64,000 nucleotides of DNA from Gammaproteobacteria bacterium TMED78 (GTDB lineage Bacteria > Pseudomonadota > Gammaproteobacteria > Steroidobacterales > Rariloculaceae): contig NHEF01000010.1 of NCBI GenBank assembly GCA_002171615.1, positions 281,017-345,016 of the forward strand, given 5' to 3'. Each line of letters opens with the position of its first letter. The first letter of the stretch is position 1. The translations under genes and the position numbers were made by a program. The notes under the pieces were generated by a model. The model was given only the letters and a program-made list of their open reading frames with translations, had not been told where the DNA came from and did not search any database. Shown piece after piece: positions 1-64,000 of the stretch.

Positions 1-252
1 CCAGCCAGATCTTCTTAAGATATTAGCAGGAGGCAACTCACAGTCCCAAACTTCTATACTGCCTTCTTCATTCACTACATTAATTAAAAGATGTGAATGA
101 GGGTTTATAAAGCGGTACTCCTTAATAAGTCCCTCTACCGTAATCTTTTTATCTCTATCAAAATGATAATCAAACGAATGGTGTGAATCTCCAATTGAAG
201 AAAAACATATCAAAAAAAATATTGGACACCATTGTATGTAAAGGTTATGCAT
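1..252 (-). CDS. DUF6152-type exported protein, N-terminal part (cut by window edge)
   Basis: The reverse strand reads 84 codons from an ATG at 252 to the window edge. A hydrophobic signal peptide of about 22 residues is followed by SHHSF, then an INPH motif near residue 51 and an LRRSGW motif at the edge. The same order (signal peptide, SHH, xxPH, LxRxGW) occurs in three complete proteins of this window, so I place it in the DUF6152 family. Function is unknown; the conserved histidines suggest metal binding (inference). It lies 30 bases downstream of the S41 peptidase gene on the same strand and could be co-transcribed with it. The C-terminal part lies outside the window. Confidence 0.75.
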   Translation of the reverse strand, partial: MHNLYIQWCPIFFLICFSSIGDSHHSFDYHFDRDKKITVEGLIKEYRFINPHSHLLINVVNEEGSIEVWDCELPPANILRRSGW

Positions 253-282
253 AATATTAAAATATCTGATTAGAAGCATATC

Positions 283-1203
283 TTAATTAAATAATTTTAA
301 GGCTTCAATTAATAATTTATCTTTACTAATCTCTTCATCTTTCTCATCTAGTCTATACTGTACTTGAGGGCTCTTCACTCGATAGACTATGTCAGGTCTG
401 ACGCCGTTTAAATTTATATTATTTCCTAAAGGAGAAATTAAATAAGCCGTAGTTAAGTAAAGCGCTTCATCGTTAGGTAGTGGGAAAAGTGTCTGGACCG
501 TCCCCTTTCCTAAAGTCTTATCTCCAAATATCAAAGCTCTCTTGTTTTCTTTTAAAGACACAATCAATACCTCTGCAGCTGATGCAGATCCTAAGTTACT
601 TAAAACAATTAATTTTTTTCCTTGAATAATATCTCCAAAGCTTGCCCTTGTTTCAGTTCTAGAGTTACTTGTTCTTCCCTTAGTGATGAGGATTAAGCCA
701 TCATTCAAAAAAGCATCTGCTATACTTATTGCTGAAGATATGCTCCCACCGGGATTATTCCTTAGATCAAGAATGTAGCCTTCTATTAAATTATCTGCAT
801 CATTATTAATTCTTTTAATGTTTTTTTCTACTTCAAAAAGTGTACTATCAGAGAAATAAAATATCCTTAGATAGCCTATACCATCTCCTAGATACTCGCT
901 ATATACACTATTATTTTTTGAGTATTCTGCTAATGCTTTCAAAAAAACTTCATGTTCTTTTGCTGAAAGAAACTTTGAATAGCGATCCAATCCATTAATA
1001 ATTCCTTTTGAAAAATCAACATCTATTTCCTCTGCCTTAATATGCAAGAAATATTCTTTTAAAATAGTTGTAATAATATGATTATCAGTAGATATATCTT
1101 CCTGTTCTAAAGATAATAAATAGGTTAAAAAAATAAAGATAAAAAAAATTGGAATAATTACGAAAAAAGGTCTCTCCTTATAAGATTTAACTATCCTTTT
1201 CAT
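283..1203 (-). CDS. S41 family carboxy-terminal processing peptidase, PDZ-less
   Basis: Periplasmic serine protease of the CtpA/Prc family, anchored by one N-terminal membrane segment (residues about 10-30). The core is clear: LRNNPGG, the nucleophile motif GSASAAE (Ser about 208) and the general-base motif LGKGTVQ (Lys about 233), then an NGVRPD tail. The PDZ domain normally lying between the N-terminal helices (here YSKFLSAKE) and the core strand GDGIGYLRI is missing: these two parts are only about 25 residues apart. The protein is 306 residues against roughly 400-480 for usual CtpA. I chose the ATG at 1203; an upstream ATG at 1275 would nearly touch the divergent start at 1277. CtpA beside yibN-grxC is a familiar gammaproteobacterial arrangement. 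Confidence 0.85.
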   Translation of the reverse strand: MKRIVKSYKERPFFVIIPIFFIFIFLTYLLSLEQEDISTDNHIITTILKEYFLHIKAEEIDVDFSKGIINGLDRYSKFLSAKEHEVFLKALAEYSKNNSVYSEYLGDGIGYLRIFYFSDSTLFEVEKNIKRINNDADNLIEGYILDLRNNPGGSISSAISIADAFLNDGLILITKGRTSNSRTETRASFGDIIQGKKLIVLSNLGSASAAEVLIVSLKENKRALIFGDKTLGKGTVQTLFPLPNDEALYLTTAYLISPLGNNINLNGVRPDIVYRVKSPQVQYRLDEKDEEISKDKLLIEALKLFN

Positions 1204-1276
1204 AAACTCTTTCACATAGCATGCTATCGACTGATATAATATTAGTATAAAATCAATACTAAATGAAGGTGGCATA

Positions 1277-1693
1277 ATGGGACAACTATATGAATTTGCT
1301 TCAAATCATAGCCTCTTAGTCTCTGGGCTGATCTGCTCATGGTTTTTAGTGATATTTTATGAATCTAGGCTAAAGAAGCTCTCTTTGACACAAGTTAATT
1401 CATCTGATGCCATAAAACTAATTAATGATGGTGCAAAATTAATTGATATTAGATCATCTGATAAATTTAAAACAGGCCATATAGTGAATTCTAAAAATTT
1501 GCCTCCAGGAAATATAAATTCTAAAAAATTAAAAGCTAAAGACAAGGATAAAGTTTTTTTAATTATTTGTGATAATGGAAATGACTCTGGGAAATATGCT
1601 AACTCCCTCAAGGAAGATGGATTCAATAAAATATTTAGTCTGAAGGGTGGGTTAGACTTATGGCAAAATGACAATCTACCAATAGTAAAGTAA
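1277..1693 (+). CDS. yibN: Membrane-anchored rhodanese-domain protein (YibN-like)
   Basis: One N-terminal membrane segment (residues about 12-30) is followed by a single rhodanese domain (about 40-138). The family transfers sulfane sulfur through a loop cysteine; Cys98 in IICDNGND is at that position. The C-terminal LKGGLDLW motif is typical. An AAGGTGG ribosome site precedes the ATG. It is the first gene of a plus-strand run with grxC (4-base gap) and gpsA, which matches the gammaproteobacterial order yibN-grxC-secB-gpsA, minus secB. The physiological substrate is unknown. Confidence 0.85.
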   Translation: MGQLYEFASNHSLLVSGLICSWFLVIFYESRLKKLSLTQVNSSDAIKLINDGAKLIDIRSSDKFKTGHIVNSKNLPPGNINSKKLKAKDKDKVFLIICDNGNDSGKYANSLKEDGFNKIFSLKGGLDLWQNDNLPIVK

Positions 1694-1697
1694 TCCT

Positions 1698-1952
1698 ATG
1701 ATTGAAATATATACTACTGATATTTGTGGGTACTGTGAGGCAGCAAAAAAACTTCTGCAGAATAAATCATTAAAATATAAAGAGATTAATATGACCAATG
1801 ATAAGAGCCTTCAATTGGAAATAATTAATAAAACTGGTTTGAAAACAGTTCCACAAATTTTCATTGATGGAAAGCATATAGGGGGATTTAATGAGCTTAG
1901 AAATCTTAGCATTACAGGAAAGCTTGACTTACTAATAGATAAGGTTAGTTAA
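1698..1952 (+). CDS. grxC: Glutaredoxin 3 (GrxC)
   Basis: An 84-residue dithiol glutaredoxin that reduces disulfides and mixed glutathione disulfides in the cytoplasm. The active site is CGYC at residues 9-12, where the E. coli protein has CPYC. The TVPQIFIDG segment carries the cis-proline that binds glutathione, and the GGFNEL helix follows. Full length for the family. It sits 4 bases after yibN and 4 bases before gpsA, so the three are very likely one operon. Confidence 0.93.
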   Translation: MIEIYTTDICGYCEAAKKLLQNKSLKYKEINMTNDKSLQLEIINKTGLKTVPQIFIDGKHIGGFNELRNLSITGKLDLLIDKVS

Positions 1953-1956
1953 AATT

Positions 1957-2955
1957 TTGCAAAGAAATATAGCAATTGTTGGCTCTGGCTCTTGGGGTAC
2001 CGCCCTTGCAAGTCATTTTGCTAAATTGGGTCATAATGTCTTAATATGGGGAATAGATGAAAAGGAAATATTAGAAATTAACTCTAATAAATCTAATAAG
2101 AAATATTTACCAAGCTACCAACTCCCTAAAGGAATAAATGCTTCTTTAGAGCTAGAGCACGTCCTAAAAAATACGACGGAAACAATTGTTGCTGTTCCAA
2201 GCCATGCCTTCCGAGAAACTCTATCTAGAATATCTAAAAACAAGCATTTAATTAAATCACTTTCATGGGCGACAAAGGGATTTGAAATAGAAACCGGCAA
2301 GCTTCTCAATAGTATAGCCGAGGAAGAGTTAGGAGAAGATATAGTAACAGCGGTTCTCTCAGGGCCTACATTTGCATTAGAAGTTGCAAAAGGATTGCCT
2401 TCGGCTATCACCATAGCATCTGATGATAGGGCATATTGTAAAAAAATGGCCGAACTTATAACCTCGGAGTCATTTAGGGCCTATACATCGAATGATATTA
2501 TAGGTGTTGAAGTGGGAGGATCTGTAAAAAATATATTGGCAATAGCAGCAGGTATCTCGGATGGCCTAGGGTTTGGCGCTAATACTAGAGCGGCCCTAAT
2601 AACTAGAGGTCTATCTGAGATAATTAAGCTAGGCACAAAACTAGGAGCAGATAAGGATACCTTTACTGGTTTATCTGGAATAGGTGATTTAATATTAACT
2701 TGTAGCGATAACCAATCTAGAAATAGAAGGTTTGGAATAGAGTTAGCTAAAGGGAAAAACATTAAAGCTGCTCAAAAGGCTATCGGACAAACAATAGAAG
2801 GCTGTCTAGCGTCAATAGCTACCTATAATATTTCCAAAAAACTAAACATAGAGATGCCAATTACTCATGAGGTATATAAAATAATTTATGAGAATGAGAC
2901 GCCTGAAAATGCTATTAGGAGACTTATGACAAGACCTATTACATCGGAGAAGTAA
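1957..2955 (+). CDS. gpsA: Glycerol-3-phosphate dehydrogenase [NAD(P)+]
   Basis: Reduces dihydroxyacetone phosphate to sn-glycerol-3-phosphate, the backbone of phospholipids. The N-terminal Rossmann motif is GSGSWGTALA (residues 9-18). Further family signatures are LSGPTFALEVA, VGGSVKNILAIAAG with the catalytic lysine, and NTRAALITRG, GLSGIGDLILTC. At 332 residues it is full length. The start is TTG at 1957, four bases after the grxC stop; no in-frame ATG lies between that and the Rossmann motif. The gene normally found upstream, secB, is absent. Confidence 0.96.
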   Translation: MQRNIAIVGSGSWGTALASHFAKLGHNVLIWGIDEKEILEINSNKSNKKYLPSYQLPKGINASLELEHVLKNTTETIVAVPSHAFRETLSRISKNKHLIKSLSWATKGFEIETGKLLNSIAEEELGEDIVTAVLSGPTFALEVAKGLPSAITIASDDRAYCKKMAELITSESFRAYTSNDIIGVEVGGSVKNILAIAAGISDGLGFGANTRAALITRGLSEIIKLGTKLGADKDTFTGLSGIGDLILTCSDNQSRNRRFGIELAKGKNIKAAQKAIGQTIEGCLASIATYNISKKLNIEMPITHEVYKIIYENETPENAIRRLMTRPITSEK

Positions 2956-2956
2956 A

Positions 2957-3904
2957 CTGACAAATATTACAAAAAAAATCTCTATTGACTTTTGTGGGCT
3001 ACGACTAAACTCACCTACTATATTGCTTTCAGGATGTGTTGGCTTTGGAGAGGAATATACACGTATTGAAGGATTTTCCAATAAAGATGCTGGAGCAATA
3101 ATACTAAAAGGCACAACAAAAGAACCTAGGCTTGGCAACACTCCCCATAGAATCTGGGAAACAAAAAACGGAATGCTAAACTCAATAGGCTTACAAAATC
3201 CTGGAGTCAAAAATGTAGTAGAAAAAATACTTCCTACATTAGATTTTAGCGAAACACACTTTATTGCTAATATTTGTGGATCTACTATAGAGGAATATGC
3301 AGAAGTTGCTATGCAATTTGATAACTCAGCTATCAGCGCTATAGAAATAAATATCTCATGCCCCAACATTAAAGAAGGAGGTGTCTCCTTTGGAAACTAC
3401 CCTAAAATGTCAGCACAGGTGGTTTCTGCATGTAGAAAGGTTACTAATAAACCGCTTATAGCAAAACTATCACCCAATCAAACTGATATAACAAAGAACG
3501 CAAAAGCCTGTATAGATGCAGGAGTAGATGGGCTTTCTGTGATAAATACTATCTCAGGAATGTCTATAGATATAAAAACCAAAAAACCAATTATTGGAAA
3601 CATACAAGGAGGGCTATCAGGCCCAGCTATAAAGCCTATTGCTTTGTTTAAAGTGTACCAGGTCTATGAGGAAGCAAAAAAAAATAATATACCTATCCTC
3701 GGACAAGGTGGAATAAGAAATGCTAAAGATGCTATTGAGTTTATACTTGCAGGGTCAACAACCATAGGTCTTGGTACAAGCCTTTTTTATGACCCAATGG
3801 CTACTAAGGAAATTAACTCTGGCTTAATTGAATACCTAAACAAAAATAATATTAAAACACTGGAAGAATTAATCGGGTCGGTTGATACTGGAATAAATAA
3901 TTAG
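2957..3904 (+). CDS. pyrD: Dihydroorotate dehydrogenase, class 1B-like
   Basis: Oxidises dihydroorotate to orotate in pyrimidine synthesis, using FMN. Signatures of the cytosolic class 1B form are ANICGSTIEEYAEVA, EINISCPNIKEGG with FG nearby, KLSPNQTDI, NTISGM, GGLSGPAIKPIAL and LGQGGIRNAKDAIEF. Homology reaches upstream of the first TTG (3023) into a segment reading SIDFCGLRLNSP. No ATG, GTG or TTG is available there, but a CTG at 2957 has a GGAG ribosome site 7 bases upstream and lies one base after the gpsA stop. I therefore take CTG as the start (315 residues). Most gammaproteobacteria have the membrane class 2 enzyme. No pyrK partner is seen here. Confidence 0.85.
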   Translation: MTNITKKISIDFCGLRLNSPTILLSGCVGFGEEYTRIEGFSNKDAGAIILKGTTKEPRLGNTPHRIWETKNGMLNSIGLQNPGVKNVVEKILPTLDFSETHFIANICGSTIEEYAEVAMQFDNSAISAIEINISCPNIKEGGVSFGNYPKMSAQVVSACRKVTNKPLIAKLSPNQTDITKNAKACIDAGVDGLSVINTISGMSIDIKTKKPIIGNIQGGLSGPAIKPIALFKVYQVYEEAKKNNIPILGQGGIRNAKDAIEFILAGSTTIGLGTSLFYDPMATKEINSGLIEYLNKNNIKTLEELIGSVDTGINN

Positions 3905-3932
3905 TGAGTTTTCTATTCTAAAAAACAATATT

Positions 3933-4718
3933 TTGAACATTCATCCTACAGCTATAGTATCTAAAAAAGCGGAAATTGGCGAAAATGTACTAATAGGCCC
4001 ATATTGTGTCATCAATGACAAAGTTAAAATTGGAAGTAATACTAAACTAGACTCTCACATAGTCGTAGGAAGTAAATTTGGTTCAGTCTATATAGGCAAA
4101 AGAAACTTTATAGAAAGCGGTGCTACCCTTGGAGGTCCGCCTCAGCATTATACTTACCAAAATAGAGAAGGTTCTCTAATCATAGGCAATGATAATCGAA
4201 TTGGTGAGAAAGTATCTATAAGCTTAGGCAGTAAAAGGGGAGAAGGAAAAACAATAATTGGCAATAAAACCTTCATTATGACTTATGCTCATATTGGTCA
4301 TGACTCTGAAATACAAGATGAAGCCATTATAACTAACCTAACACAGATAGCTGGGCACGTTCTGGTAGGAAAAAAAGCCATAATAAGCGGCATGGTTCCA
4401 ATTACGCAGTTCGTTAATGTGGGAGAGCTTAGTTTTATATCTGCTAACTCCAAAGTAAATAAAGATATAATTCCATTTGTAATTGCTGATGGTGAGTGGG
4501 CAATTCCAAAAGCAATAAATAAGATAGGGCTAAATAGAGCATCTGTTTCTAAAAAATCAATTAACAACATTGAGAAAGCATTAAAAATAATACTGACCCC
4601 TAAGCATACAATTAAGGAAGCGCTTAAAAGAATTAATACCGAAATCGAGCCATGTCTATATATTGAAAATTTGACTCAATTTATTGAAAAATCTAAAAAA
4701 GGTATTGCTAGGAAATGA
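3933..4718 (+). CDS. lpxA: LpxA-like UDP-sugar O/N-acyltransferase
   Basis: A left-handed beta-helix acyltransferase of 261 residues with the LpxA layout: hexapeptide repeats (about 1-190), then a helical C-terminus. LpxA starts lipid A synthesis by acylating UDP-GlcNAc. The catalytic base region AHIGHD is kept (His120 and His123, matching E. coli His122 and His125), as is GHV (His142). Two residues important in E. coli differ: His160 is Thr158 (PITQF instead of AVHQF), and Lys76 is Thr74. The gene is not in the usual lpxD-fabZ-lpxA-lpxB cluster and overlaps an oxidoreductase gene by 4 bases. It may be the genuine LpxA of this organism or one that prefers an amino-sugar nucleotide. Start is TTG. 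Confidence 0.75.
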   Translation: MNIHPTAIVSKKAEIGENVLIGPYCVINDKVKIGSNTKLDSHIVVGSKFGSVYIGKRNFIESGATLGGPPQHYTYQNREGSLIIGNDNRIGEKVSISLGSKRGEGKTIIGNKTFIMTYAHIGHDSEIQDEAIITNLTQIAGHVLVGKKAIISGMVPITQFVNVGELSFISANSKVNKDIIPFVIADGEWAIPKAINKIGLNRASVSKKSINNIEKALKIILTPKHTIKEALKRINTEIEPCLYIENLTQFIEKSKKGIARK

Positions 4719-5641
4719 AAAAAATAAGATTAGCGGTTATTGGCTGTGGGTACCTAGGGAGGTTTCATGCTCTTAAGTATAAAGAAATAGATGGTGTTGA
4801 TTTAGTCTCTGTTTGTGACTTAAAAAAAGACATTGGACTATCGCTATCTAAGGAATGTAATACAGAATTCTGTGAAAATTATGAAGACCTTAAAAATAAA
4901 GTTGATGCTGTATCAATAGCAACTGATACAACAACTCACTACAAAATTACAAAATTTTTTTTAGAAAATAGTATTCATTCTCTAGTTGAAAAACCAATTA
5001 CCTCAAAAAGCTCAGAAGGAAAAGAGCTGATCAAGATAGCAAAAGAAAATCATGTTAAGCTTCAAGTAGGACATGTTGAAAGATTTAATCCTGCTTTTAT
5101 AGCCATAAAAGAAAAGCTTACTAATACAAAATTTATAGAGTCTCACAGACTAGCGCCTTTTAAAAAAAGAGGTTGTGATGTAGATGTAGTACATGACCTA
5201 ATGATACATGACCTAGACGTAATTCTTTCATTAGTAAAAAGCCGTCCTATTAACATATCGGCCTCAGGAGTAAAAATCCTAACGAATAGTATAGATATTG
5301 CGAACGCAAGAATTGAATTTGGCAATGGGACAGTAGTAAATACAACTGCCTCTAGGGTAACTAAAGCAATGCAAAGAAAATTTAGGATTTTCCAAGATAA
5401 TCAATATATTTCAATAGACTTCGGTGAGCGTACAATAAAATTAATTACCTCTATTGGTGGTAATCTAGAAGAAAGCTCTTTGGCCTTTGAAAAATCAGAT
5501 GCATTAAAAGAAGAGTTGAGTTCTTTTATATTTTCAATTCGTAATAATACGCCTTGTGAAGTCTCTGGTGAAGATGGAGTAGAAGCTCTTAAGCTGGCTG
5601 AAAAGATACTAGATGATATAACTAGGAGTAGCAAAAACTGA
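4715..5641 (+). CDS. Gfo/Idh/MocA family oxidoreductase
   Basis: A 308-residue NAD(P)-dependent sugar dehydrogenase. The N-terminal Rossmann motif is IGCGYLGRFHA (residues 8-18), followed by the family motif EKPIT near residue 92 and the GHVERFNPAF segment. The conserved catalytic-region histidines lie around HDLMIHDLDV. Its ATG overlaps the lpxA-like stop (ATGA), so the two are translationally coupled. Coupling suggests a sugar-nucleotide substrate in outer-membrane glycolipid synthesis, such as the GnnA-type oxidation of UDP-GlcNAc known from Acidithiobacillus (inference). No aminotransferase partner is seen in the window. Confidence 0.82.
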   Translation: MKKIRLAVIGCGYLGRFHALKYKEIDGVDLVSVCDLKKDIGLSLSKECNTEFCENYEDLKNKVDAVSIATDTTTHYKITKFFLENSIHSLVEKPITSKSSEGKELIKIAKENHVKLQVGHVERFNPAFIAIKEKLTNTKFIESHRLAPFKKRGCDVDVVHDLMIHDLDVILSLVKSRPINISASGVKILTNSIDIANARIEFGNGTVVNTTASRVTKAMQRKFRIFQDNQYISIDFGERTIKLITSIGGNLEESSLAFEKSDALKEELSSFIFSIRNNTPCEVSGEDGVEALKLAEKILDDITRSSKN

Positions 5642-5647
5642 ATCTAA

Positions 5648-7057
5648 TTAGATATCCTCTATTTCCATTAATTTTATCTTTCTGCTTAATGTATTCCTTC
5701 CCCAACCTAATAGCTTAGCCGCCTCTAATTTTTTCCCCCCAGCCTTTTTTAGAGCAGCATAAATAAGCGTTTTTTCAATTATAGGGATAACATCATCTAA
5801 TAAAGGTCTATGTCTTTCTTTTGAAAGCTCATTAGTGACCCATTCTGATAGGCCCTTTGACCAATCTTCTTTTTCACTAAGGTCAGGCTCTTGTCCTCTA
5901 TTTATAGGAATTTCATCTATTGAGACTGCCTGGCCAGCTGCCGTAACAGCTACTCTTCGACAAAGATTGATCAACTCTCTAACATTGCCAGGCCAGCTAT
6001 AGCGCTCTAATAATAAAATAGACTCTTCGCTAAAGAATTTAGGGCTTATTTCTAATTCATTAGATGCTTCTTTCAAATAATACTTAGCTAAAGTAGATAT
6101 ATCCTCAACTCTAGCTCGTAAAGAAGGAACCTCGATAGACATAACATTTAACCTATAATATAAATCCTCTCTAAAAATACCTTTATTGACTAACTCAAAA
6201 AGGTTTTTATTTGTTGCTGCTATTACTCTCACATTTACTTTTATTGACTTCAGGCCCCCTACTCTAAAAAACTCACTTTCTGCCAATACTCGCAAAAGTC
6301 TCGCTTGAAGCTCAAGCGACATATCACCTATCTCATCTAGAAAAAGTGTTCCGCCATCGGCTTGTTCAAATCTTCCGATACGAAGTTTTTCGGCTCCAGT
6401 AAAAGAGCCCTTCTCATGACCAAAAAGCTCAGACTCAAGCAAATCTGCAACAAAAGCAGAGGTATTTAGAGCCACAAAAGGGCCGTTTGCCCTTGGTGAA
6501 TTCTCGTGTAAGGACTTTGCTACAAGCTCTTTACCAGTTCCTGACTCTCCTGTAACTAGAACGTTCATGTTTGAGTGAGATAGCCTTCCTATAGCCCTAA
6601 AGACCTCCTGCATTGCAGGGGCCTTTCCAATCATTTTAGTAGATGTATTATTTTCATCAAAAGAAATTTCAGAACTAGACTGGTTTGCTGCTCTCAAAAT
6701 AAGAGAAACAGCATCATTAATATCAAAAGGCTTTGGCAAGTATTCAAACGCTCCACTTTTATATGATGAAACGGCACTATCCAAGTCAGAATGAGCTGTT
6801 ATGACAATTACTGGTATATCACTATAATCCTCAGATATTATTTTAAGAATATCAAAACCAGAAATATCTGGCATCCTAATATCAGTGACTATGACATTTG
6901 GCTTAGATTTTTTAAGCTGTTTTAGAAAATCTTCGCCGCTAGAAAAAGAGCGAGAGCTTAAGCCCGCTTCTGCTAAAGACTCTTCTAGAACCCACCTTAT
7001 AGACTCATCATCATCTACTACCCAAACTGATATATTTTTTTTCAATTTATGCCTCAT
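5648..7057 (-). CDS. ntrC: Nitrogen regulation response regulator NtrC
   Basis: Sigma-54-dependent activator that switches on nitrogen-starvation genes when phosphorylated by NtrB. The receiver domain (about 1-120) has the phosphorylated Asp in VTDIRMPD. The AAA+ domain has Walker A GESGTGKE and Walker B GTLFLDEIGD. The C-terminal Fis-type helix-turn-helix is AAKLLGWGRNTLSRKIK. The sigma-54 contact loop reads GSFTGA, not the usual GAFTGA. I chose the ATG at 7057, which overlaps ntrB by 11 bases and gives 469 residues, the same as E. coli NtrC; a longer frame from 7120 would run deep into ntrB. Confidence 0.95.
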   Translation of the reverse strand: MRHKLKKNISVWVVDDDESIRWVLEESLAEAGLSSRSFSSGEDFLKQLKKSKPNVIVTDIRMPDISGFDILKIISEDYSDIPVIVITAHSDLDSAVSSYKSGAFEYLPKPFDINDAVSLILRAANQSSSEISFDENNTSTKMIGKAPAMQEVFRAIGRLSHSNMNVLVTGESGTGKELVAKSLHENSPRANGPFVALNTSAFVADLLESELFGHEKGSFTGAEKLRIGRFEQADGGTLFLDEIGDMSLELQARLLRVLAESEFFRVGGLKSIKVNVRVIAATNKNLFELVNKGIFREDLYYRLNVMSIEVPSLRARVEDISTLAKYYLKEASNELEISPKFFSEESILLLERYSWPGNVRELINLCRRVAVTAAGQAVSIDEIPINRGQEPDLSEKEDWSKGLSEWVTNELSKERHRPLLDDVIPIIEKTLIYAALKKAGGKKLEAAKLLGWGRNTLSRKIKLMEIEDI

Positions 7058-8156
7058 CCTCTTGTGAGCTAGGGAATATAATACTAAATACTGTTGCTCC
7101 CGGTTGAGATGTAAATTCAATTAAACCTTTATTCTTAATTATTAAATCCTGAGCTATTGTTAAGCCTAGACCTGTACCTGTAAGCTTTGAAGTCACAAGG
7201 GGATAAAAAATAGTCGGCCTTATATCTTCTGGAATTCCAGGCCCATCATCCTCTACCTCTAGCTTAATTACTAATTTATGTCTATCTCCGCCTAAAGTAA
7301 AATTATTCACAGCCCTAGTTCTAAATATCACCCGCCCTTTAGTAGATATTGCATATAATGAATTTTTTACTATGTTAAGTACTACTTGAATGATTTGGTT
7401 TTTATCTACAAAAATTAAGGGTATGCTAGGATCATAATCTCTTATTATTTCAATTGACTCATCTTTCTCGTTTTCTATTACCCCAATCACATATTCAGAT
7501 ATTTCATGGAGGCTTAACTTTTCTTTATTTGGCTTGCCACTTGCTCCTAAGGTCTTATCTACCAATGCTGCTAGCCTATCTGCTTCATCGATAATAATAT
7601 TTGTATATTTTTTTAGATCCTTGGAGGGAAGTTTTCTCTCTAACAATTGAGCAGCTCCTCTCAATCCCCCTAATGGATTTTTAACTTCATGAGCTAATTG
7701 TTGCACAATTGTTCTACTAAGTTTTCTCTGATTAGCTAACTCCTCCTCTCTACTAATTATCTTGTCCCTCCTAATATCTTGAAGCTCTAATAGAATAGGC
7801 GTTTCTTTTAAGCCTATATCCAAGATGGGTGTGGCTATACATGACAAGGGTGTTACTTTGTTTCTAGTTCTTATCTTTATTTCTCTAGACCTATAAGTTA
7901 TTTTTTTATCTAATGCCTTATTACAAAGAAGGGCTAAGTCTTCTGTAAAAAAAATTTGGTCTTGCAAAAGAAGCCCAATAGCTTTGTTTTTACTTATATC
8001 TAAAATATTTTCGGCTGCAGAATTTAGATTAGTGATAGTTAAATCAGAATCTAAGACAACTATAGCGGTAGTAATAAGATCGAAAACATAACCTAAATTA
8101 GCTAGTGATATATTAGACTCGTCATCAGGCCTTTGAATGCTTTGGAAACTAGTCAT
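7047..8156 (-). CDS. ntrB: Nitrogen regulation sensor histidine kinase NtrB
   Basis: Cytoplasmic two-component kinase/phosphatase partner of NtrC. It has an N-terminal PAS domain (about 20-130), the H-box QQLAHEVKNPLGG with the phosphorylated His, then the ATPase domain with N-box IVKNSLYA and G-boxes DDGPGIP and GTGLGL. No membrane segment is seen, as expected. The ATG at 8156 has AAGGTG five bases upstream and is preferred to a GTG two codons earlier. It follows glnA on the same strand and overlaps ntrC, so the order is the enteric glnA-ntrB-ntrC. PII proteins, the usual modulators, are not encoded in this window. Confidence 0.95.
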   Translation of the reverse strand: MTSFQSIQRPDDESNISLANLGYVFDLITTAIVVLDSDLTITNLNSAAENILDISKNKAIGLLLQDQIFFTEDLALLCNKALDKKITYRSREIKIRTRNKVTPLSCIATPILDIGLKETPILLELQDIRRDKIISREEELANQRKLSRTIVQQLAHEVKNPLGGLRGAAQLLERKLPSKDLKKYTNIIIDEADRLAALVDKTLGASGKPNKEKLSLHEISEYVIGVIENEKDESIEIIRDYDPSIPLIFVDKNQIIQVVLNIVKNSLYAISTKGRVIFRTRAVNNFTLGGDRHKLVIKLEVEDDGPGIPEDIRPTIFYPLVTSKLTGTGLGLTIAQDLIIKNKGLIEFTSQPGATVFSIIFPSSQEDEA

Positions 8157-8191
8157 AATCACACCTTAAACATAATAATTTTAGACAGAAA

Positions 8192-8214
8192 GCAGGGCAA
8201 CGTAATTACCCTGC
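8192..8214 (-). terminator. Stem-loop between glnA and ntrB
   Basis: GCAGGG (8192-8197) and CCCTGC (8209-8214) form a perfect 6-bp stem with an 11-base loop. There is no strong U-run after it on the minus strand. It resembles the partial terminator found between glnA and the ntr genes in enterics, which lowers ntrBC expression relative to glnA. That role is inferred from position. Confidence 0.45.
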
Positions 8215-8258
8215 AAGTCTTCCTACACTTTAGTTTTTCTCTTTATACTACTCTAGAG

Positions 8259-9668
8259 CTATAAGCTATAATACATATCAAATTCGACAGGATGAGTACT
8301 TTTCCTTAAAAGAGTAACATCATTCATCTTCAGATCAATGTAGGCATCAATACAATCATTTGACAAAACATCTCCTACGGTCAAGAAGTCTCTATCAGCA
8401 TTCAAAGCATCTAATGCTTCTTCAAAACTAAAAGCAACATTTGGCAATGACCTAGCATTTTCCTCTGCTAAGGCAAATAAATCATCGTCAGCAGCATCGC
8501 CGGGGTGAATTTTATTCTGTATTCCGTCTAGCCCTGCCATTAACATGGCTGTAAAGGCAAAGTATGGATTAGCAGTTGAGTCTGGAAACCTTACTTCAAT
8601 TCTTTTTGCTTTAGGGCTAGGAACAAAAGGTATCCTAATTGAAGCAGATCTATTTCTAGCAGAATAAGCTAAGAAAGTAGGCGCCTCAAAACCTGGAACT
8701 AATCTCTTATAACTATTGGTAGATGCATTAGAAAAAGCATTAATTGCCTTAGCGTGTTTTAAGATCCCTCCAATATAAAATAGAGCTGTATCAGACAGTC
8801 CATTATAGGCATCACCACTAAACAGATTTTTGCCCCCCTTGAAAAGAGATTGATGCACATGCATTCCATTGCCATTATCATCTACTAGAGGCTTTGGCAT
8901 AAATGTAGCCGTTTTCCCATATGAGTGAGCAACATTTAAAACAACATATTTCATTATCTGAACGGCATCCGCTTTCCCAGTCAATGTTCCAAATTTTGCA
9001 CCAATTTCGCACTGGCCCGCAGTAGCAACTTCATGGTGATGAACTTCTGTTTCAACTCCCATTTCTTCTAAAGCTAAGCACATTGCTGAACGAATATCAT
9101 GAAGAGAATCAACTGGAGGAACAGGAAAGTAGCCACCTTTAACCTTTGGCCTATGTCCTGTATTGCCATCTTCATAATCTTTCGAAGAGTGCCAGGCTGC
9201 TTCAGTAGACTCTATTGAATAAAATGCTCCCTGCATACTAGCTGACCACTTCACATCATCAAAAACAAAGAATTCATTTTCAGGCCCAAAAAAAGCTTCG
9301 TCGGCTACGCCTAAAGACCTCATATACTCTTCGGCTCTTTTTGCAGTTGACCTAGGACATCTCTCATAACCCTCCATAGATATTGGATCTACAACATCAC
9401 ATCTAAGATTCAGAGTTGCCTCTTCTGAAAATATATCAACAATAGCCGTAGGGCTATCTGGCATTAAAACCATATCTGACTCATGAATTGCTTTCCAGCC
9501 ATTTATAGATGACCCATCAAACATCTTTCCTTCTTTAAAAAAATCTTCGTCTATATTATGGCTTGGCAAAGTTACATGCTGCTCTTTTCCTCTGGTATCA
9601 GTGAAACGCAGATCTACAAATTTTATGTTTTGCTCTTTTATAGTATTTAAAATATCTTTAGGCGTCAT
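8259..9668 (-). CDS. glnA: Glutamine synthetase type I
   Basis: Makes glutamine from glutamate, ammonia and ATP; a cytoplasmic dodecamer. At 469 residues it matches the GSI-beta length. Metal and substrate motifs are visible: [18 protein letters not shown], the HHEVATAGQ segment, and [10 protein letters not shown]. The C-terminal loop that carries the adenylylated tyrosine in E. coli (Tyr397, in NLYDL) reads DLFAL here, with Phe398 encoded at 8475-8477. Adenylylation by GlnE at this site is therefore impossible. Transcription probably starts from the sigma-54 promoter about 100 bases upstream under NtrC control, and ntrBC follow downstream. Confidence 0.97.
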
Positions 9669-9767
9669 AATCTTTCTCCATTTATTTTATTTCGCTTTTA
9701 CTAAGGCTTATTTTATAAATATACTAGTAGCAAAAGCGTGCTAACATATGTTTAGACCAATAAATAT

Positions 9768-9781
9768 GCATTAAATGTGCC
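9768..9781 (-). promoter_or_regulatory. Sigma-54 promoter of glnA
   Basis: On the minus strand the sequence reads TGGCACATTTAATGCA, an exact GG-N10-GC arrangement close to the -24/-12 consensus TGGCAC-N5-TTGC. The predicted start is near 9756, giving a leader of roughly 90 bases before the glnA ATG at 9668. Confidence 0.88.
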
Positions 9782-9844
9782 AAAATATAAAGCGTTGAAT
9801 ATATTAGTCTTTTAGCTTAATCAAGACCCTTAAGTCGCTTATTA

Positions 9845-9861
9845 TGCACTAAAATGATGCA
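9845..9861. promoter_or_regulatory. NtrC-type binding site 1 (glnA enhancer)
   Basis: TGCACTAAAATGATGCA matches the NtrC consensus TGCAC-N7-GTGCA with one mismatch. It is centred roughly 97 bases upstream of the predicted glnA start, a usual enhancer distance. Confidence 0.85.
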
Positions 9862-9876
9862 TAAAACATATTTATA

Positions 9877-9893
9877 TGCACTAAAATGATGCA
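9877..9893. promoter_or_regulatory. NtrC-type binding site 2 (glnA enhancer)
   Basis: An exact repeat of site 1, offset by 32 bases, about three helical turns. This puts both dimers on the same face of the helix, as in the enteric glnA enhancer. Confidence 0.85.
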
Positions 9894-9947
9894 TATAATA
9901 ATTTTATAAGGTTTATTTGGATTATTTTTTAAAAATTTTTAACTTTC

Positions 9948-9964
9948 TGCACTATACAAGTGCA
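9948..9964. promoter_or_regulatory. NtrC-type binding site 3
   Basis: TGCACTATACAAGTGCA matches TGCAC-N7-GTGCA exactly. It lies about 200 bases from the glnA start but only 36 bases before the glycyl-tRNA synthetase ATG. It directly precedes a possible -10 element (TATAGT at 9967-9972), so it might also affect that gene. Confidence 0.75.
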
Positions 9965-9999
9965 CGTATAGTATAGACCTAAAATAGGGAGAGTGGTAA

Positions 10000-11541
10000 A
10001 TGACCCAAATGGATAAAATTATATCCCTTTGTAAAAGGAGAGGATTTATCTTCCCAAGTAGCGAAATCTACGGAGGCCTTAATGGCAGCTGGGATTTCGG
10101 GCCACTTGGCGTTGAGTTAAAAAATAATATTAAATCAACTTGGTGGAAAGATATGGTCTCAAGTCATGATGAGACAATAAATAATAAATCCGCTCCTTCA
10201 AAATATGCAATGGTTGGTATAGATAGCTCAATTATTATGAACCCTTTGGTTTGGGAAGCTAGTGGACATGTAGGAGGCTTTAGCGACCCAATGGTTGACT
10301 GCAAGGAAACTAAAAATAGATATAGAGCAGATCAGTTAATAATTTTCTCGATAATTTTAAAATCTAATCAATCTAAAGTTGGAAATCACTATTATGCCTC
10401 TATAGGAACGACAGACTCCTATGAGACACTAGAACTGCTAGAACAGCATAAAAAACAAATTAAAAACATTATTAAAAATATCAATAACTATGAGATTAAA
10501 ATAATCCAAGAACATCTCTCTGAGAATGATATAAGAGAAAACGTTCTAGCGCCAGGAGCCAAAGAGCCGGGCTCGCTCACGCCGCCAAGAAACTTCAATT
10601 TAATGTTTGAAACTCATGTTGGTGCTTTAAAAAATAAAACTACTCAAGCCTTCCTGAGACCAGAAACTGCTCAAGGCATATTTGTAAACTTTAAAAACAT
10701 ATGTGATACATCTAGAGTTAAACTGCCTTTTGGCATAGGACAAATAGGGAAATCATTTAGAAATGAGATCAATCCTAGAAATTTTATATTTAGAAGTAGA
10801 GAGTTTGAACAAATGGAAATTGAATTTTTTTGCCGAAAAGATGAAGCAAACGAATGGTATATCTTTTGGAGAAACAAAAGATTTGAATGGTATAAAGAAT
10901 TAGGTATAAGAAAAGAAAATCTACTACTAAGAGAACACTCTAGTAAAGAATTAGCTCATTATGCCCAAGGCTGTGCTGATATAGAATATAACTTCCCTTT
11001 TGGTATAAGCGAACTAGAAGGCATTGCTAATAGAACAGATTATGATTTAAAAAAACATATGGAAAAAAGTGGTAAAGACTTAAGATATTTAGATGATCTA
11101 GAAGAAGAAAAAGATAAAAAAAGATTTTTACCTTATGTTATCGAGCCTTCTGCTGGAGTTGATAGAGCTTTCCTTGCTTTCTTGTGTGATGCGTATACAG
11201 AAGATCAAGTAAAGGGAGAAAAAAGAACTCTACTAAAGCTTCATCCGAAGCTAGCGCCTCTAAAAGCCGCAATACTGCCGCTAGTAAAAAAAGACGGCAT
11301 GCCAGATTATGCTTTAGAAATATATAGAGAATTAAAAAATATATTCCCTGTCTTTTATGATGAAGGAGGGGCGATTGGAAGAAGATATAGAAGACAAGAT
11401 GAGGCTGGAACACCCTATTGTATAACAATAGATGGAGAATCGTTATCTAAGGACACAGTTACACTTAGAGACAGAGATACTTGTAATCAAACTCGTATAC
11501 ACAAAAATGAGATTATAGATTTTATAAAAGAGCATATATAA
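10000..11541 (+). CDS. glyQS: Glycyl-tRNA synthetase, dimeric (alpha2) type
   Basis: Class II synthetase that charges tRNA-Gly. The single chain of 513 residues has the alpha2 signatures: KRRGFIFPSSEIYGG, GPLGVELKNN, WEASGHVGGF followed by DCK and RYRAD, motif 2 FRNEINPRNFIFRSREFEQME, and motif 3 around EPSAGVDRAFLAFL. The anticodon-binding domain occupies the last 100 or so residues. Most gammaproteobacteria use the unrelated tetrameric GlyQ/GlyS. Here the dimeric gene sits beside gmhB-plsC-gyrB, the place of glyQ-glyS in pseudomonads. A GGGAGAG ribosome site precedes the ATG. Because the enzyme is essential, it is presumably the only GlyRS (inference). Confidence 0.95.
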   Translation: MTQMDKIISLCKRRGFIFPSSEIYGGLNGSWDFGPLGVELKNNIKSTWWKDMVSSHDETINNKSAPSKYAMVGIDSSIIMNPLVWEASGHVGGFSDPMVDCKETKNRYRADQLIIFSIILKSNQSKVGNHYYASIGTTDSYETLELLEQHKKQIKNIIKNINNYEIKIIQEHLSENDIRENVLAPGAKEPGSLTPPRNFNLMFETHVGALKNKTTQAFLRPETAQGIFVNFKNICDTSRVKLPFGIGQIGKSFRNEINPRNFIFRSREFEQMEIEFFCRKDEANEWYIFWRNKRFEWYKELGIRKENLLLREHSSKELAHYAQGCADIEYNFPFGISELEGIANRTDYDLKKHMEKSGKDLRYLDDLEEEKDKKRFLPYVIEPSAGVDRAFLAFLCDAYTEDQVKGEKRTLLKLHPKLAPLKAAILPLVKKDGMPDYALEIYRELKNIFPVFYDEGGAIGRRYRRQDEAGTPYCITIDGESLSKDTVTLRDRDTCNQTRIHKNEIIDFIKEHI

Positions 11542-11602
11542 ATAATTAGATACCAATTAATTCTATAAACTTATGGTTAAAAATAATTTAATATCGGAAG
11601 AC

Positions 11603-12163
11603 ATGCTTAATAATCTTATCATTCTAGATAGAGATGGAGTTATCAATAAAAATTCTAAAGAATATATAAAAAATAAAGATGAGTGGGTGTCTATTCAAGG
11701 GAGTATAAAAGCAATATCTAAATTGTATAATAATGGATTCAAAATAGTAATAGTTACTAACCAATCTGGAATTGGTAGGGGGCTATTTAGTGAAATAGAG
11801 CTTAGAGAAATTCATTTAAAAATGACTCTAGAAATAGAATCTCATGGTGGTTCTATAGAGGGTATATACTTTTGTCCTCACAAGCCCGATGATAACTGCA
11901 TTTGTCGAAAACCAAAAATCGGTTTAATAAAAATCTTAGAAGATGATCTCAAAATAAAAGCAAAAAATGCAATTCTTATTGGTGATAGCCACTCTGATAT
12001 AGTCTTAGCTAATAGTATTGAAGCATTACCTATCTTAGTAAAGACAGGAAATGGGAAAGAAACATTATCTAAGCTTGCTGATAGCAATATAAAATACTTA
12101 TGCTTTGAAAGCTTAGAAGATGCGACTGAAGCTATAATTAAAAAATCAATCATCAGATCATAA
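11603..12163 (+). CDS. gmhB: D-glycero-beta-D-manno-heptose 1,7-bisphosphate 7-phosphatase
   Basis: HAD-superfamily phosphatase that removes the 7-phosphate in ADP-heptose synthesis for the LPS inner core. Motif I is LDRDGVIN (nucleophile and acid Asp), motif II VTNQSG, and motif III/IV LIGDSHSDI. The zinc loop CPHKPDDNCICRKP has the conserved Cys/His set of GmhB. I chose the ATG at 11603 (186 residues), which places motif I at residue 9 as in E. coli and has GGAAG just upstream; the ATG at 11573 lacks a ribosome site. It lies between the synthetase and plsC genes, as in pseudomonads. Confidence 0.9.
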   Translation: MLNNLIILDRDGVINKNSKEYIKNKDEWVSIQGSIKAISKLYNNGFKIVIVTNQSGIGRGLFSEIELREIHLKMTLEIESHGGSIEGIYFCPHKPDDNCICRKPKIGLIKILEDDLKIKAKNAILIGDSHSDIVLANSIEALPILVKTGNGKETLSKLADSNIKYLCFESLEDATEAIIKKSIIRS

Positions 12164-12166
12164 AAA

Positions 12167-12886
12167 ATGAAAATTATTCAGGCAATTGGATCATTATCAT
12201 TTTTATTATATCTATATGCTTCTATAGCCCTTTTTGGGATATTAATTCTTTTTGCTCCGCTTCTTTTCTTTTTTCCAGGGCTGCAATATGAAATAGCTAG
12301 GCTTTGGGCTAGATCAGTTTTATTAGTTTTAAAAATTTCTTGCGGCTTAGAGCATGAGATAATTGGATTAGAAAATCTACCAAAAGATAACTGTATTATC
12401 CTCTCTAAACACTCTTCAACTTGGGAAACAATTTCACTTATGACATTGCTGCCAAGGCAAACTTGGGTTATTAAAAAAGAAATATTATTTTTTCCTATTT
12501 TTGGCCAATTGCTTTTATTCTTTAAGCCGATACCTATAGATAGAAATGCCGGCAAAAATGCTGTTCAACAAATCATATCTAAAGGGGAGGAAAGGTTAAA
12601 TAATGGCCTCTTCGTTGTCATCTTTCCAGAGGGAACAAGAACTTCTTTCCCTTTCGCTGGGAGATATGGCCTTGGAGGCTCAATATTGTCAATACATTCT
12701 GGCTACCCGGTTGTTCCTATTGCACATAATGCTGGCAAATATTGGCCAAGAAATACAATAATTAAGAAGAGGGGGAAAATAACAGTTCAAATCGGTCAAG
12801 CAATATACACTTCGAAAGAAGATGATCCTGAAAAAATATCTAAGTCTGTTAAAGAATGGATAGAAAAGAAAATAGTTAAATTTTAA
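12167..12886 (+). CDS. plsC: 1-acyl-sn-glycerol-3-phosphate acyltransferase
   Basis: Adds the second acyl chain to lysophosphatidic acid, giving phosphatidic acid at the inner membrane. A membrane segment (about 10-40) is followed by the acyltransferase block I SKHSSTWET (HX4E form), block II around IPIDRNAGK, block III FPEGTR (about residue 153) and block IV VVPIAHNAG. 239 residues is normal. The start lies 3 bases after the gmhB stop. It converges with gyrB, only 3 bases apart. The order gmhB-plsC-gyrB is conserved in pseudomonads. Confidence 0.92.
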   Translation: MKIIQAIGSLSFLLYLYASIALFGILILFAPLLFFFPGLQYEIARLWARSVLLVLKISCGLEHEIIGLENLPKDNCIILSKHSSTWETISLMTLLPRQTWVIKKEILFFPIFGQLLLFFKPIPIDRNAGKNAVQQIISKGEERLNNGLFVVIFPEGTRTSFPFAGRYGLGGSILSIHSGYPVVPIAHNAGKYWPRNTIIKKRGKITVQIGQAIYTSKEDDPEKISKSVKEWIEKKIVKF

Positions 12887-12889
12887 TAA

Positions 12890-15328
<2,439 letters not shown>

Positions 15329-15345
15329 TCATTATAACATTTTCA

Positions 15346-16422
15346 TCAATTAAAATCATGAGATAAATCAATAAGTTCAACATTGCCTTGTTCCACGTGA
15401 AACATAGGATATTTTTCATTTTTTATAGGTAAATAATTTTTAGAAAGACCTGTAATAAAAACTTGTGCTGGTACTTTATCGAGTAAAGAGAAAAAGCTTT
15501 GTAAGGATCCTAGATCTAATTCTGCCGCTAGATCATCTATTAATAGGAGGCTTTCTATTTTAGTTATTTCAAAGAAAATATTCACCTGAGAAAGCGTCAG
15601 AGCTATTGTTATTAATTTTTGTTGTCCCCTTGAAACATTTTCTTTTGTGCCCTTTGCATCAAATTTTATAATCATGTCAGCTCTATGAGGACCAACTTGA
15701 GATATTCCTGAGACCTTATCTCTTGTAGCAGAACTACTTACAGCCTGTTCAAAAGTTAGTGTCTCATCCCATCCCTTAAAATAAGCTATACTTATTCTTT
15801 TTTTGATAAGATCCAAATCTATCTTATCTAATTGATTTTTAAGTTTTTCTATATAAGTGCTTCTTGAATGATTAACCTTGTTCCCTGCGTCTATGTATGA
15901 CTGGTCCCAAATTCTAAAATTATCGCCTCTCTTAATTGCTGCGTTTCTTTGGCTCAATGCTCTTCTATATTCCTTCCAACACTCTAGATAATCAGGTTCC
16001 ACGTGAAACACACCCCAATCTATAAACTGCCTTCTTTTAGAGGGCCCTCCTTCAATTAAAAAATGACTGTTTGGGTCTAAAACATAAACCGGAAGGGACA
16101 AAGCAGAGTCTAGAGGTTTTATTTTATAATCTCCATTGATTTGTCTTTTCAAACTCCCTTGTGAAAATTCTGCACCGAGGGATAGGCTATTACCTCCATG
16201 TGTGTTAGCAAAAATAGAAAAGCTATCATGACCATACATTACTAATTTATTTGCCTGTCTTGTTCTAAATGATCTGCCCTTACCTAGAAAATAAATTGAT
16301 TCTAATAGGCTTGTTTTCCCAGACCCATTACTACCAAAAAAATAATTTCTTCTGTGATCAAGCTCTAAGGAAATAACTTCTAGACAGCGGAAGTTATTGA
16401 TTCGTATATGCTTTATTGACAA
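15346..16422 (-). CDS. recF: DNA replication and repair protein RecF
   Basis: SMC-like ATPase that helps load RecA at single-strand gaps. Walker A is FGSNGSGKTS (about residue 30), the signature motif is VSRGQQKL, and Walker B is LLIDDLAAELD. 358 residues is normal. The coding sequence contains two parS-like palindromes at 15389-15404 and 15995-16010, both translated as FHVE. The gene lies between dnaN (16-base gap) and gyrB. Confidence 0.96.
   Translation of the reverse strand: MSIKHIRINNFRCLEVISLELDHRRNYFFGSNGSGKTSLLESIYFLGKGRSFRTRQANKLVMYGHDSFSIFANTHGGNSLSLGAEFSQGSLKRQINGDYKIKPLDSALSLPVYVLDPNSHFLIEGGPSKRRQFIDWGVFHVEPDYLECWKEYRRALSQRNAAIKRGDNFRIWDQSYIDAGNKVNHSRSTYIEKLKNQLDKIDLDLIKKRISIAYFKGWDETLTFEQAVSSSATRDKVSGISQVGPHRADMIIKFDAKGTKENVSRGQQKLITIALTLSQVNIFFEITKIESLLLIDDLAAELDLGSLQSFFSLLDKVPAQVFITGLSKNYLPIKNEKYPMFHVEQGNVELIDLSHDFN
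15389..15404. promoter_or_regulatory. parS: parS-like centromere site (distal in recF)
   Basis: TGTTCCACGTGAAACA differs by one base from the consensus TGTTTCACGTGAAACA bound by ParB. It lies inside recF about 2 kb from the dnaN-dnaA gap. A ParA/ParB pair is encoded at 35319-36985. Confidence 0.88.
15995..16010. promoter_or_regulatory. parS: parS-like centromere site (proximal in recF)
   Basis: GGTTCCACGTGAAACA has two mismatches to the 16-base parS consensus and shares 15 bases with the site 606 bases away. Its 10-base core CCACGTGAAA is unchanged. ParB would load here and spread (established for ParB-parS). Confidence 0.83.
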
Positions 16423-16438
16423 ACTTTAAAATAGAAGC

Positions 16439-17539
16439 CTATAAGCGCATAGGCATTACGACAAATTGATATTTTTTATTTTCTTGCGCTCTAACTAGGC
16501 AACTAGAATTACTATCACCCAAAGAAATTTCTACATTTTCATCATCCACAGCGGCTAGCGCCTCCAAAAGATAATTAACATTAAAACCAATTTCTGTTTC
16601 TTCACCATCATAGGTGACTTTCAAAATCTCTTCTGCTTCTTCTTGATCAGGATTATTGGCTTGTATTTTCAACATACCAGCAGACAAACTAAGGCGAACA
16701 CCTCTATACTTTTCGTTTGAAAGGATTGCCACTCTTTGGAGGGCTTTCCTTAATTCATCCCTATTCGATACCAAGATATTTGATGCTTCTGATGGAACAA
16801 CTTTCTGATAGTCCGGAAACTGTCCATCTATAAGCTTTGATGTAAATTGTAGGTTCTTAAAAGTTGCTTGTATGTGATTTGACCCCACCTCTAAATCTAT
16901 GCTCTCATCTCCCTCAAGCATCTTATGTAGCTCCAGAACGCCCTTTCGAGGTACTATAACCTTTTGATTTTCATATGTTTTTCCTGATAGTTCAAGCTTA
17001 CTAACTGCTAATCTATGTCCATCGGTAGCTACTGCCCTTAACGCATCAGACTCGGTCTCCAGTAGTAATCCATTAAGGTAAAATCTTACATCTTGTTGTG
17101 CCATAGAAAACATTGTTTTCTCCAAAAGCACCTCTTTAAACTCAGCACAACTTACAGTAATAGTCTGCTTGCTATCAACCTCCTCAATCAAGGGAAAATC
17201 TGAAGCGTCCAGGACAGATAAAGAAAATTTACTTCTTTTGGTTTTAACAACCAACCTTTCCTTTTCTAGAAGAAACTCTATATCTGATTCCTCTGGAAGA
17301 GCCCTGCAAATATCATAAAGCTTTCTTCCAGGGACTGTTATTTGGCCATCTATAGGTGATTCAATAGGCAGACTTGTTCTCAATTCTACTTCTAGATCTG
17401 TAGCGGTTATACTTAATTTAGAATTAGAAACAGATAGAAGAACATTGCTCAGAATAGGCATAGATTGCCTTCTTTCAACTACCCCCATAACTGATTGGAG
17501 TGGCTTTATTATATCAGTTTTACTTGTTTTAAATTTCAT
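16439..17539 (-). CDS. dnaN: DNA polymerase III beta sliding clamp
   Basis: Ring-shaped processivity factor of the replicative polymerase. 366 residues, the same as E. coli, with three repeated clamp domains. Visible conserved segments include PILSNVLL near residue 29, VATDGHRLAV about 170, the ISLG strand near the end, and the C-terminal VMPMRL that forms part of the partner-binding groove. It sits between dnaA and recF, the usual order. Confidence 0.97.
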   Translation of the reverse strand: MKFKTSKTDIIKPLQSVMGVVERRQSMPILSNVLLSVSNSKLSITATDLEVELRTSLPIESPIDGQITVPGRKLYDICRALPEESDIEFLLEKERLVVKTKRSKFSLSVLDASDFPLIEEVDSKQTITVSCAEFKEVLLEKTMFSMAQQDVRFYLNGLLLETESDALRAVATDGHRLAVSKLELSGKTYENQKVIVPRKGVLELHKMLEGDESIDLEVGSNHIQATFKNLQFTSKLIDGQFPDYQKVVPSEASNILVSNRDELRKALQRVAILSNEKYRGVRLSLSAGMLKIQANNPDQEEAEEILKVTYDGEETEIGFNVNYLLEALAAVDDENVEISLGDSNSSCLVRAQENKKYQFVVMPMRL

Positions 17540-17720
17540 ATTATAAAAATATTATATATATTTATTATTATTATTACACATTTAAAAAAATAGGATAACT
17601 AGTTTTTTTAATTTAAAATCAATAATTTATAATTCTAGAAACCCTGTTAGAGAAATATAAAGTACTTGTTAGTAAAATGTGGCTAAGTTGAATGAAAATT
17701 AATATCAACAACTTATTAAG
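17540..17720. other. dnaA-dnaN gap: possible origin region
   Basis: 181 bases with no gene. The half next to dnaN is extremely AT-rich (17551-17640), as in a DNA-unwinding element. One DnaA-box-like sequence, TGTGGCTAA at 17678-17686, has a single mismatch to TGTGGATAA. I could not find a cluster of boxes, so origin function is only suggested by position and composition. The gap upstream of dnaA (19053-19239) is the alternative; I saw no good DnaA box there. Confidence 0.3.
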
Positions 17721-19052
17721 CTAATTTGTCAAAACTCTTAACAAGATATTATAATCTTCAGCGATCTTATTTTCTTCTTCCTTTAATTCTTTTATCCTTT
17801 TGCAGGCGTGTATTACAGTGGTGTGGTCTCGCCCACCAAAGGCGTCACCAATTTCAGGGAGGCTATGTCTTGTTAACTCTTTAGCTAGGGCCATCGCAAT
17901 TTGTCTCGGTCTTGCGATAGAGCGATTTCTCCTTTTAGAGTGGAGATCAGCTACCCTTACCTTGAAATGCTCAGCTACAGTTTTCTGAATATTCTCGATT
18001 GATATTAGCCTTGCTTGAAGGGCAAGAAGATCTTTCAATGCTTCCTTGCAAAAATCCAGAGTTATTGGTTTGCCTGTAAATCTAGAATTAGCTATAACCC
18101 TTCTAAGGGCACCCTCTAGCTCCCTGACATTAGATCTTATTCTTTGAGCTATAAAAAAAGCCACATCATTAGGAAGATCATAACCATCTATATTGGCTTT
18201 ACTCATTAATATAGCAACGGATGTTTCTAGCTCTGGAGGCTCTATTGCTACAGTTAATCCCCACCCAAATCTTGATTTAAGTCTCTCTTCTAGGCCTTGA
18301 ACTTCTTTTGGGTATCTATCACAAGTAAGAACTATTTGTTGATGGCCTTCTAATAATGCATTGAAAGTATGGAAAAATTCTTCTTGTGATCTTTCTTTGT
18401 TAGCAAAAAATTGTATATCGTCTATTAACAGAGTATCTAACGAACGATAAGCTTTTTTAAATTCTGAAATGGTATTATGCTGGAGCCCTCTTACCATGTC
18501 GCCAACAAACTTCTCAGAGTGAATATACGCAACTTTTGCGTCTGGCTTTTTGTCGATAATAGAGTTTCCAATAGCATGCATTAAATGTGTTTTTCCTAAA
18601 CCAACCCCACCGTAGATAAAAAGAGGATTATAAGCGAGACCAGGGTTTTGACCGACTTGGACTGCCGCCGCCCTAGCTAACTGGTTGCTTTTGCCCTCCA
18701 CGAAGTTTTCAAAAGTAAAAGCAGAGTTTAATTTCCTACCAAACTGTTGTTCAAAGATATTTTTTGAGGCTTGCTTTACTGTAATTTTACCTGCAGCAAT
18801 GGGCGGTAATTTTTCACCTATTTCTAAAACTACTTTAACCGGCTTGGCGGAGGTAATAATGTCCGTGAGACAATTTTTTTCGATCCAATCAACAACAAAC
18901 AAATTTGGCGCAAATAGGCGCAAATTATGAGAATCTTCTATAACTTGGAGAGGCTTAATCCAAGTTTGTATCTGCTCTGCAGATAGCTTAGTGGAGAGTG
19001 ATTCAACACACTTTTTCCAAAGAAAAGATTCTACGGCCGGGTTTAATGTCAC
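17721..19052 (-). CDS. dnaA: Chromosomal replication initiator DnaA
   Basis: Binds DnaA boxes at the origin, melts DNA and loads the helicase. Domain I lies at the N-terminus. Domain III is the AAA+ module with Walker [14 protein letters not shown] (about residue 149) and Walker [10 protein letters not shown]. Domain IV carries the DNA-binding signature [15 protein letters not shown] near the C-terminus. 443 residues, slightly shorter than in E. coli, with a short linker. The strand switch just upstream separates the dnaA and rpmH transcription units. Confidence 0.98.
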
Positions 19053-19134
19053 GGTTTTTCCTTTTTTTTTATCGGACGAAAAAAATTTTAAAACACAAAC
19101 TTAGAAATATTACTATATATGATTACTTGATTAG

Positions 19135-19163
19135 TTGACAGAAGTTTCTCTCAGGCGTAGAGT
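19135..19163 (+). promoter_or_regulatory. Sigma-70 promoter of rpmH-rnpA
   Basis: TTGACA (19135-19140), a 17-base spacer and TAGAGT (19158-19163). The -35 element is perfect and the -10 matches 4 of 6. The inverted repeat AGGCG/CGCCT (19153-19157 and 19164-19168) surrounds the -10. The rpmH ATG follows about 70 bases after the predicted start. Confidence 0.7.
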
Positions 19164-19239
19164 CGCCTCTGTTCTGTTTATTTCTCATCCTATTGTTTTA
19201 AATAGAAATTTGTATATCAAAAAAAGGCTGTAATAAAAA

Positions 19240-19374
19240 ATGAAAAGAACATTTCAACCAAGTAATCTGAAGAGGAAACGTACACACGGTTTTAGATCGC
19301 GCATGTCAACTAAAAATGGCAGATTAGTTATAAATAGAAGGCGAGCTAAAGGTCGAGATAGGCTTTCCCCTTAG
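19240..19374 (+). CDS. rpmH: 50S ribosomal protein L34
   Basis: A 44-residue, very basic protein that starts [19 protein letters not shown] and continues with the family's NGR, RRRAKGR and RLSP segments. L34 is a small component of the large ribosomal subunit, and its gene almost always precedes rnpA next to dnaA, as here. The reading frame ends with TAG at 19372-19374. Confidence 0.96.
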
Positions 19375-19394
19375 TAAGAAAATTCTGGTAAATT

Positions 19395-19739
19395 ATGACA
19401 CCAGACAACTTATCAAGATTTTCTAAATCAATGAGAATTAATAAAGAGGAAGATTTCTCATTTGTTTTTGCTCAACCAAATCGTTCGGTTGATAAATTTT
19501 TTTCTGTAATATCAAGAGATAATAATTTAGATCTGCCGAGACTTGGATTGTCTATTTCAAAAAAAGTAGTAAATTTAGCTGTTGAAAGGAATAGAATCAA
19601 AAGAGTAGTGAGGAGCGCTTTTATAGAACAAATAAATCTCAAAAATCATGACTTTATAGTCATGGCTAGGAGAGATGCGGTTAAGCAAGGAAACAAAACC
19701 TTGCGTAATAGCTTATGTAATCATTTTAAGAAAATATAA
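19395..19739 (+). CDS. rnpA: Ribonuclease P protein component
   Basis: Basic protein cofactor of RNase P, which trims the 5' ends of pre-tRNAs with the catalytic RNA. The family motif ERNRIKRVVR is at about residues 63-72, preceded by the conserved LGLSISKKVV strand. The FVFAQPNRS segment aligns with the E. coli N-terminus and supports the ATG at 19395 over an internal one at 19431. It lies 20 bases after rpmH. The usual next gene, yidD, is absent; yidC follows 13 bases downstream. Confidence 0.93.
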   Translation: MTPDNLSRFSKSMRINKEEDFSFVFAQPNRSVDKFFSVISRDNNLDLPRLGLSISKKVVNLAVERNRIKRVVRSAFIEQINLKNHDFIVMARRDAVKQGNKTLRNSLCNHFKKI

Positions 19740-19752
19740 GGCTTATTAGCTT

Positions 19753-21402
19753 ATGGGAAATAGTATTAGAATTTTTTTGTGGGTAAATTTTTTAGTCTTG
19801 TTGTGGTTTACATACTCATCATGGATACAGGATTATTCTTACACAGAAAATGAATCAGTACCTTCTTTTACTCAAGAATCCCCAACTTTACAAGAAGAAG
19901 CACCACCATCACTTGAAGCTAATTTCGGAGAAGTTATCCCATCCCTAGCTGCTCCTTCTGGAGATATTTTTTCAAATGACTATATAGAAATTAAAACTGA
20001 TGTTTTAGATTTGTTAATTGATTTGAATGGGGGAGATTTGGTTAGATCAGATTTACTATTTTATCCTGTAAATAAAGATGACCCTGACAATTTAATAAGG
20101 CTTTTAGACCCCTCTCCTGAGAATCGCTGGGTTTACCAAACTGGTTTTAGAGGCATAGACCAAAATATACCAGAGCCAAATCATTTATCTAGTTATACAT
20201 CATCAAATACCGCTTATGAACTTTTGCCAGGAGAAGATGAGCTTGTTGTTACTTTATTTTGGCAAAATTTAGACTCAGATTTAAGGGCTTATAAAACATA
20301 CACTTTTAACAGAGGGCAATATTCTTTCGATCTTGCTCTGCATATTGAAAATACTTCAAATCAAGCTTGGCTTGGGGCGCCATATGCTCAGCAATATCGG
20401 AAGCATGTTCCTGTGAGCAGGTCTTATACTTCTGTTGATTCTTATTCATTTAAAGGACCAGTATTTTATGATGGTGATAGTTATGACAAGGTTAATCCCG
20501 AAGACTTTATTGACCAGCCCTTTAGGGAGCAGATAACAGGTGGTTGGCTAGCAAATATTCAGCACCATTTTGTAGCAGCTATAGTACCTCCTGATACAGA
20601 CCAAGTAAGCTATCAGGGCATAATGAGAGACGACAATTATTTACTTACCTCTATTAGCCCCTTGCAAGAAGTAAGTCCTGGCGAAGAGCTGAGTTATAAT
20701 TATAAGTTTTTTGTGGGTCCAAAATTACAGGCTCAATTAGCAGAGGCTGGAGATTCCCTCGAGCTTACCGTAGATTATGGGATGTTAACTTTTTTAGCTC
20801 AGCCTTTATTTTGGTTATTAGCAAAGATTCATTCCTATGTAAATAACTGGGGCTGGTCCATAGTGATTCTAACAATGCTGATAAAGCTGGTTTTTTATAA
20901 GTTAACGGCAGCTAGTGGCAGATCTATGGCTAAAATGCGAAAGATACAGCCTAAAATGAAGGCGATACAAGAAAAGCATAAAGACGATAGACAGGCGTTA
21001 AGCCAAGCTATGATGGATATTTATAAAAAAGAGAAAATAAATCCAGTGGCTGGATGCCTACCAATACTCATTCAAATGCCATTTTTCTTCGCGTTTTATT
21101 GGGTTCTCATCGAAAGTGTAGAAATAAGACAGGCCTCATTTATGCTTTGGATAACTGATTTATCTGTAAAGGACCCATTTTTTATTCTACCTATTTTTAT
21201 GGGTATAGCTATGCTTTTGCAGACACGACTCAACCCAGCCCCACCAGACCCAATTCAGGCAAGGGTGATGCAGATAATGCCAATAGCCTTTACTGGACTA
21301 TTTGCTTTTTTCCCATCAGGGCTTGTACTTTATTGGTTAACAAATACTGTTCTTTCTATACTCCAACAGTGGAGAATAAATAAGGTTATAGCAGCAGAAT
21401 AA
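19753..21402 (+). CDS. yidC: Membrane protein insertase YidC
   Basis: Inserts and folds inner-membrane proteins, alone or with SecYEG. An N-terminal membrane anchor (about 5-22) is followed by a large periplasmic domain (about 45-330), then the conserved five-helix insertase core (about 345-545). The cytoplasmic hairpin is KMRKIQPKMKAIQEKHKDD and the core includes NPVAGCLPILIQMPFFFAFY. 549 residues matches the E. coli protein. It is followed by mnmE after 18 bases. Confidence 0.97.
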   Translation: MGNSIRIFLWVNFLVLLWFTYSSWIQDYSYTENESVPSFTQESPTLQEEAPPSLEANFGEVIPSLAAPSGDIFSNDYIEIKTDVLDLLIDLNGGDLVRSDLLFYPVNKDDPDNLIRLLDPSPENRWVYQTGFRGIDQNIPEPNHLSSYTSSNTAYELLPGEDELVVTLFWQNLDSDLRAYKTYTFNRGQYSFDLALHIENTSNQAWLGAPYAQQYRKHVPVSRSYTSVDSYSFKGPVFYDGDSYDKVNPEDFIDQPFREQITGGWLANIQHHFVAAIVPPDTDQVSYQGIMRDDNYLLTSISPLQEVSPGEELSYNYKFFVGPKLQAQLAEAGDSLELTVDYGMLTFLAQPLFWLLAKIHSYVNNWGWSIVILTMLIKLVFYKLTAASGRSMAKMRKIQPKMKAIQEKHKDDRQALSQAMMDIYKKEKINPVAGCLPILIQMPFFFAFYWVLIESVEIRQASFMLWITDLSVKDPFFILPIFMGIAMLLQTRLNPAPPDPIQARVMQIMPIAFTGLFAFFPSGLVLYWLTNTVLSILQQWRINKVIAAE

Positions 21403-21420
21403 TTAATAATTAATATTCTA

Positions 21421-22791
21421 ATGCTTAAAAAAAGTAAAAACTATTCCGAAGATACTATAGCTGCCATAGCTACCCCTCAAGGTACTGGCTCAGTTTCAAT
21501 TATCAGGATTTCGGGAATTAATGCTTTAGGAATTGGTGAGAGAATAACAGGGAAGAAGCTTAAGCCTAGATTTGCTCATAATTGTGATTTTAAAACAGCT
21601 GAAGGAAATGCCTTGGATAATGGATTGGCAATATTCTTTCCTAATCCCAAATCTTTCACAGGAGAAGATGTAGTAGAGCTTCAGTGCCATGGCGGAATAA
21701 TTGTAAGTGAAGCACTTTTACAAACTTCTTATGCTTATGGGGCTAGACCGGCAGATCCAGGTGAATTTAGCCTGAGAGCCTTTCTTAACGATAAGCTTGA
21801 CTTATCTCAGGCAGAGGCTATAGCAGATTTAATAAATAGTAGCTCTATAGATGCAGCAAGGTCCGCCTTTAGGTCTTTAGAAGGTATCTTTTCTCAAAAG
21901 ATAAATAGACTTCAAGATAAGCTTACTAACCTGAGGGTGTTGATTGAGGCTTTTCTTGACTTTCCAGAAGACGAAATAGATATAGAAGAGAAGGAAAGAA
22001 TCAGCCTAAGCGAAAAATTTTACTCTATCGTTAGTGATATCGATTATCTTTTGGAGGAGTCTAAGCAAGGTGTTATATTGAATATAGGACTTGATATTGT
22101 AATAGCTGGGCCCCCTAATGCAGGCAAGTCTAGCTTAATGAATCGTCTAGCAGGCTATGACACTGCAATAGTTACAGAAACTCCTGGAACCACACGGGAT
22201 ATTTTGAAAGAGAAAATTATAATTGATGGCCTTCCTATTAATATTGTTGATACAGCAGGAATAAGAACGACAGAAGACCCTATAGAGAAAGAGGGTATTA
22301 TTCGGGCAAGTAAAGCAATAAGTAGGGCAGATCTTTTAGTCTGGGTTTGTGATATAAGATCAAGCTTAGATGAAAATATTAATGAAGCTAATAGATTGGC
22401 TAGAGATAAAAATTTTTTAGTTATCAGAAATAAGCTAGATTTAGCAAATGAATCAACAAAAGATTTATCATCTAGAGATAAAGCAGTTATATGCCTTTCT
22501 GTTCATACAGGAGAAGGGATAGATTTATTTTTAAATGAGCTAAAGACTGTCTCTGGATATGCCCCAAATTTAGGCGGCACATTTAGCGCAAGAAGTAGGC
22601 ACTTAGATTCTCTCAGTAAATCTAGAAAATATTTGAATCAAGCTAGCGAAAGCTTTATTAAAAATAATGCTTTTGAGCTTGCAGCCGAGGATCTAAGAAT
22701 GGTACAAAAGTCTTTGAGCGAAATAACCGGTGAGCTAACGAGCGACGACTTGTTAGGAGAAATTTTTTCTTCTTTTTGTATAGGTAAATAA
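21421..22791 (+). CDS. mnmE: tRNA modification GTPase MnmE
   Basis: With MnmG it makes the cmnm5U modification at the wobble position of tRNAs reading split codon boxes. The N-terminal folate-binding domain (about 1-120) includes the ECHGG-like stretch LQCHGG. The G domain (about 217-375) has G1 GPPNAGKSS, G3 DTAG and NKLD. The C-terminus is FCIGK, where Cys is the conserved reactive residue. 456 residues is normal. In many gammaproteobacteria mnmG follows or lies nearby; here a three-gene block on 22795-26657 separates them. Confidence 0.97.
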   Translation: MLKKSKNYSEDTIAAIATPQGTGSVSIIRISGINALGIGERITGKKLKPRFAHNCDFKTAEGNALDNGLAIFFPNPKSFTGEDVVELQCHGGIIVSEALLQTSYAYGARPADPGEFSLRAFLNDKLDLSQAEAIADLINSSSIDAARSAFRSLEGIFSQKINRLQDKLTNLRVLIEAFLDFPEDEIDIEEKERISLSEKFYSIVSDIDYLLEESKQGVILNIGLDIVIAGPPNAGKSSLMNRLAGYDTAIVTETPGTTRDILKEKIIIDGLPINIVDTAGIRTTEDPIEKEGIIRASKAISRADLLVWVCDIRSSLDENINEANRLARDKNFLVIRNKLDLANESTKDLSSRDKAVICLSVHTGEGIDLFLNELKTVSGYAPNLGGTFSARSRHLDSLSKSRKYLNQASESFIKNNAFELAAEDLRMVQKSLSEITGELTSDDLLGEIFSSFCIGK

Positions 22792-22794
22792 TTT

Positions 22795-24576
22795 ATGAAA
22801 TTCAAATTAGTATTTTTAATATCTATTGCTACTTATCCAATATATATATTTGGACAAGAACAGGCTTGGGAAGAGTTACTAGAAAAAGGCGAGCAACTAT
22901 ATTTCGAAGACGTTTCTTGCTGGGTCTGCCATGGTGACAATGCTGAAGGAAGAGTAGGTCCAAGCTTACAGTACGGTCCTACCCCAATGATGATGCAAGA
23001 TCAGCTAGACTCTAATCCTCAAATGGCAGTCGTGGTTGCCGAGTTAAACCCCAGCATAGATGACCTAATTGCCTTAGCTTCATACATTGCTGATAGCAAT
23101 GGCCATGAAGTAACACACACAGATCTTCAGGGCTGGCGAGCAGGTTTAGAGCTGATGGCTGCTAATAAGCAAGATAATGATACTGATTTTTTCTTAACTG
23201 AACGAGATCTGCTTGTGATGCAAATACAAGACTTCCAGACAGTTATTGACGATTGGCAAAGGAGAGCGGAGCCCGGAAGCCTCAAGAGGGAGTATGAGGT
23301 TGAAGTAATTGAGACTTATGACCCGGGCGATATTAAATTTACGCCAGAACCAAACAGCCTTTATTTTTACGAGAATACGGGAGCAACGGCAAGAAGAGTT
23401 TATGATGCTAGCATAGAAAGGACAGATTTAAATCAAGTAGTAGTAGGAAATGCAACATCAAGAGAGGTAGTTACTTCTGGAAAAATGCCACGCGAACTTA
23501 CTGGCGCTGTACATACTACTGTATTAACCCCAGATGGAAAATACGTGTATATTATTGGTCCTACCACGGGATTGCCTCAGATGACTCAAGGCGTTACACC
23601 TTCTCCAGCAGGAATGGGAATGGGGATGAGTGTTGGTAGCACTGTATTGAGAAGTACAGCTACTCTATTAAAGGTTGACGCCTTTACTTTACAGCCAATT
23701 AAGCAGCTAGCGGTTGGAGGTAGAATGCATCACGCTCAAATTTTTCAGGATAAATATATTTTAATTGATACTTTTGTAAGTGATCCAGATGGGCTTGATA
23801 TTTTTTTATTGGACCCTGTCACAGATAAAATTATTGGTGGTGTGAGATCTGAAGACTTGGGTGGAAGCACCTATACTGCATTTACTGATGATGAATTTAT
23901 CTATGTGCTCATGCAGCCAGGTAACGATGGCGGCAGTATTGTTTCTGCTGCTTACACTGCAAGCGGGCAACATGCAGCGTGGAGGCCATTTTGGGTTGCA
24001 AAGATTGACCCAGAAACTTGGGAAGTTATAGCTGAATATCCTTATAGGGGCTATAGGGGTGATTGGATTGTTATAGATAATAGCGGGGAAAATATATTCG
24101 TACCTGCTGCAGGCTCTGCCAATGTCACTAAAGTTAATACATCAACCGGAGCAATAGAGTGGTCTTCTGCTGTAGGTATGGGTCCCTATGGAGCAACTTT
24201 AAATGCTGATGAAACTGAACTTTGGGTAGCAAATAAAGGGGAAGGGGTCGGTGGTGTCGGCAGGACTATCACTGTCGTAGATGTAGCTTCTGGGAGGCAA
24301 TTAGAAACCGTTTTTTCAGGGTATGGAATTGATCATGTTTTGCTATCTCCTAATGGCAAAGAAATGTGGGCAACAAGTAATGCCGAAGGTAGGATTTATG
24401 TTTTTGATGCCATGACCAGAGAGCAAATAAAAACGATAGACATGCCTAATAGAGGAAATGCCCATGGACTGGTCTGGGTTTATTATGATGAAGAAGGCGA
24501 AGGAAAGGTAGTAAGGGACCAGGGTAATTTTCACAACGGCATCAATCCGTTTGATGGCTTTACTGTTGGAAACTAA
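22795..24576 (+). CDS. Exported c-type cytochrome fused to a YVTN beta-propeller
   Basis: A 593-residue periplasmic protein. After a signal peptide (about 1-20, ending FGQ) comes a small cytochrome c domain (about 28-105) with one haem motif CWVCHGD near residue 42; a Met-rich stretch PTPMMMQDQ lies where the distal Met would be. From about residue 215 to the end it has beta-propeller repeats of the YVTN type, for example LTPDGKYVYIIG, LSPNGKEMWATS, and LNADETELWVANKG. A redox or electron-transfer role is likely; the substrate is unknown. It begins 3 bases after mnmE and converges with two DUF6152 genes. Confidence 0.85.
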   Translation: MKFKLVFLISIATYPIYIFGQEQAWEELLEKGEQLYFEDVSCWVCHGDNAEGRVGPSLQYGPTPMMMQDQLDSNPQMAVVVAELNPSIDDLIALASYIADSNGHEVTHTDLQGWRAGLELMAANKQDNDTDFFLTERDLLVMQIQDFQTVIDDWQRRAEPGSLKREYEVEVIETYDPGDIKFTPEPNSLYFYENTGATARRVYDASIERTDLNQVVVGNATSREVVTSGKMPRELTGAVHTTVLTPDGKYVYIIGPTTGLPQMTQGVTPSPAGMGMGMSVGSTVLRSTATLLKVDAFTLQPIKQLAVGGRMHHAQIFQDKYILIDTFVSDPDGLDIFLLDPVTDKIIGGVRSEDLGGSTYTAFTDDEFIYVLMQPGNDGGSIVSAAYTASGQHAAWRPFWVAKIDPETWEVIAEYPYRGYRGDWIVIDNSGENIFVPAAGSANVTKVNTSTGAIEWSSAVGMGPYGATLNADETELWVANKGEGVGGVGRTITVVDVASGRQLETVFSGYGIDHVLLSPNGKEMWATSNAEGRIYVFDAMTREQIKTIDMPNRGNAHGLVWVYYDEEGEGKVVRDQGNFHNGINPFDGFTVGN

Positions 24577-24579
24577 ATT

Positions 24580-25617
24580 TCAATTTTTACCTAAAAATCT
24601 TCTAGTTAGCTCTGGATCACATTCGCCAACAAACATTTTCATCTGTGGAGAGTAAACTAGATTTCTTTGGTGAGTGAAAGGCTCTGATAAGTATTCTGGA
24701 TCTTCAAGGGTAAATTCCATATTAATGCCTGCCCCATCATTAATTAATGTGTATTTCTCTAAAACGTGTTTTTCTGGCCCAGACGGAACTCCTATTTGAT
24801 AAGGCGATCTATGATTTTCAAAATTTCTTGTATCAACAACTAATGTTTCCTCTTCCCACCAACCAATTGAATGCCCTTCGGTAAATGTCTCTGCTATATC
24901 AGGGTGTGACCTACCATCCATGTAGATTTTCCTTTCCTCATTAAACCATTCACTTCTAAAATAAATTATCCCCTCCTCTTTTTCTTTGATATCTATTTCC
25001 ATCAAATATATCCAAGTAGATACTAAGGCGGCTGGCGTTGGTCTTCCAATACAAGTTGATTCAGGATTTTCTGAAGATAGAGGGTTGTATGATTCTCTAG
25101 CTACTTTGCCTTTTTTAGTTAATTTTAAAAAATGTAAGAAAAACCCATCAAAACCTCCTGGATAATTTTGAAAAAGTGTTCTATCTCCAATCCATTTTCC
25201 ACTTAAAGAGTTAGAAGTTTCTTGTTGTCTTATTTCTTCGTCTGGAGCTATGACAATTGGATCTCCGTTAGACATTTCTATAGATACAATCTTTGCATAT
25301 TTTCTCCCATTCATTGGATGGCCTCTGAAGAATACTTCATCGCCTACAGAGAGAGAATCTTGTCTCCATCCTCTTCTTTGGAGGACATTAGGCGCACCTA
25401 GTTCTATTTCCCAAGGAATAGTTTCACCATTTTCATTTGTTTCAATTGTTATATAAGCGTGAGGTTGTCTCCAAGTAAATTCTGTGACAACACCATTAAA
25501 AGAAACAATAATGTCTTGTTCAATACCAGCGTCGCTATGGTGAGACTTAGAGATACTGATAGACTTGAGTGAGAAGAAAAAAATTAATAAAAGAAAATTA
25601 ATTTTTTTTCTTAGCAT
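24580..25617 (-). CDS. DUF6152-type exported protein (copy 2)
   Basis: A 345-residue exported protein. The signal peptide is about residues 1-24, followed directly by SHHSD. The DUF6152 domain (about 24-125) contains RQPHAYI where paralogs have NPH, and LQRRGW. A second domain (about 165-340) has a conserved Cys (STCIGRPTP), KIYMDGRSHP, GHSIGWWEEETLVVDTRNF, and a final GECDP. Both domains recur in the other full copies at 25629-26657 and 53249-54361. Function unknown. The gene lies 11 bases after the adjacent copy on the same strand, so the pair is an operon. Product location: periplasm. Confidence 0.8.
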   Translation of the reverse strand: MLRKKINFLLLIFFFSLKSISISKSHHSDAGIEQDIIVSFNGVVTEFTWRQPHAYITIETNENGETIPWEIELGAPNVLQRRGWRQDSLSVGDEVFFRGHPMNGRKYAKIVSIEMSNGDPIVIAPDEEIRQQETSNSLSGKWIGDRTLFQNYPGGFDGFFLHFLKLTKKGKVARESYNPLSSENPESTCIGRPTPAALVSTWIYLMEIDIKEKEEGIIYFRSEWFNEERKIYMDGRSHPDIAETFTEGHSIGWWEEETLVVDTRNFENHRSPYQIGVPSGPEKHVLEKYTLINDGAGINMEFTLEDPEYLSEPFTHQRNLVYSPQMKMFVGECDPELTRRFLGKN

Positions 25618-25628
25618 AATATTTTTCT

Positions 25629-26657
25629 CTAGTCTCTCTCAAATTCACAATTATAAGGCTTTAGCTCTTCACCTGGGATCCATTGATAGTCCCTAGCTAA
25701 GGTTACCGGAGAATCAAAGGCATGCGGTTCATTTATAGTCGCTTCCCATTTCAATGTATCGTTATTTTGATCGAATGAAAATTTCTCTTCAATAATCATG
25801 TTTTCAGTTTGAGGAGTGCCATATTCATCAAAATATGGCCAGCTAATATTTGTAGTTTCTACAAGGAGCATGTCTTCTTCCCATCTTCCTACCGAGTATC
25901 CTTGTAAAGATGGCTCAAGGCTGTCCGCGTCAGATAAATCTCCATTCATATGAAACATTCTAATAGCATCCCATTGCTCAAATTGCTGTATTATATTTTC
26001 TCCTTCTTCTCTAAAGGCCATAGGAAATGGAGTGTCAACAGTCACAGGCATTCCGGGTGGAATACAGTCTAAGGCTGGATCATCAATAATTGGGTCCCAA
26101 GCCTCTCGTGCTGCAATAGCAAGTGCCGAGTATGGCAGAGGAGATGGTGAGCTCATTCCCATCGCGCCGCCAGCTGTCCAAATTCTAAAAATACTATCTA
26201 CTGTATTTGACTCAGAATAAGAGTTACTAGCATTTTGATAGTTCCTATCTTCTACTTCTTCATTAAATTGATAATCAAACCTTCTTCTCATTTGGTTAGC
26301 AAAGCCAGGGTCTATGATCATATCAGCCGAGCCATCCTTTCTCATTGCAGCGGCTAGGAAATCATTTCTGCCAAGAGAAGAAGATACGCCGATAAATGAA
26401 ACGCTGTCCCCAACCTGGGCAATACCATCATATCCAAGTCGCTGCAATCTATTGACAGGAGCAGATTCTATTTCCCATATTTCACCATCACTAGTTTCAA
26501 TTAAGAATTTAACATGAGGATTAATATAGCGGGTTTCTACCATAACCCCTGATAAAATAACTGGTTTAGACATATCAAAAAAAGAACCAGTAGCATGATG
26601 CGAGTAATTTGAGTTGCTTATTAAAAGTAAAAAAAATGTAAGTAATAATTTTTTCAT
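25629..26657 (-). CDS. DUF6152-type exported protein (copy 3)
   Basis: A 342-residue paralog of the neighbouring gene. The signal peptide (about 1-19) ends just before SHHATGSFF. The first domain has [12 protein letters not shown] and LQRLGY; the second has [27 protein letters not shown] and a final NCEFERD with Cys. The two copies are clearly diverged rather than a recent duplication. It is divergent from mnmG, whose likely TTG start lies 65 bases away. Function unknown; a periplasmic metal- or redox-related role with the nearby cytochrome is inference. Confidence 0.8.
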
Positions 26658-26721
26658 TTTTCAGAACCTAGCAAATTTAAGTTATAATTCCTTTCATTAT
26701 AAACTATTTAAGACTGTTATC

Positions 26722-28605
26722 TTGAAAAATTTTGATTGTATAGTCATTGGTGGAGGGCATGCTGGAACTGAAGCCGCGCTGGCGGCAGCTAGATTGGGTG
26801 TAGAAACTCTACTTCTTACTCAGAAGCTCGATACCTTAGGCCAAATGAGCTGTAACCCTGCCATAGGTGGTATAGGCAAGGGCCATCTAGCTAAAGAAAT
26901 TGATGCTCTGGGAGGAGTTCTGGCTAAGGCAGCTGATCATGCCGGTATACACTTTAGAACGCTAAATGGAAGCAAAGGACCCGCTGTTAGAGCAACTAGG
27001 GCTCAGACAGACAGATCTTTATATAAAAAAGCAATACAGCATCAATTACATCTTCAAAGCAACCTTACTTTAATTGAGCAGAGTGTAGATGATTTGATAA
27101 TAGATCATGAAAGAGCTGTAGGCGTCATAACAGAGGAGGGGGTTAAGTTTCTAGCACCAGCAATTATTCTAACAGTTGGAACTTTTTTGAAAGGACAAAT
27201 ACATATCGGTGATAAAAGATCTTCTGGTGGAAGAGCAGGAGACCCACCGTCAAACAAGCTTGCGTATAAATTAAGAGATATCGGTTTAAATGTTTCCCGG
27301 CTTAAGACAGGGACCCCTCCGAGGATAGATGGGAGGAGTTTAAATTTTTCAGCGATGAAAAAGCAACCTGGTGATTTGCCAACGCCAGTATTTTCTTTTT
27401 TAGGAAAGCTAAAAGATCATCCTAAGCAAATCGCTTGTTATATATCAAATACTACAGAGAGAACACATCAAATTATTCGCGATAATTTATCTAGCTCTGC
27501 AATGTATAGCGGTGCAATAGAGGGAGTAGGCCCAAGATATTGTCCATCAATAGAGGATAAAGTTGTCAGATTTTCTACTAAAAATTCTCATCAGATTTTT
27601 GTTGAGCCTGAGGGGCTAAACACAAATATTATTTATCCAAATGGTATTTCAACAAGCCTACCAGCAAATATTCAAGAAATGTTTGTTAAGAGCATAATAG
27701 GTTTTGAGAATGCAAAAATCACTAGCCCAGGATATGCAATAGAGTACGATTTCTTTGATCCAAGAGATTTAAATAGCTCATTAGAATCAAAGAAAATAAA
27801 AGGCCTTTTTTTTGCTGGACAAATAAATGGAACTACGGGCTATGAAGAGGCAGCAGCACAAGGAATTTTGGCTGGGCTAAATGCTGCTAATTTAGCTTTA
27901 GATAAAGATCCATGGTGTCCTAGAAGAGATCAAGCTTATATTGGAGTTTTAATTGATGATTTAATTACTTTAGGCACCACTGAGCCCTATAGAATGTTTA
28001 CTTCTAGGGCTGAGTATAGATTATCATTAAGAGAAGACAACGCAGATATTAGATTGACGGGGATAGGAAGAGATTTAGGTTTAGTTAAAGAAAATAGGTG
28101 GAAAGTTTTTTCTTCAAAGATTGAAGCTTTAGATAAAAAAACTAATGAGCTTAAAAATATAATTATTACCCCTGCCAATTTAAGAGTTAGTGGTAGTAAT
28201 GAGATTTCTAAGAGGAATATTAAAGGAATAGATTTTCTTAAGAGGCCCGGAGCTTCTTATGATGATATTGTATCTATGGGTTTAATTAAAGATCTAAATG
28301 AAGGCCTATATCCTGAGCTTGCTTCTCAGATTAAAAGCCAGCTCAAGATACAAGCTGGATATTCAGGATATATAGAAAGGCAGAACAAAGAAATACAAAG
28401 ACAACAAAAAAGAATGTCTACCAAGATACCATCGACAGTTTCTTTTTCTGAGATTAAAGGACTTTCAAACGAAGTTAGGGAAAAGCTTGAAAAGGTTAGT
28501 CCTAAGGATATTGGTCAGGCATCAAGAATATCAGGTGTAACCCCTGCTGCTATTGCTTTAATATTAATTTATTTAAAGAAGAATGATTTAAAAAGATCTG
28601 CTTAA
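26722..28605 (+). CDS. mnmG: tRNA uridine 5-carboxymethylaminomethyl modification enzyme MnmG
   Basis: FAD-dependent partner of MnmE. The FAD-binding motif is [16 protein letters not shown] (about residues 8-23), followed by [30 protein letters not shown], and near residue 370 [13 protein letters not shown]. The frame is open from 26614, but homology begins at the TTG at 26722, giving 627 residues against 629 in E. coli; the upstream part overlaps the divergent DUF6152 start and is probably promoter. A TATAAT at 26683-26688 could be the -10. The usual downstream partner rsmG is 6 kb away, beyond an oligopeptide transporter operon. Confidence 0.96.
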
Positions 28606-28613
28606 CTAAAAAA

Positions 28614-29573
28614 TTAGTATAAGTAGCAAGCAACCGAGTGCTTATCATTAGTTGTTTTAAGAGGCTTCAGTTTAGGAGTATTTTCTCTACAATCTTTCAT
28701 TACTTTAGGACAGCGGTCAGCAAACCTACAGCCGGGCTTAATATTAATAGCAGAGGGAATTTCACCATTTATAGTTAGTTTACTTTTTTTATTTAGACTC
28801 ACCTCTGGCTCAGGGTTAGAGCTGATAAGTAGCTGAGTATAGGGATGTTTAGGGCTAAAAAATATATCGTTAGCATTGCCTATTTCAACAATCTTCCCTA
28901 AGTACATCACAGCCATTCTGTCAGATACATATCTAACCATTGATAGGTCATGAGCTATAAATAGCAAAGTTAAATTTAGTGATGTTTTTAGTTTTTCTAG
29001 TAGGTTAATTATTTGAGCCTGAACTGATACATCTAGTGCAGAAATTGGCTCATCACAAACAACAAACTCTGGCTCCATTATCAAGGCTCTAGCAATTCCT
29101 ATTCTTTGTCTTTGGCCTCCTGAAAACTCATGGGGGTATCTAGACATATAGCTTTTTTCTAGCCCCACAAGCGAAAACCATTCTGACACTTTCTGATTTA
29201 TAGTATTTTTATTAAGCTTGGTGTGGAGATATAGGCCTTCTGCAACTATCTCCCCTGCTGTCATTCTAGGATTAAGTGAAGAATAAGGATCTTGAAAGAT
29301 CATCTGCATAGAAGTAGCATATTTCTGAAAATCAGATGATTTATAATTATTAGGTAGTAATTTTTTTTTGTAAAAGGCCTCACCGGAGGTTTTTCTGTGA
29401 AGACCAAGAAGGGCTTTTCCAAAGGTTGATTTTCCTGAACCGCTTTCTCCTACAAGCCCCATAGTTTCTTTCTGATGAATCCTTAAAGAAACCTCATCTA
29501 CAGCATGGACAGTATTATTCCTCCCAATGGAAAAATGCTTGGTTAACTTTTTTGTTTCGATTAAAACGGTCAT
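28614..29573 (-). CDS. oppF: Oligopeptide ABC transporter ATP-binding protein OppF
   Basis: One of two ATPases that power peptide import. It has Walker A GESGSGKST, the signature HEFSGGQRQRIGIARAL, Walker B FVVCDEP and the switch His in FIAHDLSMV. The C-terminal oligopeptide-transporter extension with paired cysteines (GCRFADRCP and later C residues) is present. It closely resembles E. coli OppF. Last gene of a five-gene operon; its start overlaps the oppD stop by 4 bases. It converges with mnmG. Confidence 0.93.
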   Translation of the reverse strand: MTVLIETKKLTKHFSIGRNNTVHAVDEVSLRIHQKETMGLVGESGSGKSTFGKALLGLHRKTSGEAFYKKKLLPNNYKSSDFQKYATSMQMIFQDPYSSLNPRMTAGEIVAEGLYLHTKLNKNTINQKVSEWFSLVGLEKSYMSRYPHEFSGGQRQRIGIARALIMEPEFVVCDEPISALDVSVQAQIINLLEKLKTSLNLTLLFIAHDLSMVRYVSDRMAVMYLGKIVEIGNANDIFFSPKHPYTQLLISSNPEPEVSLNKKSKLTINGEIPSAINIKPGCRFADRCPKVMKDCRENTPKLKPLKTTNDKHSVACYLY

Positions 29574-30571
29574 TTGAAGCTATTAGTAGCATATTTATGG
29601 TGGGCCCAGCAATTTGTATGATGATCTTTTGAGATCTCGTATGTTTCTGGTCTATTTTTTTCGCATACATTCATTGCTACAGGACACCTATCAAAATAAC
29701 TACATCCAATTGGAGGCCTGAAAAGATCAGGAGGAGAGCCCTCTATTGGTTTTAATGTTTTTTTCTCACCTTTAATATTGGTTGGCATTGCTTCTTTTAG
29801 ACCAAGAGTATAAGGGTGTGATGAATTATTATAAATTTCATTAACATCGCCTTTTTCCACTATTTCTCCTCCATACATTACAAGAACCTCATCAGCTATT
29901 TCTGCAACTACACCTAAATCATGGGTTATTAAAATAATAGCCATATCATTTTCTTTTTGCATATCACTTAACATAGAAAGAATCTGAGATTGAATTGTCA
30001 CATCTAGGGCAGTGGTTGGTTCATCGGCTATTAGTATGCTTGGGCGACAGGCTACTGCCATAGCTATCATTGATCTTTGGAGCATACCTCCTGATAATTC
30101 GAATGGATACTGACTAGCTCTTTGTTTTGCATCTGGGATCTGAACCAAATCAAGTAAATCTATAGCTTTTTTAAATGCATTACTATAGCTAAGACCTAAG
30201 TGAGTTTGAATTGTCTCTGCTACTTGGTCACCAATTTTCATAGTTGGATTTAGAGAGGTCATTGGATCTTGAAAAATCATTCCTATTTTTGATCCTCTTA
30301 TATCTTTACCATTAATTTTTTTGTTTTTTAAAATATCTTGTTTTTCAAAATATACTTCTCCCCTAGTTATCTTTCCTGGTGGTTTTGGAATTAATCCCAT
30401 GATGCTCTGAACTGTTACGGACTTTCCACAGCCTGATTCCCCAACTATTGCTGTTGTAAGGCCTTTTTTGATGCTAAAACTTACTCCTCTAACAGCTTTA
30501 ATTACTCCTCCATAAGTATCAAATTCAACATGAAGATTACTAACTTTTAGAGCTATACTTTTATTTATCAT
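29570..30571 (-). CDS. oppD: Oligopeptide ABC transporter ATP-binding protein OppD
   Basis: The second ATPase of the importer: Walker [10 protein letters not shown], signature [18 protein letters not shown], Walker [13 protein letters not shown], and switch LITHDLGVV. The C-terminal peptide-transporter motif [12 protein letters not shown] is present. In this family the signature line usually reads LSGGMRQRVMIAMA, so a Leu replaces Arg here. Overlaps oppC and oppF by 4 bases on each side, so translation is probably coupled. Confidence 0.93.
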
Positions 30572-31989
30572 TCCTTAGATCTCATTTTTGCATCAAGGGC
30601 ATCTCTTAGCCCATCTCCAAGGAGATTAAACGCTAGTACAGTGATACTAATTAGAGACGCCGGAAAAATAATTTCGTGGGGATGATTTAACATAGTCTGA
30701 AGGCCCTCATTACACATGCTCCCCCATGAGGGGGTAGGAGGCACAACTCCCATACCAATAAAAGAAAGGAACGCCTCAACAAATATCACCGAAGGAATAG
30801 CAAAAGTTAGCGTTACAAGAATTACCCCAATTGTGTTGGGAATCATGTGTCTCAAGATTAGAAAATAAGTTTTAGCTCCCAATAATTGTGACGCAAGAAT
30901 ATATCCCTCACCTCTTATCTGTAATATCTGCCCTCTGACAAGCCTGGCAGTCGCAGGCCAGCTTAGAAGCACTAAAGCTAGTAGCATTGGTATTACGCCA
31001 CTCTCACCAGGGCCAATTCCAAAAGCTATTTTAAAAAGAATCATGAAAAGCAAAAATGGAAGCGCCACTACAAAGTCAGCAAATCGCATTAAAAACTGAT
31101 CAACTTTCCCGCCAATGAAACCAGCTATGCTCCCATAGAAAACACCTAAGATCACAAAAAATATAGGAGCCAGAACGCCAATAAATAGAGACACTCTAGC
31201 TCCATGCATGAGTCTAGAAAGCATATCTCTGCCAAGGTAATCTGTTCCCAGAGGGTGAAATTTAAGATATATAGTATCTCCTATAGCTACCTGACTAGTT
31301 TGAGTTATGATGCCTTTTTCTATTGCCTCAGGAATTGATATTGCTCGAGAAACCCTAACAGCTATCTTTTTATACTGGTTACTTTCCCTACCTAATGAGT
31401 CTAAAGCAGCAATAGAATACCAATATTCGCCTGGTTCTAGGTTTAGTCTATCTTCAAAGCTTATTTCTTCTGCAGTAAGGATATCAGCCATTGGCAGCCC
31501 AAGAGAATTATCTGATCCCGGGTCAAATTTGTTTCTATAAATTCTATATCCGCTGGCACCTATAATCTTATTCCAAGAAAGCCGGACATATTGCGTGGAG
31601 GGAAATCCTTCAACATTTATATATTCAGTCGCCCCAAGATCATAGAAATCCTTCAGGCCTTCACTAGAGTTATTTTTAGTTATACTTAGACCGTCCCAAG
31701 GCATATAAGCTTCAACCAAGATAGCGCCTCTATCAGCTCCCGGTGGGGAGCTTAATTGATCTAGGTCTTGTCCCGAAGGATCAACATTCCAAATAATAGG
31801 ACCTAGCAAAGTAAAGAAAATTAAAAAGATAATTATCGATAATGAAACAAGAGAGCGCTTATTAGACATAAGCCTAATCCAAGCATCTTCCCAATATGAT
31901 AATGATGGCCTCGAAATAGATGTTGTTTTCTTTTTTTTGGAAACTCTCTTAAAGTCTAATGGAGTAAGATTTTCTACTATGTTTGTCAT
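30568..31989 (-). CDS. oppC: Oligopeptide ABC transporter permease OppC with inserted extracytoplasmic domain
   Basis: Inner-membrane permease. TM1 lies at about residues 46-68. The typical OppC sequence resumes at HPLGTDYLGRDMLSRLMHGARVS (split here as residues 245-267) with the remaining TMs and the ATPase-contact loop near GAKTYFLILRHMIPN. Between them lie about 160 extra residues, so the protein is 473 long instead of about 300. Residues about 129-215 of the insert look like a fibronectin type III domain: VRLSWNKIIGASGYRIYR, then LEPGEYWYSIAALDSLGRES. By topology the insert is periplasmic. Gene spacing in the operon is normal, so this is a genuine in-frame insert. Confidence 0.9.
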   Translation of the reverse strand: MTNIVENLTPLDFKRVSKKKKTTSISRPSLSYWEDAWIRLMSNKRSLVSLSIIIFLIFFTLLGPIIWNVDPSGQDLDQLSSPPGADRGAILVEAYMPWDGLSITKNNSSEGLKDFYDLGATEYINVEGFPSTQYVRLSWNKIIGASGYRIYRNKFDPGSDNSLGLPMADILTAEEISFEDRLNLEPGEYWYSIAALDSLGRESNQYKKIAVRVSRAISIPEAIEKGIITQTSQVAIGDTIYLKFHPLGTDYLGRDMLSRLMHGARVSLFIGVLAPIFFVILGVFYGSIAGFIGGKVDQFLMRFADFVVALPFLLFMILFKIAFGIGPGESGVIPMLLALVLLSWPATARLVRGQILQIRGEGYILASQLLGAKTYFLILRHMIPNTIGVILVTLTFAIPSVIFVEAFLSFIGMGVVPPTPSWGSMCNEGLQTMLNHPHEIIFPASLISITVLAFNLLGDGLRDALDAKMRSKE

Positions 31990-32918
31990 TCTAGCCTTAC
32001 CCTTGGGTCAACTAGGCCATAAATAAGATCCACTATAATCACCATAAAAACCAAAAAAGCTCCATAAAAAACGGTTGTTCCCATTATTACTGTATAGTCT
32101 AACTGCTGAACAGCTTGTACAAAGAATCTTCCTAAGCCAGGAATTGCAAATACAAGCTCAACAACAAAACCCCCTGTTGTAATAGAGGCAATAGCGGGAC
32201 CAATGACAGTAATTACAGGGAGAATTGCATTCCTTAGTTGGTGTTTTAAAAAAATTCTCTGAGCAGGCAGCCCTTTCGAATAGGCTGTTCTTATATAATC
32301 GGCATTAACCACTTCTAACATAGATGATCTCATTAGCCTTGTTAGGAAAGCCATCGTTCCGAGACCTAACACTAAAGAAGGTACGAGCATATGTGATATA
32401 GTCCCCCATCCGGCTACGGGTAGTATCGAGAAGCCAAAAGAAGTATTAATATTTACTAAAATTAACTGGCTCATTGCTGCTATTACGAAGCTTGGAACTG
32501 ATATTCCAAATATCACAAGGAACATGACAACAACATCTGGCAGCCTATTTCTATAGATGGCTGTAAGGGCGCCCCATAAAACTCCTCCTAGGGCAGCAAA
32601 GACAATTGAAAGAATGCCTAGAGTAGCTGAAACTGGGAAGTGTTCCCTAATTATGTCATTTACACTTCTATTCTGTTGGGTAAAGGAAATACCAAAATCA
32701 CCTTTAATCATATTTCCCATGTATATTATATATTGCTCTAAAATTGGTTTATCTAGCCCATATTTTTGTTCTAAGTTTTGTCTTATTTCTTCGCTCATCC
32801 CTCTTTCTCCAGTAAGAGGATCGCCAGGAACTGAGTGCATAGCAATGAAGGTTACTGTAGCAATGAACCATACTGTAACTATTCCTTGAATAATTCTTTT
32901 TATAGTATATTTAAGCAT
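31986..32918 (-). CDS. oppB: Oligopeptide ABC transporter permease OppB
   Basis: 310-residue permease with six predicted membrane segments. The conserved N-terminus IKRIIQGIVTVWFIATVTF and the segment MHSVPGDPL are typical of OppB/DppB. The ATPase-contact loop is around DYIRTAYSKGLPAQRIFLKH, and the C-terminus reads LVDPRVRLE. It forms the pore with OppC. It overlaps oppC by 4 bases and follows oppA by 5. Confidence 0.94.
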   Translation of the reverse strand: MLKYTIKRIIQGIVTVWFIATVTFIAMHSVPGDPLTGERGMSEEIRQNLEQKYGLDKPILEQYIIYMGNMIKGDFGISFTQQNRSVNDIIREHFPVSATLGILSIVFAALGGVLWGALTAIYRNRLPDVVVMFLVIFGISVPSFVIAAMSQLILVNINTSFGFSILPVAGWGTISHMLVPSLVLGLGTMAFLTRLMRSSMLEVVNADYIRTAYSKGLPAQRIFLKHQLRNAILPVITVIGPAIASITTGGFVVELVFAIPGLGRFFVQAVQQLDYTVIMGTTVFYGAFLVFMVIIVDLIYGLVDPRVRLE

Positions 32919-32923
32919 GCTAT

Positions 32924-34627
32924 TTATAACGCTTCATTAATAAAGACATTCGTAAAATCTGGATCTGGGCCAACAACCCTTCTTACTAGCCCTTCAAGCC
33001 TTCTATCTTTTACGTAAACAACGCCTCTTTCATAGTTAGGGATTAATGCAACCTCATTGATTAAGATCTCTTGTTGTTTTGCAAAAGCCTGCATTCTTTC
33101 TTCTTTGTTTAAGGACGTTTGTGATATTCGTACATATTTATCATATTCCTCATTAAAAAAAGAACCATTATTGTTTGGGTTCCATGAAGCAAACAGCTCT
33201 CCAAATGTAAGAGGATCATTGAAATCAGGACCCCATCCATACAGCGCTATATCAAAGTCACCAGCTCTCATCTTAGCTAGTCTTTGTTTGAAGATCTGTT
33301 TATCTATCTTTACGTCTATGCTTAATTTGGTTGAGTATAAATTTTGAAAGTATTCAGCCTGTTTGCTTGAGCCAGGCGAGTCATCTACTAGAATGGTTAA
33401 AGAGATATTTCCTTCTATGCCAAGCTCCTCTTTTGCTTTTTTTAGATATTGTTTTGCTAGCTCTAAGTTAGGTTTAATTTTTGTAGCAGGATGCTCCTGT
33501 CTGAAAGAGCCATTTGTCCCCTTGAGCCAAACAGGGAATAGTGATTCAGAGGGAATATAGCCTGGGAGCTTGATGATTTTATTGACTAACTCACTTGAAT
33601 CGGAAGAAAGCTGAAGGGCTTTTCTTAGGTTCCAGTTACTAGTAATTTTATCATCTTTAAAGTTAAAGACAGTAAACCAACTACCTCCATCGCTAGTTCT
33701 CAACAGTTTCCATCTTTCTCTTAAGGCAGTATCTAGCTGTTCTGAACCAAGTGCGCCAATCATAGCAATTTTTCCATCTCTGAAAAGATTAATTGTGGTT
33801 GCCGCATCAGATGTCATATATGGCATATCTATAGAATTAATTTTGATTCTTTCGTTATCCCAGTAATACGGATTTTTATCTAATTTTACATGAGCACCAT
33901 GTACCCAAACTGACATCATGAAAGGGCCATTGTAAATAAGTTCTATTGCATCGGCACCATATCTACCGCTAGTACTATTGAAAAAATCTTCTCTTATTGG
34001 GTTGTAAGTAGGAAAAGCGACAAGCTCCTCAAAATAAGCTAAAGGACGCTCAAATGTAACCTCTAAGGTAAAGTCATCTATAGCTTTAACGCCTAGTTCC
34101 TCAATATTCATTGATCCAGTATTAATTGCTTCAGCGTTTTTAATTGGATAGAGGATAAATGAATATTCAGATGCAGTTTCGGGTTTTAATGCAGTTTTCC
34201 ATGCAAAAACAAAATCTCTTGCAGTTACAGGTTTCCCATCACTCCATCTAGCATCATCTCTAAGCCAGAATGTTGCACCGTTATCATGAATATTCCATTC
34301 CTCAGCAACGCCAGCAACAATGTTATTATTCTCATCATAGCGAAGCAGGCCTTCCATAACATGTCCTAAAATCATAATACTCACAGAGTCTGTTGTTCTT
34401 GTGCTATCTAGTTGTGGCGGTTCAGAGCCAAGTAATAAAGTAATTGTTTTAGAGTCTAGATCAATAGCTCCAACTCTCTGGTTATTATCACTAAAAAGAT
34501 TAGAGGCCCAACTTAAAAAAATCATCAGACCGGCCAATCCAGTAAAGCTTAGTAGCGTTAGGATAAGTAGTTGTTTTCCTGCTACTTGAGCAAATGTTTC
34601 CTCTGTTTCTTTCATCTTCTTAAACAT
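32924..34627 (-). CDS. oppA: Oligopeptide ABC transporter substrate-binding protein, membrane-anchored
   Basis: 567-residue family 5 solute-binding protein. Typical segments are SEPPQLDSTRTTD, EGLLRYDENN, ARWSDGKPVTARDFVFAWK and GDFDIALYGWGPDFNDP. The N-terminus has about 17 polar residues and then one hydrophobic helix (about 19-40) without a lipobox Cys or a clear signal-peptidase site. I infer an uncleaved membrane anchor instead of a free periplasmic or lipid-anchored protein. First gene of the operon. Oligopeptides are the expected ligand; specificity cannot be read from sequence. Confidence 0.9.
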   Translation of the reverse strand: MFKKMKETEETFAQVAGKQLLILTLLSFTGLAGLMIFLSWASNLFSDNNQRVGAIDLDSKTITLLLGSEPPQLDSTRTTDSVSIMILGHVMEGLLRYDENNNIVAGVAEEWNIHDNGATFWLRDDARWSDGKPVTARDFVFAWKTALKPETASEYSFILYPIKNAEAINTGSMNIEELGVKAIDDFTLEVTFERPLAYFEELVAFPTYNPIREDFFNSTSGRYGADAIELIYNGPFMMSVWVHGAHVKLDKNPYYWDNERIKINSIDMPYMTSDAATTINLFRDGKIAMIGALGSEQLDTALRERWKLLRTSDGGSWFTVFNFKDDKITSNWNLRKALQLSSDSSELVNKIIKLPGYIPSESLFPVWLKGTNGSFRQEHPATKIKPNLELAKQYLKKAKEELGIEGNISLTILVDDSPGSSKQAEYFQNLYSTKLSIDVKIDKQIFKQRLAKMRAGDFDIALYGWGPDFNDPLTFGELFASWNPNNNGSFFNEEYDKYVRISQTSLNKEERMQAFAKQQEILINEVALIPNYERGVVYVKDRRLEGLVRRVVGPDPDFTNVFINEAL

Positions 34628-34692
34628 ATTTATTTAGACCTATTTTAAACTAAGTTGGTTACTGTTTTCTAATGAGCTCGTATAATATATTA

Positions 34693-35322
34693 ATGCAAAA
34701 GTTAATAATTAATAAATTTAAGACATTAGGAATAGCATACTCCCCTTATGATATAAGTAAGTATGAAAATTTTCTTCTTTTAATGCAGAAATGGAATAAA
34801 GTTTTCAATTTGACCAGTATAGTTGATCTAGATGATATGATTCATAGGCATTTGGTAGAAAGCTTAGCTTTTGTTCCTCATTTGTCAGGTACAGCTGTAG
34901 CTGATATTGGGAGCGGTGCGGGAATTCCAGGCGTGCCCCTTGCTATTTCTAATCCTGATAAGCATTTTACTTTGATTGAGAGCAGGGCAAAAAGAGCAAG
35001 GTTTCTTCGTCATGTTGTAGGAGAACTTAAGCTTAAGAATATTACAGTTAAAGAAACTAGAGTAGAGAAGATGAGCTTATCAGAAGCTTTTGATGTGGCA
35101 GTAGTTAAGGCTGTAATAGATCCATCGAAGCTATTTGGGCTCGTTGAGCATTTACTAAGCGATAATGGGATAATATTAGTTCTAACAAATGATAGTTTTT
35201 TAGATAATAATATTTATGAGGAGCAGAAATTTAAATTTATACCTATAAGCGACTTTTTAGTTAAAAACATAAAAGGATCATTAATTAGAATAGAGAGAAA
35301 AGTATATAAAGGAGTTAGATGA
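34693..35322 (+). CDS. rsmG: 16S rRNA (guanine527-N7)-methyltransferase RsmG
   Basis: SAM-dependent methyltransferase (former GidB) acting on 16S rRNA. Conserved stretches are LLMQKWNKVFNLTSI, the SAM loop DIGSGAGIPGVPLAI and ESRAKRARFLRHV. I prefer the ATG at 34693 (209 residues) because it aligns with the E. coli start; an ATG at 34672 would add 7 residues. It overlaps parA by 4 bases and heads the rsmG-parA-parB unit, divergent from oppA. Confidence 0.93.
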   Translation: MQKLIINKFKTLGIAYSPYDISKYENFLLLMQKWNKVFNLTSIVDLDDMIHRHLVESLAFVPHLSGTAVADIGSGAGIPGVPLAISNPDKHFTLIESRAKRARFLRHVVGELKLKNITVKETRVEKMSLSEAFDVAVVKAVIDPSKLFGLVEHLLSDNGIILVLTNDSFLDNNIYEEQKFKFIPISDFLVKNIKGSLIRIERKVYKGVR

Positions 35323-36104
35323 GTAGAATTATAGCTATAGCAAATCAAAAGGGCGGTGTCGGAAAAACAACCACTTGTGTGAATTTAGCCGCTTCGCTAA
35401 TTGCTACAAGAAGAAGCGTTTTGTTAATTGATCTTGATCCCCAGGGAAATGCTACTATGGGTTGCGGAATAGATAAATCATCCCTTGAAAATAGCATTTG
35501 TGATGTACTTTTAGGAAGCGTTAGTGCTGAAGAGTCCATTTTAAAGGCATTCAATAATACTCTAGATGTACTTCCAAGCAATCAAGATCTTACTTACGCT
35601 GAGGTCGAGCTTCTTAGTACAGAGAAGAGGGAGTATAAGCTTTCTTCCGCTATTAGCTCTATAGAGAGAAATTTTGATTACGTCTTGATTGATTGTCCAC
35701 CATCTCTAAACATCCTGACTGTTAATGCATTCGCTGCAGCGAATGGAGTTCTTGTTCCCATGCAATGCGAGTATTATGCTCTAGAAGGATTAACAGCGCT
35801 TTTGGATACTATTAAGCAAATTAGCGATGGAATTAATGCTAAGCTTGAGCTTTATGGTATCTTAAGGACTATGTTTGATCCCAGAAATAATCTTTCTTCA
35901 GAAGTTTCTAATCAGCTAACTGAGCATTTTGGGGATAAAGTTTTTAGTACTATGGTGCCGAGAAACGTAAGGTTAGCGGAAGCTCCTAGTTTTGGTAAGC
36001 CAGTTTTACATCACGACAGAAATTCTAGGGGCACTCTAGCATATTTGGCTTTAGCTGGAGAAGTAAATAGAAGAGAGAAGGAATCTTTGAGAAGTTATTC
36101 ATGA
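35319..36104 (+). CDS. parA: Chromosome partitioning ATPase ParA (Soj)
   Basis: Deviant Walker-type ATPase that moves ParB-parS complexes and segregates origins. The P-loop NQKGGVGKTTTCVNLAAS near the N-terminus has the signature lysine; Walker A' is LLIDLDPQGNATMGCG and the later motif is VLIDCPPSLNILT. 261 residues, typical of chromosomal ParA without an N-terminal HTH. Overlaps rsmG and parB by 4 bases each. Confidence 0.96.
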   Translation: MSRIIAIANQKGGVGKTTTCVNLAASLIATRRSVLLIDLDPQGNATMGCGIDKSSLENSICDVLLGSVSAEESILKAFNNTLDVLPSNQDLTYAEVELLSTEKREYKLSSAISSIERNFDYVLIDCPPSLNILTVNAFAAANGVLVPMQCEYYALEGLTALLDTIKQISDGINAKLELYGILRTMFDPRNNLSSEVSNQLTEHFGDKVFSTMVPRNVRLAEAPSFGKPVLHHDRNSRGTLAYLALAGEVNRREKESLRSYS

Positions 36105-36985
36105 CTAAGAGAAAAAGCTTAGGTAGAGGATTAGATGCACTTTTAAGTACAAGCCAGGCCTTTAGTGGGCAAAAAGATTCAGAACAATTAAAGGAGCTCC
36201 CTGTAGATTTGCTTCAAAGAGGAAAGTATCAGCCTAGAGTTGATATGAAGATTGAAAAATTACAAGAGCTTTCAGAATCAATAAAAAGAGAGGGCTTGGT
36301 TCAGCCAATATTAGTAAGACCTATTAAGAGTGAATCTGATGAGCAGCGTTATGAGATAGTCGCTGGAGAAAGGCGGTGGCAAGCTACTCAGCTGGCTGGA
36401 TTACACAATATTCCTGTAATAATTAAGGAAATACCTGATAAATCTGCTATAGCAATATCTTTAATAGAGAATATTCAGAGAGAAGATTTGAATCCTATAG
36501 AGGAGGCAAGAGCACTGTCGCGATTGGCAGATGAGTTTTCTATGACTCACGAAGAGGTTGCAGAGACTGTAGGTAGGTCAAGAGCTATGGTCACGAACCT
36601 TTTAAGATTATTAGACCTACCAGAACAAATTATAAAAATGCTTAATGATGGCAGTCTTGGTATGGGCCATGCCAGAGCAATCTTACCTGTAAGCAGTGTT
36701 GATGCTAAATTAGCAATTTCATTGGCTCAAAAATCTTACAGAAATGGCTGGAGCGTTAGGAATCTTGAAAATATAGTTCGCAACCTTTCAAAAAAGGATC
36801 AAAAGAGCCAAAAAGGACCTAAGAGCAAAGATCCAGATATATTAAAATTAGAAAAAAAATTAGCTGACTATTTAGGCGCTAAGGTAGAGATAATGCATTC
36901 AAATAAAGGCGGGAAGGTTTCAATTGCTTATCATAATATAGACGAGCTTGAAGGCATTATTGATCATTTTTATAATGGTTCTTGA
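36101..36985 (+). CDS. parB: Chromosome partitioning protein ParB (Spo0J)
   Basis: CTP-dependent clamp that binds parS and spreads. The N-terminus KRKSLGRGLDALL is typical. The ParB/Srx domain has GKYQPR, RYEIVAGERRWQA and LIENIQREDLNPIEEA; the HTH reads MTHEEVAETVGRSRAMVTNLLRLL (split by residue number about 145-170); and a C-terminal dimerisation domain follows. 294 residues. Its likely targets are the two sites inside recF. A terminator follows at 37031. Confidence 0.95.
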   Translation: MTKRKSLGRGLDALLSTSQAFSGQKDSEQLKELPVDLLQRGKYQPRVDMKIEKLQELSESIKREGLVQPILVRPIKSESDEQRYEIVAGERRWQATQLAGLHNIPVIIKEIPDKSAIAISLIENIQREDLNPIEEARALSRLADEFSMTHEEVAETVGRSRAMVTNLLRLLDLPEQIIKMLNDGSLGMGHARAILPVSSVDAKLAISLAQKSYRNGWSVRNLENIVRNLSKKDQKSQKGPKSKDPDILKLEKKLADYLGAKVEIMHSNKGGKVSIAYHNIDELEGIIDHFYNGS

Positions 36986-37030
36986 ACAGATATTAACTAA
37001 ATAATATAATGACGACCAAAGTATTCTAGG

Positions 37031-37055
37031 GCCACTTATAGGTGGCTTTTTATTT
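37031..37055 (+). terminator. Rho-independent terminator after parB
   Basis: GCCAC (37031-37035) pairs with GTGGC (37042-37046) around the loop TTATAG, followed by TTTTTATTT. It separates the parAB unit from the ATP synthase operon. Confidence 0.85.
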
Positions 37056-37085
37056 GCCCAAATTATTGAGGTTTGTATTTACCTT

Positions 37086-37475
37086 TTGGAACAGCTACAT
37101 AAAAATTTGTTATTTGTAAGAAAGTCTGCATTGCATATTGTTCTAGTGCAGATATTAATTACTCTAATTGTTTCTTTATTTGGGCTTATTTTTTTTAGTC
37201 CAACAGTTTTTTTATCTCTTCTTTTGGGCGGAGGAACAGGGTCACTTGCAAGCTTGATTATGGCACTTATTAGTTTTAGAGTTACCCCGCAATTAACACC
37301 TAGTAAGTATTTAAATAGATTTTATATTGGTGAATTTTATAAATTATTGATAACTATTATTTGCTTTGCCATGATATTTTCAAATCTTCATGTTAACTTT
37401 ATAGCATTAATGATTGGACTTATATTTACGCTATTGTCTTATAGATTAGCATTGTATAAGCCTTTAATGTTTTAA
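37086..37475 (+). CDS. atpI: ATP synthase subunit I
   Basis: Small four-helix membrane protein of 129 residues, encoded first in proteobacterial atp operons; thought to assist c-ring assembly or magnesium transport. It carries the conserved start RKSALHIVLVQILITL and a glycine-rich LLLGGGTGSLASL. The start is taken at the TTG at 37086; a TTG at 37107 is an alternative. Position before atpB is decisive for the call. Confidence 0.8.
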   Translation: MEQLHKNLLFVRKSALHIVLVQILITLIVSLFGLIFFSPTVFLSLLLGGGTGSLASLIMALISFRVTPQLTPSKYLNRFYIGEFYKLLITIICFAMIFSNLHVNFIALMIGLIFTLLSYRLALYKPLMF

Positions 37476-37494
37476 GACTTTACTTAACTTTTAA

Positions 37495-38367
<873 letters not shown>

Positions 38368-38388
38368 TTTTTTTTAATTTTACGTTGA

Positions 38389-38685
<297 letters not shown>

Positions 38686-38712
38686 CGCCTTAATTTTTTG
38701 GAGGTTAAGTAA

Positions 38713-39183
38713 GTGAGTATTAATGTAACCCTTTTTGTTCAGATGATCGTATTTGCTCTATTGATTTGGTTCACTATGACATTTGTATGGCCAATTATCA
38801 GAGGAGCAATGGAAGAGAGAGAAAACAAAATTGCTGAGGGTTTAGCTGCTGCAGAAAAGGGTGAGAGTGATTTAGTTTTGGCTAAGGATAATGCTGATAA
38901 GATTTTATTAGAAGCTAAAGGCCAAGCTAAGGAAGTTTTAGACCAGGCATCATTAAGTGCTTCGAATATTATTGAAGAGGCAAGAAATAATGCAGAAAAT
39001 GAAATGACGAAAAAGCTAGAAGCGGCGCAATCGGAGATAGCTGTAGAGGTCAATAGGGCTAAAGATCAATTAAGAGATCAGGTAGCGGCTATAGCAGTAG
39101 CCGGTGCAGAAAAGGTTCTAAAAAGGGAGATTGATAAGAATGCTCATAAGGAGTTATTGGAAGATTTGGCACAAAAGCTCTAG
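38713..39183 (+). CDS. atpF: ATP synthase F0 subunit b
   Basis: Peripheral stalk: one N-terminal membrane helix (about 4-26) and a long charged coiled coil. 156 residues, the same as E. coli. The conserved [20 protein letters not shown] motif joins helix and stalk. Start is GTG, with GGAGG upstream. Confidence 0.95.
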
Positions 39184-39204
39184 TTATTCCAAGGATGTTT
39201 TAGT

Positions 39205-41311
<2,107 letters not shown>

Positions 41312-41313
41312 TA

Positions 41314-43583
<2,270 letters not shown>

Positions 43584-43593
43584 GTAAAAGATT

Positions 43594-44007
43594 TTGACTA
43601 ATATTAAAGTAGATATTGTAAGTGCAGAAGGAGAAATTTATAGAGGTGAGGCCTCTATGGTTTTTGCCCCTGCAAAGATGGGAGAGGTTGGTATTGCTCC
43701 TAAGCATGCTCCTTTAATAACCCATCTTAAGCCTGGTGAAGTGCGTGTTCAGAGTATGGAGGGAGATGAACAGTCATTTTATATAACTGGTGGAATACTT
43801 GAGGTTCAGCCCCATCTAGTTACTGTTTTAGCTGATAGTGCGATGAGATTAGATCAGTTAGATGAGCAATCGGCATTAGAGGCGAAAGAAAAAGCTAGGC
43901 AAGCATTAGAAGCAAATGATGAAGGTATTGATATTGCTCAAGCTCAGGCACAATTAGTAGAGGCTGAGGCACGCCATCGAGCTGCTCAGAAACTTAAAGG
44001 TAAGTGA
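43594..44007 (+). CDS. atpC: ATP synthase F1 subunit epsilon
   Basis: Rotor subunit and inhibitor of ATP hydrolysis. An N-terminal beta sandwich (VSAEGEIYRGEASMV, GIAPKHAPLI) is followed by a helical hairpin rich in Ala/Glu. 137 residues. The start is TTG at 43594. Last gene of the atp operon. Confidence 0.95.
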   Translation: MTNIKVDIVSAEGEIYRGEASMVFAPAKMGEVGIAPKHAPLITHLKPGEVRVQSMEGDEQSFYITGGILEVQPHLVTVLADSAMRLDQLDEQSALEAKEKARQALEANDEGIDIAQAQAQLVEAEARHRAAQKLKGK

Positions 44008-44082
44008 AGTTAAAATTTTCTACCTAGTTCAATAATCTCACGCTATTATTCTTTTTTAAATAATTATTTTACAGGTGATTTT

Positions 44083-45447
44083 TTGTCATTAGCAGTTGTT
44101 ATTTTGGCTGCAGGCCAAGGAACTCGAATGAGATCAGATGTTCCTAAAGTGCTTCATCCTTTAGCAGGAGAGAGCATGCTTAGTTATGTTATTGATGTTG
44201 CTAGGCAATTAGAGCCAGAACAAATAAATATTGTTTATGGTTTTGAGGGAGAAAAGTTAAAAGAAAAATTTGATTCATCAGATATAACTTGGAGCCATCA
44301 GTCAGAGCAATTAGGCACAGGTCATGCTTTAGCTCAAGCAATGCCTTCTGTTTCTAAAAATAGTGAAATTTTAGTAATGTGTGGAGATACCCCACTTATT
44401 ACGCTCCAAAGTATAAAAGCACTTTTTCATAAAAAATATAATGAACAAGTTACATTGTTAACCTCAGTAGTTGAAGATCCCAAAAATTATGGAAGAATTA
44501 TTAGAAATAATTCTGGCTCTATAGAAAGTATTATTGAAGAGAGAGATGCAACAGAATCGGAAAAATTAATTAAAGAGGTAAATACAGGTATTATGCGTCT
44601 TCCTGCCAATGGCCTTAAGGGCTGGCTTAAAAAAATAGATATCAATAATAAACAAAAGGAATTTTATTTGACTGATGTTGTTTCTCTAGCGGTAAAGGAT
44701 GGCTATCAAGTTAATGGGGTTATATTAGATGATGAAAGTGAGGCATTAGGAATAAATGATCGCTATGATCTAGCAATAGCTGAGAGGATAATCCAATCTA
44801 GGAACGCTAGCATGCTTTTAGATTTTGGCGCTACGCTAATTGATCCAGATAGATTTGATCTAAGAGGTGAGCTTACTATAGGCAAGGATGTAGTGATTGA
44901 TGTAAATGCTATTTTTGAGGGTAATGTTATTCTAAAAGATAGAGTAAAGATTGGCCCAAATGTAGTTATAAGAAATAGCCAACTTGGAAATGACTGTCAA
45001 GTACTGGAGAATAGTGTTCTTGATGGAGTTACAGCAGGAAATAATTGCATTATAGGGCCTTTTGCTAGGCTTAGGCCTGATTCGTATTTAGAAAATAATG
45101 TAAAGGTAGGTAACTTTGTAGAGATTAAAAAAAGTAACATATCAAGCAAATCAAAAATTAATCACTTAAGCTATATAGGGGATACTATAGTTGGTGAGAA
45201 GGTAAATATTGGAGCTGGTACTGTTACTTGTAATTATGATGGAGATAAGAAGCACCAGACAACTATAGGCGATGATGTTTTTATAGGCTCTGGAACGATG
45301 TTAGTAGCACCAATAGAGGTAGGTAAGTCAGCAACTATAGCTGCCGGCTCAACTATTACTAAAAATGCTCCAGCTGATCAGCTCACTCTTGCAAGAGGAA
45401 AGCAAGTTACTATTAAAAGCTGGAAAAGGCCTAAAAAGAAAAATTAA
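44083..45447 (+). CDS. glmU: Bifunctional GlmU (GlcN-1-P acetyltransferase / GlcNAc-1-P uridyltransferase)
   Basis: Makes UDP-GlcNAc for peptidoglycan and LPS. The N-terminal pyrophosphorylase domain starts with LAAGQGTRMRSDVPKVLHPL, and has GTGHALAQA and CGDTPLI. The C-terminal left-handed beta-helix has GPFARLRPDSYL and NYDGDKKHQT near the acetyltransferase site. 454 residues. Start is TTG. It follows atpC and precedes glmS, the common gammaproteobacterial order. Confidence 0.96.
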   Translation: MSLAVVILAAGQGTRMRSDVPKVLHPLAGESMLSYVIDVARQLEPEQINIVYGFEGEKLKEKFDSSDITWSHQSEQLGTGHALAQAMPSVSKNSEILVMCGDTPLITLQSIKALFHKKYNEQVTLLTSVVEDPKNYGRIIRNNSGSIESIIEERDATESEKLIKEVNTGIMRLPANGLKGWLKKIDINNKQKEFYLTDVVSLAVKDGYQVNGVILDDESEALGINDRYDLAIAERIIQSRNASMLLDFGATLIDPDRFDLRGELTIGKDVVIDVNAIFEGNVILKDRVKIGPNVVIRNSQLGNDCQVLENSVLDGVTAGNNCIIGPFARLRPDSYLENNVKVGNFVEIKKSNISSKSKINHLSYIGDTIVGEKVNIGAGTVTCNYDGDKKHQTTIGDDVFIGSGTMLVAPIEVGKSATIAAGSTITKNAPADQLTLARGKQVTIKSWKRPKKKN

Positions 45448-45456
45448 GGATTAATT

Positions 45457-47289
45457 ATGTGTGGTATTGTCGGCGCTGTAGCAGGAAGAAATGTCACTCC
45501 AATTCTTATGGAAGGATTGAGGAGGCTAGAGTATAGAGGTTATGACTCTGCTGGCATTTCTGTTCTCGAAAAAGATTATGTCCATCGCATAAGAAAAGAA
45601 GGCAAGCTAGAAAATCTTGCATCAGCTCTTTCTGAAGAAGTTTCGGGCCATATTGGAATAGCTCATACTCGATGGGCAACTCATGGAAAGCCAAGTGAAA
45701 TTAATGCTCAGCCTCATAATTCTAGTGACCGAATTTCCATAGTGCATAATGGCATTATAGAAAACTTTGAAGATTTAAAATCTAAATTGATTGATAAAGG
45801 ATTTATTTTTGATTCAGAGACAGATTCTGAGGTGATTGCACACCTAATTATGTCTTATTTAAATGAAGGGGCTTCATCATTATTAGATGCAGTTAAGAAA
45901 ATGATTGATCAGCTTCATGGTGCTTTTGCCATTGTTGCAGTGGATAAAGCAGACCCCGAATCTCTAGTAGTCGTTAGAAGTGGTTGTCCAGTTGTTATTG
46001 GCCATGGGATTAAAGAAAATTTTATAGCCTCTGATGTTTCAGCATTACTGCCTGTTACAAGACAGTTTCAATTTTTAGAAGAAGGTGATATAGCTTTAGT
46101 AAAAAGAGAAGATGTGCAAATTTTTAATTCTTCAAGAAATATCTTAGAAAGGCCAGTAGTAGAAAGTCGTTTAGCTGTTGATTCTGCTCAGAAAGGTGAA
46201 TTTAATCACTTTATGCAGAAGGAAATTCATGAACAAGGTATAGCAATACAAAATACTTTAAGCGAAAGAATAAAAAATGATCAAGTAGTTAAAGGAATTT
46301 TGGGGGAAAGGGCTGAAGAGCTATTGAGAAAGGTTAAAGCTATTCATATTATAGCTTGTGGTACTAGCTATCACGCTGGTTTAGTTGCAAGAAATCAGAT
46401 AGAAGAATTAACTGGACTTCCCTGTATGGTCGATATAGCTAGTGAGTACAGATATCGGAAGCCAGCAATTCAAGAAGGAACGCTTATGATTGTTATTTCA
46501 CAATCAGGAGAAACGGCTGATACTTTGGCTGCTCTGAGGATTTCAAAAGAATATGGATATCTATCTTCACTGGCTATATGTAATGTGGCTGAAAGCTCAT
46601 TGGTCAGAGAATCAAGTTTAGTACTTTTAACTAAAGCAGGGCCAGAGATAGGTGTAGCTTCAACTAAGGCCTTTACTACTCAGTTAGTTGCTCTACAATT
46701 AATTACAATTCTACTAGGGAGGTATAATGGCCTAACTAGGTCAGAAGAGAAGAGCTTAGTTAGAGGATTAATGGAGATGCCTGAGCTAGTTGATAAAACT
46801 CTCACCCTAGAAGATCAAATACAAATTTTAGCTGAGGATTTTTTTGATAAACAGCATGCATTGTTTTTAGGAAGAGGCTCATTGAATCCTATAGCTATGG
46901 AGGGTGCATTAAAGTTAAAAGAGATTTCTTATATACATGCAGAGGCTTATGCTGCAGGAGAATTAAAGCATGGCCCTCTTGCATTGGTTGATGATGATAT
47001 GCCAGTAATTAGCATGGCCCCTAATAATGAATTATTAGAAAAGTTAAAATCAAATTTACAAGAAGTAAAGGTTAGAGGCGGCCAGCTTTATATTTTTGCT
47101 GATAAGCTATCTAAGATTAAAAAAGAAGATGGATTATCAATTATTAGAATGCCAACACATGCTGAGCCTTTTCAAGAGCCTATTTTGTATACAATTCCTC
47201 TTCAGTTACTTTCTTATTATGCAGCTATACTAAAGGGTACTGATGTTGATCAGCCAAGAAATCTTGCAAAGTCAGTCACGGTTGAATAG
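45457..47289 (+). CDS. glmS: Glutamine-fructose-6-phosphate aminotransferase
   Basis: Makes glucosamine-6-phosphate from fructose-6-phosphate and glutamine. The N-terminal glutaminase domain starts MCGIVGAV with nucleophile Cys2. Two SIS domains follow, with CGTSYHAG, SQSGETADT, ASTKAFTTQ, and the C-terminal end DQPRNLAKSVTVE. 610 residues. It follows glmU by 9 bases. No ribozyme is expected in this group and none is seen. Confidence 0.97.
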   Translation: MCGIVGAVAGRNVTPILMEGLRRLEYRGYDSAGISVLEKDYVHRIRKEGKLENLASALSEEVSGHIGIAHTRWATHGKPSEINAQPHNSSDRISIVHNGIIENFEDLKSKLIDKGFIFDSETDSEVIAHLIMSYLNEGASSLLDAVKKMIDQLHGAFAIVAVDKADPESLVVVRSGCPVVIGHGIKENFIASDVSALLPVTRQFQFLEEGDIALVKREDVQIFNSSRNILERPVVESRLAVDSAQKGEFNHFMQKEIHEQGIAIQNTLSERIKNDQVVKGILGERAEELLRKVKAIHIIACGTSYHAGLVARNQIEELTGLPCMVDIASEYRYRKPAIQEGTLMIVISQSGETADTLAALRISKEYGYLSSLAICNVAESSLVRESSLVLLTKAGPEIGVASTKAFTTQLVALQLITILLGRYNGLTRSEEKSLVRGLMEMPELVDKTLTLEDQIQILAEDFFDKQHALFLGRGSLNPIAMEGALKLKEISYIHAEAYAAGELKHGPLALVDDDMPVISMAPNNELLEKLKSNLQEVKVRGGQLYIFADKLSKIKKEDGLSIIRMPTHAEPFQEPILYTIPLQLLSYYAAILKGTDVDQPRNLAKSVTVE

Positions 47290-47323
47290 ATCAACAGGTG
47301 GGGTTTTTAAAAATCTTTACTTT

Positions 47324-48259
47324 CTAGGAACCGCTGAAATCTAAGAAGAAAGTTTCGTCATCAAGTTTCTTCAATAAAAAATCTGTTCTTCCATATCTTA
47401 TTAGATCCTCTTTTACTATTGGAGATCCCGGTTCAAGATTAAGTCTTCCTCTTAAATACTTTCCCAACTGACTATTATCATTTGTTGTATGAATTGCTTT
47501 TCCTCCATCCTGAGCACGAACACAATCAAACGTCATATTGTCATCAGTTAACAATGTAAATGTAAAAGATCTTTCAGGAAGAAAACCATCTTTTCTTGCC
47601 TCTAGTCTTATAGGAAGATATGCCTGGTCAGGATCTCTGTTTTCTTCCGGTCTCTGACCCCAATTTAGAACACTCCTTTGTGCCACTTCACCATTTTTAG
47701 ATAGTAAACTGATTCGAACAGACTCATTATATTTAATCCATTCAATTGTCCCGGGCGCAAGAGAACCAACAATATTAACCATATCAGGAGAATCATCTTC
47801 TGAAGGAGCATAACCCTCAATATTAAGTGAATCTTCTACAAGAGTTTCAAAATAGTCTTTTATCAAAGATGGATCATCTTCAACCATTTGATTTTGCTGC
47901 ATTGTATTAAAAAATCCATACTGAGAGTAATTTGCTGACCCTGAAAAACCTATTTTTGGTACCCCATCTTTCAACCACGAATAAGTTTTTGAATGAACCC
48001 CAGGTCTGCCAGAATAATAGTAACCATAGAAACAATCTGGATATAGATTTTTTATATTAAGATATGCTGAGTGATCATTTCTCTTTTGATGCATTCCAAT
48101 TAATAGATTTAATTTAATCTCAGGATTAATTTGAATTATTTCATTTAAATGCCTGCTTAGAAAAGTTGCAGATGAATAACCACTAACTATAAATAATTCA
48201 TCGCATCTATTTGAAACAGGTTTAATGAGAACCTCTTCATATAAATTACTCGTAATCAT
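47324..48259 (-). CDS. NgoFVII-like type II restriction endonuclease (PLD fold)
   Basis: 311-residue protein resembling the NgoFVII family. Its N-terminal phospholipase D-like domain has VHSKTYSW and the downstream GFSGSANYS, the single HxK/N motif set used by PLD-type nucleases, which act as dimers. The C-terminal half (about 165-311) would be the target-recognition part. Its start overlaps the adjacent methyltransferase by 14 bases, the usual tight link in type II systems. The recognition site cannot be read from sequence; NgoFVII itself cuts GCSGC. It converges with glmS. Confidence 0.82.
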   Translation of the reverse strand: MITSNLYEEVLIKPVSNRCDELFIVSGYSSATFLSRHLNEIIQINPEIKLNLLIGMHQKRNDHSAYLNIKNLYPDCFYGYYYSGRPGVHSKTYSWLKDGVPKIGFSGSANYSQYGFFNTMQQNQMVEDDPSLIKDYFETLVEDSLNIEGYAPSEDDSPDMVNIVGSLAPGTIEWIKYNESVRISLLSKNGEVAQRSVLNWGQRPEENRDPDQAYLPIRLEARKDGFLPERSFTFTLLTDDNMTFDCVRAQDGGKAIHTTNDNSQLGKYLRGRLNLEPGSPIVKEDLIRYGRTDFLLKKLDDETFFLDFSGS

Positions 48260-49307
48260 AGTTTTCTCTTATGGACGCATACCTTATCCCTGCAAAAGCC
48301 TTCAAAACAGATTCAAGTATTACTTTTGCGCCTTTAACAGGTACCGCCATCCCAATCTGTTTTCTGACACTTTCTTTGGAACCGATAAATTCAAAGTCAT
48401 CTGGAAACGTCTGAATTCTTGCTCTTTCTCGATTAGTTAATGCTCGATTTTCTTTCCAATGATAAACGTGTGTACCTCCACCTCCACTTCCTGTGATGGT
48501 GTAAGAGGGTTTACTTGGATCCAGTCTTTTATAGATCATGGACATTTTTGCACCCTTTACATTTAATTTTAAATGATTGGGTAAGTTTGCAGTCCAAGCA
48601 TTCTCTCCTGGTTTGATATGACTTAATCTTTCAACAACCTGCTTAGATTGCCTAGTAAGGTCTTGATTCTTTGCTGTTGAGGGTATTGGTGGTTTGGTTA
48701 ATGCATCTTTAACTGACATTTTTTTGAGTGATGGTTTTGGTACTTTGAACCTCAAATTAAGATCATTTCTTATACCAATAATTATGAATCTATGTCTTGC
48801 TTGAGGTATTCCATAATCTTCAAATTTGTATTTATGCACAGTCAGTTCATAACCTGATTTACCAGCATCTCTCAGTTCATCGAGAATTTTATTTAAGGCA
48901 GTACCCGAATTGGCACCCGATATTCCAGAGACATTCTCTGCTAGAAAGAATTTAGAATTATGATGATTTAAATATTTAACCCCATAACTATAGAGAGGAC
49001 CAAATTCACCATCCAGACCTTTTGTTTCTCCCACATTACTAAAGTCATTACATGGAAACCCATACAAAAAACCATCAACATAAGGTAGTTTTTTTATATC
49101 TAGAGACCTTACATCTGAGCAAATTACTTGTTCGGTATCAGGAATATTTTTTTTAAAAGTATCACAAGTATTTTGATCATAATCTGTAGCAAAAATATGC
49201 TTAAATGATATCTCTTTATTATTTGCGTCTTTGATTTTTGCAAGTTTTGCCCCGAGACCTAACCCTCCTGGACCGCAATAAAACTCCCCAACACTCAATT
49301 TTTTCAT
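48246..49307 (-). CDS. DNA (cytosine-5) methyltransferase
   Basis: 353 residues with the C5-MTase motif order. Motif I is FYCGPGGLGLGAK (about 8-20), motif IV is GFPCNDFSNVG with catalytic Cys (Asn where Gln is most common), motif VI is ENVSG, motif VIII PQARHRFIIIG, motifs IX/X NRERARIQTFPDDF and KQIGMAVPVKGA. The target-recognition region (about 190-280) is short. It protects the host from the overlapping nuclease. A divergent yhbY start lies 72 bases away. Together the pair forms an ordinary mobile restriction-modification cassette between glmS and yhbY. Confidence 0.92.
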   Translation of the reverse strand: MKKLSVGEFYCGPGGLGLGAKLAKIKDANNKEISFKHIFATDYDQNTCDTFKKNIPDTEQVICSDVRSLDIKKLPYVDGFLYGFPCNDFSNVGETKGLDGEFGPLYSYGVKYLNHHNSKFFLAENVSGISGANSGTALNKILDELRDAGKSGYELTVHKYKFEDYGIPQARHRFIIIGIRNDLNLRFKVPKPSLKKMSVKDALTKPPIPSTAKNQDLTRQSKQVVERLSHIKPGENAWTANLPNHLKLNVKGAKMSMIYKRLDPSKPSYTITGSGGGGTHVYHWKENRALTNRERARIQTFPDDFEFIGSKESVRKQIGMAVPVKGAKVILESVLKAFAGIRYASIRENYDYE

Positions 49308-49379
49308 ATTTTTAAAGGCATTTTCTAACTTTCTAAGAATGATATAGCATTAGAGACATATTGGCATTAAGATTTAACG

Positions 49380-49658
49380 ATGAAAAATAAACTTTCGAAT
49401 ATTAAAAAAAAGGCGTTACGTAAAAAAGCTTACTCCCTCAAGCCAATTGTCATGATTGGTCAGAAAGGCCTTACTGAAACTGTTATTGCTGAGATTGATA
49501 GTGCTCTTAATATACATGAACTGATTAAAATTCGTATTAGAGGTTCTGATAAAGATGAACGTATTAAGCAATGTTCACAGATAGAGCAACAACTAAATGC
49601 GGATATAGTCCATCAAATAGGTTTTATAACAGTACTGTATAGACCTGCACCCTCGTGA
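49380..49658 (+). CDS. yhbY: YhbY family RNA-binding protein (CRS1/YhbY domain)
   Basis: 92-residue KH-like RNA-binding protein that associates with pre-50S ribosomal particles in E. coli. The signature PIVMIGQKGLTETVIAEID is followed by ELIKIRIRGSD and VHQIGFITVLYRP. The gene usually lies near greA or ftsH; here it follows the restriction-modification genes on the other strand. Confidence 0.93.
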   Translation: MKNKLSNIKKKALRKKAYSLKPIVMIGQKGLTETVIAEIDSALNIHELIKIRIRGSDKDERIKQCSQIEQQLNADIVHQIGFITVLYRPAPS

Positions 49659-49709
49659 GTTTGAGTTTAGATAAAATTAAATATCATCAGTAAACCAAAT
49701 TCTATCAAA

Positions 49710-49741
49710 AAAGAATAAGTATTATCTAGATAGTATTTTTA
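49710..49741 (+). terminator. Possible terminator between yhbY and the photolyase gene
   Basis: An AT-rich near-palindrome centred on ATCTAGAT (49724-49731 area) is followed by TTTTTAC on the plus strand. The stem relies on several AU and GU pairs, so support is modest. It lies between two converging genes. Confidence 0.3.
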
Positions 49742-51219
49742 CTTATAAAGTCTTCAGCTTTAGAGAAAATTACTTTCTTTCTCTCAGGCTTCATCCTATC
49801 TAGTATTTTTAGAATAAAAGTAAGCCTTGGATTTGATTGGTAGTATTTTTTATTTTTTTGTGTAAAGCGCCAATATAGGCCATCTAAAGTTTCGCACCAG
49901 TCATCTTTCTTATAATTACTCATTTTTAGTAGATAGTTGGAGCCACAAGTATATGGCTTAGTTGACATCAAGCCACCATCAGCAAAAGTCGCCATACCAA
50001 ATACATTTGGCACCATAACCCACTCAGAAGAATCAATATTCATCTCCATAAACCACTTATAAATTTCTATTGGATCTATCTCGCAAAGATTCATGATATT
50101 AGCTATAACCATTAATCTTGGAATATGATGGTTATAACCATCTTTAATAGTAGATTGGATAGAGTCATCTAAAGGCAGAATACCAGTTGTTCCTTCATAC
50201 CAAGATTTAGATAGCTTTTTTTGATGATTCCAGAAGTTTTGGTCTTTCTGATGGCTTCCTTTTAATTGATAGATGCCTCTTATAAACTCTCTCCAGCCAA
50301 TCACTTGTCTAATAAAGCCCTCAAGGGAGTTCAAAGGTACGGCATTATTTTTAGCAAAAGAAATAGTTCTATTTATGATAGAAGAAGGAGATAAAAGGCC
50401 TATATTCATTAAAGCACTAATACAGCTATGAAATAAAAAATTTTTTCCGTTTATCATAGCGTCTTCATAAGAGCCAAAACTAGCTAATTTAGATTTTAAG
50501 AAATACTCAAAGTGTAAATCAGCATTTTTTCTATTTGTAGGAAACCATATATTTTTTAGATTGCCTGGGTGATTTTTAAAATACTTATTTATTAAGTTAA
50601 GTATTTCATTATGATATTTAGATTTATTAAACTTTAATAGCTCAGGGATAGATGTAGAAGCAGGAATCTTTCTTCTGTTTTCATCGTCAAAAGACCATTT
50701 TCCTCCTAATGGCTTATTATTTTCATCTAAGAGGATATTAAATTTTTTTCTAGAAAACTGATAAAAATTTGCCATTCTAAAAATCTTTTTATTTTTATGA
50801 AATGATATAAATTCTTCTCTTGAAAAAATAAACATTGGTGATTGATATGTTTTAAATGATACTTTATTTTTTTTTAAAATAATTGATATATCATTTTCAA
50901 AAATTTTATTATCTATTTCAAAAAAATTAATTTTCTTTATTTTATTTTTTTTTAAAAAACGTAATAAAAAATTTATATAAGAATCATTACGTTTTCTTTC
51001 TACTAATGAAAAATAGTTTACCTTTATGCCATTAGCTATTAACTCATCTTTATATTCCCTCATCGCGCATAGGAATAGATAAAGTTTAAGTTTATGATGC
51101 TTTACATCAGTACATAAACCAAAATCTTCAGCCATAAATACTTCGTTACAGCCATGATCCTTTAAGATTTGTGGATTAAAAAGTTGATCTCCTAAGATAA
51201 TAAATATTTTATTTTTCAT
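49726..51219 (-). CDS. Photolyase/cryptochrome-related protein (prokaryotic PhrB-like family)
   Basis: 497 residues, belonging to the family of PhrB (6-4) photolyases/CryB. N-terminal alpha/beta domain starts FIILGDQLF; the FAD-binding part has GFIRQVIGWREFIRGIY and the C-terminal stretch DGGLMSTKPYTCGSNYLLKMSNY and DGLYWRF. In iron-sulfur members a CxxC lies soon after the MSDY-like motif; here that spot reads NYKKDDWCE, with only one Cys. The cluster may therefore be missing (inference). A DNA-repair or light-sensing function is possible. It converges with yhbY. Confidence 0.85.
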   Translation of the reverse strand: MKNKIFIILGDQLFNPQILKDHGCNEVFMAEDFGLCTDVKHHKLKLYLFLCAMREYKDELIANGIKVNYFSLVERKRNDSYINFLLRFLKKNKIKKINFFEIDNKIFENDISIILKKNKVSFKTYQSPMFIFSREEFISFHKNKKIFRMANFYQFSRKKFNILLDENNKPLGGKWSFDDENRRKIPASTSIPELLKFNKSKYHNEILNLINKYFKNHPGNLKNIWFPTNRKNADLHFEYFLKSKLASFGSYEDAMINGKNFLFHSCISALMNIGLLSPSSIINRTISFAKNNAVPLNSLEGFIRQVIGWREFIRGIYQLKGSHQKDQNFWNHQKKLSKSWYEGTTGILPLDDSIQSTIKDGYNHHIPRLMVIANIMNLCEIDPIEIYKWFMEMNIDSSEWVMVPNVFGMATFADGGLMSTKPYTCGSNYLLKMSNYKKDDWCETLDGLYWRFTQKNKKYYQSNPRLTFILKILDRMKPERKKVIFSKAEDFISKNTI

Positions 51220-51313
51220 TAAATTAATAAGTCTTTAATATTTTTATAATAGTATAGGTTTAAATTATAGGAGAGTGCAAAAATATAAAATCTACATAAA
51301 AGGAAAGTTAGAG

Positions 51314-51349
51314 ATGTATAAAGTTTACTCATTAAAAGAACTCAATTAG
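51314..51349 (+). other. Possible 11-codon leader ORF
   Basis: ATG at 51314 with AAGGAAAG upstream, 11 codons and TAG at 51347-51349, just before the thioesterase start at 51359. It is too short to separate from chance; it might couple translation to the next gene, which has a weak GTG start. Confidence 0.15.
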
Positions 51350-51358
51350 TATATTGAT

Positions 51359-51757
51359 GTGTTTATAAAAAAATATACTATTTCCAAAGACCATATAGAT
51401 ACTAATGGGCATCTAAATGAAGTTGGTTTTTATTATTATGCTGGATTAATGCCTTGGGCTCTAGGTAAAGAAAAATTTGGTGATGACTTTATTAAAAAGC
51501 ACAATATAGGCCCTGTAATATTTGATACTACGATTAAGTTTTTAAAGGAAATCTTTCAAGACGAAGAAATTAAGATGACTCTAGAGTTTTCAGATTTAAT
51601 TGATAGGGGTAGAAAATTTACTAGAACTATTGAAATTTTTAATAAAAATGGAGAGTTATGTGCTGTAGTTACGAGTCATGGTGGTTTTATGAATCTTGAA
51701 ACGAGACGAATAGTTGTCCCGCCAGAAGAAGTTTACGAAGTATTTCTAAAAAATTAA
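51359..51757 (+). CDS. Acyl-CoA thioesterase-like protein (4HBT hotdog fold)
   Basis: 132 residues. The N-terminal segment DHIDTNGHLNEVGFYYYAGL matches the 4-hydroxybenzoyl-CoA thioesterase family, in which an Asp/Asn pair near this position is catalytic (here DTNGHLN). Two later beta strands (TLEFSDLIDRGRKFTRTIEIF) fit the hotdog fold. Start is GTG at 51359; an out-of-frame ATG at 51357 hits a stop at once. An NTF2-like gene follows 13 bases downstream. Substrate unknown. Confidence 0.75.
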   Translation: MFIKKYTISKDHIDTNGHLNEVGFYYYAGLMPWALGKEKFGDDFIKKHNIGPVIFDTTIKFLKEIFQDEEIKMTLEFSDLIDRGRKFTRTIEIFNKNGELCAVVTSHGGFMNLETRRIVVPPEEVYEVFLKN

Positions 51758-51770
51758 ATTAGGAGAGAAT

Positions 51771-52106
51771 ATGTCATTTTATGAAAAATGGAGCAAAGCA
51801 TTACTAGCAAAGGATATTAAGGCTCAAATTGATTGCTATCACGAAGACTTTGAATTTGTTAGGCATCAATCAGGGACCTCTATGAATAAGCAGGAAATGT
51901 CAGCTATGATTACTGGTATGTATGAGACTGGAAAACTTAAGATAGCTTCAACGCGTTGCATATATGAAAATGAAGATATTCTTGTTGAGCATATGATAGT
52001 TGATTTTCCTGATGGCACAACAGAGTCAATAATTGCAGCCTATATGCTTAAGGATGGTAAAATTATAAGACAAGAGACTGGAGCTACTTTAGTTTCAAAA
52101 GATTGA
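51771..52106 (+). CDS. SnoaL/NTF2-like small protein
   Basis: 111-residue protein with the alpha-helix plus curved-sheet pattern of NTF2/SnoaL-like proteins: an N-terminal helix WSKALLAKDIKAQIDCYHEDFEF, then strands IASTRCIYENEDILVEHMIVDF and AAYMLKDGKIIRQETGAT. Such proteins may be isomerases, hydrolases or simple binding proteins; function cannot be assigned. A strong ribosome site, AGGAGAG, precedes the ATG. Probably co-transcribed with the thioesterase-like gene. Confidence 0.7.
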   Translation: MSFYEKWSKALLAKDIKAQIDCYHEDFEFVRHQSGTSMNKQEMSAMITGMYETGKLKIASTRCIYENEDILVEHMIVDFPDGTTESIIAAYMLKDGKIIRQETGATLVSKD

Positions 52107-52119
52107 CTAGAAGGATTAA

Positions 52120-52962
52120 TTAGGGGAAAAGTGAAATGATAAGATTTTTATCAGGAATGCTGAGAATTTTTTCTGCATAATCTTGATAAAGTTTATGGCC
52201 TAGTGGATTCTTTGCAATGATGTCTGAAGGTTTTCCTAGTTTAAACTCACTATTACCATTTCCATATAACCCTTCCAAATTAACTTTTCCAGCAGTCTCA
52301 AAATAATCCCACTCAGCAAGTATTAGCCAGTAAGCATATTCTTGAGTTAAGATTCGTCGGTAAGCCTCATTATCACCCTGAAGCCCATTATAATCTGCAA
52401 TATTGTAATCGCCTGAATCTATGGCCTCTTGCATAGCGAGATATAGTTGAGAGTTTGAATTCATATAGTCCCAGGTCGTTGGAAATGAAAGATAAAACCC
52501 TACTGCTGTAATTGTATGAAGTAAGTGTTCTAATACTTCTCCTATTTGTTCTTTGCCAGAACCACTTTGAAAAATATAATCTGTAGCTTTATCATCATAA
52601 GGACTACTGGCATTTGCATTCATGTTTGGAATGGTACTAGGATCTCCTGCGCCTACTCTTTGGTAGACGTATTGAGATGATATAGTAGAGTTATAGTTGT
52701 TTCTCATTGGCGTATTAATACTAGCTGAGCTTTGAAGCATTGATTCATAAGCTTTCCCTACATTTGTTAAGAAAGAGGAAGAGACGTCTGATCTTGCAAA
52801 AATAGCTAATTCATTCTGTGTAATTTTCTGAGTGAAAACAGAGTTAGTACCATTAGCATTACCATCATTTGGTCCAGCTGGGCCACCTCCAGATGAGGTA
52901 CCTCCACCTCCACCACCACAGGATGTGAGAGTAATAACTAAGAAAAGGAGTAAAAGCCTCAT
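52120..52962 (-). CDS. Lipoprotein of unknown function
   Basis: 280 residues. The signal peptide ends in the lipobox LTSCGG (lipidated Cys15), followed by a Gly/Ser-rich linker to about residue 40, probably reaching away from the membrane. The rest is mostly helical with no motif I recognise; the segment around residues 145-215 is rich in Trp and Tyr (AEWDYFETAGKVNLEGLYG). Position +2 after Cys is Gly, so outer-membrane sorting is expected. It converges with the NTF2-like gene, 13 bases apart. Confidence 0.75.
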   Translation of the reverse strand: MRLLLLFLVITLTSCGGGGGGTSSGGGPAGPNDGNANGTNSVFTQKITQNELAIFARSDVSSSFLTNVGKAYESMLQSSASINTPMRNNYNSTISSQYVYQRVGAGDPSTIPNMNANASSPYDDKATDYIFQSGSGKEQIGEVLEHLLHTITAVGFYLSFPTTWDYMNSNSQLYLAMQEAIDSGDYNIADYNGLQGDNEAYRRILTQEYAYWLILAEWDYFETAGKVNLEGLYGNGNSEFKLGKPSDIIAKNPLGHKLYQDYAEKILSIPDKNLIISLFP

Positions 52963-53003
52963 ATAAGCATTATAATTAAAAAAAATGATTTGAGGAATAC
53001 TCT

Positions 53004-53246
53004 ATGGAAATAGTGTCAATAAAAACCTTTTTTTTGTGGTGTTCTATAATTAATATTAGTTTATTAATTTTTAGTGCTTTGATAGTCATTATTTTTAAAC
53101 ACAAAATAATACCAATTCATAAGAGCATGTTTGAGCTAGAAGAGAATGACTTAAAAATAGTTTATATGAATTCTTTAGGTAACTATAAAGTAGCAATAAT
53201 TATCTTAAATATAGTTCCTTATTTGACTCTAGAATACTTTATATAG
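53004..53246 (+). CDS. Small two-helix membrane protein, DUF6868-like
   Basis: 80 residues with predicted membrane helices at about 7-29 and 60-78. The pattern FFLWCSIIN near the start, IHK in the middle and LNIVPYL near the end resembles the DUF6868 family as I remember it. Function unknown. It is divergent from the lipoprotein gene and ends 2 bases before the end of the DUF6152 gene on the other strand. Confidence 0.6.
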   Translation: MEIVSIKTFFLWCSIINISLLIFSALIVIIFKHKIIPIHKSMFELEENDLKIVYMNSLGNYKVAIIILNIVPYLTLEYFI

Positions 53247-53248
53247 AT

Positions 53249-54361
53249 TTAATCAAAGCTCCATAAAGATTCTAGCAGGCCTTGATCGATCATATCTCTG
53301 TAGTGACCAGCTGGATCGCATGGACTTGAGCCTGATACGAGATTGATATTATCATCTCTTGCCGATCCCCTTAATCTAATTAGGGGTTCTGTATAATAGG
53401 GATCAAAGATAACCATTTTTCTATCCATAGATAGTTGATCGTCACTGAGAGTATACGTTTCAATAATTCGTGTTTCTTCTCCAGACATTGGGTGTCCAAG
53501 ACCATCGAGCCAGCTAGGAGAAAGATTAGTTGTTTCAATAGTTAGAACATTGTCTGCCCATTTACCTTTTGAAAAGCCCATTGGCGAGGCTAATAGTCCT
53601 TGAGGAGCATTTCTATTATCAAGCCACACCCTTCTTACATTACCAGCTATTATCATTAAATAATGATCACCAGCATCATGGATTTCTAAATTGAAAGGCG
53701 CTCCAAACGCCCTAGGCAAGCCAACCGGAGCACATGTTTTTGCTGGATCTTGCCATGGTTGGGTAGATTCAAAGATTTCTTTACCTTCTTCTGTGAATGG
53801 AATTGGCTTAGGCTCAAGATCCCCAGCTGTTATTCTGAATTTATACCTATTAGTCCAAGCACCAGTTATATCATAATTGAAGCTAGCTGGAACTACGCCA
53901 TAAAAAATATCACTATTAGCATTTATGCCTCTCATATCATAAGCGCTTGCCGCCCCTCCATCTTGAAAATTTCTTGGCTCTTCTCCACCTATATCAGTTG
54001 CCCCACCATTTAATATAGCTCTCTCCATAAATAGTTTTTTAGTTGAATTTCTACCTAATGCACCAAAGGCTTTTAAATAGTCGCCTACTTCTACAGTATC
54101 TTGATCCCAATTAAGTCTAAGCATGGTTCTAACATTATGTGTTTGAATCTGCCATTCCTCGAAACTTCCGTTATCAACCTCTACTTTGATTCTATAGGTT
54201 ACATGAGGGTTGGTAAATCTGACCCATGTTACCTCTCCTTCAATCATAGTTTTATTTTCAATATCAAACTCAAAAGCAAATGAATGATGAGAAAAGGAAT
54301 AATTTATTTTAATTAGATAGAAAAAAATAATAAATAAAAAGGCTTTAATTAATTTTGACAT
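53249..54361 (-). CDS. DUF6152-type exported protein (copy 4), at end of nitrile hydratase operon
   Basis: 370 residues. The signal peptide (about 1-24) is followed by SHHSFAFEF. The DUF6152 domain has TNPHVTYRIK and LRLNW (about residues 50-90). The C-terminal domain has KTCAPVGLPRAF, NRNAPQG, SKGKWADNVLTIETTNL and SSPCDPAGHYRD. This architecture matches the pair at 24580-26657. Its start lies 3 bases after DUF2721, so it is the last gene of the run that includes nitrile hydratase. Function unknown. The C-terminus is longer than in the other copies. Confidence 0.8.
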   Translation of the reverse strand: MSKLIKAFLFIIFFYLIKINYSFSHHSFAFEFDIENKTMIEGEVTWVRFTNPHVTYRIKVEVDNGSFEEWQIQTHNVRTMLRLNWDQDTVEVGDYLKAFGALGRNSTKKLFMERAILNGGATDIGGEEPRNFQDGGAASAYDMRGINANSDIFYGVVPASFNYDITGAWTNRYKFRITAGDLEPKPIPFTEEGKEIFESTQPWQDPAKTCAPVGLPRAFGAPFNLEIHDAGDHYLMIIAGNVRRVWLDNRNAPQGLLASPMGFSKGKWADNVLTIETTNLSPSWLDGLGHPMSGEETRIIETYTLSDDQLSMDRKMVIFDPYYTEPLIRLRGSARDDNINLVSGSSPCDPAGHYRDMIDQGLLESLWSFD

Positions 54362-54364
54362 AAT

Positions 54365-54829
54365 TTAATCTAGATTTAATTTGATTTTTGCTATTACAGA
54401 TTCACTTCCCTTTAGTTTACTATGCATAGAGCTTCTTGCAATAAAAACTTCAAATACCATCGAAATCAAAGAAATTAACAGCATCATCATACATATAATA
54501 AATAAAGATGCGATTAGGAAGTAGAAATCAATATTTGTAATTGCACTTAAGAAAATAAAAATAATAACAAAACATACTGTTAATAGGTTGGCAGCGGCAA
54601 GAGAAATGCTTAGGTAGACAAGAGAGCTTCTTTTAATTAACTTTTGTTTAGCATTTTCAATAATTATTTTATCATCAGGCTCGTCAGCCTCCACGCCTAT
54701 TGCTTGCATTATTCTCATTCTATCTTTTATGCGAGATAGTCTACCCATCATTACATTTAAAAGAGCACTTACGCCTGTTAGAAGAAATACAGGAGTTACA
54801 GCAGCTTGCATTGCAATTATGATATCCAT
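54365..54829 (-). CDS. DUF2721 family membrane protein
   Basis: 154 residues with three predicted membrane helices (about 8-25, 72-95, 100-130). The N-terminus AMQAAVTPVFLLTGVSALLNVMMGRLSRIKDR is characteristic of DUF2721. Function unknown. Its ATG overlaps the stop of the nitrile hydratase beta C-terminal gene by one base, so it belongs to that operon. Confidence 0.82.
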   Translation of the reverse strand: MDIIIAMQAAVTPVFLLTGVSALLNVMMGRLSRIKDRMRIMQAIGVEADEPDDKIIIENAKQKLIKRSSLVYLSISLAAANLLTVCFVIIFIFLSAITNIDFYFLIASLFIICMMMLLISLISMVFEVFIARSSMHSKLKGSESVIAKIKLNLD

Positions 54830-55131
54830 TAGTTAATCCAATGCTCATATATTTCAAGCTCTAATGTATCAGATTTTTCTCCAGAATAATTCGGCCAAAT
54901 ATCTTTTTGGTAAAATCTGCATCTATACAAAGGTATTAATTTAGGCTCGGGCACTTGATGAGCAATCTGTTCAGGGTTGGGAAAATTACCACAGTATCTT
55001 TCGATAATTCCTATTTTTCCTCTAATATACGCAGGAGTTCTGCAATGGCCTTCTGATGTTCGGTCATCTATCTTTATCTTATCAAAATTTTTATATTTAG
55101 GTTTTGTGATCTCTTTCTTCTTATTCATCAT
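54829..55131 (-). CDS. Nitrile hydratase beta subunit, C-terminal domain as a separate gene
   Basis: 100 residues matching only the C-terminal barrel of nitrile hydratase beta: GHCRTPAYIRGKIGIIERYCG, then LYRCRFYQKDIW and a final LELEIYEHWIN. In most enzymes this is joined to a helical N-terminal part in one subunit of about 220 residues. Here the N-terminal part is fused to the alpha subunit in the gene just upstream, overlapping by 4 bases (ATGA). Split beta subunits are known in thiocyanate hydrolase and toyocamycin nitrile hydratase, but the exact arrangement here differs. Expected to assemble with the upstream product. Confidence 0.88.
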   Translation of the reverse strand: MMNKKKEITKPKYKNFDKIKIDDRTSEGHCRTPAYIRGKIGIIERYCGNFPNPEQIAHQVPEPKLIPLYRCRFYQKDIWPNYSGEKSDTLELEIYEHWIN

Positions 55132-56093
55132 ATTTTAGGAATCCTAACACCTACAAGATGATCCCGAGAAATTATTGAGGTTAGTTTTTCCTCACCCCAT
55201 TTTTCCGTACCTTCAGGCCTTACTGGTAAGATTAAATATCTCATATCAGCATTAGAGTCATGGACTCTTATTTCAACGTCTTGAGCTAATACAGTGCCAA
55301 ATTCAGCTAATACTGATCTTGGCTCATGAACAACTCTAGATCTATAGCTCCTAGATTTATACCAAGTAGGCGGCATGCCTAATAATGTTCTTGGGTAGCA
55401 GGAGCAGAGAGTGCAGACAACCATATGATGTATAGAAGAAGATTGAGGCATACATATTATATCTGCAAAAGTTTCAAGCTTTATTCCGATGCTCGCTATA
55501 GCATCTTTGGCATTATCAATTAAATATTCTCTAAATTGATCATCTTGCCAGGCTTTGGCAACAACTTTAATACCTCTACTAGGAAATTCGTTATCGAACT
55601 GATCTATTTTTGTGTGTATGTCATTCATTGATATTATATTTTTCTCACTCAATAATTCAGCAATAGCCATCATTCTAAGGAAGTAATCTGGAGGACCCTC
55701 ACCATATTCATCTTCAACAAAATCTTTTTTTTGATGAGGCGCTTCATGATTATCATGAAGATGATTGATAGATTCTTTGTTTGGAAGATCTATAATTGGA
55801 ATATCAAACTTTTTTTTAATAATAGGTATTTTATCTTTAAGCTCCTTCTCTGAAATCAACTGTTTTTTGATTACACATGAAATCATAGCCATGCTATTTC
55901 TTTCGAAGTATTCCATTTTAAAGTAGTCATCTCCTAAAGATTCAGAAGCTAGTCTAAGCTCATCGAGTACAATAATTTTTTTTGCAGAAATAGCTATTCG
56001 AAGGCCATTAGAAAATTTTTCCCAGTAGTTCATACTTTGGTTTTCGAGATTTATGCTCTCAGCTCGTTCTCCACCAACATCATGAGGTCCCAT
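55128..56093 (-). CDS. Nitrile hydratase: beta N-terminal domain fused to alpha subunit (cobalt type)
   Basis: 321 residues. Residues 1-95 match the start of nitrile hydratase beta: MGPHDVGGER, WEKFSNGL, LDELRLASESLG, and EYFERN. Residues about 125-321 match the alpha subunit: ARVVAKAW-like VVAKAWQDDQFR, the metal claw VCTLCSCYPR (three Cys and Ser), WYKSRSYRSRVVHEPRSVLAEFG, and the ending SRDHLVGVRIP. CTLCSC indicates the cobalt form. The reaction is hydration of nitriles to amides. The enzyme might instead be a related hydrolase for thiocyanate. No separate cobalt chaperone or amidase gene is seen in the window. Confidence 0.92.
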   Translation of the reverse strand: MGPHDVGGERAESINLENQSMNYWEKFSNGLRIAISAKKIIVLDELRLASESLGDDYFKMEYFERNSMAMISCVIKKQLISEKELKDKIPIIKKKFDIPIIDLPNKESINHLHDNHEAPHQKKDFVEDEYGEGPPDYFLRMMAIAELLSEKNIISMNDIHTKIDQFDNEFPSRGIKVVAKAWQDDQFREYLIDNAKDAIASIGIKLETFADIICMPQSSSIHHMVVCTLCSCYPRTLLGMPPTWYKSRSYRSRVVHEPRSVLAEFGTVLAQDVEIRVHDSNADMRYLILPVRPEGTEKWGEEKLTSIISRDHLVGVRIPKI

Positions 56094-56112
56094 TTTTAGG
56101 GGTCTAGAAGAG

Positions 56113-56265
56113 TTAATGCTTTGTTGATGTTTTTTCTTTATAGCTATCTCTTATTGAAGCAAAAAAAATGAACCAATATAGGCGTACTTTATTAAAAAAA
56201 CCTTCCCTATCTTTAAGCTTTTGATATTTTTCAATACCACATTTTGTTTTTATATTTTTATACAA
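56113..56265 (-). CDS. Possible small ORF before nitrile hydratase
   Basis: The gap between the small membrane protein and nitrile hydratase contains an open frame of about 50 codons from a TTG at 56265. It is rich in basic residues, with RLYWFIFFASIRDSY near the end. There is no ribosome site or known motif. The frame is longer (to 56328) but the rest overlaps the upstream gene in another frame. Confidence 0.3.
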   Translation of the reverse strand: MYKNIKTKCGIEKYQKLKDREGFFNKVRLYWFIFFASIRDSYKEKTSTKH

Positions 56266-56270
56266 TTGCT

Positions 56271-56486
56271 TTAGCCAGTAAACATTCGAGCAAGAAGTGC
56301 AATGCCTAGAATAGAAACCATGATCCATATAATCATTTTAAGTGAAGAGAAACGTCTACCTCTGTTCCAGTTAATCTTATCTTCTCTATTTCTTTGTTCT
56401 GCAGAAGCTCTAAATTTACCAACGTAAAAAAAAATTCCTAAGGAAAGTAAGATGAGCAAACCAAAGAAAAAGGTATTTATATCCAC
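56271..56486 (-). CDS. Small two-helix membrane protein, unknown
   Basis: 71 residues with hydrophobic helices at about 4-22 and 49-68, and a charged loop NREDKINWNRGRR between them. Start is GTG, overlapping the stop of the BI-1 gene by one base (TAGTG), which indicates translational coupling. No family recognised. Confidence 0.65.
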   Translation of the reverse strand: MDINTFFFGLLILLSLGIFFYVGKFRASAEQRNREDKINWNRGRRFSSLKMIIWIMVSILGIALLARMFTG

Positions 56487-57259
56487 TATCTACTTCTTAA
56501 TTTAGCTAATAATCTAAGCATTTCTAAATATAGCCAGATGAGAGTCACCATAAGTGCGAAAGCACCGAACCATTCCATATACTTAGGCGCCCCAAGTTCG
56601 GCTCCTTGTTCGATAAAATCGAAATCTAAAACTAAGTTCAGAGCGGCTATAGCAACTACAAAAAGACTAAATCCTATTCCAAAAATACCATTAGAGTGAA
56701 TAAAGCCTATCCCTGATGAGCCAAACATATTCATAACGAAGCTAATTAGGTAAAGTATACCTATCCCCATAGTTGCTGATACGATCATAAGGCGAAAGTT
56801 TTCTGTAGGTTTTATTATTCCTAATTTATAAAGCACTAAGAGTGAGGCTAATGTTCCAAGTGTAAGGCCAGTTGCTTGTATTACTATACCAGGATATTGA
56901 GCCTCAAAAATTGCGGAAATGCCACCAAGAAACAGACCTTCTAGACCCGCATAAATAGGAGCCGTTAAAGGAGCCCATGTTTTTTTAAAAATAGTTATAA
57001 TCGCAAATATTAGCCCACCAATAGCACCTCCTAGCGCTAAAGGCATGACGGCTGCAGGATTTCCGGTCTGGAAAAAAAGATTCCATGTAAAAGATGCTCC
57101 AATTATGACAATAGCCAAAAGGATGCCAGTTTTATTTACTGTACCTTGTAGTGTCATTGTTTGACCAAAACTACTGGCGCCCACGCTCTTAAAAGTAGCG
57201 TCGCTTAGAGTAGGATTTCCTGATCTACCGAACATTTGAAGTGCATTATGTTTTGACAT
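56486..57259 (-). CDS. Bax inhibitor-1/YccA family membrane protein
   Basis: 257 residues with about seven predicted membrane helices. The N-terminal soluble stretch GRSGNPTLSDATFKS and the segment FLGGISAIFEAQYPGIVIQA are typical of the COG4760-type BI-1 relatives. The C-terminal helix region has LDFDFIEQGAELGAPKYMEWFGAF with conserved acidic residues. The BI-1 fold includes calcium-leak channels; function in bacteria is uncertain. First gene of the operon leading to nitrile hydratase. Confidence 0.85.
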   Translation of the reverse strand: MSKHNALQMFGRSGNPTLSDATFKSVGASSFGQTMTLQGTVNKTGILLAIVIIGASFTWNLFFQTGNPAAVMPLALGGAIGGLIFAIITIFKKTWAPLTAPIYAGLEGLFLGGISAIFEAQYPGIVIQATGLTLGTLASLLVLYKLGIIKPTENFRLMIVSATMGIGILYLISFVMNMFGSSGIGFIHSNGIFGIGFSLFVVAIAALNLVLDFDFIEQGAELGAPKYMEWFGAFALMVTLIWLYLEMLRLLAKLRSR

Positions 57260-57327
57260 TATTTATCCTATTTTTTAACCTATTGTTAACATTTATCAAT
57301 TTTAACCAATCTTTTAAATTCAATGCA

Positions 57328-58098
57328 ATGATTATACTACTGTCTCCAGCTAAAACTCTAGACTATGAAAATAAGCCAATCATCAATAAGATGTCCTCTC
57401 CTTTGTTTTTAAAGCAATCTGAGATACTTATAGACGCCCTAAAGCGTAAAAATACCAAAGAGATAGCTTCATTAATGAAGCTCAGCGATAAATTAGCAGA
57501 ATTAAATTGTGATAGATATAAAGAGTGGAAGGGCGCTAAAAAGATTACTAAAAATAGTAAGCAGGCATTATTTGTATTTAAAGGAGATGTTTATCAAGGT
57601 TTAGATGTTGAGAGCATGTCTGGGGAGAATATTTCTTTTGCGCAGCAGCATTTAAGAATTCTTTCTGGCCTTTATGGTGTTTTAAGGCCTTTAGACCTAG
57701 TAGAGCCATATAGACTTGAAATGGGAACTAAGTTAGAGAATGAAAAAGGAAAAAATCTTTATGAGTTTTGGAGTGAAGACTTAGTCGGATCTATAGCGAA
57801 AGACTTAAAGAAAATAAATTCGAATCTTCTCCTAAATTTAGCATCTAATGAGTATTTTAAATCAGTTAAAAGTATAGACTCAGTAGCTGAGGTCGTATCT
57901 CCAGAGTTTAAAGATAAGACTAACGGGACTTATAAAATAGTTAGTTTTTATGCAAAAAAGGCAAGGGGTATGATGGCTAGATGGGTAGTAAAAAAAGGCA
58001 TTACAAGTAAAAGCAAATTAAAAAATTTTAATTTAGGAGGGTATGTTTACAATCCTGAATATTCATCTAGCCAGAAACCTGTGTTTTTAAGAGGATGA
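57328..58098 (+). CDS. yaaA: Peroxide stress protein YaaA
   Basis: 256 residues (258 in E. coli) of the DUF328 family. The start MIILLSPAKTLDYE, then FKGDVYQGLD and HLRILSGLYGVLRPLD are signature stretches, with the C-terminal NLGGYVYNPE. YaaA lowers free iron and protects DNA during peroxide stress in E. coli. The frame extends upstream to 57241 but homology starts at the ATG at 57328. A peroxiredoxin gene lies just downstream, suggesting a shared stress role. Confidence 0.93.
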   Translation: MIILLSPAKTLDYENKPIINKMSSPLFLKQSEILIDALKRKNTKEIASLMKLSDKLAELNCDRYKEWKGAKKITKNSKQALFVFKGDVYQGLDVESMSGENISFAQQHLRILSGLYGVLRPLDLVEPYRLEMGTKLENEKGKNLYEFWSEDLVGSIAKDLKKINSNLLLNLASNEYFKSVKSIDSVAEVVSPEFKDKTNGTYKIVSFYAKKARGMMARWVVKKGITSKSKLKNFNLGGYVYNPEYSSSQKPVFLRG

Positions 58099-58193
58099 AC
58101 AATTTATTATCATTCTTTAAATTTTTTTTATTTTTAGTTGTATCAATTTATTTAGTAAGTTGCGGAGGGGTACCTCTGATCCCAATAATTTAG
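58095..58193 (+). CDS. Possible small lipoprotein
   Basis: A 32-codon frame from an ATG overlapping the yaaA stop (ATGA). It encodes a hydrophobic signal sequence and the lipobox LVSCGG at about residues 20-25, then only nine further residues. It lies just before the peroxiredoxin start. The form resembles small outer-membrane lipoproteins of the LptM/entericidin kind, but the conserved LptM residues are not visible. It could be chance or a remnant. Confidence 0.35.
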   Translation: MNNLLSFFKFFLFLVVSIYLVSCGGVPLIPII

Positions 58194-58198
58194 TTATT

Positions 58199-58678
58199 AT
58201 GATTGAAGAAGGCCATATTATTCCTAATACAAATCTTTTTAGAGAGGAGAATGGCTGGTCTATATCGTTTTCTTCACATGAATTTTTTACAGGTAAGAAA
58301 GTATTAGTTTTTGCTCTTCCTGGAGCATTCACCAAGATTTGTTCAGAAGTTCATTTGCCTGGATATATTAGTAATGCAGATAAATTTATTTCCAAAGGGG
58401 TAGATATTATTGTTTGCTTAGCAACAAACGATGCGCTTGTTATGAAAGCGTGGGGCGATCATTATCTAGCTTCTAATATTATAAATATGGTTTCAGATGG
58501 TAATGGAGAATTTACTCGTTTAATGGGTCTTCAGCTTGATGAGACCCAGTATGGGATGGGGATAAGATCTCAAAGATATGCGATGTTAGTTGAAGATAAA
58601 TTAATTAAAAATCTTGCCATTGAGGAACCGGGTCAGCTATCAGTGAGTACGGCTGATAAGATGCTAGTTTTAATTTAA
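58199..58678 (+). CDS. Peroxiredoxin (Prx5 type)
   Basis: 159 residues reducing peroxides with a single-domain thioredoxin fold. The active site is ALPGAFTKICSEVHLPGY, with peroxidatic Cys and catalytic Thr. Later segments VCLATNDALVMKAWG and MGLQLD fit Prx5. I chose the ATG at 58199; a TTG at 58160 would add 13 residues unlike the family. It follows yaaA. Confidence 0.88.
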   Translation: MIEEGHIIPNTNLFREENGWSISFSSHEFFTGKKVLVFALPGAFTKICSEVHLPGYISNADKFISKGVDIIVCLATNDALVMKAWGDHYLASNIINMVSDGNGEFTRLMGLQLDETQYGMGIRSQRYAMLVEDKLIKNLAIEEPGQLSVSTADKMLVLI

Positions 58679-58698
58679 ATTATAGATAATTTTTTTTC

Positions 58699-58735
58699 TT
58701 CAAGGAGGAGCTCGTCCGTTTAACTCCTCCTTGAA
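58699..58735. terminator. Strong stem-loop between peroxiredoxin and amtB
   Basis: A perfect 12-bp inverted repeat, TTCAAGGAGGAG (58699-58710) and CTCCTCCTTGAA (58724-58735), with a 13-base loop. It lies between converging genes. There is a run of T before it on the plus strand and no long T run after it on either, so it is not a textbook intrinsic terminator. Confidence 0.55.
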
Positions 58736-58748
58736 TTTAGCTTAAGAA

Positions 58749-60032
58749 TTAGTCTCTAATAGCGTAAGCTGAAACGCCTACTTCTACTGTATCAGTTCCT
58801 TTTTCTTCTGCTTCTGCACTTATTCTAATACCTATAGTATTTTTCATTATTGTCCATATGATGAATGAGATTACGAAGACAAAAATATTTACAGCCAAAA
58901 TACCAATTATTTGTGATGTTAATGAAACATCAGTTGAAAGACACACTGCAAGTGTTCCAAAAATACCAGCAAATAAATGAACAGGTATTGCTCCAACAAC
59001 GTCATCTATGCCAAATTTAAGTAGTAGTGATGATCCAAAGACAACTATAAGGCCACCTAAAGCACCAATTAACATTGCCAATTCAGGCGATGGCGCCAAA
59101 GGTTCTGCAGTTATTGCAACAAGCCCCCCAAGCGCTCCATTTAGCATTTGGATTACATCTGTTTTTCCATAAATTAATCTTGTTACAATCGCATTAGCCA
59201 TTACACCAGCACATGCTGCAAGATTTGTATTTATGAATATAGTAGCAACAGCTGTTGAGTCATCAAATGAGCCGAGTGCTAATTGAGAGCCTCCATTAAA
59301 TCCAAACCAGCCTAACCAAAGCACGAATACACCGAGTGTTGCTAGTGGTATTGAGGAAGAAGCAAAAGGCTCCATTGGACTTGCATTACCACTCGTATCA
59401 AATCTCCCTTTTCTAGCGCCCAATATTATTGCGCCAGCTAAGGCAGCAGAACCACCTGCGCTATGTACAAGAGTAGATCCTGCAAAATCAGAAAAACCGA
59501 GTTCAGCTAGAAAGCCTCCACCCCATTGCCAACCCATTTCTATTGGGTAGATAATTCCTGATAAAATAGCTGCAAATAGAAAGAATGGCCAAATTTTTAT
59601 CCTCTCTGCAAGTGTACCGGAGACAATTGAACAAGTAGTGGCACAGAAAACCATTTGGAAAAACCAGTCAGAGCCATCTGAATATCCAGTATCTAAGGCA
59701 CTACCATCACTCCAAGGAGAGAAGGTTCCTATGAACCCTCCTGGGGATATACCATAAGCTAGGTTATAACCTACAAAAAAGAACATTATTCCAGCGATAG
59801 AATAAAGGCCAATATTTTTGGCTGCAATTGTTGAAACACTTTTAGAGGTTACAAGCCCAGACTCCAGCATAGCAAAACCTGCTGCCATCCACATTACAAG
59901 AAAACCACAAACTAAAAATAGAAATGTATTGAATATGTATGCTGTTTCAGCATCTACTTCAGCTCTTGCTACGGAAGAAATAAAAAGATATCCCATAACA
60001 GAGCCAAGAATAATTAAAATTTTTCTAAACAT
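58749..60032 (-). CDS. amtB: Ammonium transporter AmtB
   Basis: 427 residues, a signal peptide (about 1-24) plus eleven membrane helices. The pore histidines lie in FAGSTLVHSAGG and PVHLFAGIFG, and the binding-site Asp is in the first. Amt proteins conduct ammonium when it is scarce. No glnK gene adjoins it, unlike the usual glnK-amtB. An AAGGAGC ribosome site precedes the ATG, and a sigma-54 promoter with NtrC-type sites lies upstream. Confidence 0.96.
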   Translation of the reverse strand: MFRKILIILGSVMGYLFISSVARAEVDAETAYIFNTFLFLVCGFLVMWMAAGFAMLESGLVTSKSVSTIAAKNIGLYSIAGIMFFFVGYNLAYGISPGGFIGTFSPWSDGSALDTGYSDGSDWFFQMVFCATTCSIVSGTLAERIKIWPFFLFAAILSGIIYPIEMGWQWGGGFLAELGFSDFAGSTLVHSAGGSAALAGAIILGARKGRFDTSGNASPMEPFASSSIPLATLGVFVLWLGWFGFNGGSQLALGSFDDSTAVATIFINTNLAACAGVMANAIVTRLIYGKTDVIQMLNGALGGLVAITAEPLAPSPELAMLIGALGGLIVVFGSSLLLKFGIDDVVGAIPVHLFAGIFGTLAVCLSTDVSLTSQIIGILAVNIFVFVISFIIWTIMKNTIGIRISAEAEEKGTDTVEVGVSAYAIRD

Positions 60033-60067
60033 CTTAAGCTCCTTTTATTTAAAGTAATTATAGTTAT

Positions 60068-60081
60068 GCAGTATCTGTGCC
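60068..60081 (-). promoter_or_regulatory. Sigma-54 promoter of amtB
   Basis: The minus strand reads TGGCACAGATACTGCA, GG-N10-GC spacing, about 36 bases upstream of the amtB start. It is almost identical in layout to the glnA promoter. Confidence 0.88.
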
Positions 60082-60143
60082 AACAGATAACTGAAACTTA
60101 AATATTTGATTTATTGTATAAAAATATATAAAAATTTTTTTTC

Positions 60144-60160
60144 TGCACCGTTTTCTATCA
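60144..60160. promoter_or_regulatory. Partial NtrC-type site (amtB enhancer)
   Basis: TGCACCGTTTTCTATCA keeps the left TGCAC half-site but has lost most of the right. It lies exactly 32 bases from the intact site, the same spacing as the glnA pair, which supports it as a weaker second site. Confidence 0.5.
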
Positions 60161-60175
60161 AGTACTTTTCTCTTT

Positions 60176-60192
60176 TGCACATCTTTAGTGCA
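60176..60192. promoter_or_regulatory. NtrC-type binding site (amtB enhancer)
   Basis: TGCACATCTTTAGTGCA matches TGCAC-N7-GTGCA exactly. It is about 125 bases upstream of the predicted sigma-54 start. Confidence 0.85.
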
Positions 60193-60303
60193 TATTTGTG
60201 ATGTTAAATATTATAATGCTGGCTATTAGGTAGAAAGCTATAAAGTAATAGCTGAAAATTTAGGATGATTCATATGACGTCATTTAATTTAGGAAAATAA
60301 ATT

Positions 60304-61293
60304 ATGCATATCATCATAGCTACAGACGCTTGGTCGCCACAGGTAAATGGAGTTGTAAGAAGTTATCAGCATCTTATTGATGAATTAATTAATGAACATA
60401 AAATTACGCTTATAACTCCGAACGAATTTTATACTTTCCCTTTACCACTCTACCCAGAGATAAGAATATCAGTACTAACTAGCAGATCTATTGGTAAGAG
60501 AATTGAAACTCTTAATCCTGATGCGATTCATATCGCTACAGAAGGCACAATAGGCTTAGCAACAAGAAATTACTGTATAAAAACTAATAGAAATTTTACA
60601 ACTGCCTACCATACTAGATTTCCAGAATATCTTAATGAATTAATACATGTTCCTCTTTCTGTTGGCTATGCTATTTGTAGATGGTTTCATAGCCCAGCAA
60701 CAAATATGATGGTATCTACTGAATCTCTAGCTAAAGAGCTAGAAAAAAAAGGATTTAATAATGCTTCAATTTTTCCAAAAGGGGTAAATTCAGAACTATT
60801 CAAAAATTATAAAACTAAGCCAATTAATTATAAAAGACCAATTTTTTTGTATGTAGGAAGAATATCAAAAGAAAAAAATATAGAAGCCTTCCTTGATCTC
60901 GATTTGCCTGGGACTAAATTAGTGGTGGGGGATGGACCTATTAGAAAATCTCTTCAAAATAAATTTCCTGACGTAAAGTTTTTAGGTTATAAATTTGGTG
61001 CCGATTTAGCACTAGCTTATACCAACGCTGATGTGTTTGTATTTCCAAGCTTAACAGATACCTTTGGTATAGTTATGCTCGAAGCTTTAGCATGTGGAAC
61101 TCCAATAGCCGCTTACCCTGTAAGAGGCCCAAAAGAAGTGATAGGTGATTCAGAAGTAGGAGTATTATCAAGAGATTTAAAGCAAGCATGCTTAGATGCT
61201 ATGAACATAAAAGGAGATATTTGCAAGAAACATGCTAAAAAATTTAGTTGGAAGAAATCAGCAGAAAGCTTTCTAAAGAATTTAAATATCTAA
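60304..61293 (+). CDS. Glycosyltransferase family 4 (GT-B fold)
   Basis: 329 residues. The N-terminal domain begins IIATDAWSPQVNGVVRS, typical of GT4 enzymes of the SqdX/MgtA/PimB group; the C-terminal domain has YVGRISKEKNI, VGDGPIRKSL, and the donor-binding VFPSLTDTFGIVMLEALACGTPI. Such enzymes glycosylate diacylglycerol or phosphoinositol lipids. Glycolipid synthesis is plausible (some marine bacteria replace phospholipids under phosphate stress), but no plcP-like partner is in the window. The ATG has AGGAAA upstream, and a perfect ATGACGTCAT palindrome lies at 60274-60283. Confidence 0.85.
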   Translation: MHIIIATDAWSPQVNGVVRSYQHLIDELINEHKITLITPNEFYTFPLPLYPEIRISVLTSRSIGKRIETLNPDAIHIATEGTIGLATRNYCIKTNRNFTTAYHTRFPEYLNELIHVPLSVGYAICRWFHSPATNMMVSTESLAKELEKKGFNNASIFPKGVNSELFKNYKTKPINYKRPIFLYVGRISKEKNIEAFLDLDLPGTKLVVGDGPIRKSLQNKFPDVKFLGYKFGADLALAYTNADVFVFPSLTDTFGIVMLEALACGTPIAAYPVRGPKEVIGDSEVGVLSRDLKQACLDAMNIKGDICKKHAKKFSWKKSAESFLKNLNI

Positions 61294-61295
61294 CT

Positions 61296-62294
61296 TTATA
61301 GATTAACTAGCTTTAATAACTCTTCACTATATTCATTCTTCAAATTTCTATAAATCTCTTTAGAGACATCTAAAAAATATTTTTTTTCATTCTCTGAGAG
61401 ATAAGTAATTTCTCCTCCTAATTTAGTAATAATATTCTGGGCATCTATTTCCTCCTGATCTCTTAAATCTCTTTGATAAGTAACAGCATCAGTTACTGCT
61501 AATTTTATTTCTTCTTGTATCTCTTCTGGCCACAAGTCAAATGAGGGTTTATGAACAAATATAGCTCGTGAAAAATATAAATGTCCCGTATTGGTATGAT
61601 AGCGGTGATATTTATGAATGTTATAAGTTACTGTATTTGAGAAAGGATTTTCTTGAGCCTCTACAGTACCTGCTTTTATACCAGAGAGTGAATCAGTAAG
61701 AGTGAGCACTATAGGCTTTGCACCAAGTAACTTAAATAGCATATTTGGAAATTTTCCAGCAAGGATTCTTATTTTTAAATTTTTCATATCTTCAGGTGTT
61801 CTTATCGGTTTTACACTATTAGATATATGTCTAAAGCCATTTTCAAAAAAACCTAATATTTTTAATTTAGGATTTTTTTCTAATTGATTTTTTATTGAGA
61901 TACCAAGTGGCCCATCCATAGCTTCTCTTGCGGCTTCATTACTGGGAAATAAAAAAGGAAGGGAAGAAAGTTCTAATTCAGGACCTCCTCCTACTGTAAC
62001 TGAAGAATAACTTATATCTAAAGCGCCATCTTCAACTAGCTGTTTAGTATAACCGCCACTATAACCAAGATCTAAAACATTATAAGCATATTTAATATTA
62101 ACCTTATTAGAAATTTTTTTATTTAGGCGATCACCGATCAATTTAAGGGATAAGCTAAAACTGGTTGAAGGTGGTGAATATCCTCCCATTATAATCCTAA
62201 TAGGCATTAAAGAGGATGAGATAGAGCGCGGACTAATAGTTAAAAAGCTTAATGTTGCGATAACAGATTTACCTAAAAAAATTCTTCGATTCAT
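61296..62294 (-). CDS. TRAP transporter solute-binding protein (DctP family)
   Basis: 332 residues with a Tat-like signal (NRRIFLGKS). The DctP fold is seen in LVEDGALDISYSS, LPFLFPS, FENGFRHISNSVKPIRTPEDMKNLKIR, and the ligand-Arg region KIRILAG. Family ligands are mostly organic acids. The membrane partners DctQ and DctM are not in the window, so it may be an orphan or pair with genes elsewhere. It converges with the glycosyltransferase, 2 bases apart, and lies 13 bases after xthA. Confidence 0.88.
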   Translation of the reverse strand: MNRRIFLGKSVIATLSFLTISPRSISSSLMPIRIIMGGYSPPSTSFSLSLKLIGDRLNKKISNKVNIKYAYNVLDLGYSGGYTKQLVEDGALDISYSSVTVGGGPELELSSLPFLFPSNEAAREAMDGPLGISIKNQLEKNPKLKILGFFENGFRHISNSVKPIRTPEDMKNLKIRILAGKFPNMLFKLLGAKPIVLTLTDSLSGIKAGTVEAQENPFSNTVTYNIHKYHRYHTNTGHLYFSRAIFVHKPSFDLWPEEIQEEIKLAVTDAVTYQRDLRDQEEIDAQNIITKLGGEITYLSENEKKYFLDVSKEIYRNLKNEYSEELLKLVNL

Positions 62295-62307
62295 TTATCT
62301 CTCAATA

Positions 62308-63075
62308 CTAAATATTAAATTCTGCATATACCGGGGCATGATCTGATGGCCTTTCAAGCTTTCTTGGCTCCATATCTATAGTACTATTTATACATTTCTT
62401 CATTAGGTCTTCTGATGCAAGTAGTAAGTCTATTCTTAGACCGTTATTTTTTCTAAAGCTACCAGCTCTATAGTCCCACCAACTAAAAGATTGTGTATTT
62501 TTATTAAGGTTTCTGTATGTATCTTTAAAGCCTAAGTTGAGTATTTTCTTTAATGCTTCTCTTTCTAAATTACTACATGTTACTAAACCATCCCATATCT
62601 TGAAATCGTGAACGTCAATATTTTCTGGAGCTATATTAAAATCTCCTATTAGAAGAGTGTATTTATGATTGTTAGATTCTTTTTTAATAAGTTTGGTCAA
62701 CTCTTTTAGCCATTGGAGTTTATAAGTATACTTATCTGAATCAATACTCTGACCGTTAGGTATATATAGATTAATAACTCTTATGTTGCCATAGCTAGCA
62801 GATATAAATCTTTTTTGTGGATCTTCGAAGCCAGCTATATCTTTAGAAATATTTAGTGGTTTTTTAAGACTTAATAGGGCAACGCCATTATAAGTAGGTT
62901 GACCATTGAATATAGATTTATAGCCGATATCTAAAAATTCATTAATAGGAAAATTATCATCTATCATTTTTGTTTCTTGAAGTCCTAATACATCTGGTTT
63001 ATTTTTTATTACCCATTCTTTGACTTGGTCTAGCCTTACTCTTAGACTATTTACATTCCAGCTAGCAAATTTCAT
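62308..63075 (-). CDS. xthA: Exodeoxyribonuclease III
   Basis: 255-residue apurinic/apyrimidinic endonuclease and 3'-repair enzyme. Motifs: SWNVNSLR at the N-terminus, LQETKM with metal-binding Glu, IPNGQSIDSDKY, GDFNIAP, and the C-terminal RPSDHAPVYAEF with the catalytic Asp-His. Overlaps aroE by 4 bases. Confidence 0.94.
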   Translation of the reverse strand: MKFASWNVNSLRVRLDQVKEWVIKNKPDVLGLQETKMIDDNFPINEFLDIGYKSIFNGQPTYNGVALLSLKKPLNISKDIAGFEDPQKRFISASYGNIRVINLYIPNGQSIDSDKYTYKLQWLKELTKLIKKESNNHKYTLLIGDFNIAPENIDVHDFKIWDGLVTCSNLEREALKKILNLGFKDTYRNLNKNTQSFSWWDYRAGSFRKNNGLRIDLLLASEDLMKKCINSTIDMEPRKLERPSDHAPVYAEFNI

Positions 63076-63896
63076 TGAATTTCTTCCCTAATATTATTAG
63101 TTATTGGCCTCTCTCCATGCCATATTTTGAAACTTTCTGCAGCTTGCTCTACAAGCATCCCCCAACCTTGAGCTAATTTTTGTGCTCCATTTTTTTTTGC
63201 CCAGAGCATAAATTCTGTATCTTTTGAATCATAAGATAAGTCATAAAAAAAAGCATTTTTATTCATATGTTTATCTGGAAATTTAACTAGACTACTGTTT
63301 TTTCCAGCTGAAGTAGCATTAATTATCAAATCATATTTATCATCATTTAATGATTTGAAGTTATCAATTTCAAGAAATTCTGGAAAATTGTACTGTTTAT
63401 AGATACTAACTTTATTAATTTCTGATCTATTAAGGACTCTTAGTAGTGAAGGTTTTTTATCAATTATTGGACCAAGGATACCTCTTGTAGCTCCACCTAG
63501 CCCGAGGATTAAAATTTTTTTATCTGAAAGCAGTTGATTATAATTTTTCTCAATATCATATATAAAGCCAACGCCATCAGTATTATCACCATAAATTTGA
63601 TTATTTTTGAATGTTAGGGTATTTACAGCTTTAGCTATTTTAGCCTCATTACTTAAGTTAGCTGATAAATCATAGGCCATTTCCTTGAAAGGAAGAGTAA
63701 CATTCATGCCTTTACCTCCTTCTAAGATAAAATTATTAACCACTTCGAAAAAATTAGGTCTTTCAGCAGAGAGTCTTTTATAAATAAGAGGAATATTTTT
63801 CTGTTTAGAGAATAGGATATGGATTTCTGGAGATTTACTATGTGAAATAGGATTACCTATTACACCAAAAAGATTTTTATTTTTTTTCATTGCCAT
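63072..63896 (-). CDS. aroE: Shikimate dehydrogenase
   Basis: Reduces 3-dehydroshikimate to shikimate (aromatic amino acid pathway) with NADPH. 274 residues. N-terminal GVIGNPISHSKSP, catalytic Lys in NVTLPFKE, Asp in NTDGVGF, and the nucleotide motif LGLGGATRGI. The ATG at 63896 has GAGG seven bases upstream, inside the end of the previous gene. It overlaps xthA, so the three-gene run is an operon. Confidence 0.94.
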   Translation of the reverse strand: MAMKKNKNLFGVIGNPISHSKSPEIHILFSKQKNIPLIYKRLSAERPNFFEVVNNFILEGGKGMNVTLPFKEMAYDLSANLSNEAKIAKAVNTLTFKNNQIYGDNTDGVGFIYDIEKNYNQLLSDKKILILGLGGATRGILGPIIDKKPSLLRVLNRSEINKVSIYKQYNFPEFLEIDNFKSLNDDKYDLIINATSAGKNSSLVKFPDKHMNKNAFFYDLSYDSKDTEFMLWAKKNGAQKLAQGWGMLVEQAAESFKIWHGERPITNNIREEIQ

Positions 63897-63899
63897 TAT

Positions 63900-64000
63900 C
63901 TATCCTCTTAGGATTTTTCCATTTTCTCCATCTCTAATCATAGTTGGTCCATCTAGATTTCCCAAAGGACCAGATAGAACGAAGTCTAAATATTTTCCTA
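63900..64000 (-). CDS. C-terminal fragment of an unidentified gene (cut by window edge)
   Basis: The reverse strand has an open frame that enters at the window edge and ends with TAG at 63900-63902. About 33 residues are visible: GKYLDFVLSG, then PTMIRDGENGKILRG. I do not recognise a family. It ends three bases before the aroE start and carries the aroE ribosome site, so it is likely in the same operon. Confidence 0.55.
   Translation of the reverse strand, partial: GKYLDFVLSGPLGNLDGPTMIRDGENGKILRG

Follow-up and report, generated by a model that had tools for sequence, protein, structure and literature searches.

The window, by which we mean the whole 64,000-nucleotide stretch of DNA analysed here, contains on its reverse strand a gene (55128..56093, (-)) for a 321-residue protein that carries two domains of the nitrile hydratase (NHase) family in one chain. 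Residues 2-95 (55809..56090, (-)) match the N-terminal domain of the beta subunit (betaN, PF21006) with an E-value of 2.9e-11 and 43.9 bits against a Pfam cut-off of 21.5; the position of this domain in the betaN tree and its fold similarity, both described below, point the same way. Residues 139-316 (55146..55679, (-)) match the alpha subunit (PF02979) with an E-value of 3.9e-69 and 232.2 bits against a cut-off of 27.2. The linker between the two domains, residues 96-138 (55680..55808, (-)), is marked in alignments by conserved H-x-H and GEGPP motifs, and the alpha domain includes the metal claw C227-T-L-C230-S-C232 (55398..55415, (-)); we take this CTLCSC motif to be of the cobalt type in NHase alpha. 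The next gene (54829..55131, (-)), whose start overlaps the stop of the fusion gene by 4 nt, encodes a 100-residue protein that matches the C-terminal barrel of the beta subunit (betaC, PF02211) over residues 5-99 (E-value 6e-19, 68.8 bits against a cut-off of 27.7), and the pair passes the Pfam cut-offs for NHase_alpha, NHase_beta_N and NHase_beta_C alike. This bears out a preliminary description of the locus, in which the first gene had been read as the start of a beta subunit joined to an alpha subunit with the CTLCSC claw, and the second as the beta C-terminal barrel by itself.

Two further genes lie downstream on the same strand: one for a DUF2721 protein (54365..54829, (-)), which overlaps the betaC gene by 1 nt, and one for a DUF6152 protein (53249..54361, (-)), which follows after a gap of 3 nt. 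Both are probable operon mates of the fusion and betaC genes, and it is possible that this stretch (53249-54829) has a role together with the enzyme; no neighbours of the DUF2721 or DUF6152 type were found among the proteins scanned at L033, a fusion locus from SAR116. Elsewhere in the window, at 47324-49307 (-), an NgoFVII-type restriction endonuclease gene adjoins one for a C-5 cytosine methylase, a restriction-modification pair in a largely housekeeping region.

A gene of this layout could in principle arise from an assembly join or a frameshift, the outcome that the preliminary description had named as the first ground for abandoning its reading, and it had proposed a database search for the same domain order as a check. 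The genome of the window itself (98.77% complete) has a single NHase_alpha match and a single NHase_beta_N match, both inside the fusion gene. The same domain order was found in 6 of the 61 genomes of one SAR116 family (that of the L033 genome), which add 10 further copies: nine align from query residue 1 to 319-321 and one from residue 26 to 321. Four of these genomes have two copies each, while G504 has one and G502 has one, the copy that begins at residue 26. Since a continuous frame recurs in 10 copies from six genomes, the fusion is neither a product of chance nor of an assembly join, and the identical open frame in the six genomes rules out an artefact of assembly or frameshift.

We also scanned genome contigs for relatives using exact peptide patterns, a procedure that can miss diverged copies and that caught four of the six SAR116-family genomes with the fusion. 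It returned 28 loci encoding relatives, four of which (L033-L036) consist of a fusion with a downstream betaC; L033, L034 and L036 come from genomes named SAR116, and L035 from one named Alphaproteobacteria. Each of the four has a second fusion further on that lacks a betaC of its own, and there is one betaC match per genome in the four two-copy genomes of the SAR116 family. The arrangement at L033:6962-9739, repeated in the same stretch of L034-L036, is thus one of two diverged fusion paralogs with an amidase gene between them and one betaC match per genome. In G504 no betaC match was found; the contig ends inside an amidase gene beside the fusion, so betaC could lie beyond. In G502 no credible betaC was found, the sole match being 30 residues long with an E-value of 0.011 and internal stops. 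The fusion copy of that genome (L104, about 6190-7124) is without its first 25 residues, no readable N-terminus being present in any frame just upstream, and is possibly a decaying copy.

Outside this family, we found no other full-length match to the fusion among the genomes of 96 other relatives or among 368 other genomes of the class (E limit 1e-40). Of the 178 matching records in a plasmid collection, none covered 80% of the query, and a scan of viral contigs gave no relative. Two further candidates from the class search, L066 and L074, where the alpha match starts before residue 110, were rejected; their N-termini are unlike betaN, and L074 is the gamma subunit of a thiocyanate hydrolase (SCNase). 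The preliminary description had also allowed that the layout might turn out to be common and already characterised, which is not what we found in the genomes, plasmids and literature searched. The layout is a real, conserved and lineage-restricted variant within a known enzyme family.

For the close pair L034-L036, dN/dS is about 0.11 in betaN, 0.17 in the linker, 0.12 in alpha and 0.14 in betaC; close SAR116 copies are under purifying selection in all domains. Between the window fusion and the first copy of L033, identity is 52% in betaN, 62% in the linker and 69% in alpha. Given the 62% identity of the linker and its dN/dS of about 0.17, the junction is therefore conserved and not a loose spacer. 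The truncated copy in G502, a genome with no credible betaC, might be taken as a sign that the fusion is a non-functional remnant, and the similarity of the alpha domain to the NHLP leader-peptide family of NCBIfam might be taken as a sign of a move to another role, for example RiPP-like or regulatory; the same match is seen in the NHase and two SCNase alpha-type proteins scanned. Both readings are countered by the dN/dS of close pairs, which is well below 1 in every domain, by the CTLCSC claw, kept in 11 of 11 fusion rows, and by Arg47, invariant across nine aligned copies. We regard a remnant or a protein with another role as most improbable.

The predicted structure of the fusion (pLDDT 82.1, pTM 0.70) contains an alpha part that matches NHase alpha with a Z-score of 24.2. 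The betaN part matches NHase beta with a Z-score of 8.2 and an rmsd of 1.9 over 73 residues, which is below the value of about 13 recommended by the tool for helical folds, and Foldseek ranks NHase beta chains weakly for the fusion model, with E-values above 1. A phmmer search of the first 109 residues against the PDB likewise gave a weak best match (E-value 0.019); the betaN assignment for this reason rests on Pfam and the tree.

The relatives of the fusion suggest where it came from. In 22 of the 24 non-fusion loci of the contig scan, betaN, betaC and alpha are encoded separately and follow one another in this order, and the linker of the fusion aligns with the His-rich N-terminus of the alpha protein in these three-gene relatives. 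At least three His residues were counted in the alpha N-terminal stretch in 24/24 non-fusion loci, in 10/10 SAR116-family fusion copies and in 7/8 other three-gene rows. The same holds for 11/28 two-gene rows and for 3/10 SCNase rows, whose count is lowered by an extra segment that shifts the stretch, so His richness alone is no clade marker. At one locus on a Rhizobium plasmid (L091:3576-4932) the gene order is betaC-alpha-betaN.

In a tree of the alpha domain with 80 rows, the 11 fusion rows form one clade (support 100/100), which is sister to 23 betaproteobacterial-type three-gene rows (99/98); the latter group is itself supported at only 84/78. The 28 two-gene rows (100/99) and the 10 SCNase rows (100/100) fall apart from the fusions. 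The suggestion of the preliminary description that betaN-alpha followed by betaC looks like a distinct form is in line with both the Pfam matches and this separate clade. Labels of three-gene and two-gene rows were taken from gene layout, whereas the SCNase label was checked by model score for all ten rows. Stretches shorter than 70 residues were dropped from the tree sets, and the alpha tree leaves out L015, L018, L019, L023 and L051, which are partial or awkward, as well as L107, which is the gene of L074. The window fusion branches outside both SAR116 paralogs, so that the duplication in SAR116 is probably later than the split between the lineages.

The betaN tree, computed by a quick method from few columns, unites 10 fusion rows with 22 three-gene rows in one group with an SH-aLRT of 99; L104 was left out of this tree, which also includes three activator rows and two beta N-terminal rows taken by coordinates. 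The five fusion-locus rows of the betaC tree form one clade (99), which that tree does not place beside the betaproteobacterial betaC.

Two betaproteobacterial MAGs have betaN directly before alpha in separate genes. At L037 (5986-7065) alpha begins 24 nt after the betaN stop with no betaC between them; no betaC was found in this 12.9-kb locus; one is present elsewhere in the genome, in a second cluster that has all three genes. At L055 (1-714) the betaN stop overlaps the alpha start, in a contig that begins inside betaN, so that the locus is seen from within that gene onwards. Both are possible pre-fusion intermediates. The nearest relatives already split beta, and the fusion joins two subunits of a three-subunit enzyme and is not a rearrangement of a two-subunit one. 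Based on this, we suggest that beta was probably split first and that betaN was fused to alpha afterwards. In an ancestor, betaC would have been lost from the position separating betaN from alpha, these two would have become one reading frame, and betaC would have persisted downstream as a small separate subunit; we infer that the departure of betaC came before the fusion.

Three arginines of the pair have probable counterparts in NHase or SCNase. Arg235 (55389..55391, (-)), the residue after CYP, is Arg in SCNases and Trp in most two-gene NHases: Arg was found in 11/11 fusion rows, 23/23 betaproteobacterial-type three-gene rows, 6/8 other three-gene rows and 10/10 SCNase rows, against Trp in 25/27 of the two-gene rows scored (a further two-gene row, L006, which the motif pattern did not fit, also reads Trp). 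The titles of PDB entries 3vyg and 3vyh name SCNase R136W and NHase alpha W116R, from which we infer that Arg235 corresponds to R136 of SCNase gamma and W116 of NHase alpha; the titles suggest that others have already swapped this position between the two enzymes. Arg47 (55953..55955, (-)) aligns with the Arg of the DE-x-R motif of NHase beta, and Arg31 of betaC, in GHCRTPAY (55039..55041, (-)), aligns with the GHTR stretch of NHase beta. PDB titles also name mutants of NHase beta R52 and R157. From the alignments, Arg47 is probably equivalent to beta R52 of P. thermophila NHase, and Arg31 of betaC is the probable equivalent of R157.

We propose, with a probability of roughly 0.65, that the pair is a cobalt-type enzyme of the NHase family, derived from a three-subunit ancestor and built from the fusion and betaC chains, which hydrates a small polar or anionic nitrile. 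As its active form we envisage a (betaN-alpha)(betaC) unit that probably dimerises in the manner of NHase, and in which the fusion chain would provide the Co(III) claw and the Arg47 contact and betaC would provide Arg31. The predicted enzyme would convert its nitrile to the amide, while the fusion would keep the metal-bearing chain covalently tied to its partner domain.

Equivalog models do not place the fusion in either of the two characterised classes outright. On the NHase alpha model TIGR01323 the window fusion scores 222.2 bits, below the cut-off of 249.85, and the two L033 copies score 230.0 and 222.7; on the SCNase gamma model TIGR03887 it scores 187.1 bits, below the cut-off of 291.45. 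As controls, ten of ten SCNase rows pass TIGR03887 (356.8 to 387.9), and the Rhodococcus NHase scores 287.9 on TIGR01323. Seven of the eight three-gene alphas scanned reach the TIGR01323 cut-off (L061 barely, at 250.0), with L012 short at 233.3, and none of the eight reaches that of TIGR03887. We counted the higher score of the fusion on TIGR01323 toward nitrile over thiocyanate.

It is nonetheless conceivable that the two proteins form a thiocyanate hydrolase, or an enzyme for a thiocyanate-like anion, converting SCN- to carbonyl sulfide and ammonia, in which case the fusion would join the equivalents of SCNase beta and gamma. A split beta is also seen in SCNase, the best match of betaC among solved structures is an SCNase subunit, and the Arg after CYP is that of the SCNases and not that of most two-gene NHases; such an enzyme would moreover require no amidase, and GatA is the whole amidase-signature set of the window genome. 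The TIGR03887 score, however, lies far below the values of the SCNase rows, which also form a clade of their own in the alpha tree. The extra segment that SCNases have ahead of the claw is missing from the fusion, which reads GMPPTWYK at the position of GQSPEWYR or a near form in SCNases; the betaC motif is the NHase-like GHCRTP and not FYTRT, and an amidase gene accompanies 5 of the 6 SAR116-family fusion loci examined. We thus consider thiocyanate unlikely as the substrate.

The amidase context was seen in most of the SAR116-family fusion loci. An amidase-signature gene lies on the other strand between the two fusions in all four loci L033-L036 and adjoins the fusion in L103, but none was found near the L104 fusion or in the 15 kb around the window fusion. 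The neighbourhood of L033 also holds a GntR regulator, alpha/beta hydrolases, metallo-beta-lactamase-fold proteins and an ABC permease. For SAR116, the context in L033-L036 and L103 is consistent with a route from nitrile through amide to acid. The window genome encodes GatA (608.7 bits against 481.1) as its sole amidase-signature protein and has no FmdA, which leaves no obvious enzyme of these kinds to use an amide product. In this host the amide may be the end product or be used by another enzyme, or the substrate may differ.

Hydration of a nitrile by a cobalt enzyme raises the matter of how the metal is loaded. PF21006 also detects the Rhodococcus accessory protein, an activator (E-value 2.3e-12), as well as a betaN-like stretch behind an SCNase gene (E-value 1.7e-4). 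Since the family includes activators and its single match in the window genome is the fusion, no separate activator of that family is evident in this genome, and metal loading may be activator-free or proceed via an unrelated chaperone. The alpha subunit of toyocamycin NHase is reported to mature without an activator. An engineered fusion NHase still depended on the activator P14K for cobalt (PMC4709657), which counts against activator-free loading.

A different explanation for the same observations is that the N-terminal domain is itself an activator of the P14K/NhlE type, so that the chain would be a self-loading metallochaperone and not a structural betaN-alpha fusion. Activators are homologous to betaN, as the Rhodococcus match illustrates, the window genome has no other PF21006 match that could supply one, and the covered parts of PMC4709657 describe a changed cobalt-loading mechanism in the engineered fusion. 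The betaN tree nevertheless groups the fused domain with structural betaN and none of the three activator rows inside, by a quick method on few columns and with one activator row (L009) labelled from its position after alpha only. In addition, all 5 loci of the first-copy type have a betaC gene behind the fusion, and this betaC requires betaN as its partner. We find an activator origin distinctly unlikely. More speculatively, the locus may represent a natural activator-free cobalt NHase in which the fused betaN replaces the activator as a built-in partner for loading cobalt into alpha, with betaC as an exchangeable subunit; in SAR116 it would be shared by the two paralogs, so that three genes would yield two enzymes that differ in substrate range. 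We hold this to be doubtful, yet the presence of a fusion pair with a single betaC makes subunit sharing testable in SAR116.

The host of the window is probably a small-genome gammaproteobacterium. No SSU rRNA match was found in its genome, and kinship was therefore judged by gyrB identity and the atp-glmS gene order. The gyrB gene (12890-15304) is 63-68% identical to its counterparts in four genomes from the same family, order or class, compared with 56% to the betaproteobacterial MAG G465 and 54% to the SAR116 genome G461. In the window, a glmS-type gene also lies one gene beyond the ATP synthase genes, an order which we presume to be gammaproteobacterial. While the host gyrB is thus far from SAR116, the first G461 copy shares 63% identity with the window fusion, which makes horizontal transfer between the lineages likely. 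From the relatives of the fusion we would guess that the host is marine.

Among known systems, the three-gene NHase relatives of Betaproteobacteria and of Streptomyces and Rhizobium plasmids come closest: they have the same three domains, a His-rich alpha N-terminus and mostly Arg after CYP, but betaN and alpha are separate chains there and one chain in the fusion. Toyocamycin NHase (TNH) is a characterised three-subunit enzyme, likened here by description and not by sequence, and again differs in that betaN and alpha are one chain in the fusion. TNH is an (alpha beta gamma)2 assembly with its strongest interface between alpha and beta, as stated in the parts of PMC8574189 covered. Such a strong contact would fit a fusion of tight partners if the beta of TNH corresponds to betaN.

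Eukaryotic fusion NHases (Monosiga brevicollis and others) resemble the fusion, in a comparison by description and not by sequence, in having the beta part N-terminal to alpha in one chain, but there the whole beta is fused, whereas in the window only betaN is and betaC is separate. The linker of the Monosiga enzyme is (His)17, according to the parts of a 2020 review covered (PMC7193024), which mention eukaryotic and engineered NHase fusions. Fusions of the whole beta to alpha in eukaryotes were described by Marron et al. (2012), who state that prokaryotic datasets lack them (PMC3323583). The two-gene cobalt NHases share with the fusion and betaC the fold (alpha Z about 24), the claw and the two beta arginines, but have a whole beta gene and mostly Trp after CYP, and form a separate clade.

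A betaN-alpha fusion layout was not found in the literature searched, which comprised titles and the beginnings of abstracts, in some cases the best 20 of many matches, with subscription papers mostly outside this scope. Nor is it described in the covered parts of PMC3323583, PMC7193024, PMC10098168, PMC8574189 and PMC4709657, and no literature was found that links "nitrile hydratase" with "SAR116". Natural fusions in the NHase family have so far been reported from eukaryotes only in the literature, as far as it was covered. The locus adds a natural bacterial subunit fusion to a family in industrial use, where fusions have been made artificially to improve stability. It also offers a traceable path for the rearrangement of a multi-subunit enzyme, from three genes through adjacent betaN and alpha to the fusion, and it hints at unrecognised nitrile or thiocyanate-like chemistry in SAR116 bacteria of the surface ocean.

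The SCNases are set apart from the fusion, as described above, by clade, by the segment before the claw, by the betaC motif and by the gamma model that ten of ten of them pass and the fusion fails, yet most of them share with it the division of beta into an N and a C half, and they also have the Arg after CYP and His in the gamma N-terminus of the two sequences examined whole, as in the fusion linker. Their beta halves and gamma are separate where the fusion joins betaN and alpha, but this is a soft distinction, as the SCNase of Azospirillum (L089:3033-4675) joins betaN-like and betaC parts in one 283-residue chain. On plasmids, three-gene NHases (L090:5567-8017 and L091:4925-7003) lie beside annotated aquaporin and cobalt transport genes (HoxN/HupN/NixA, CbtA/CbtB).
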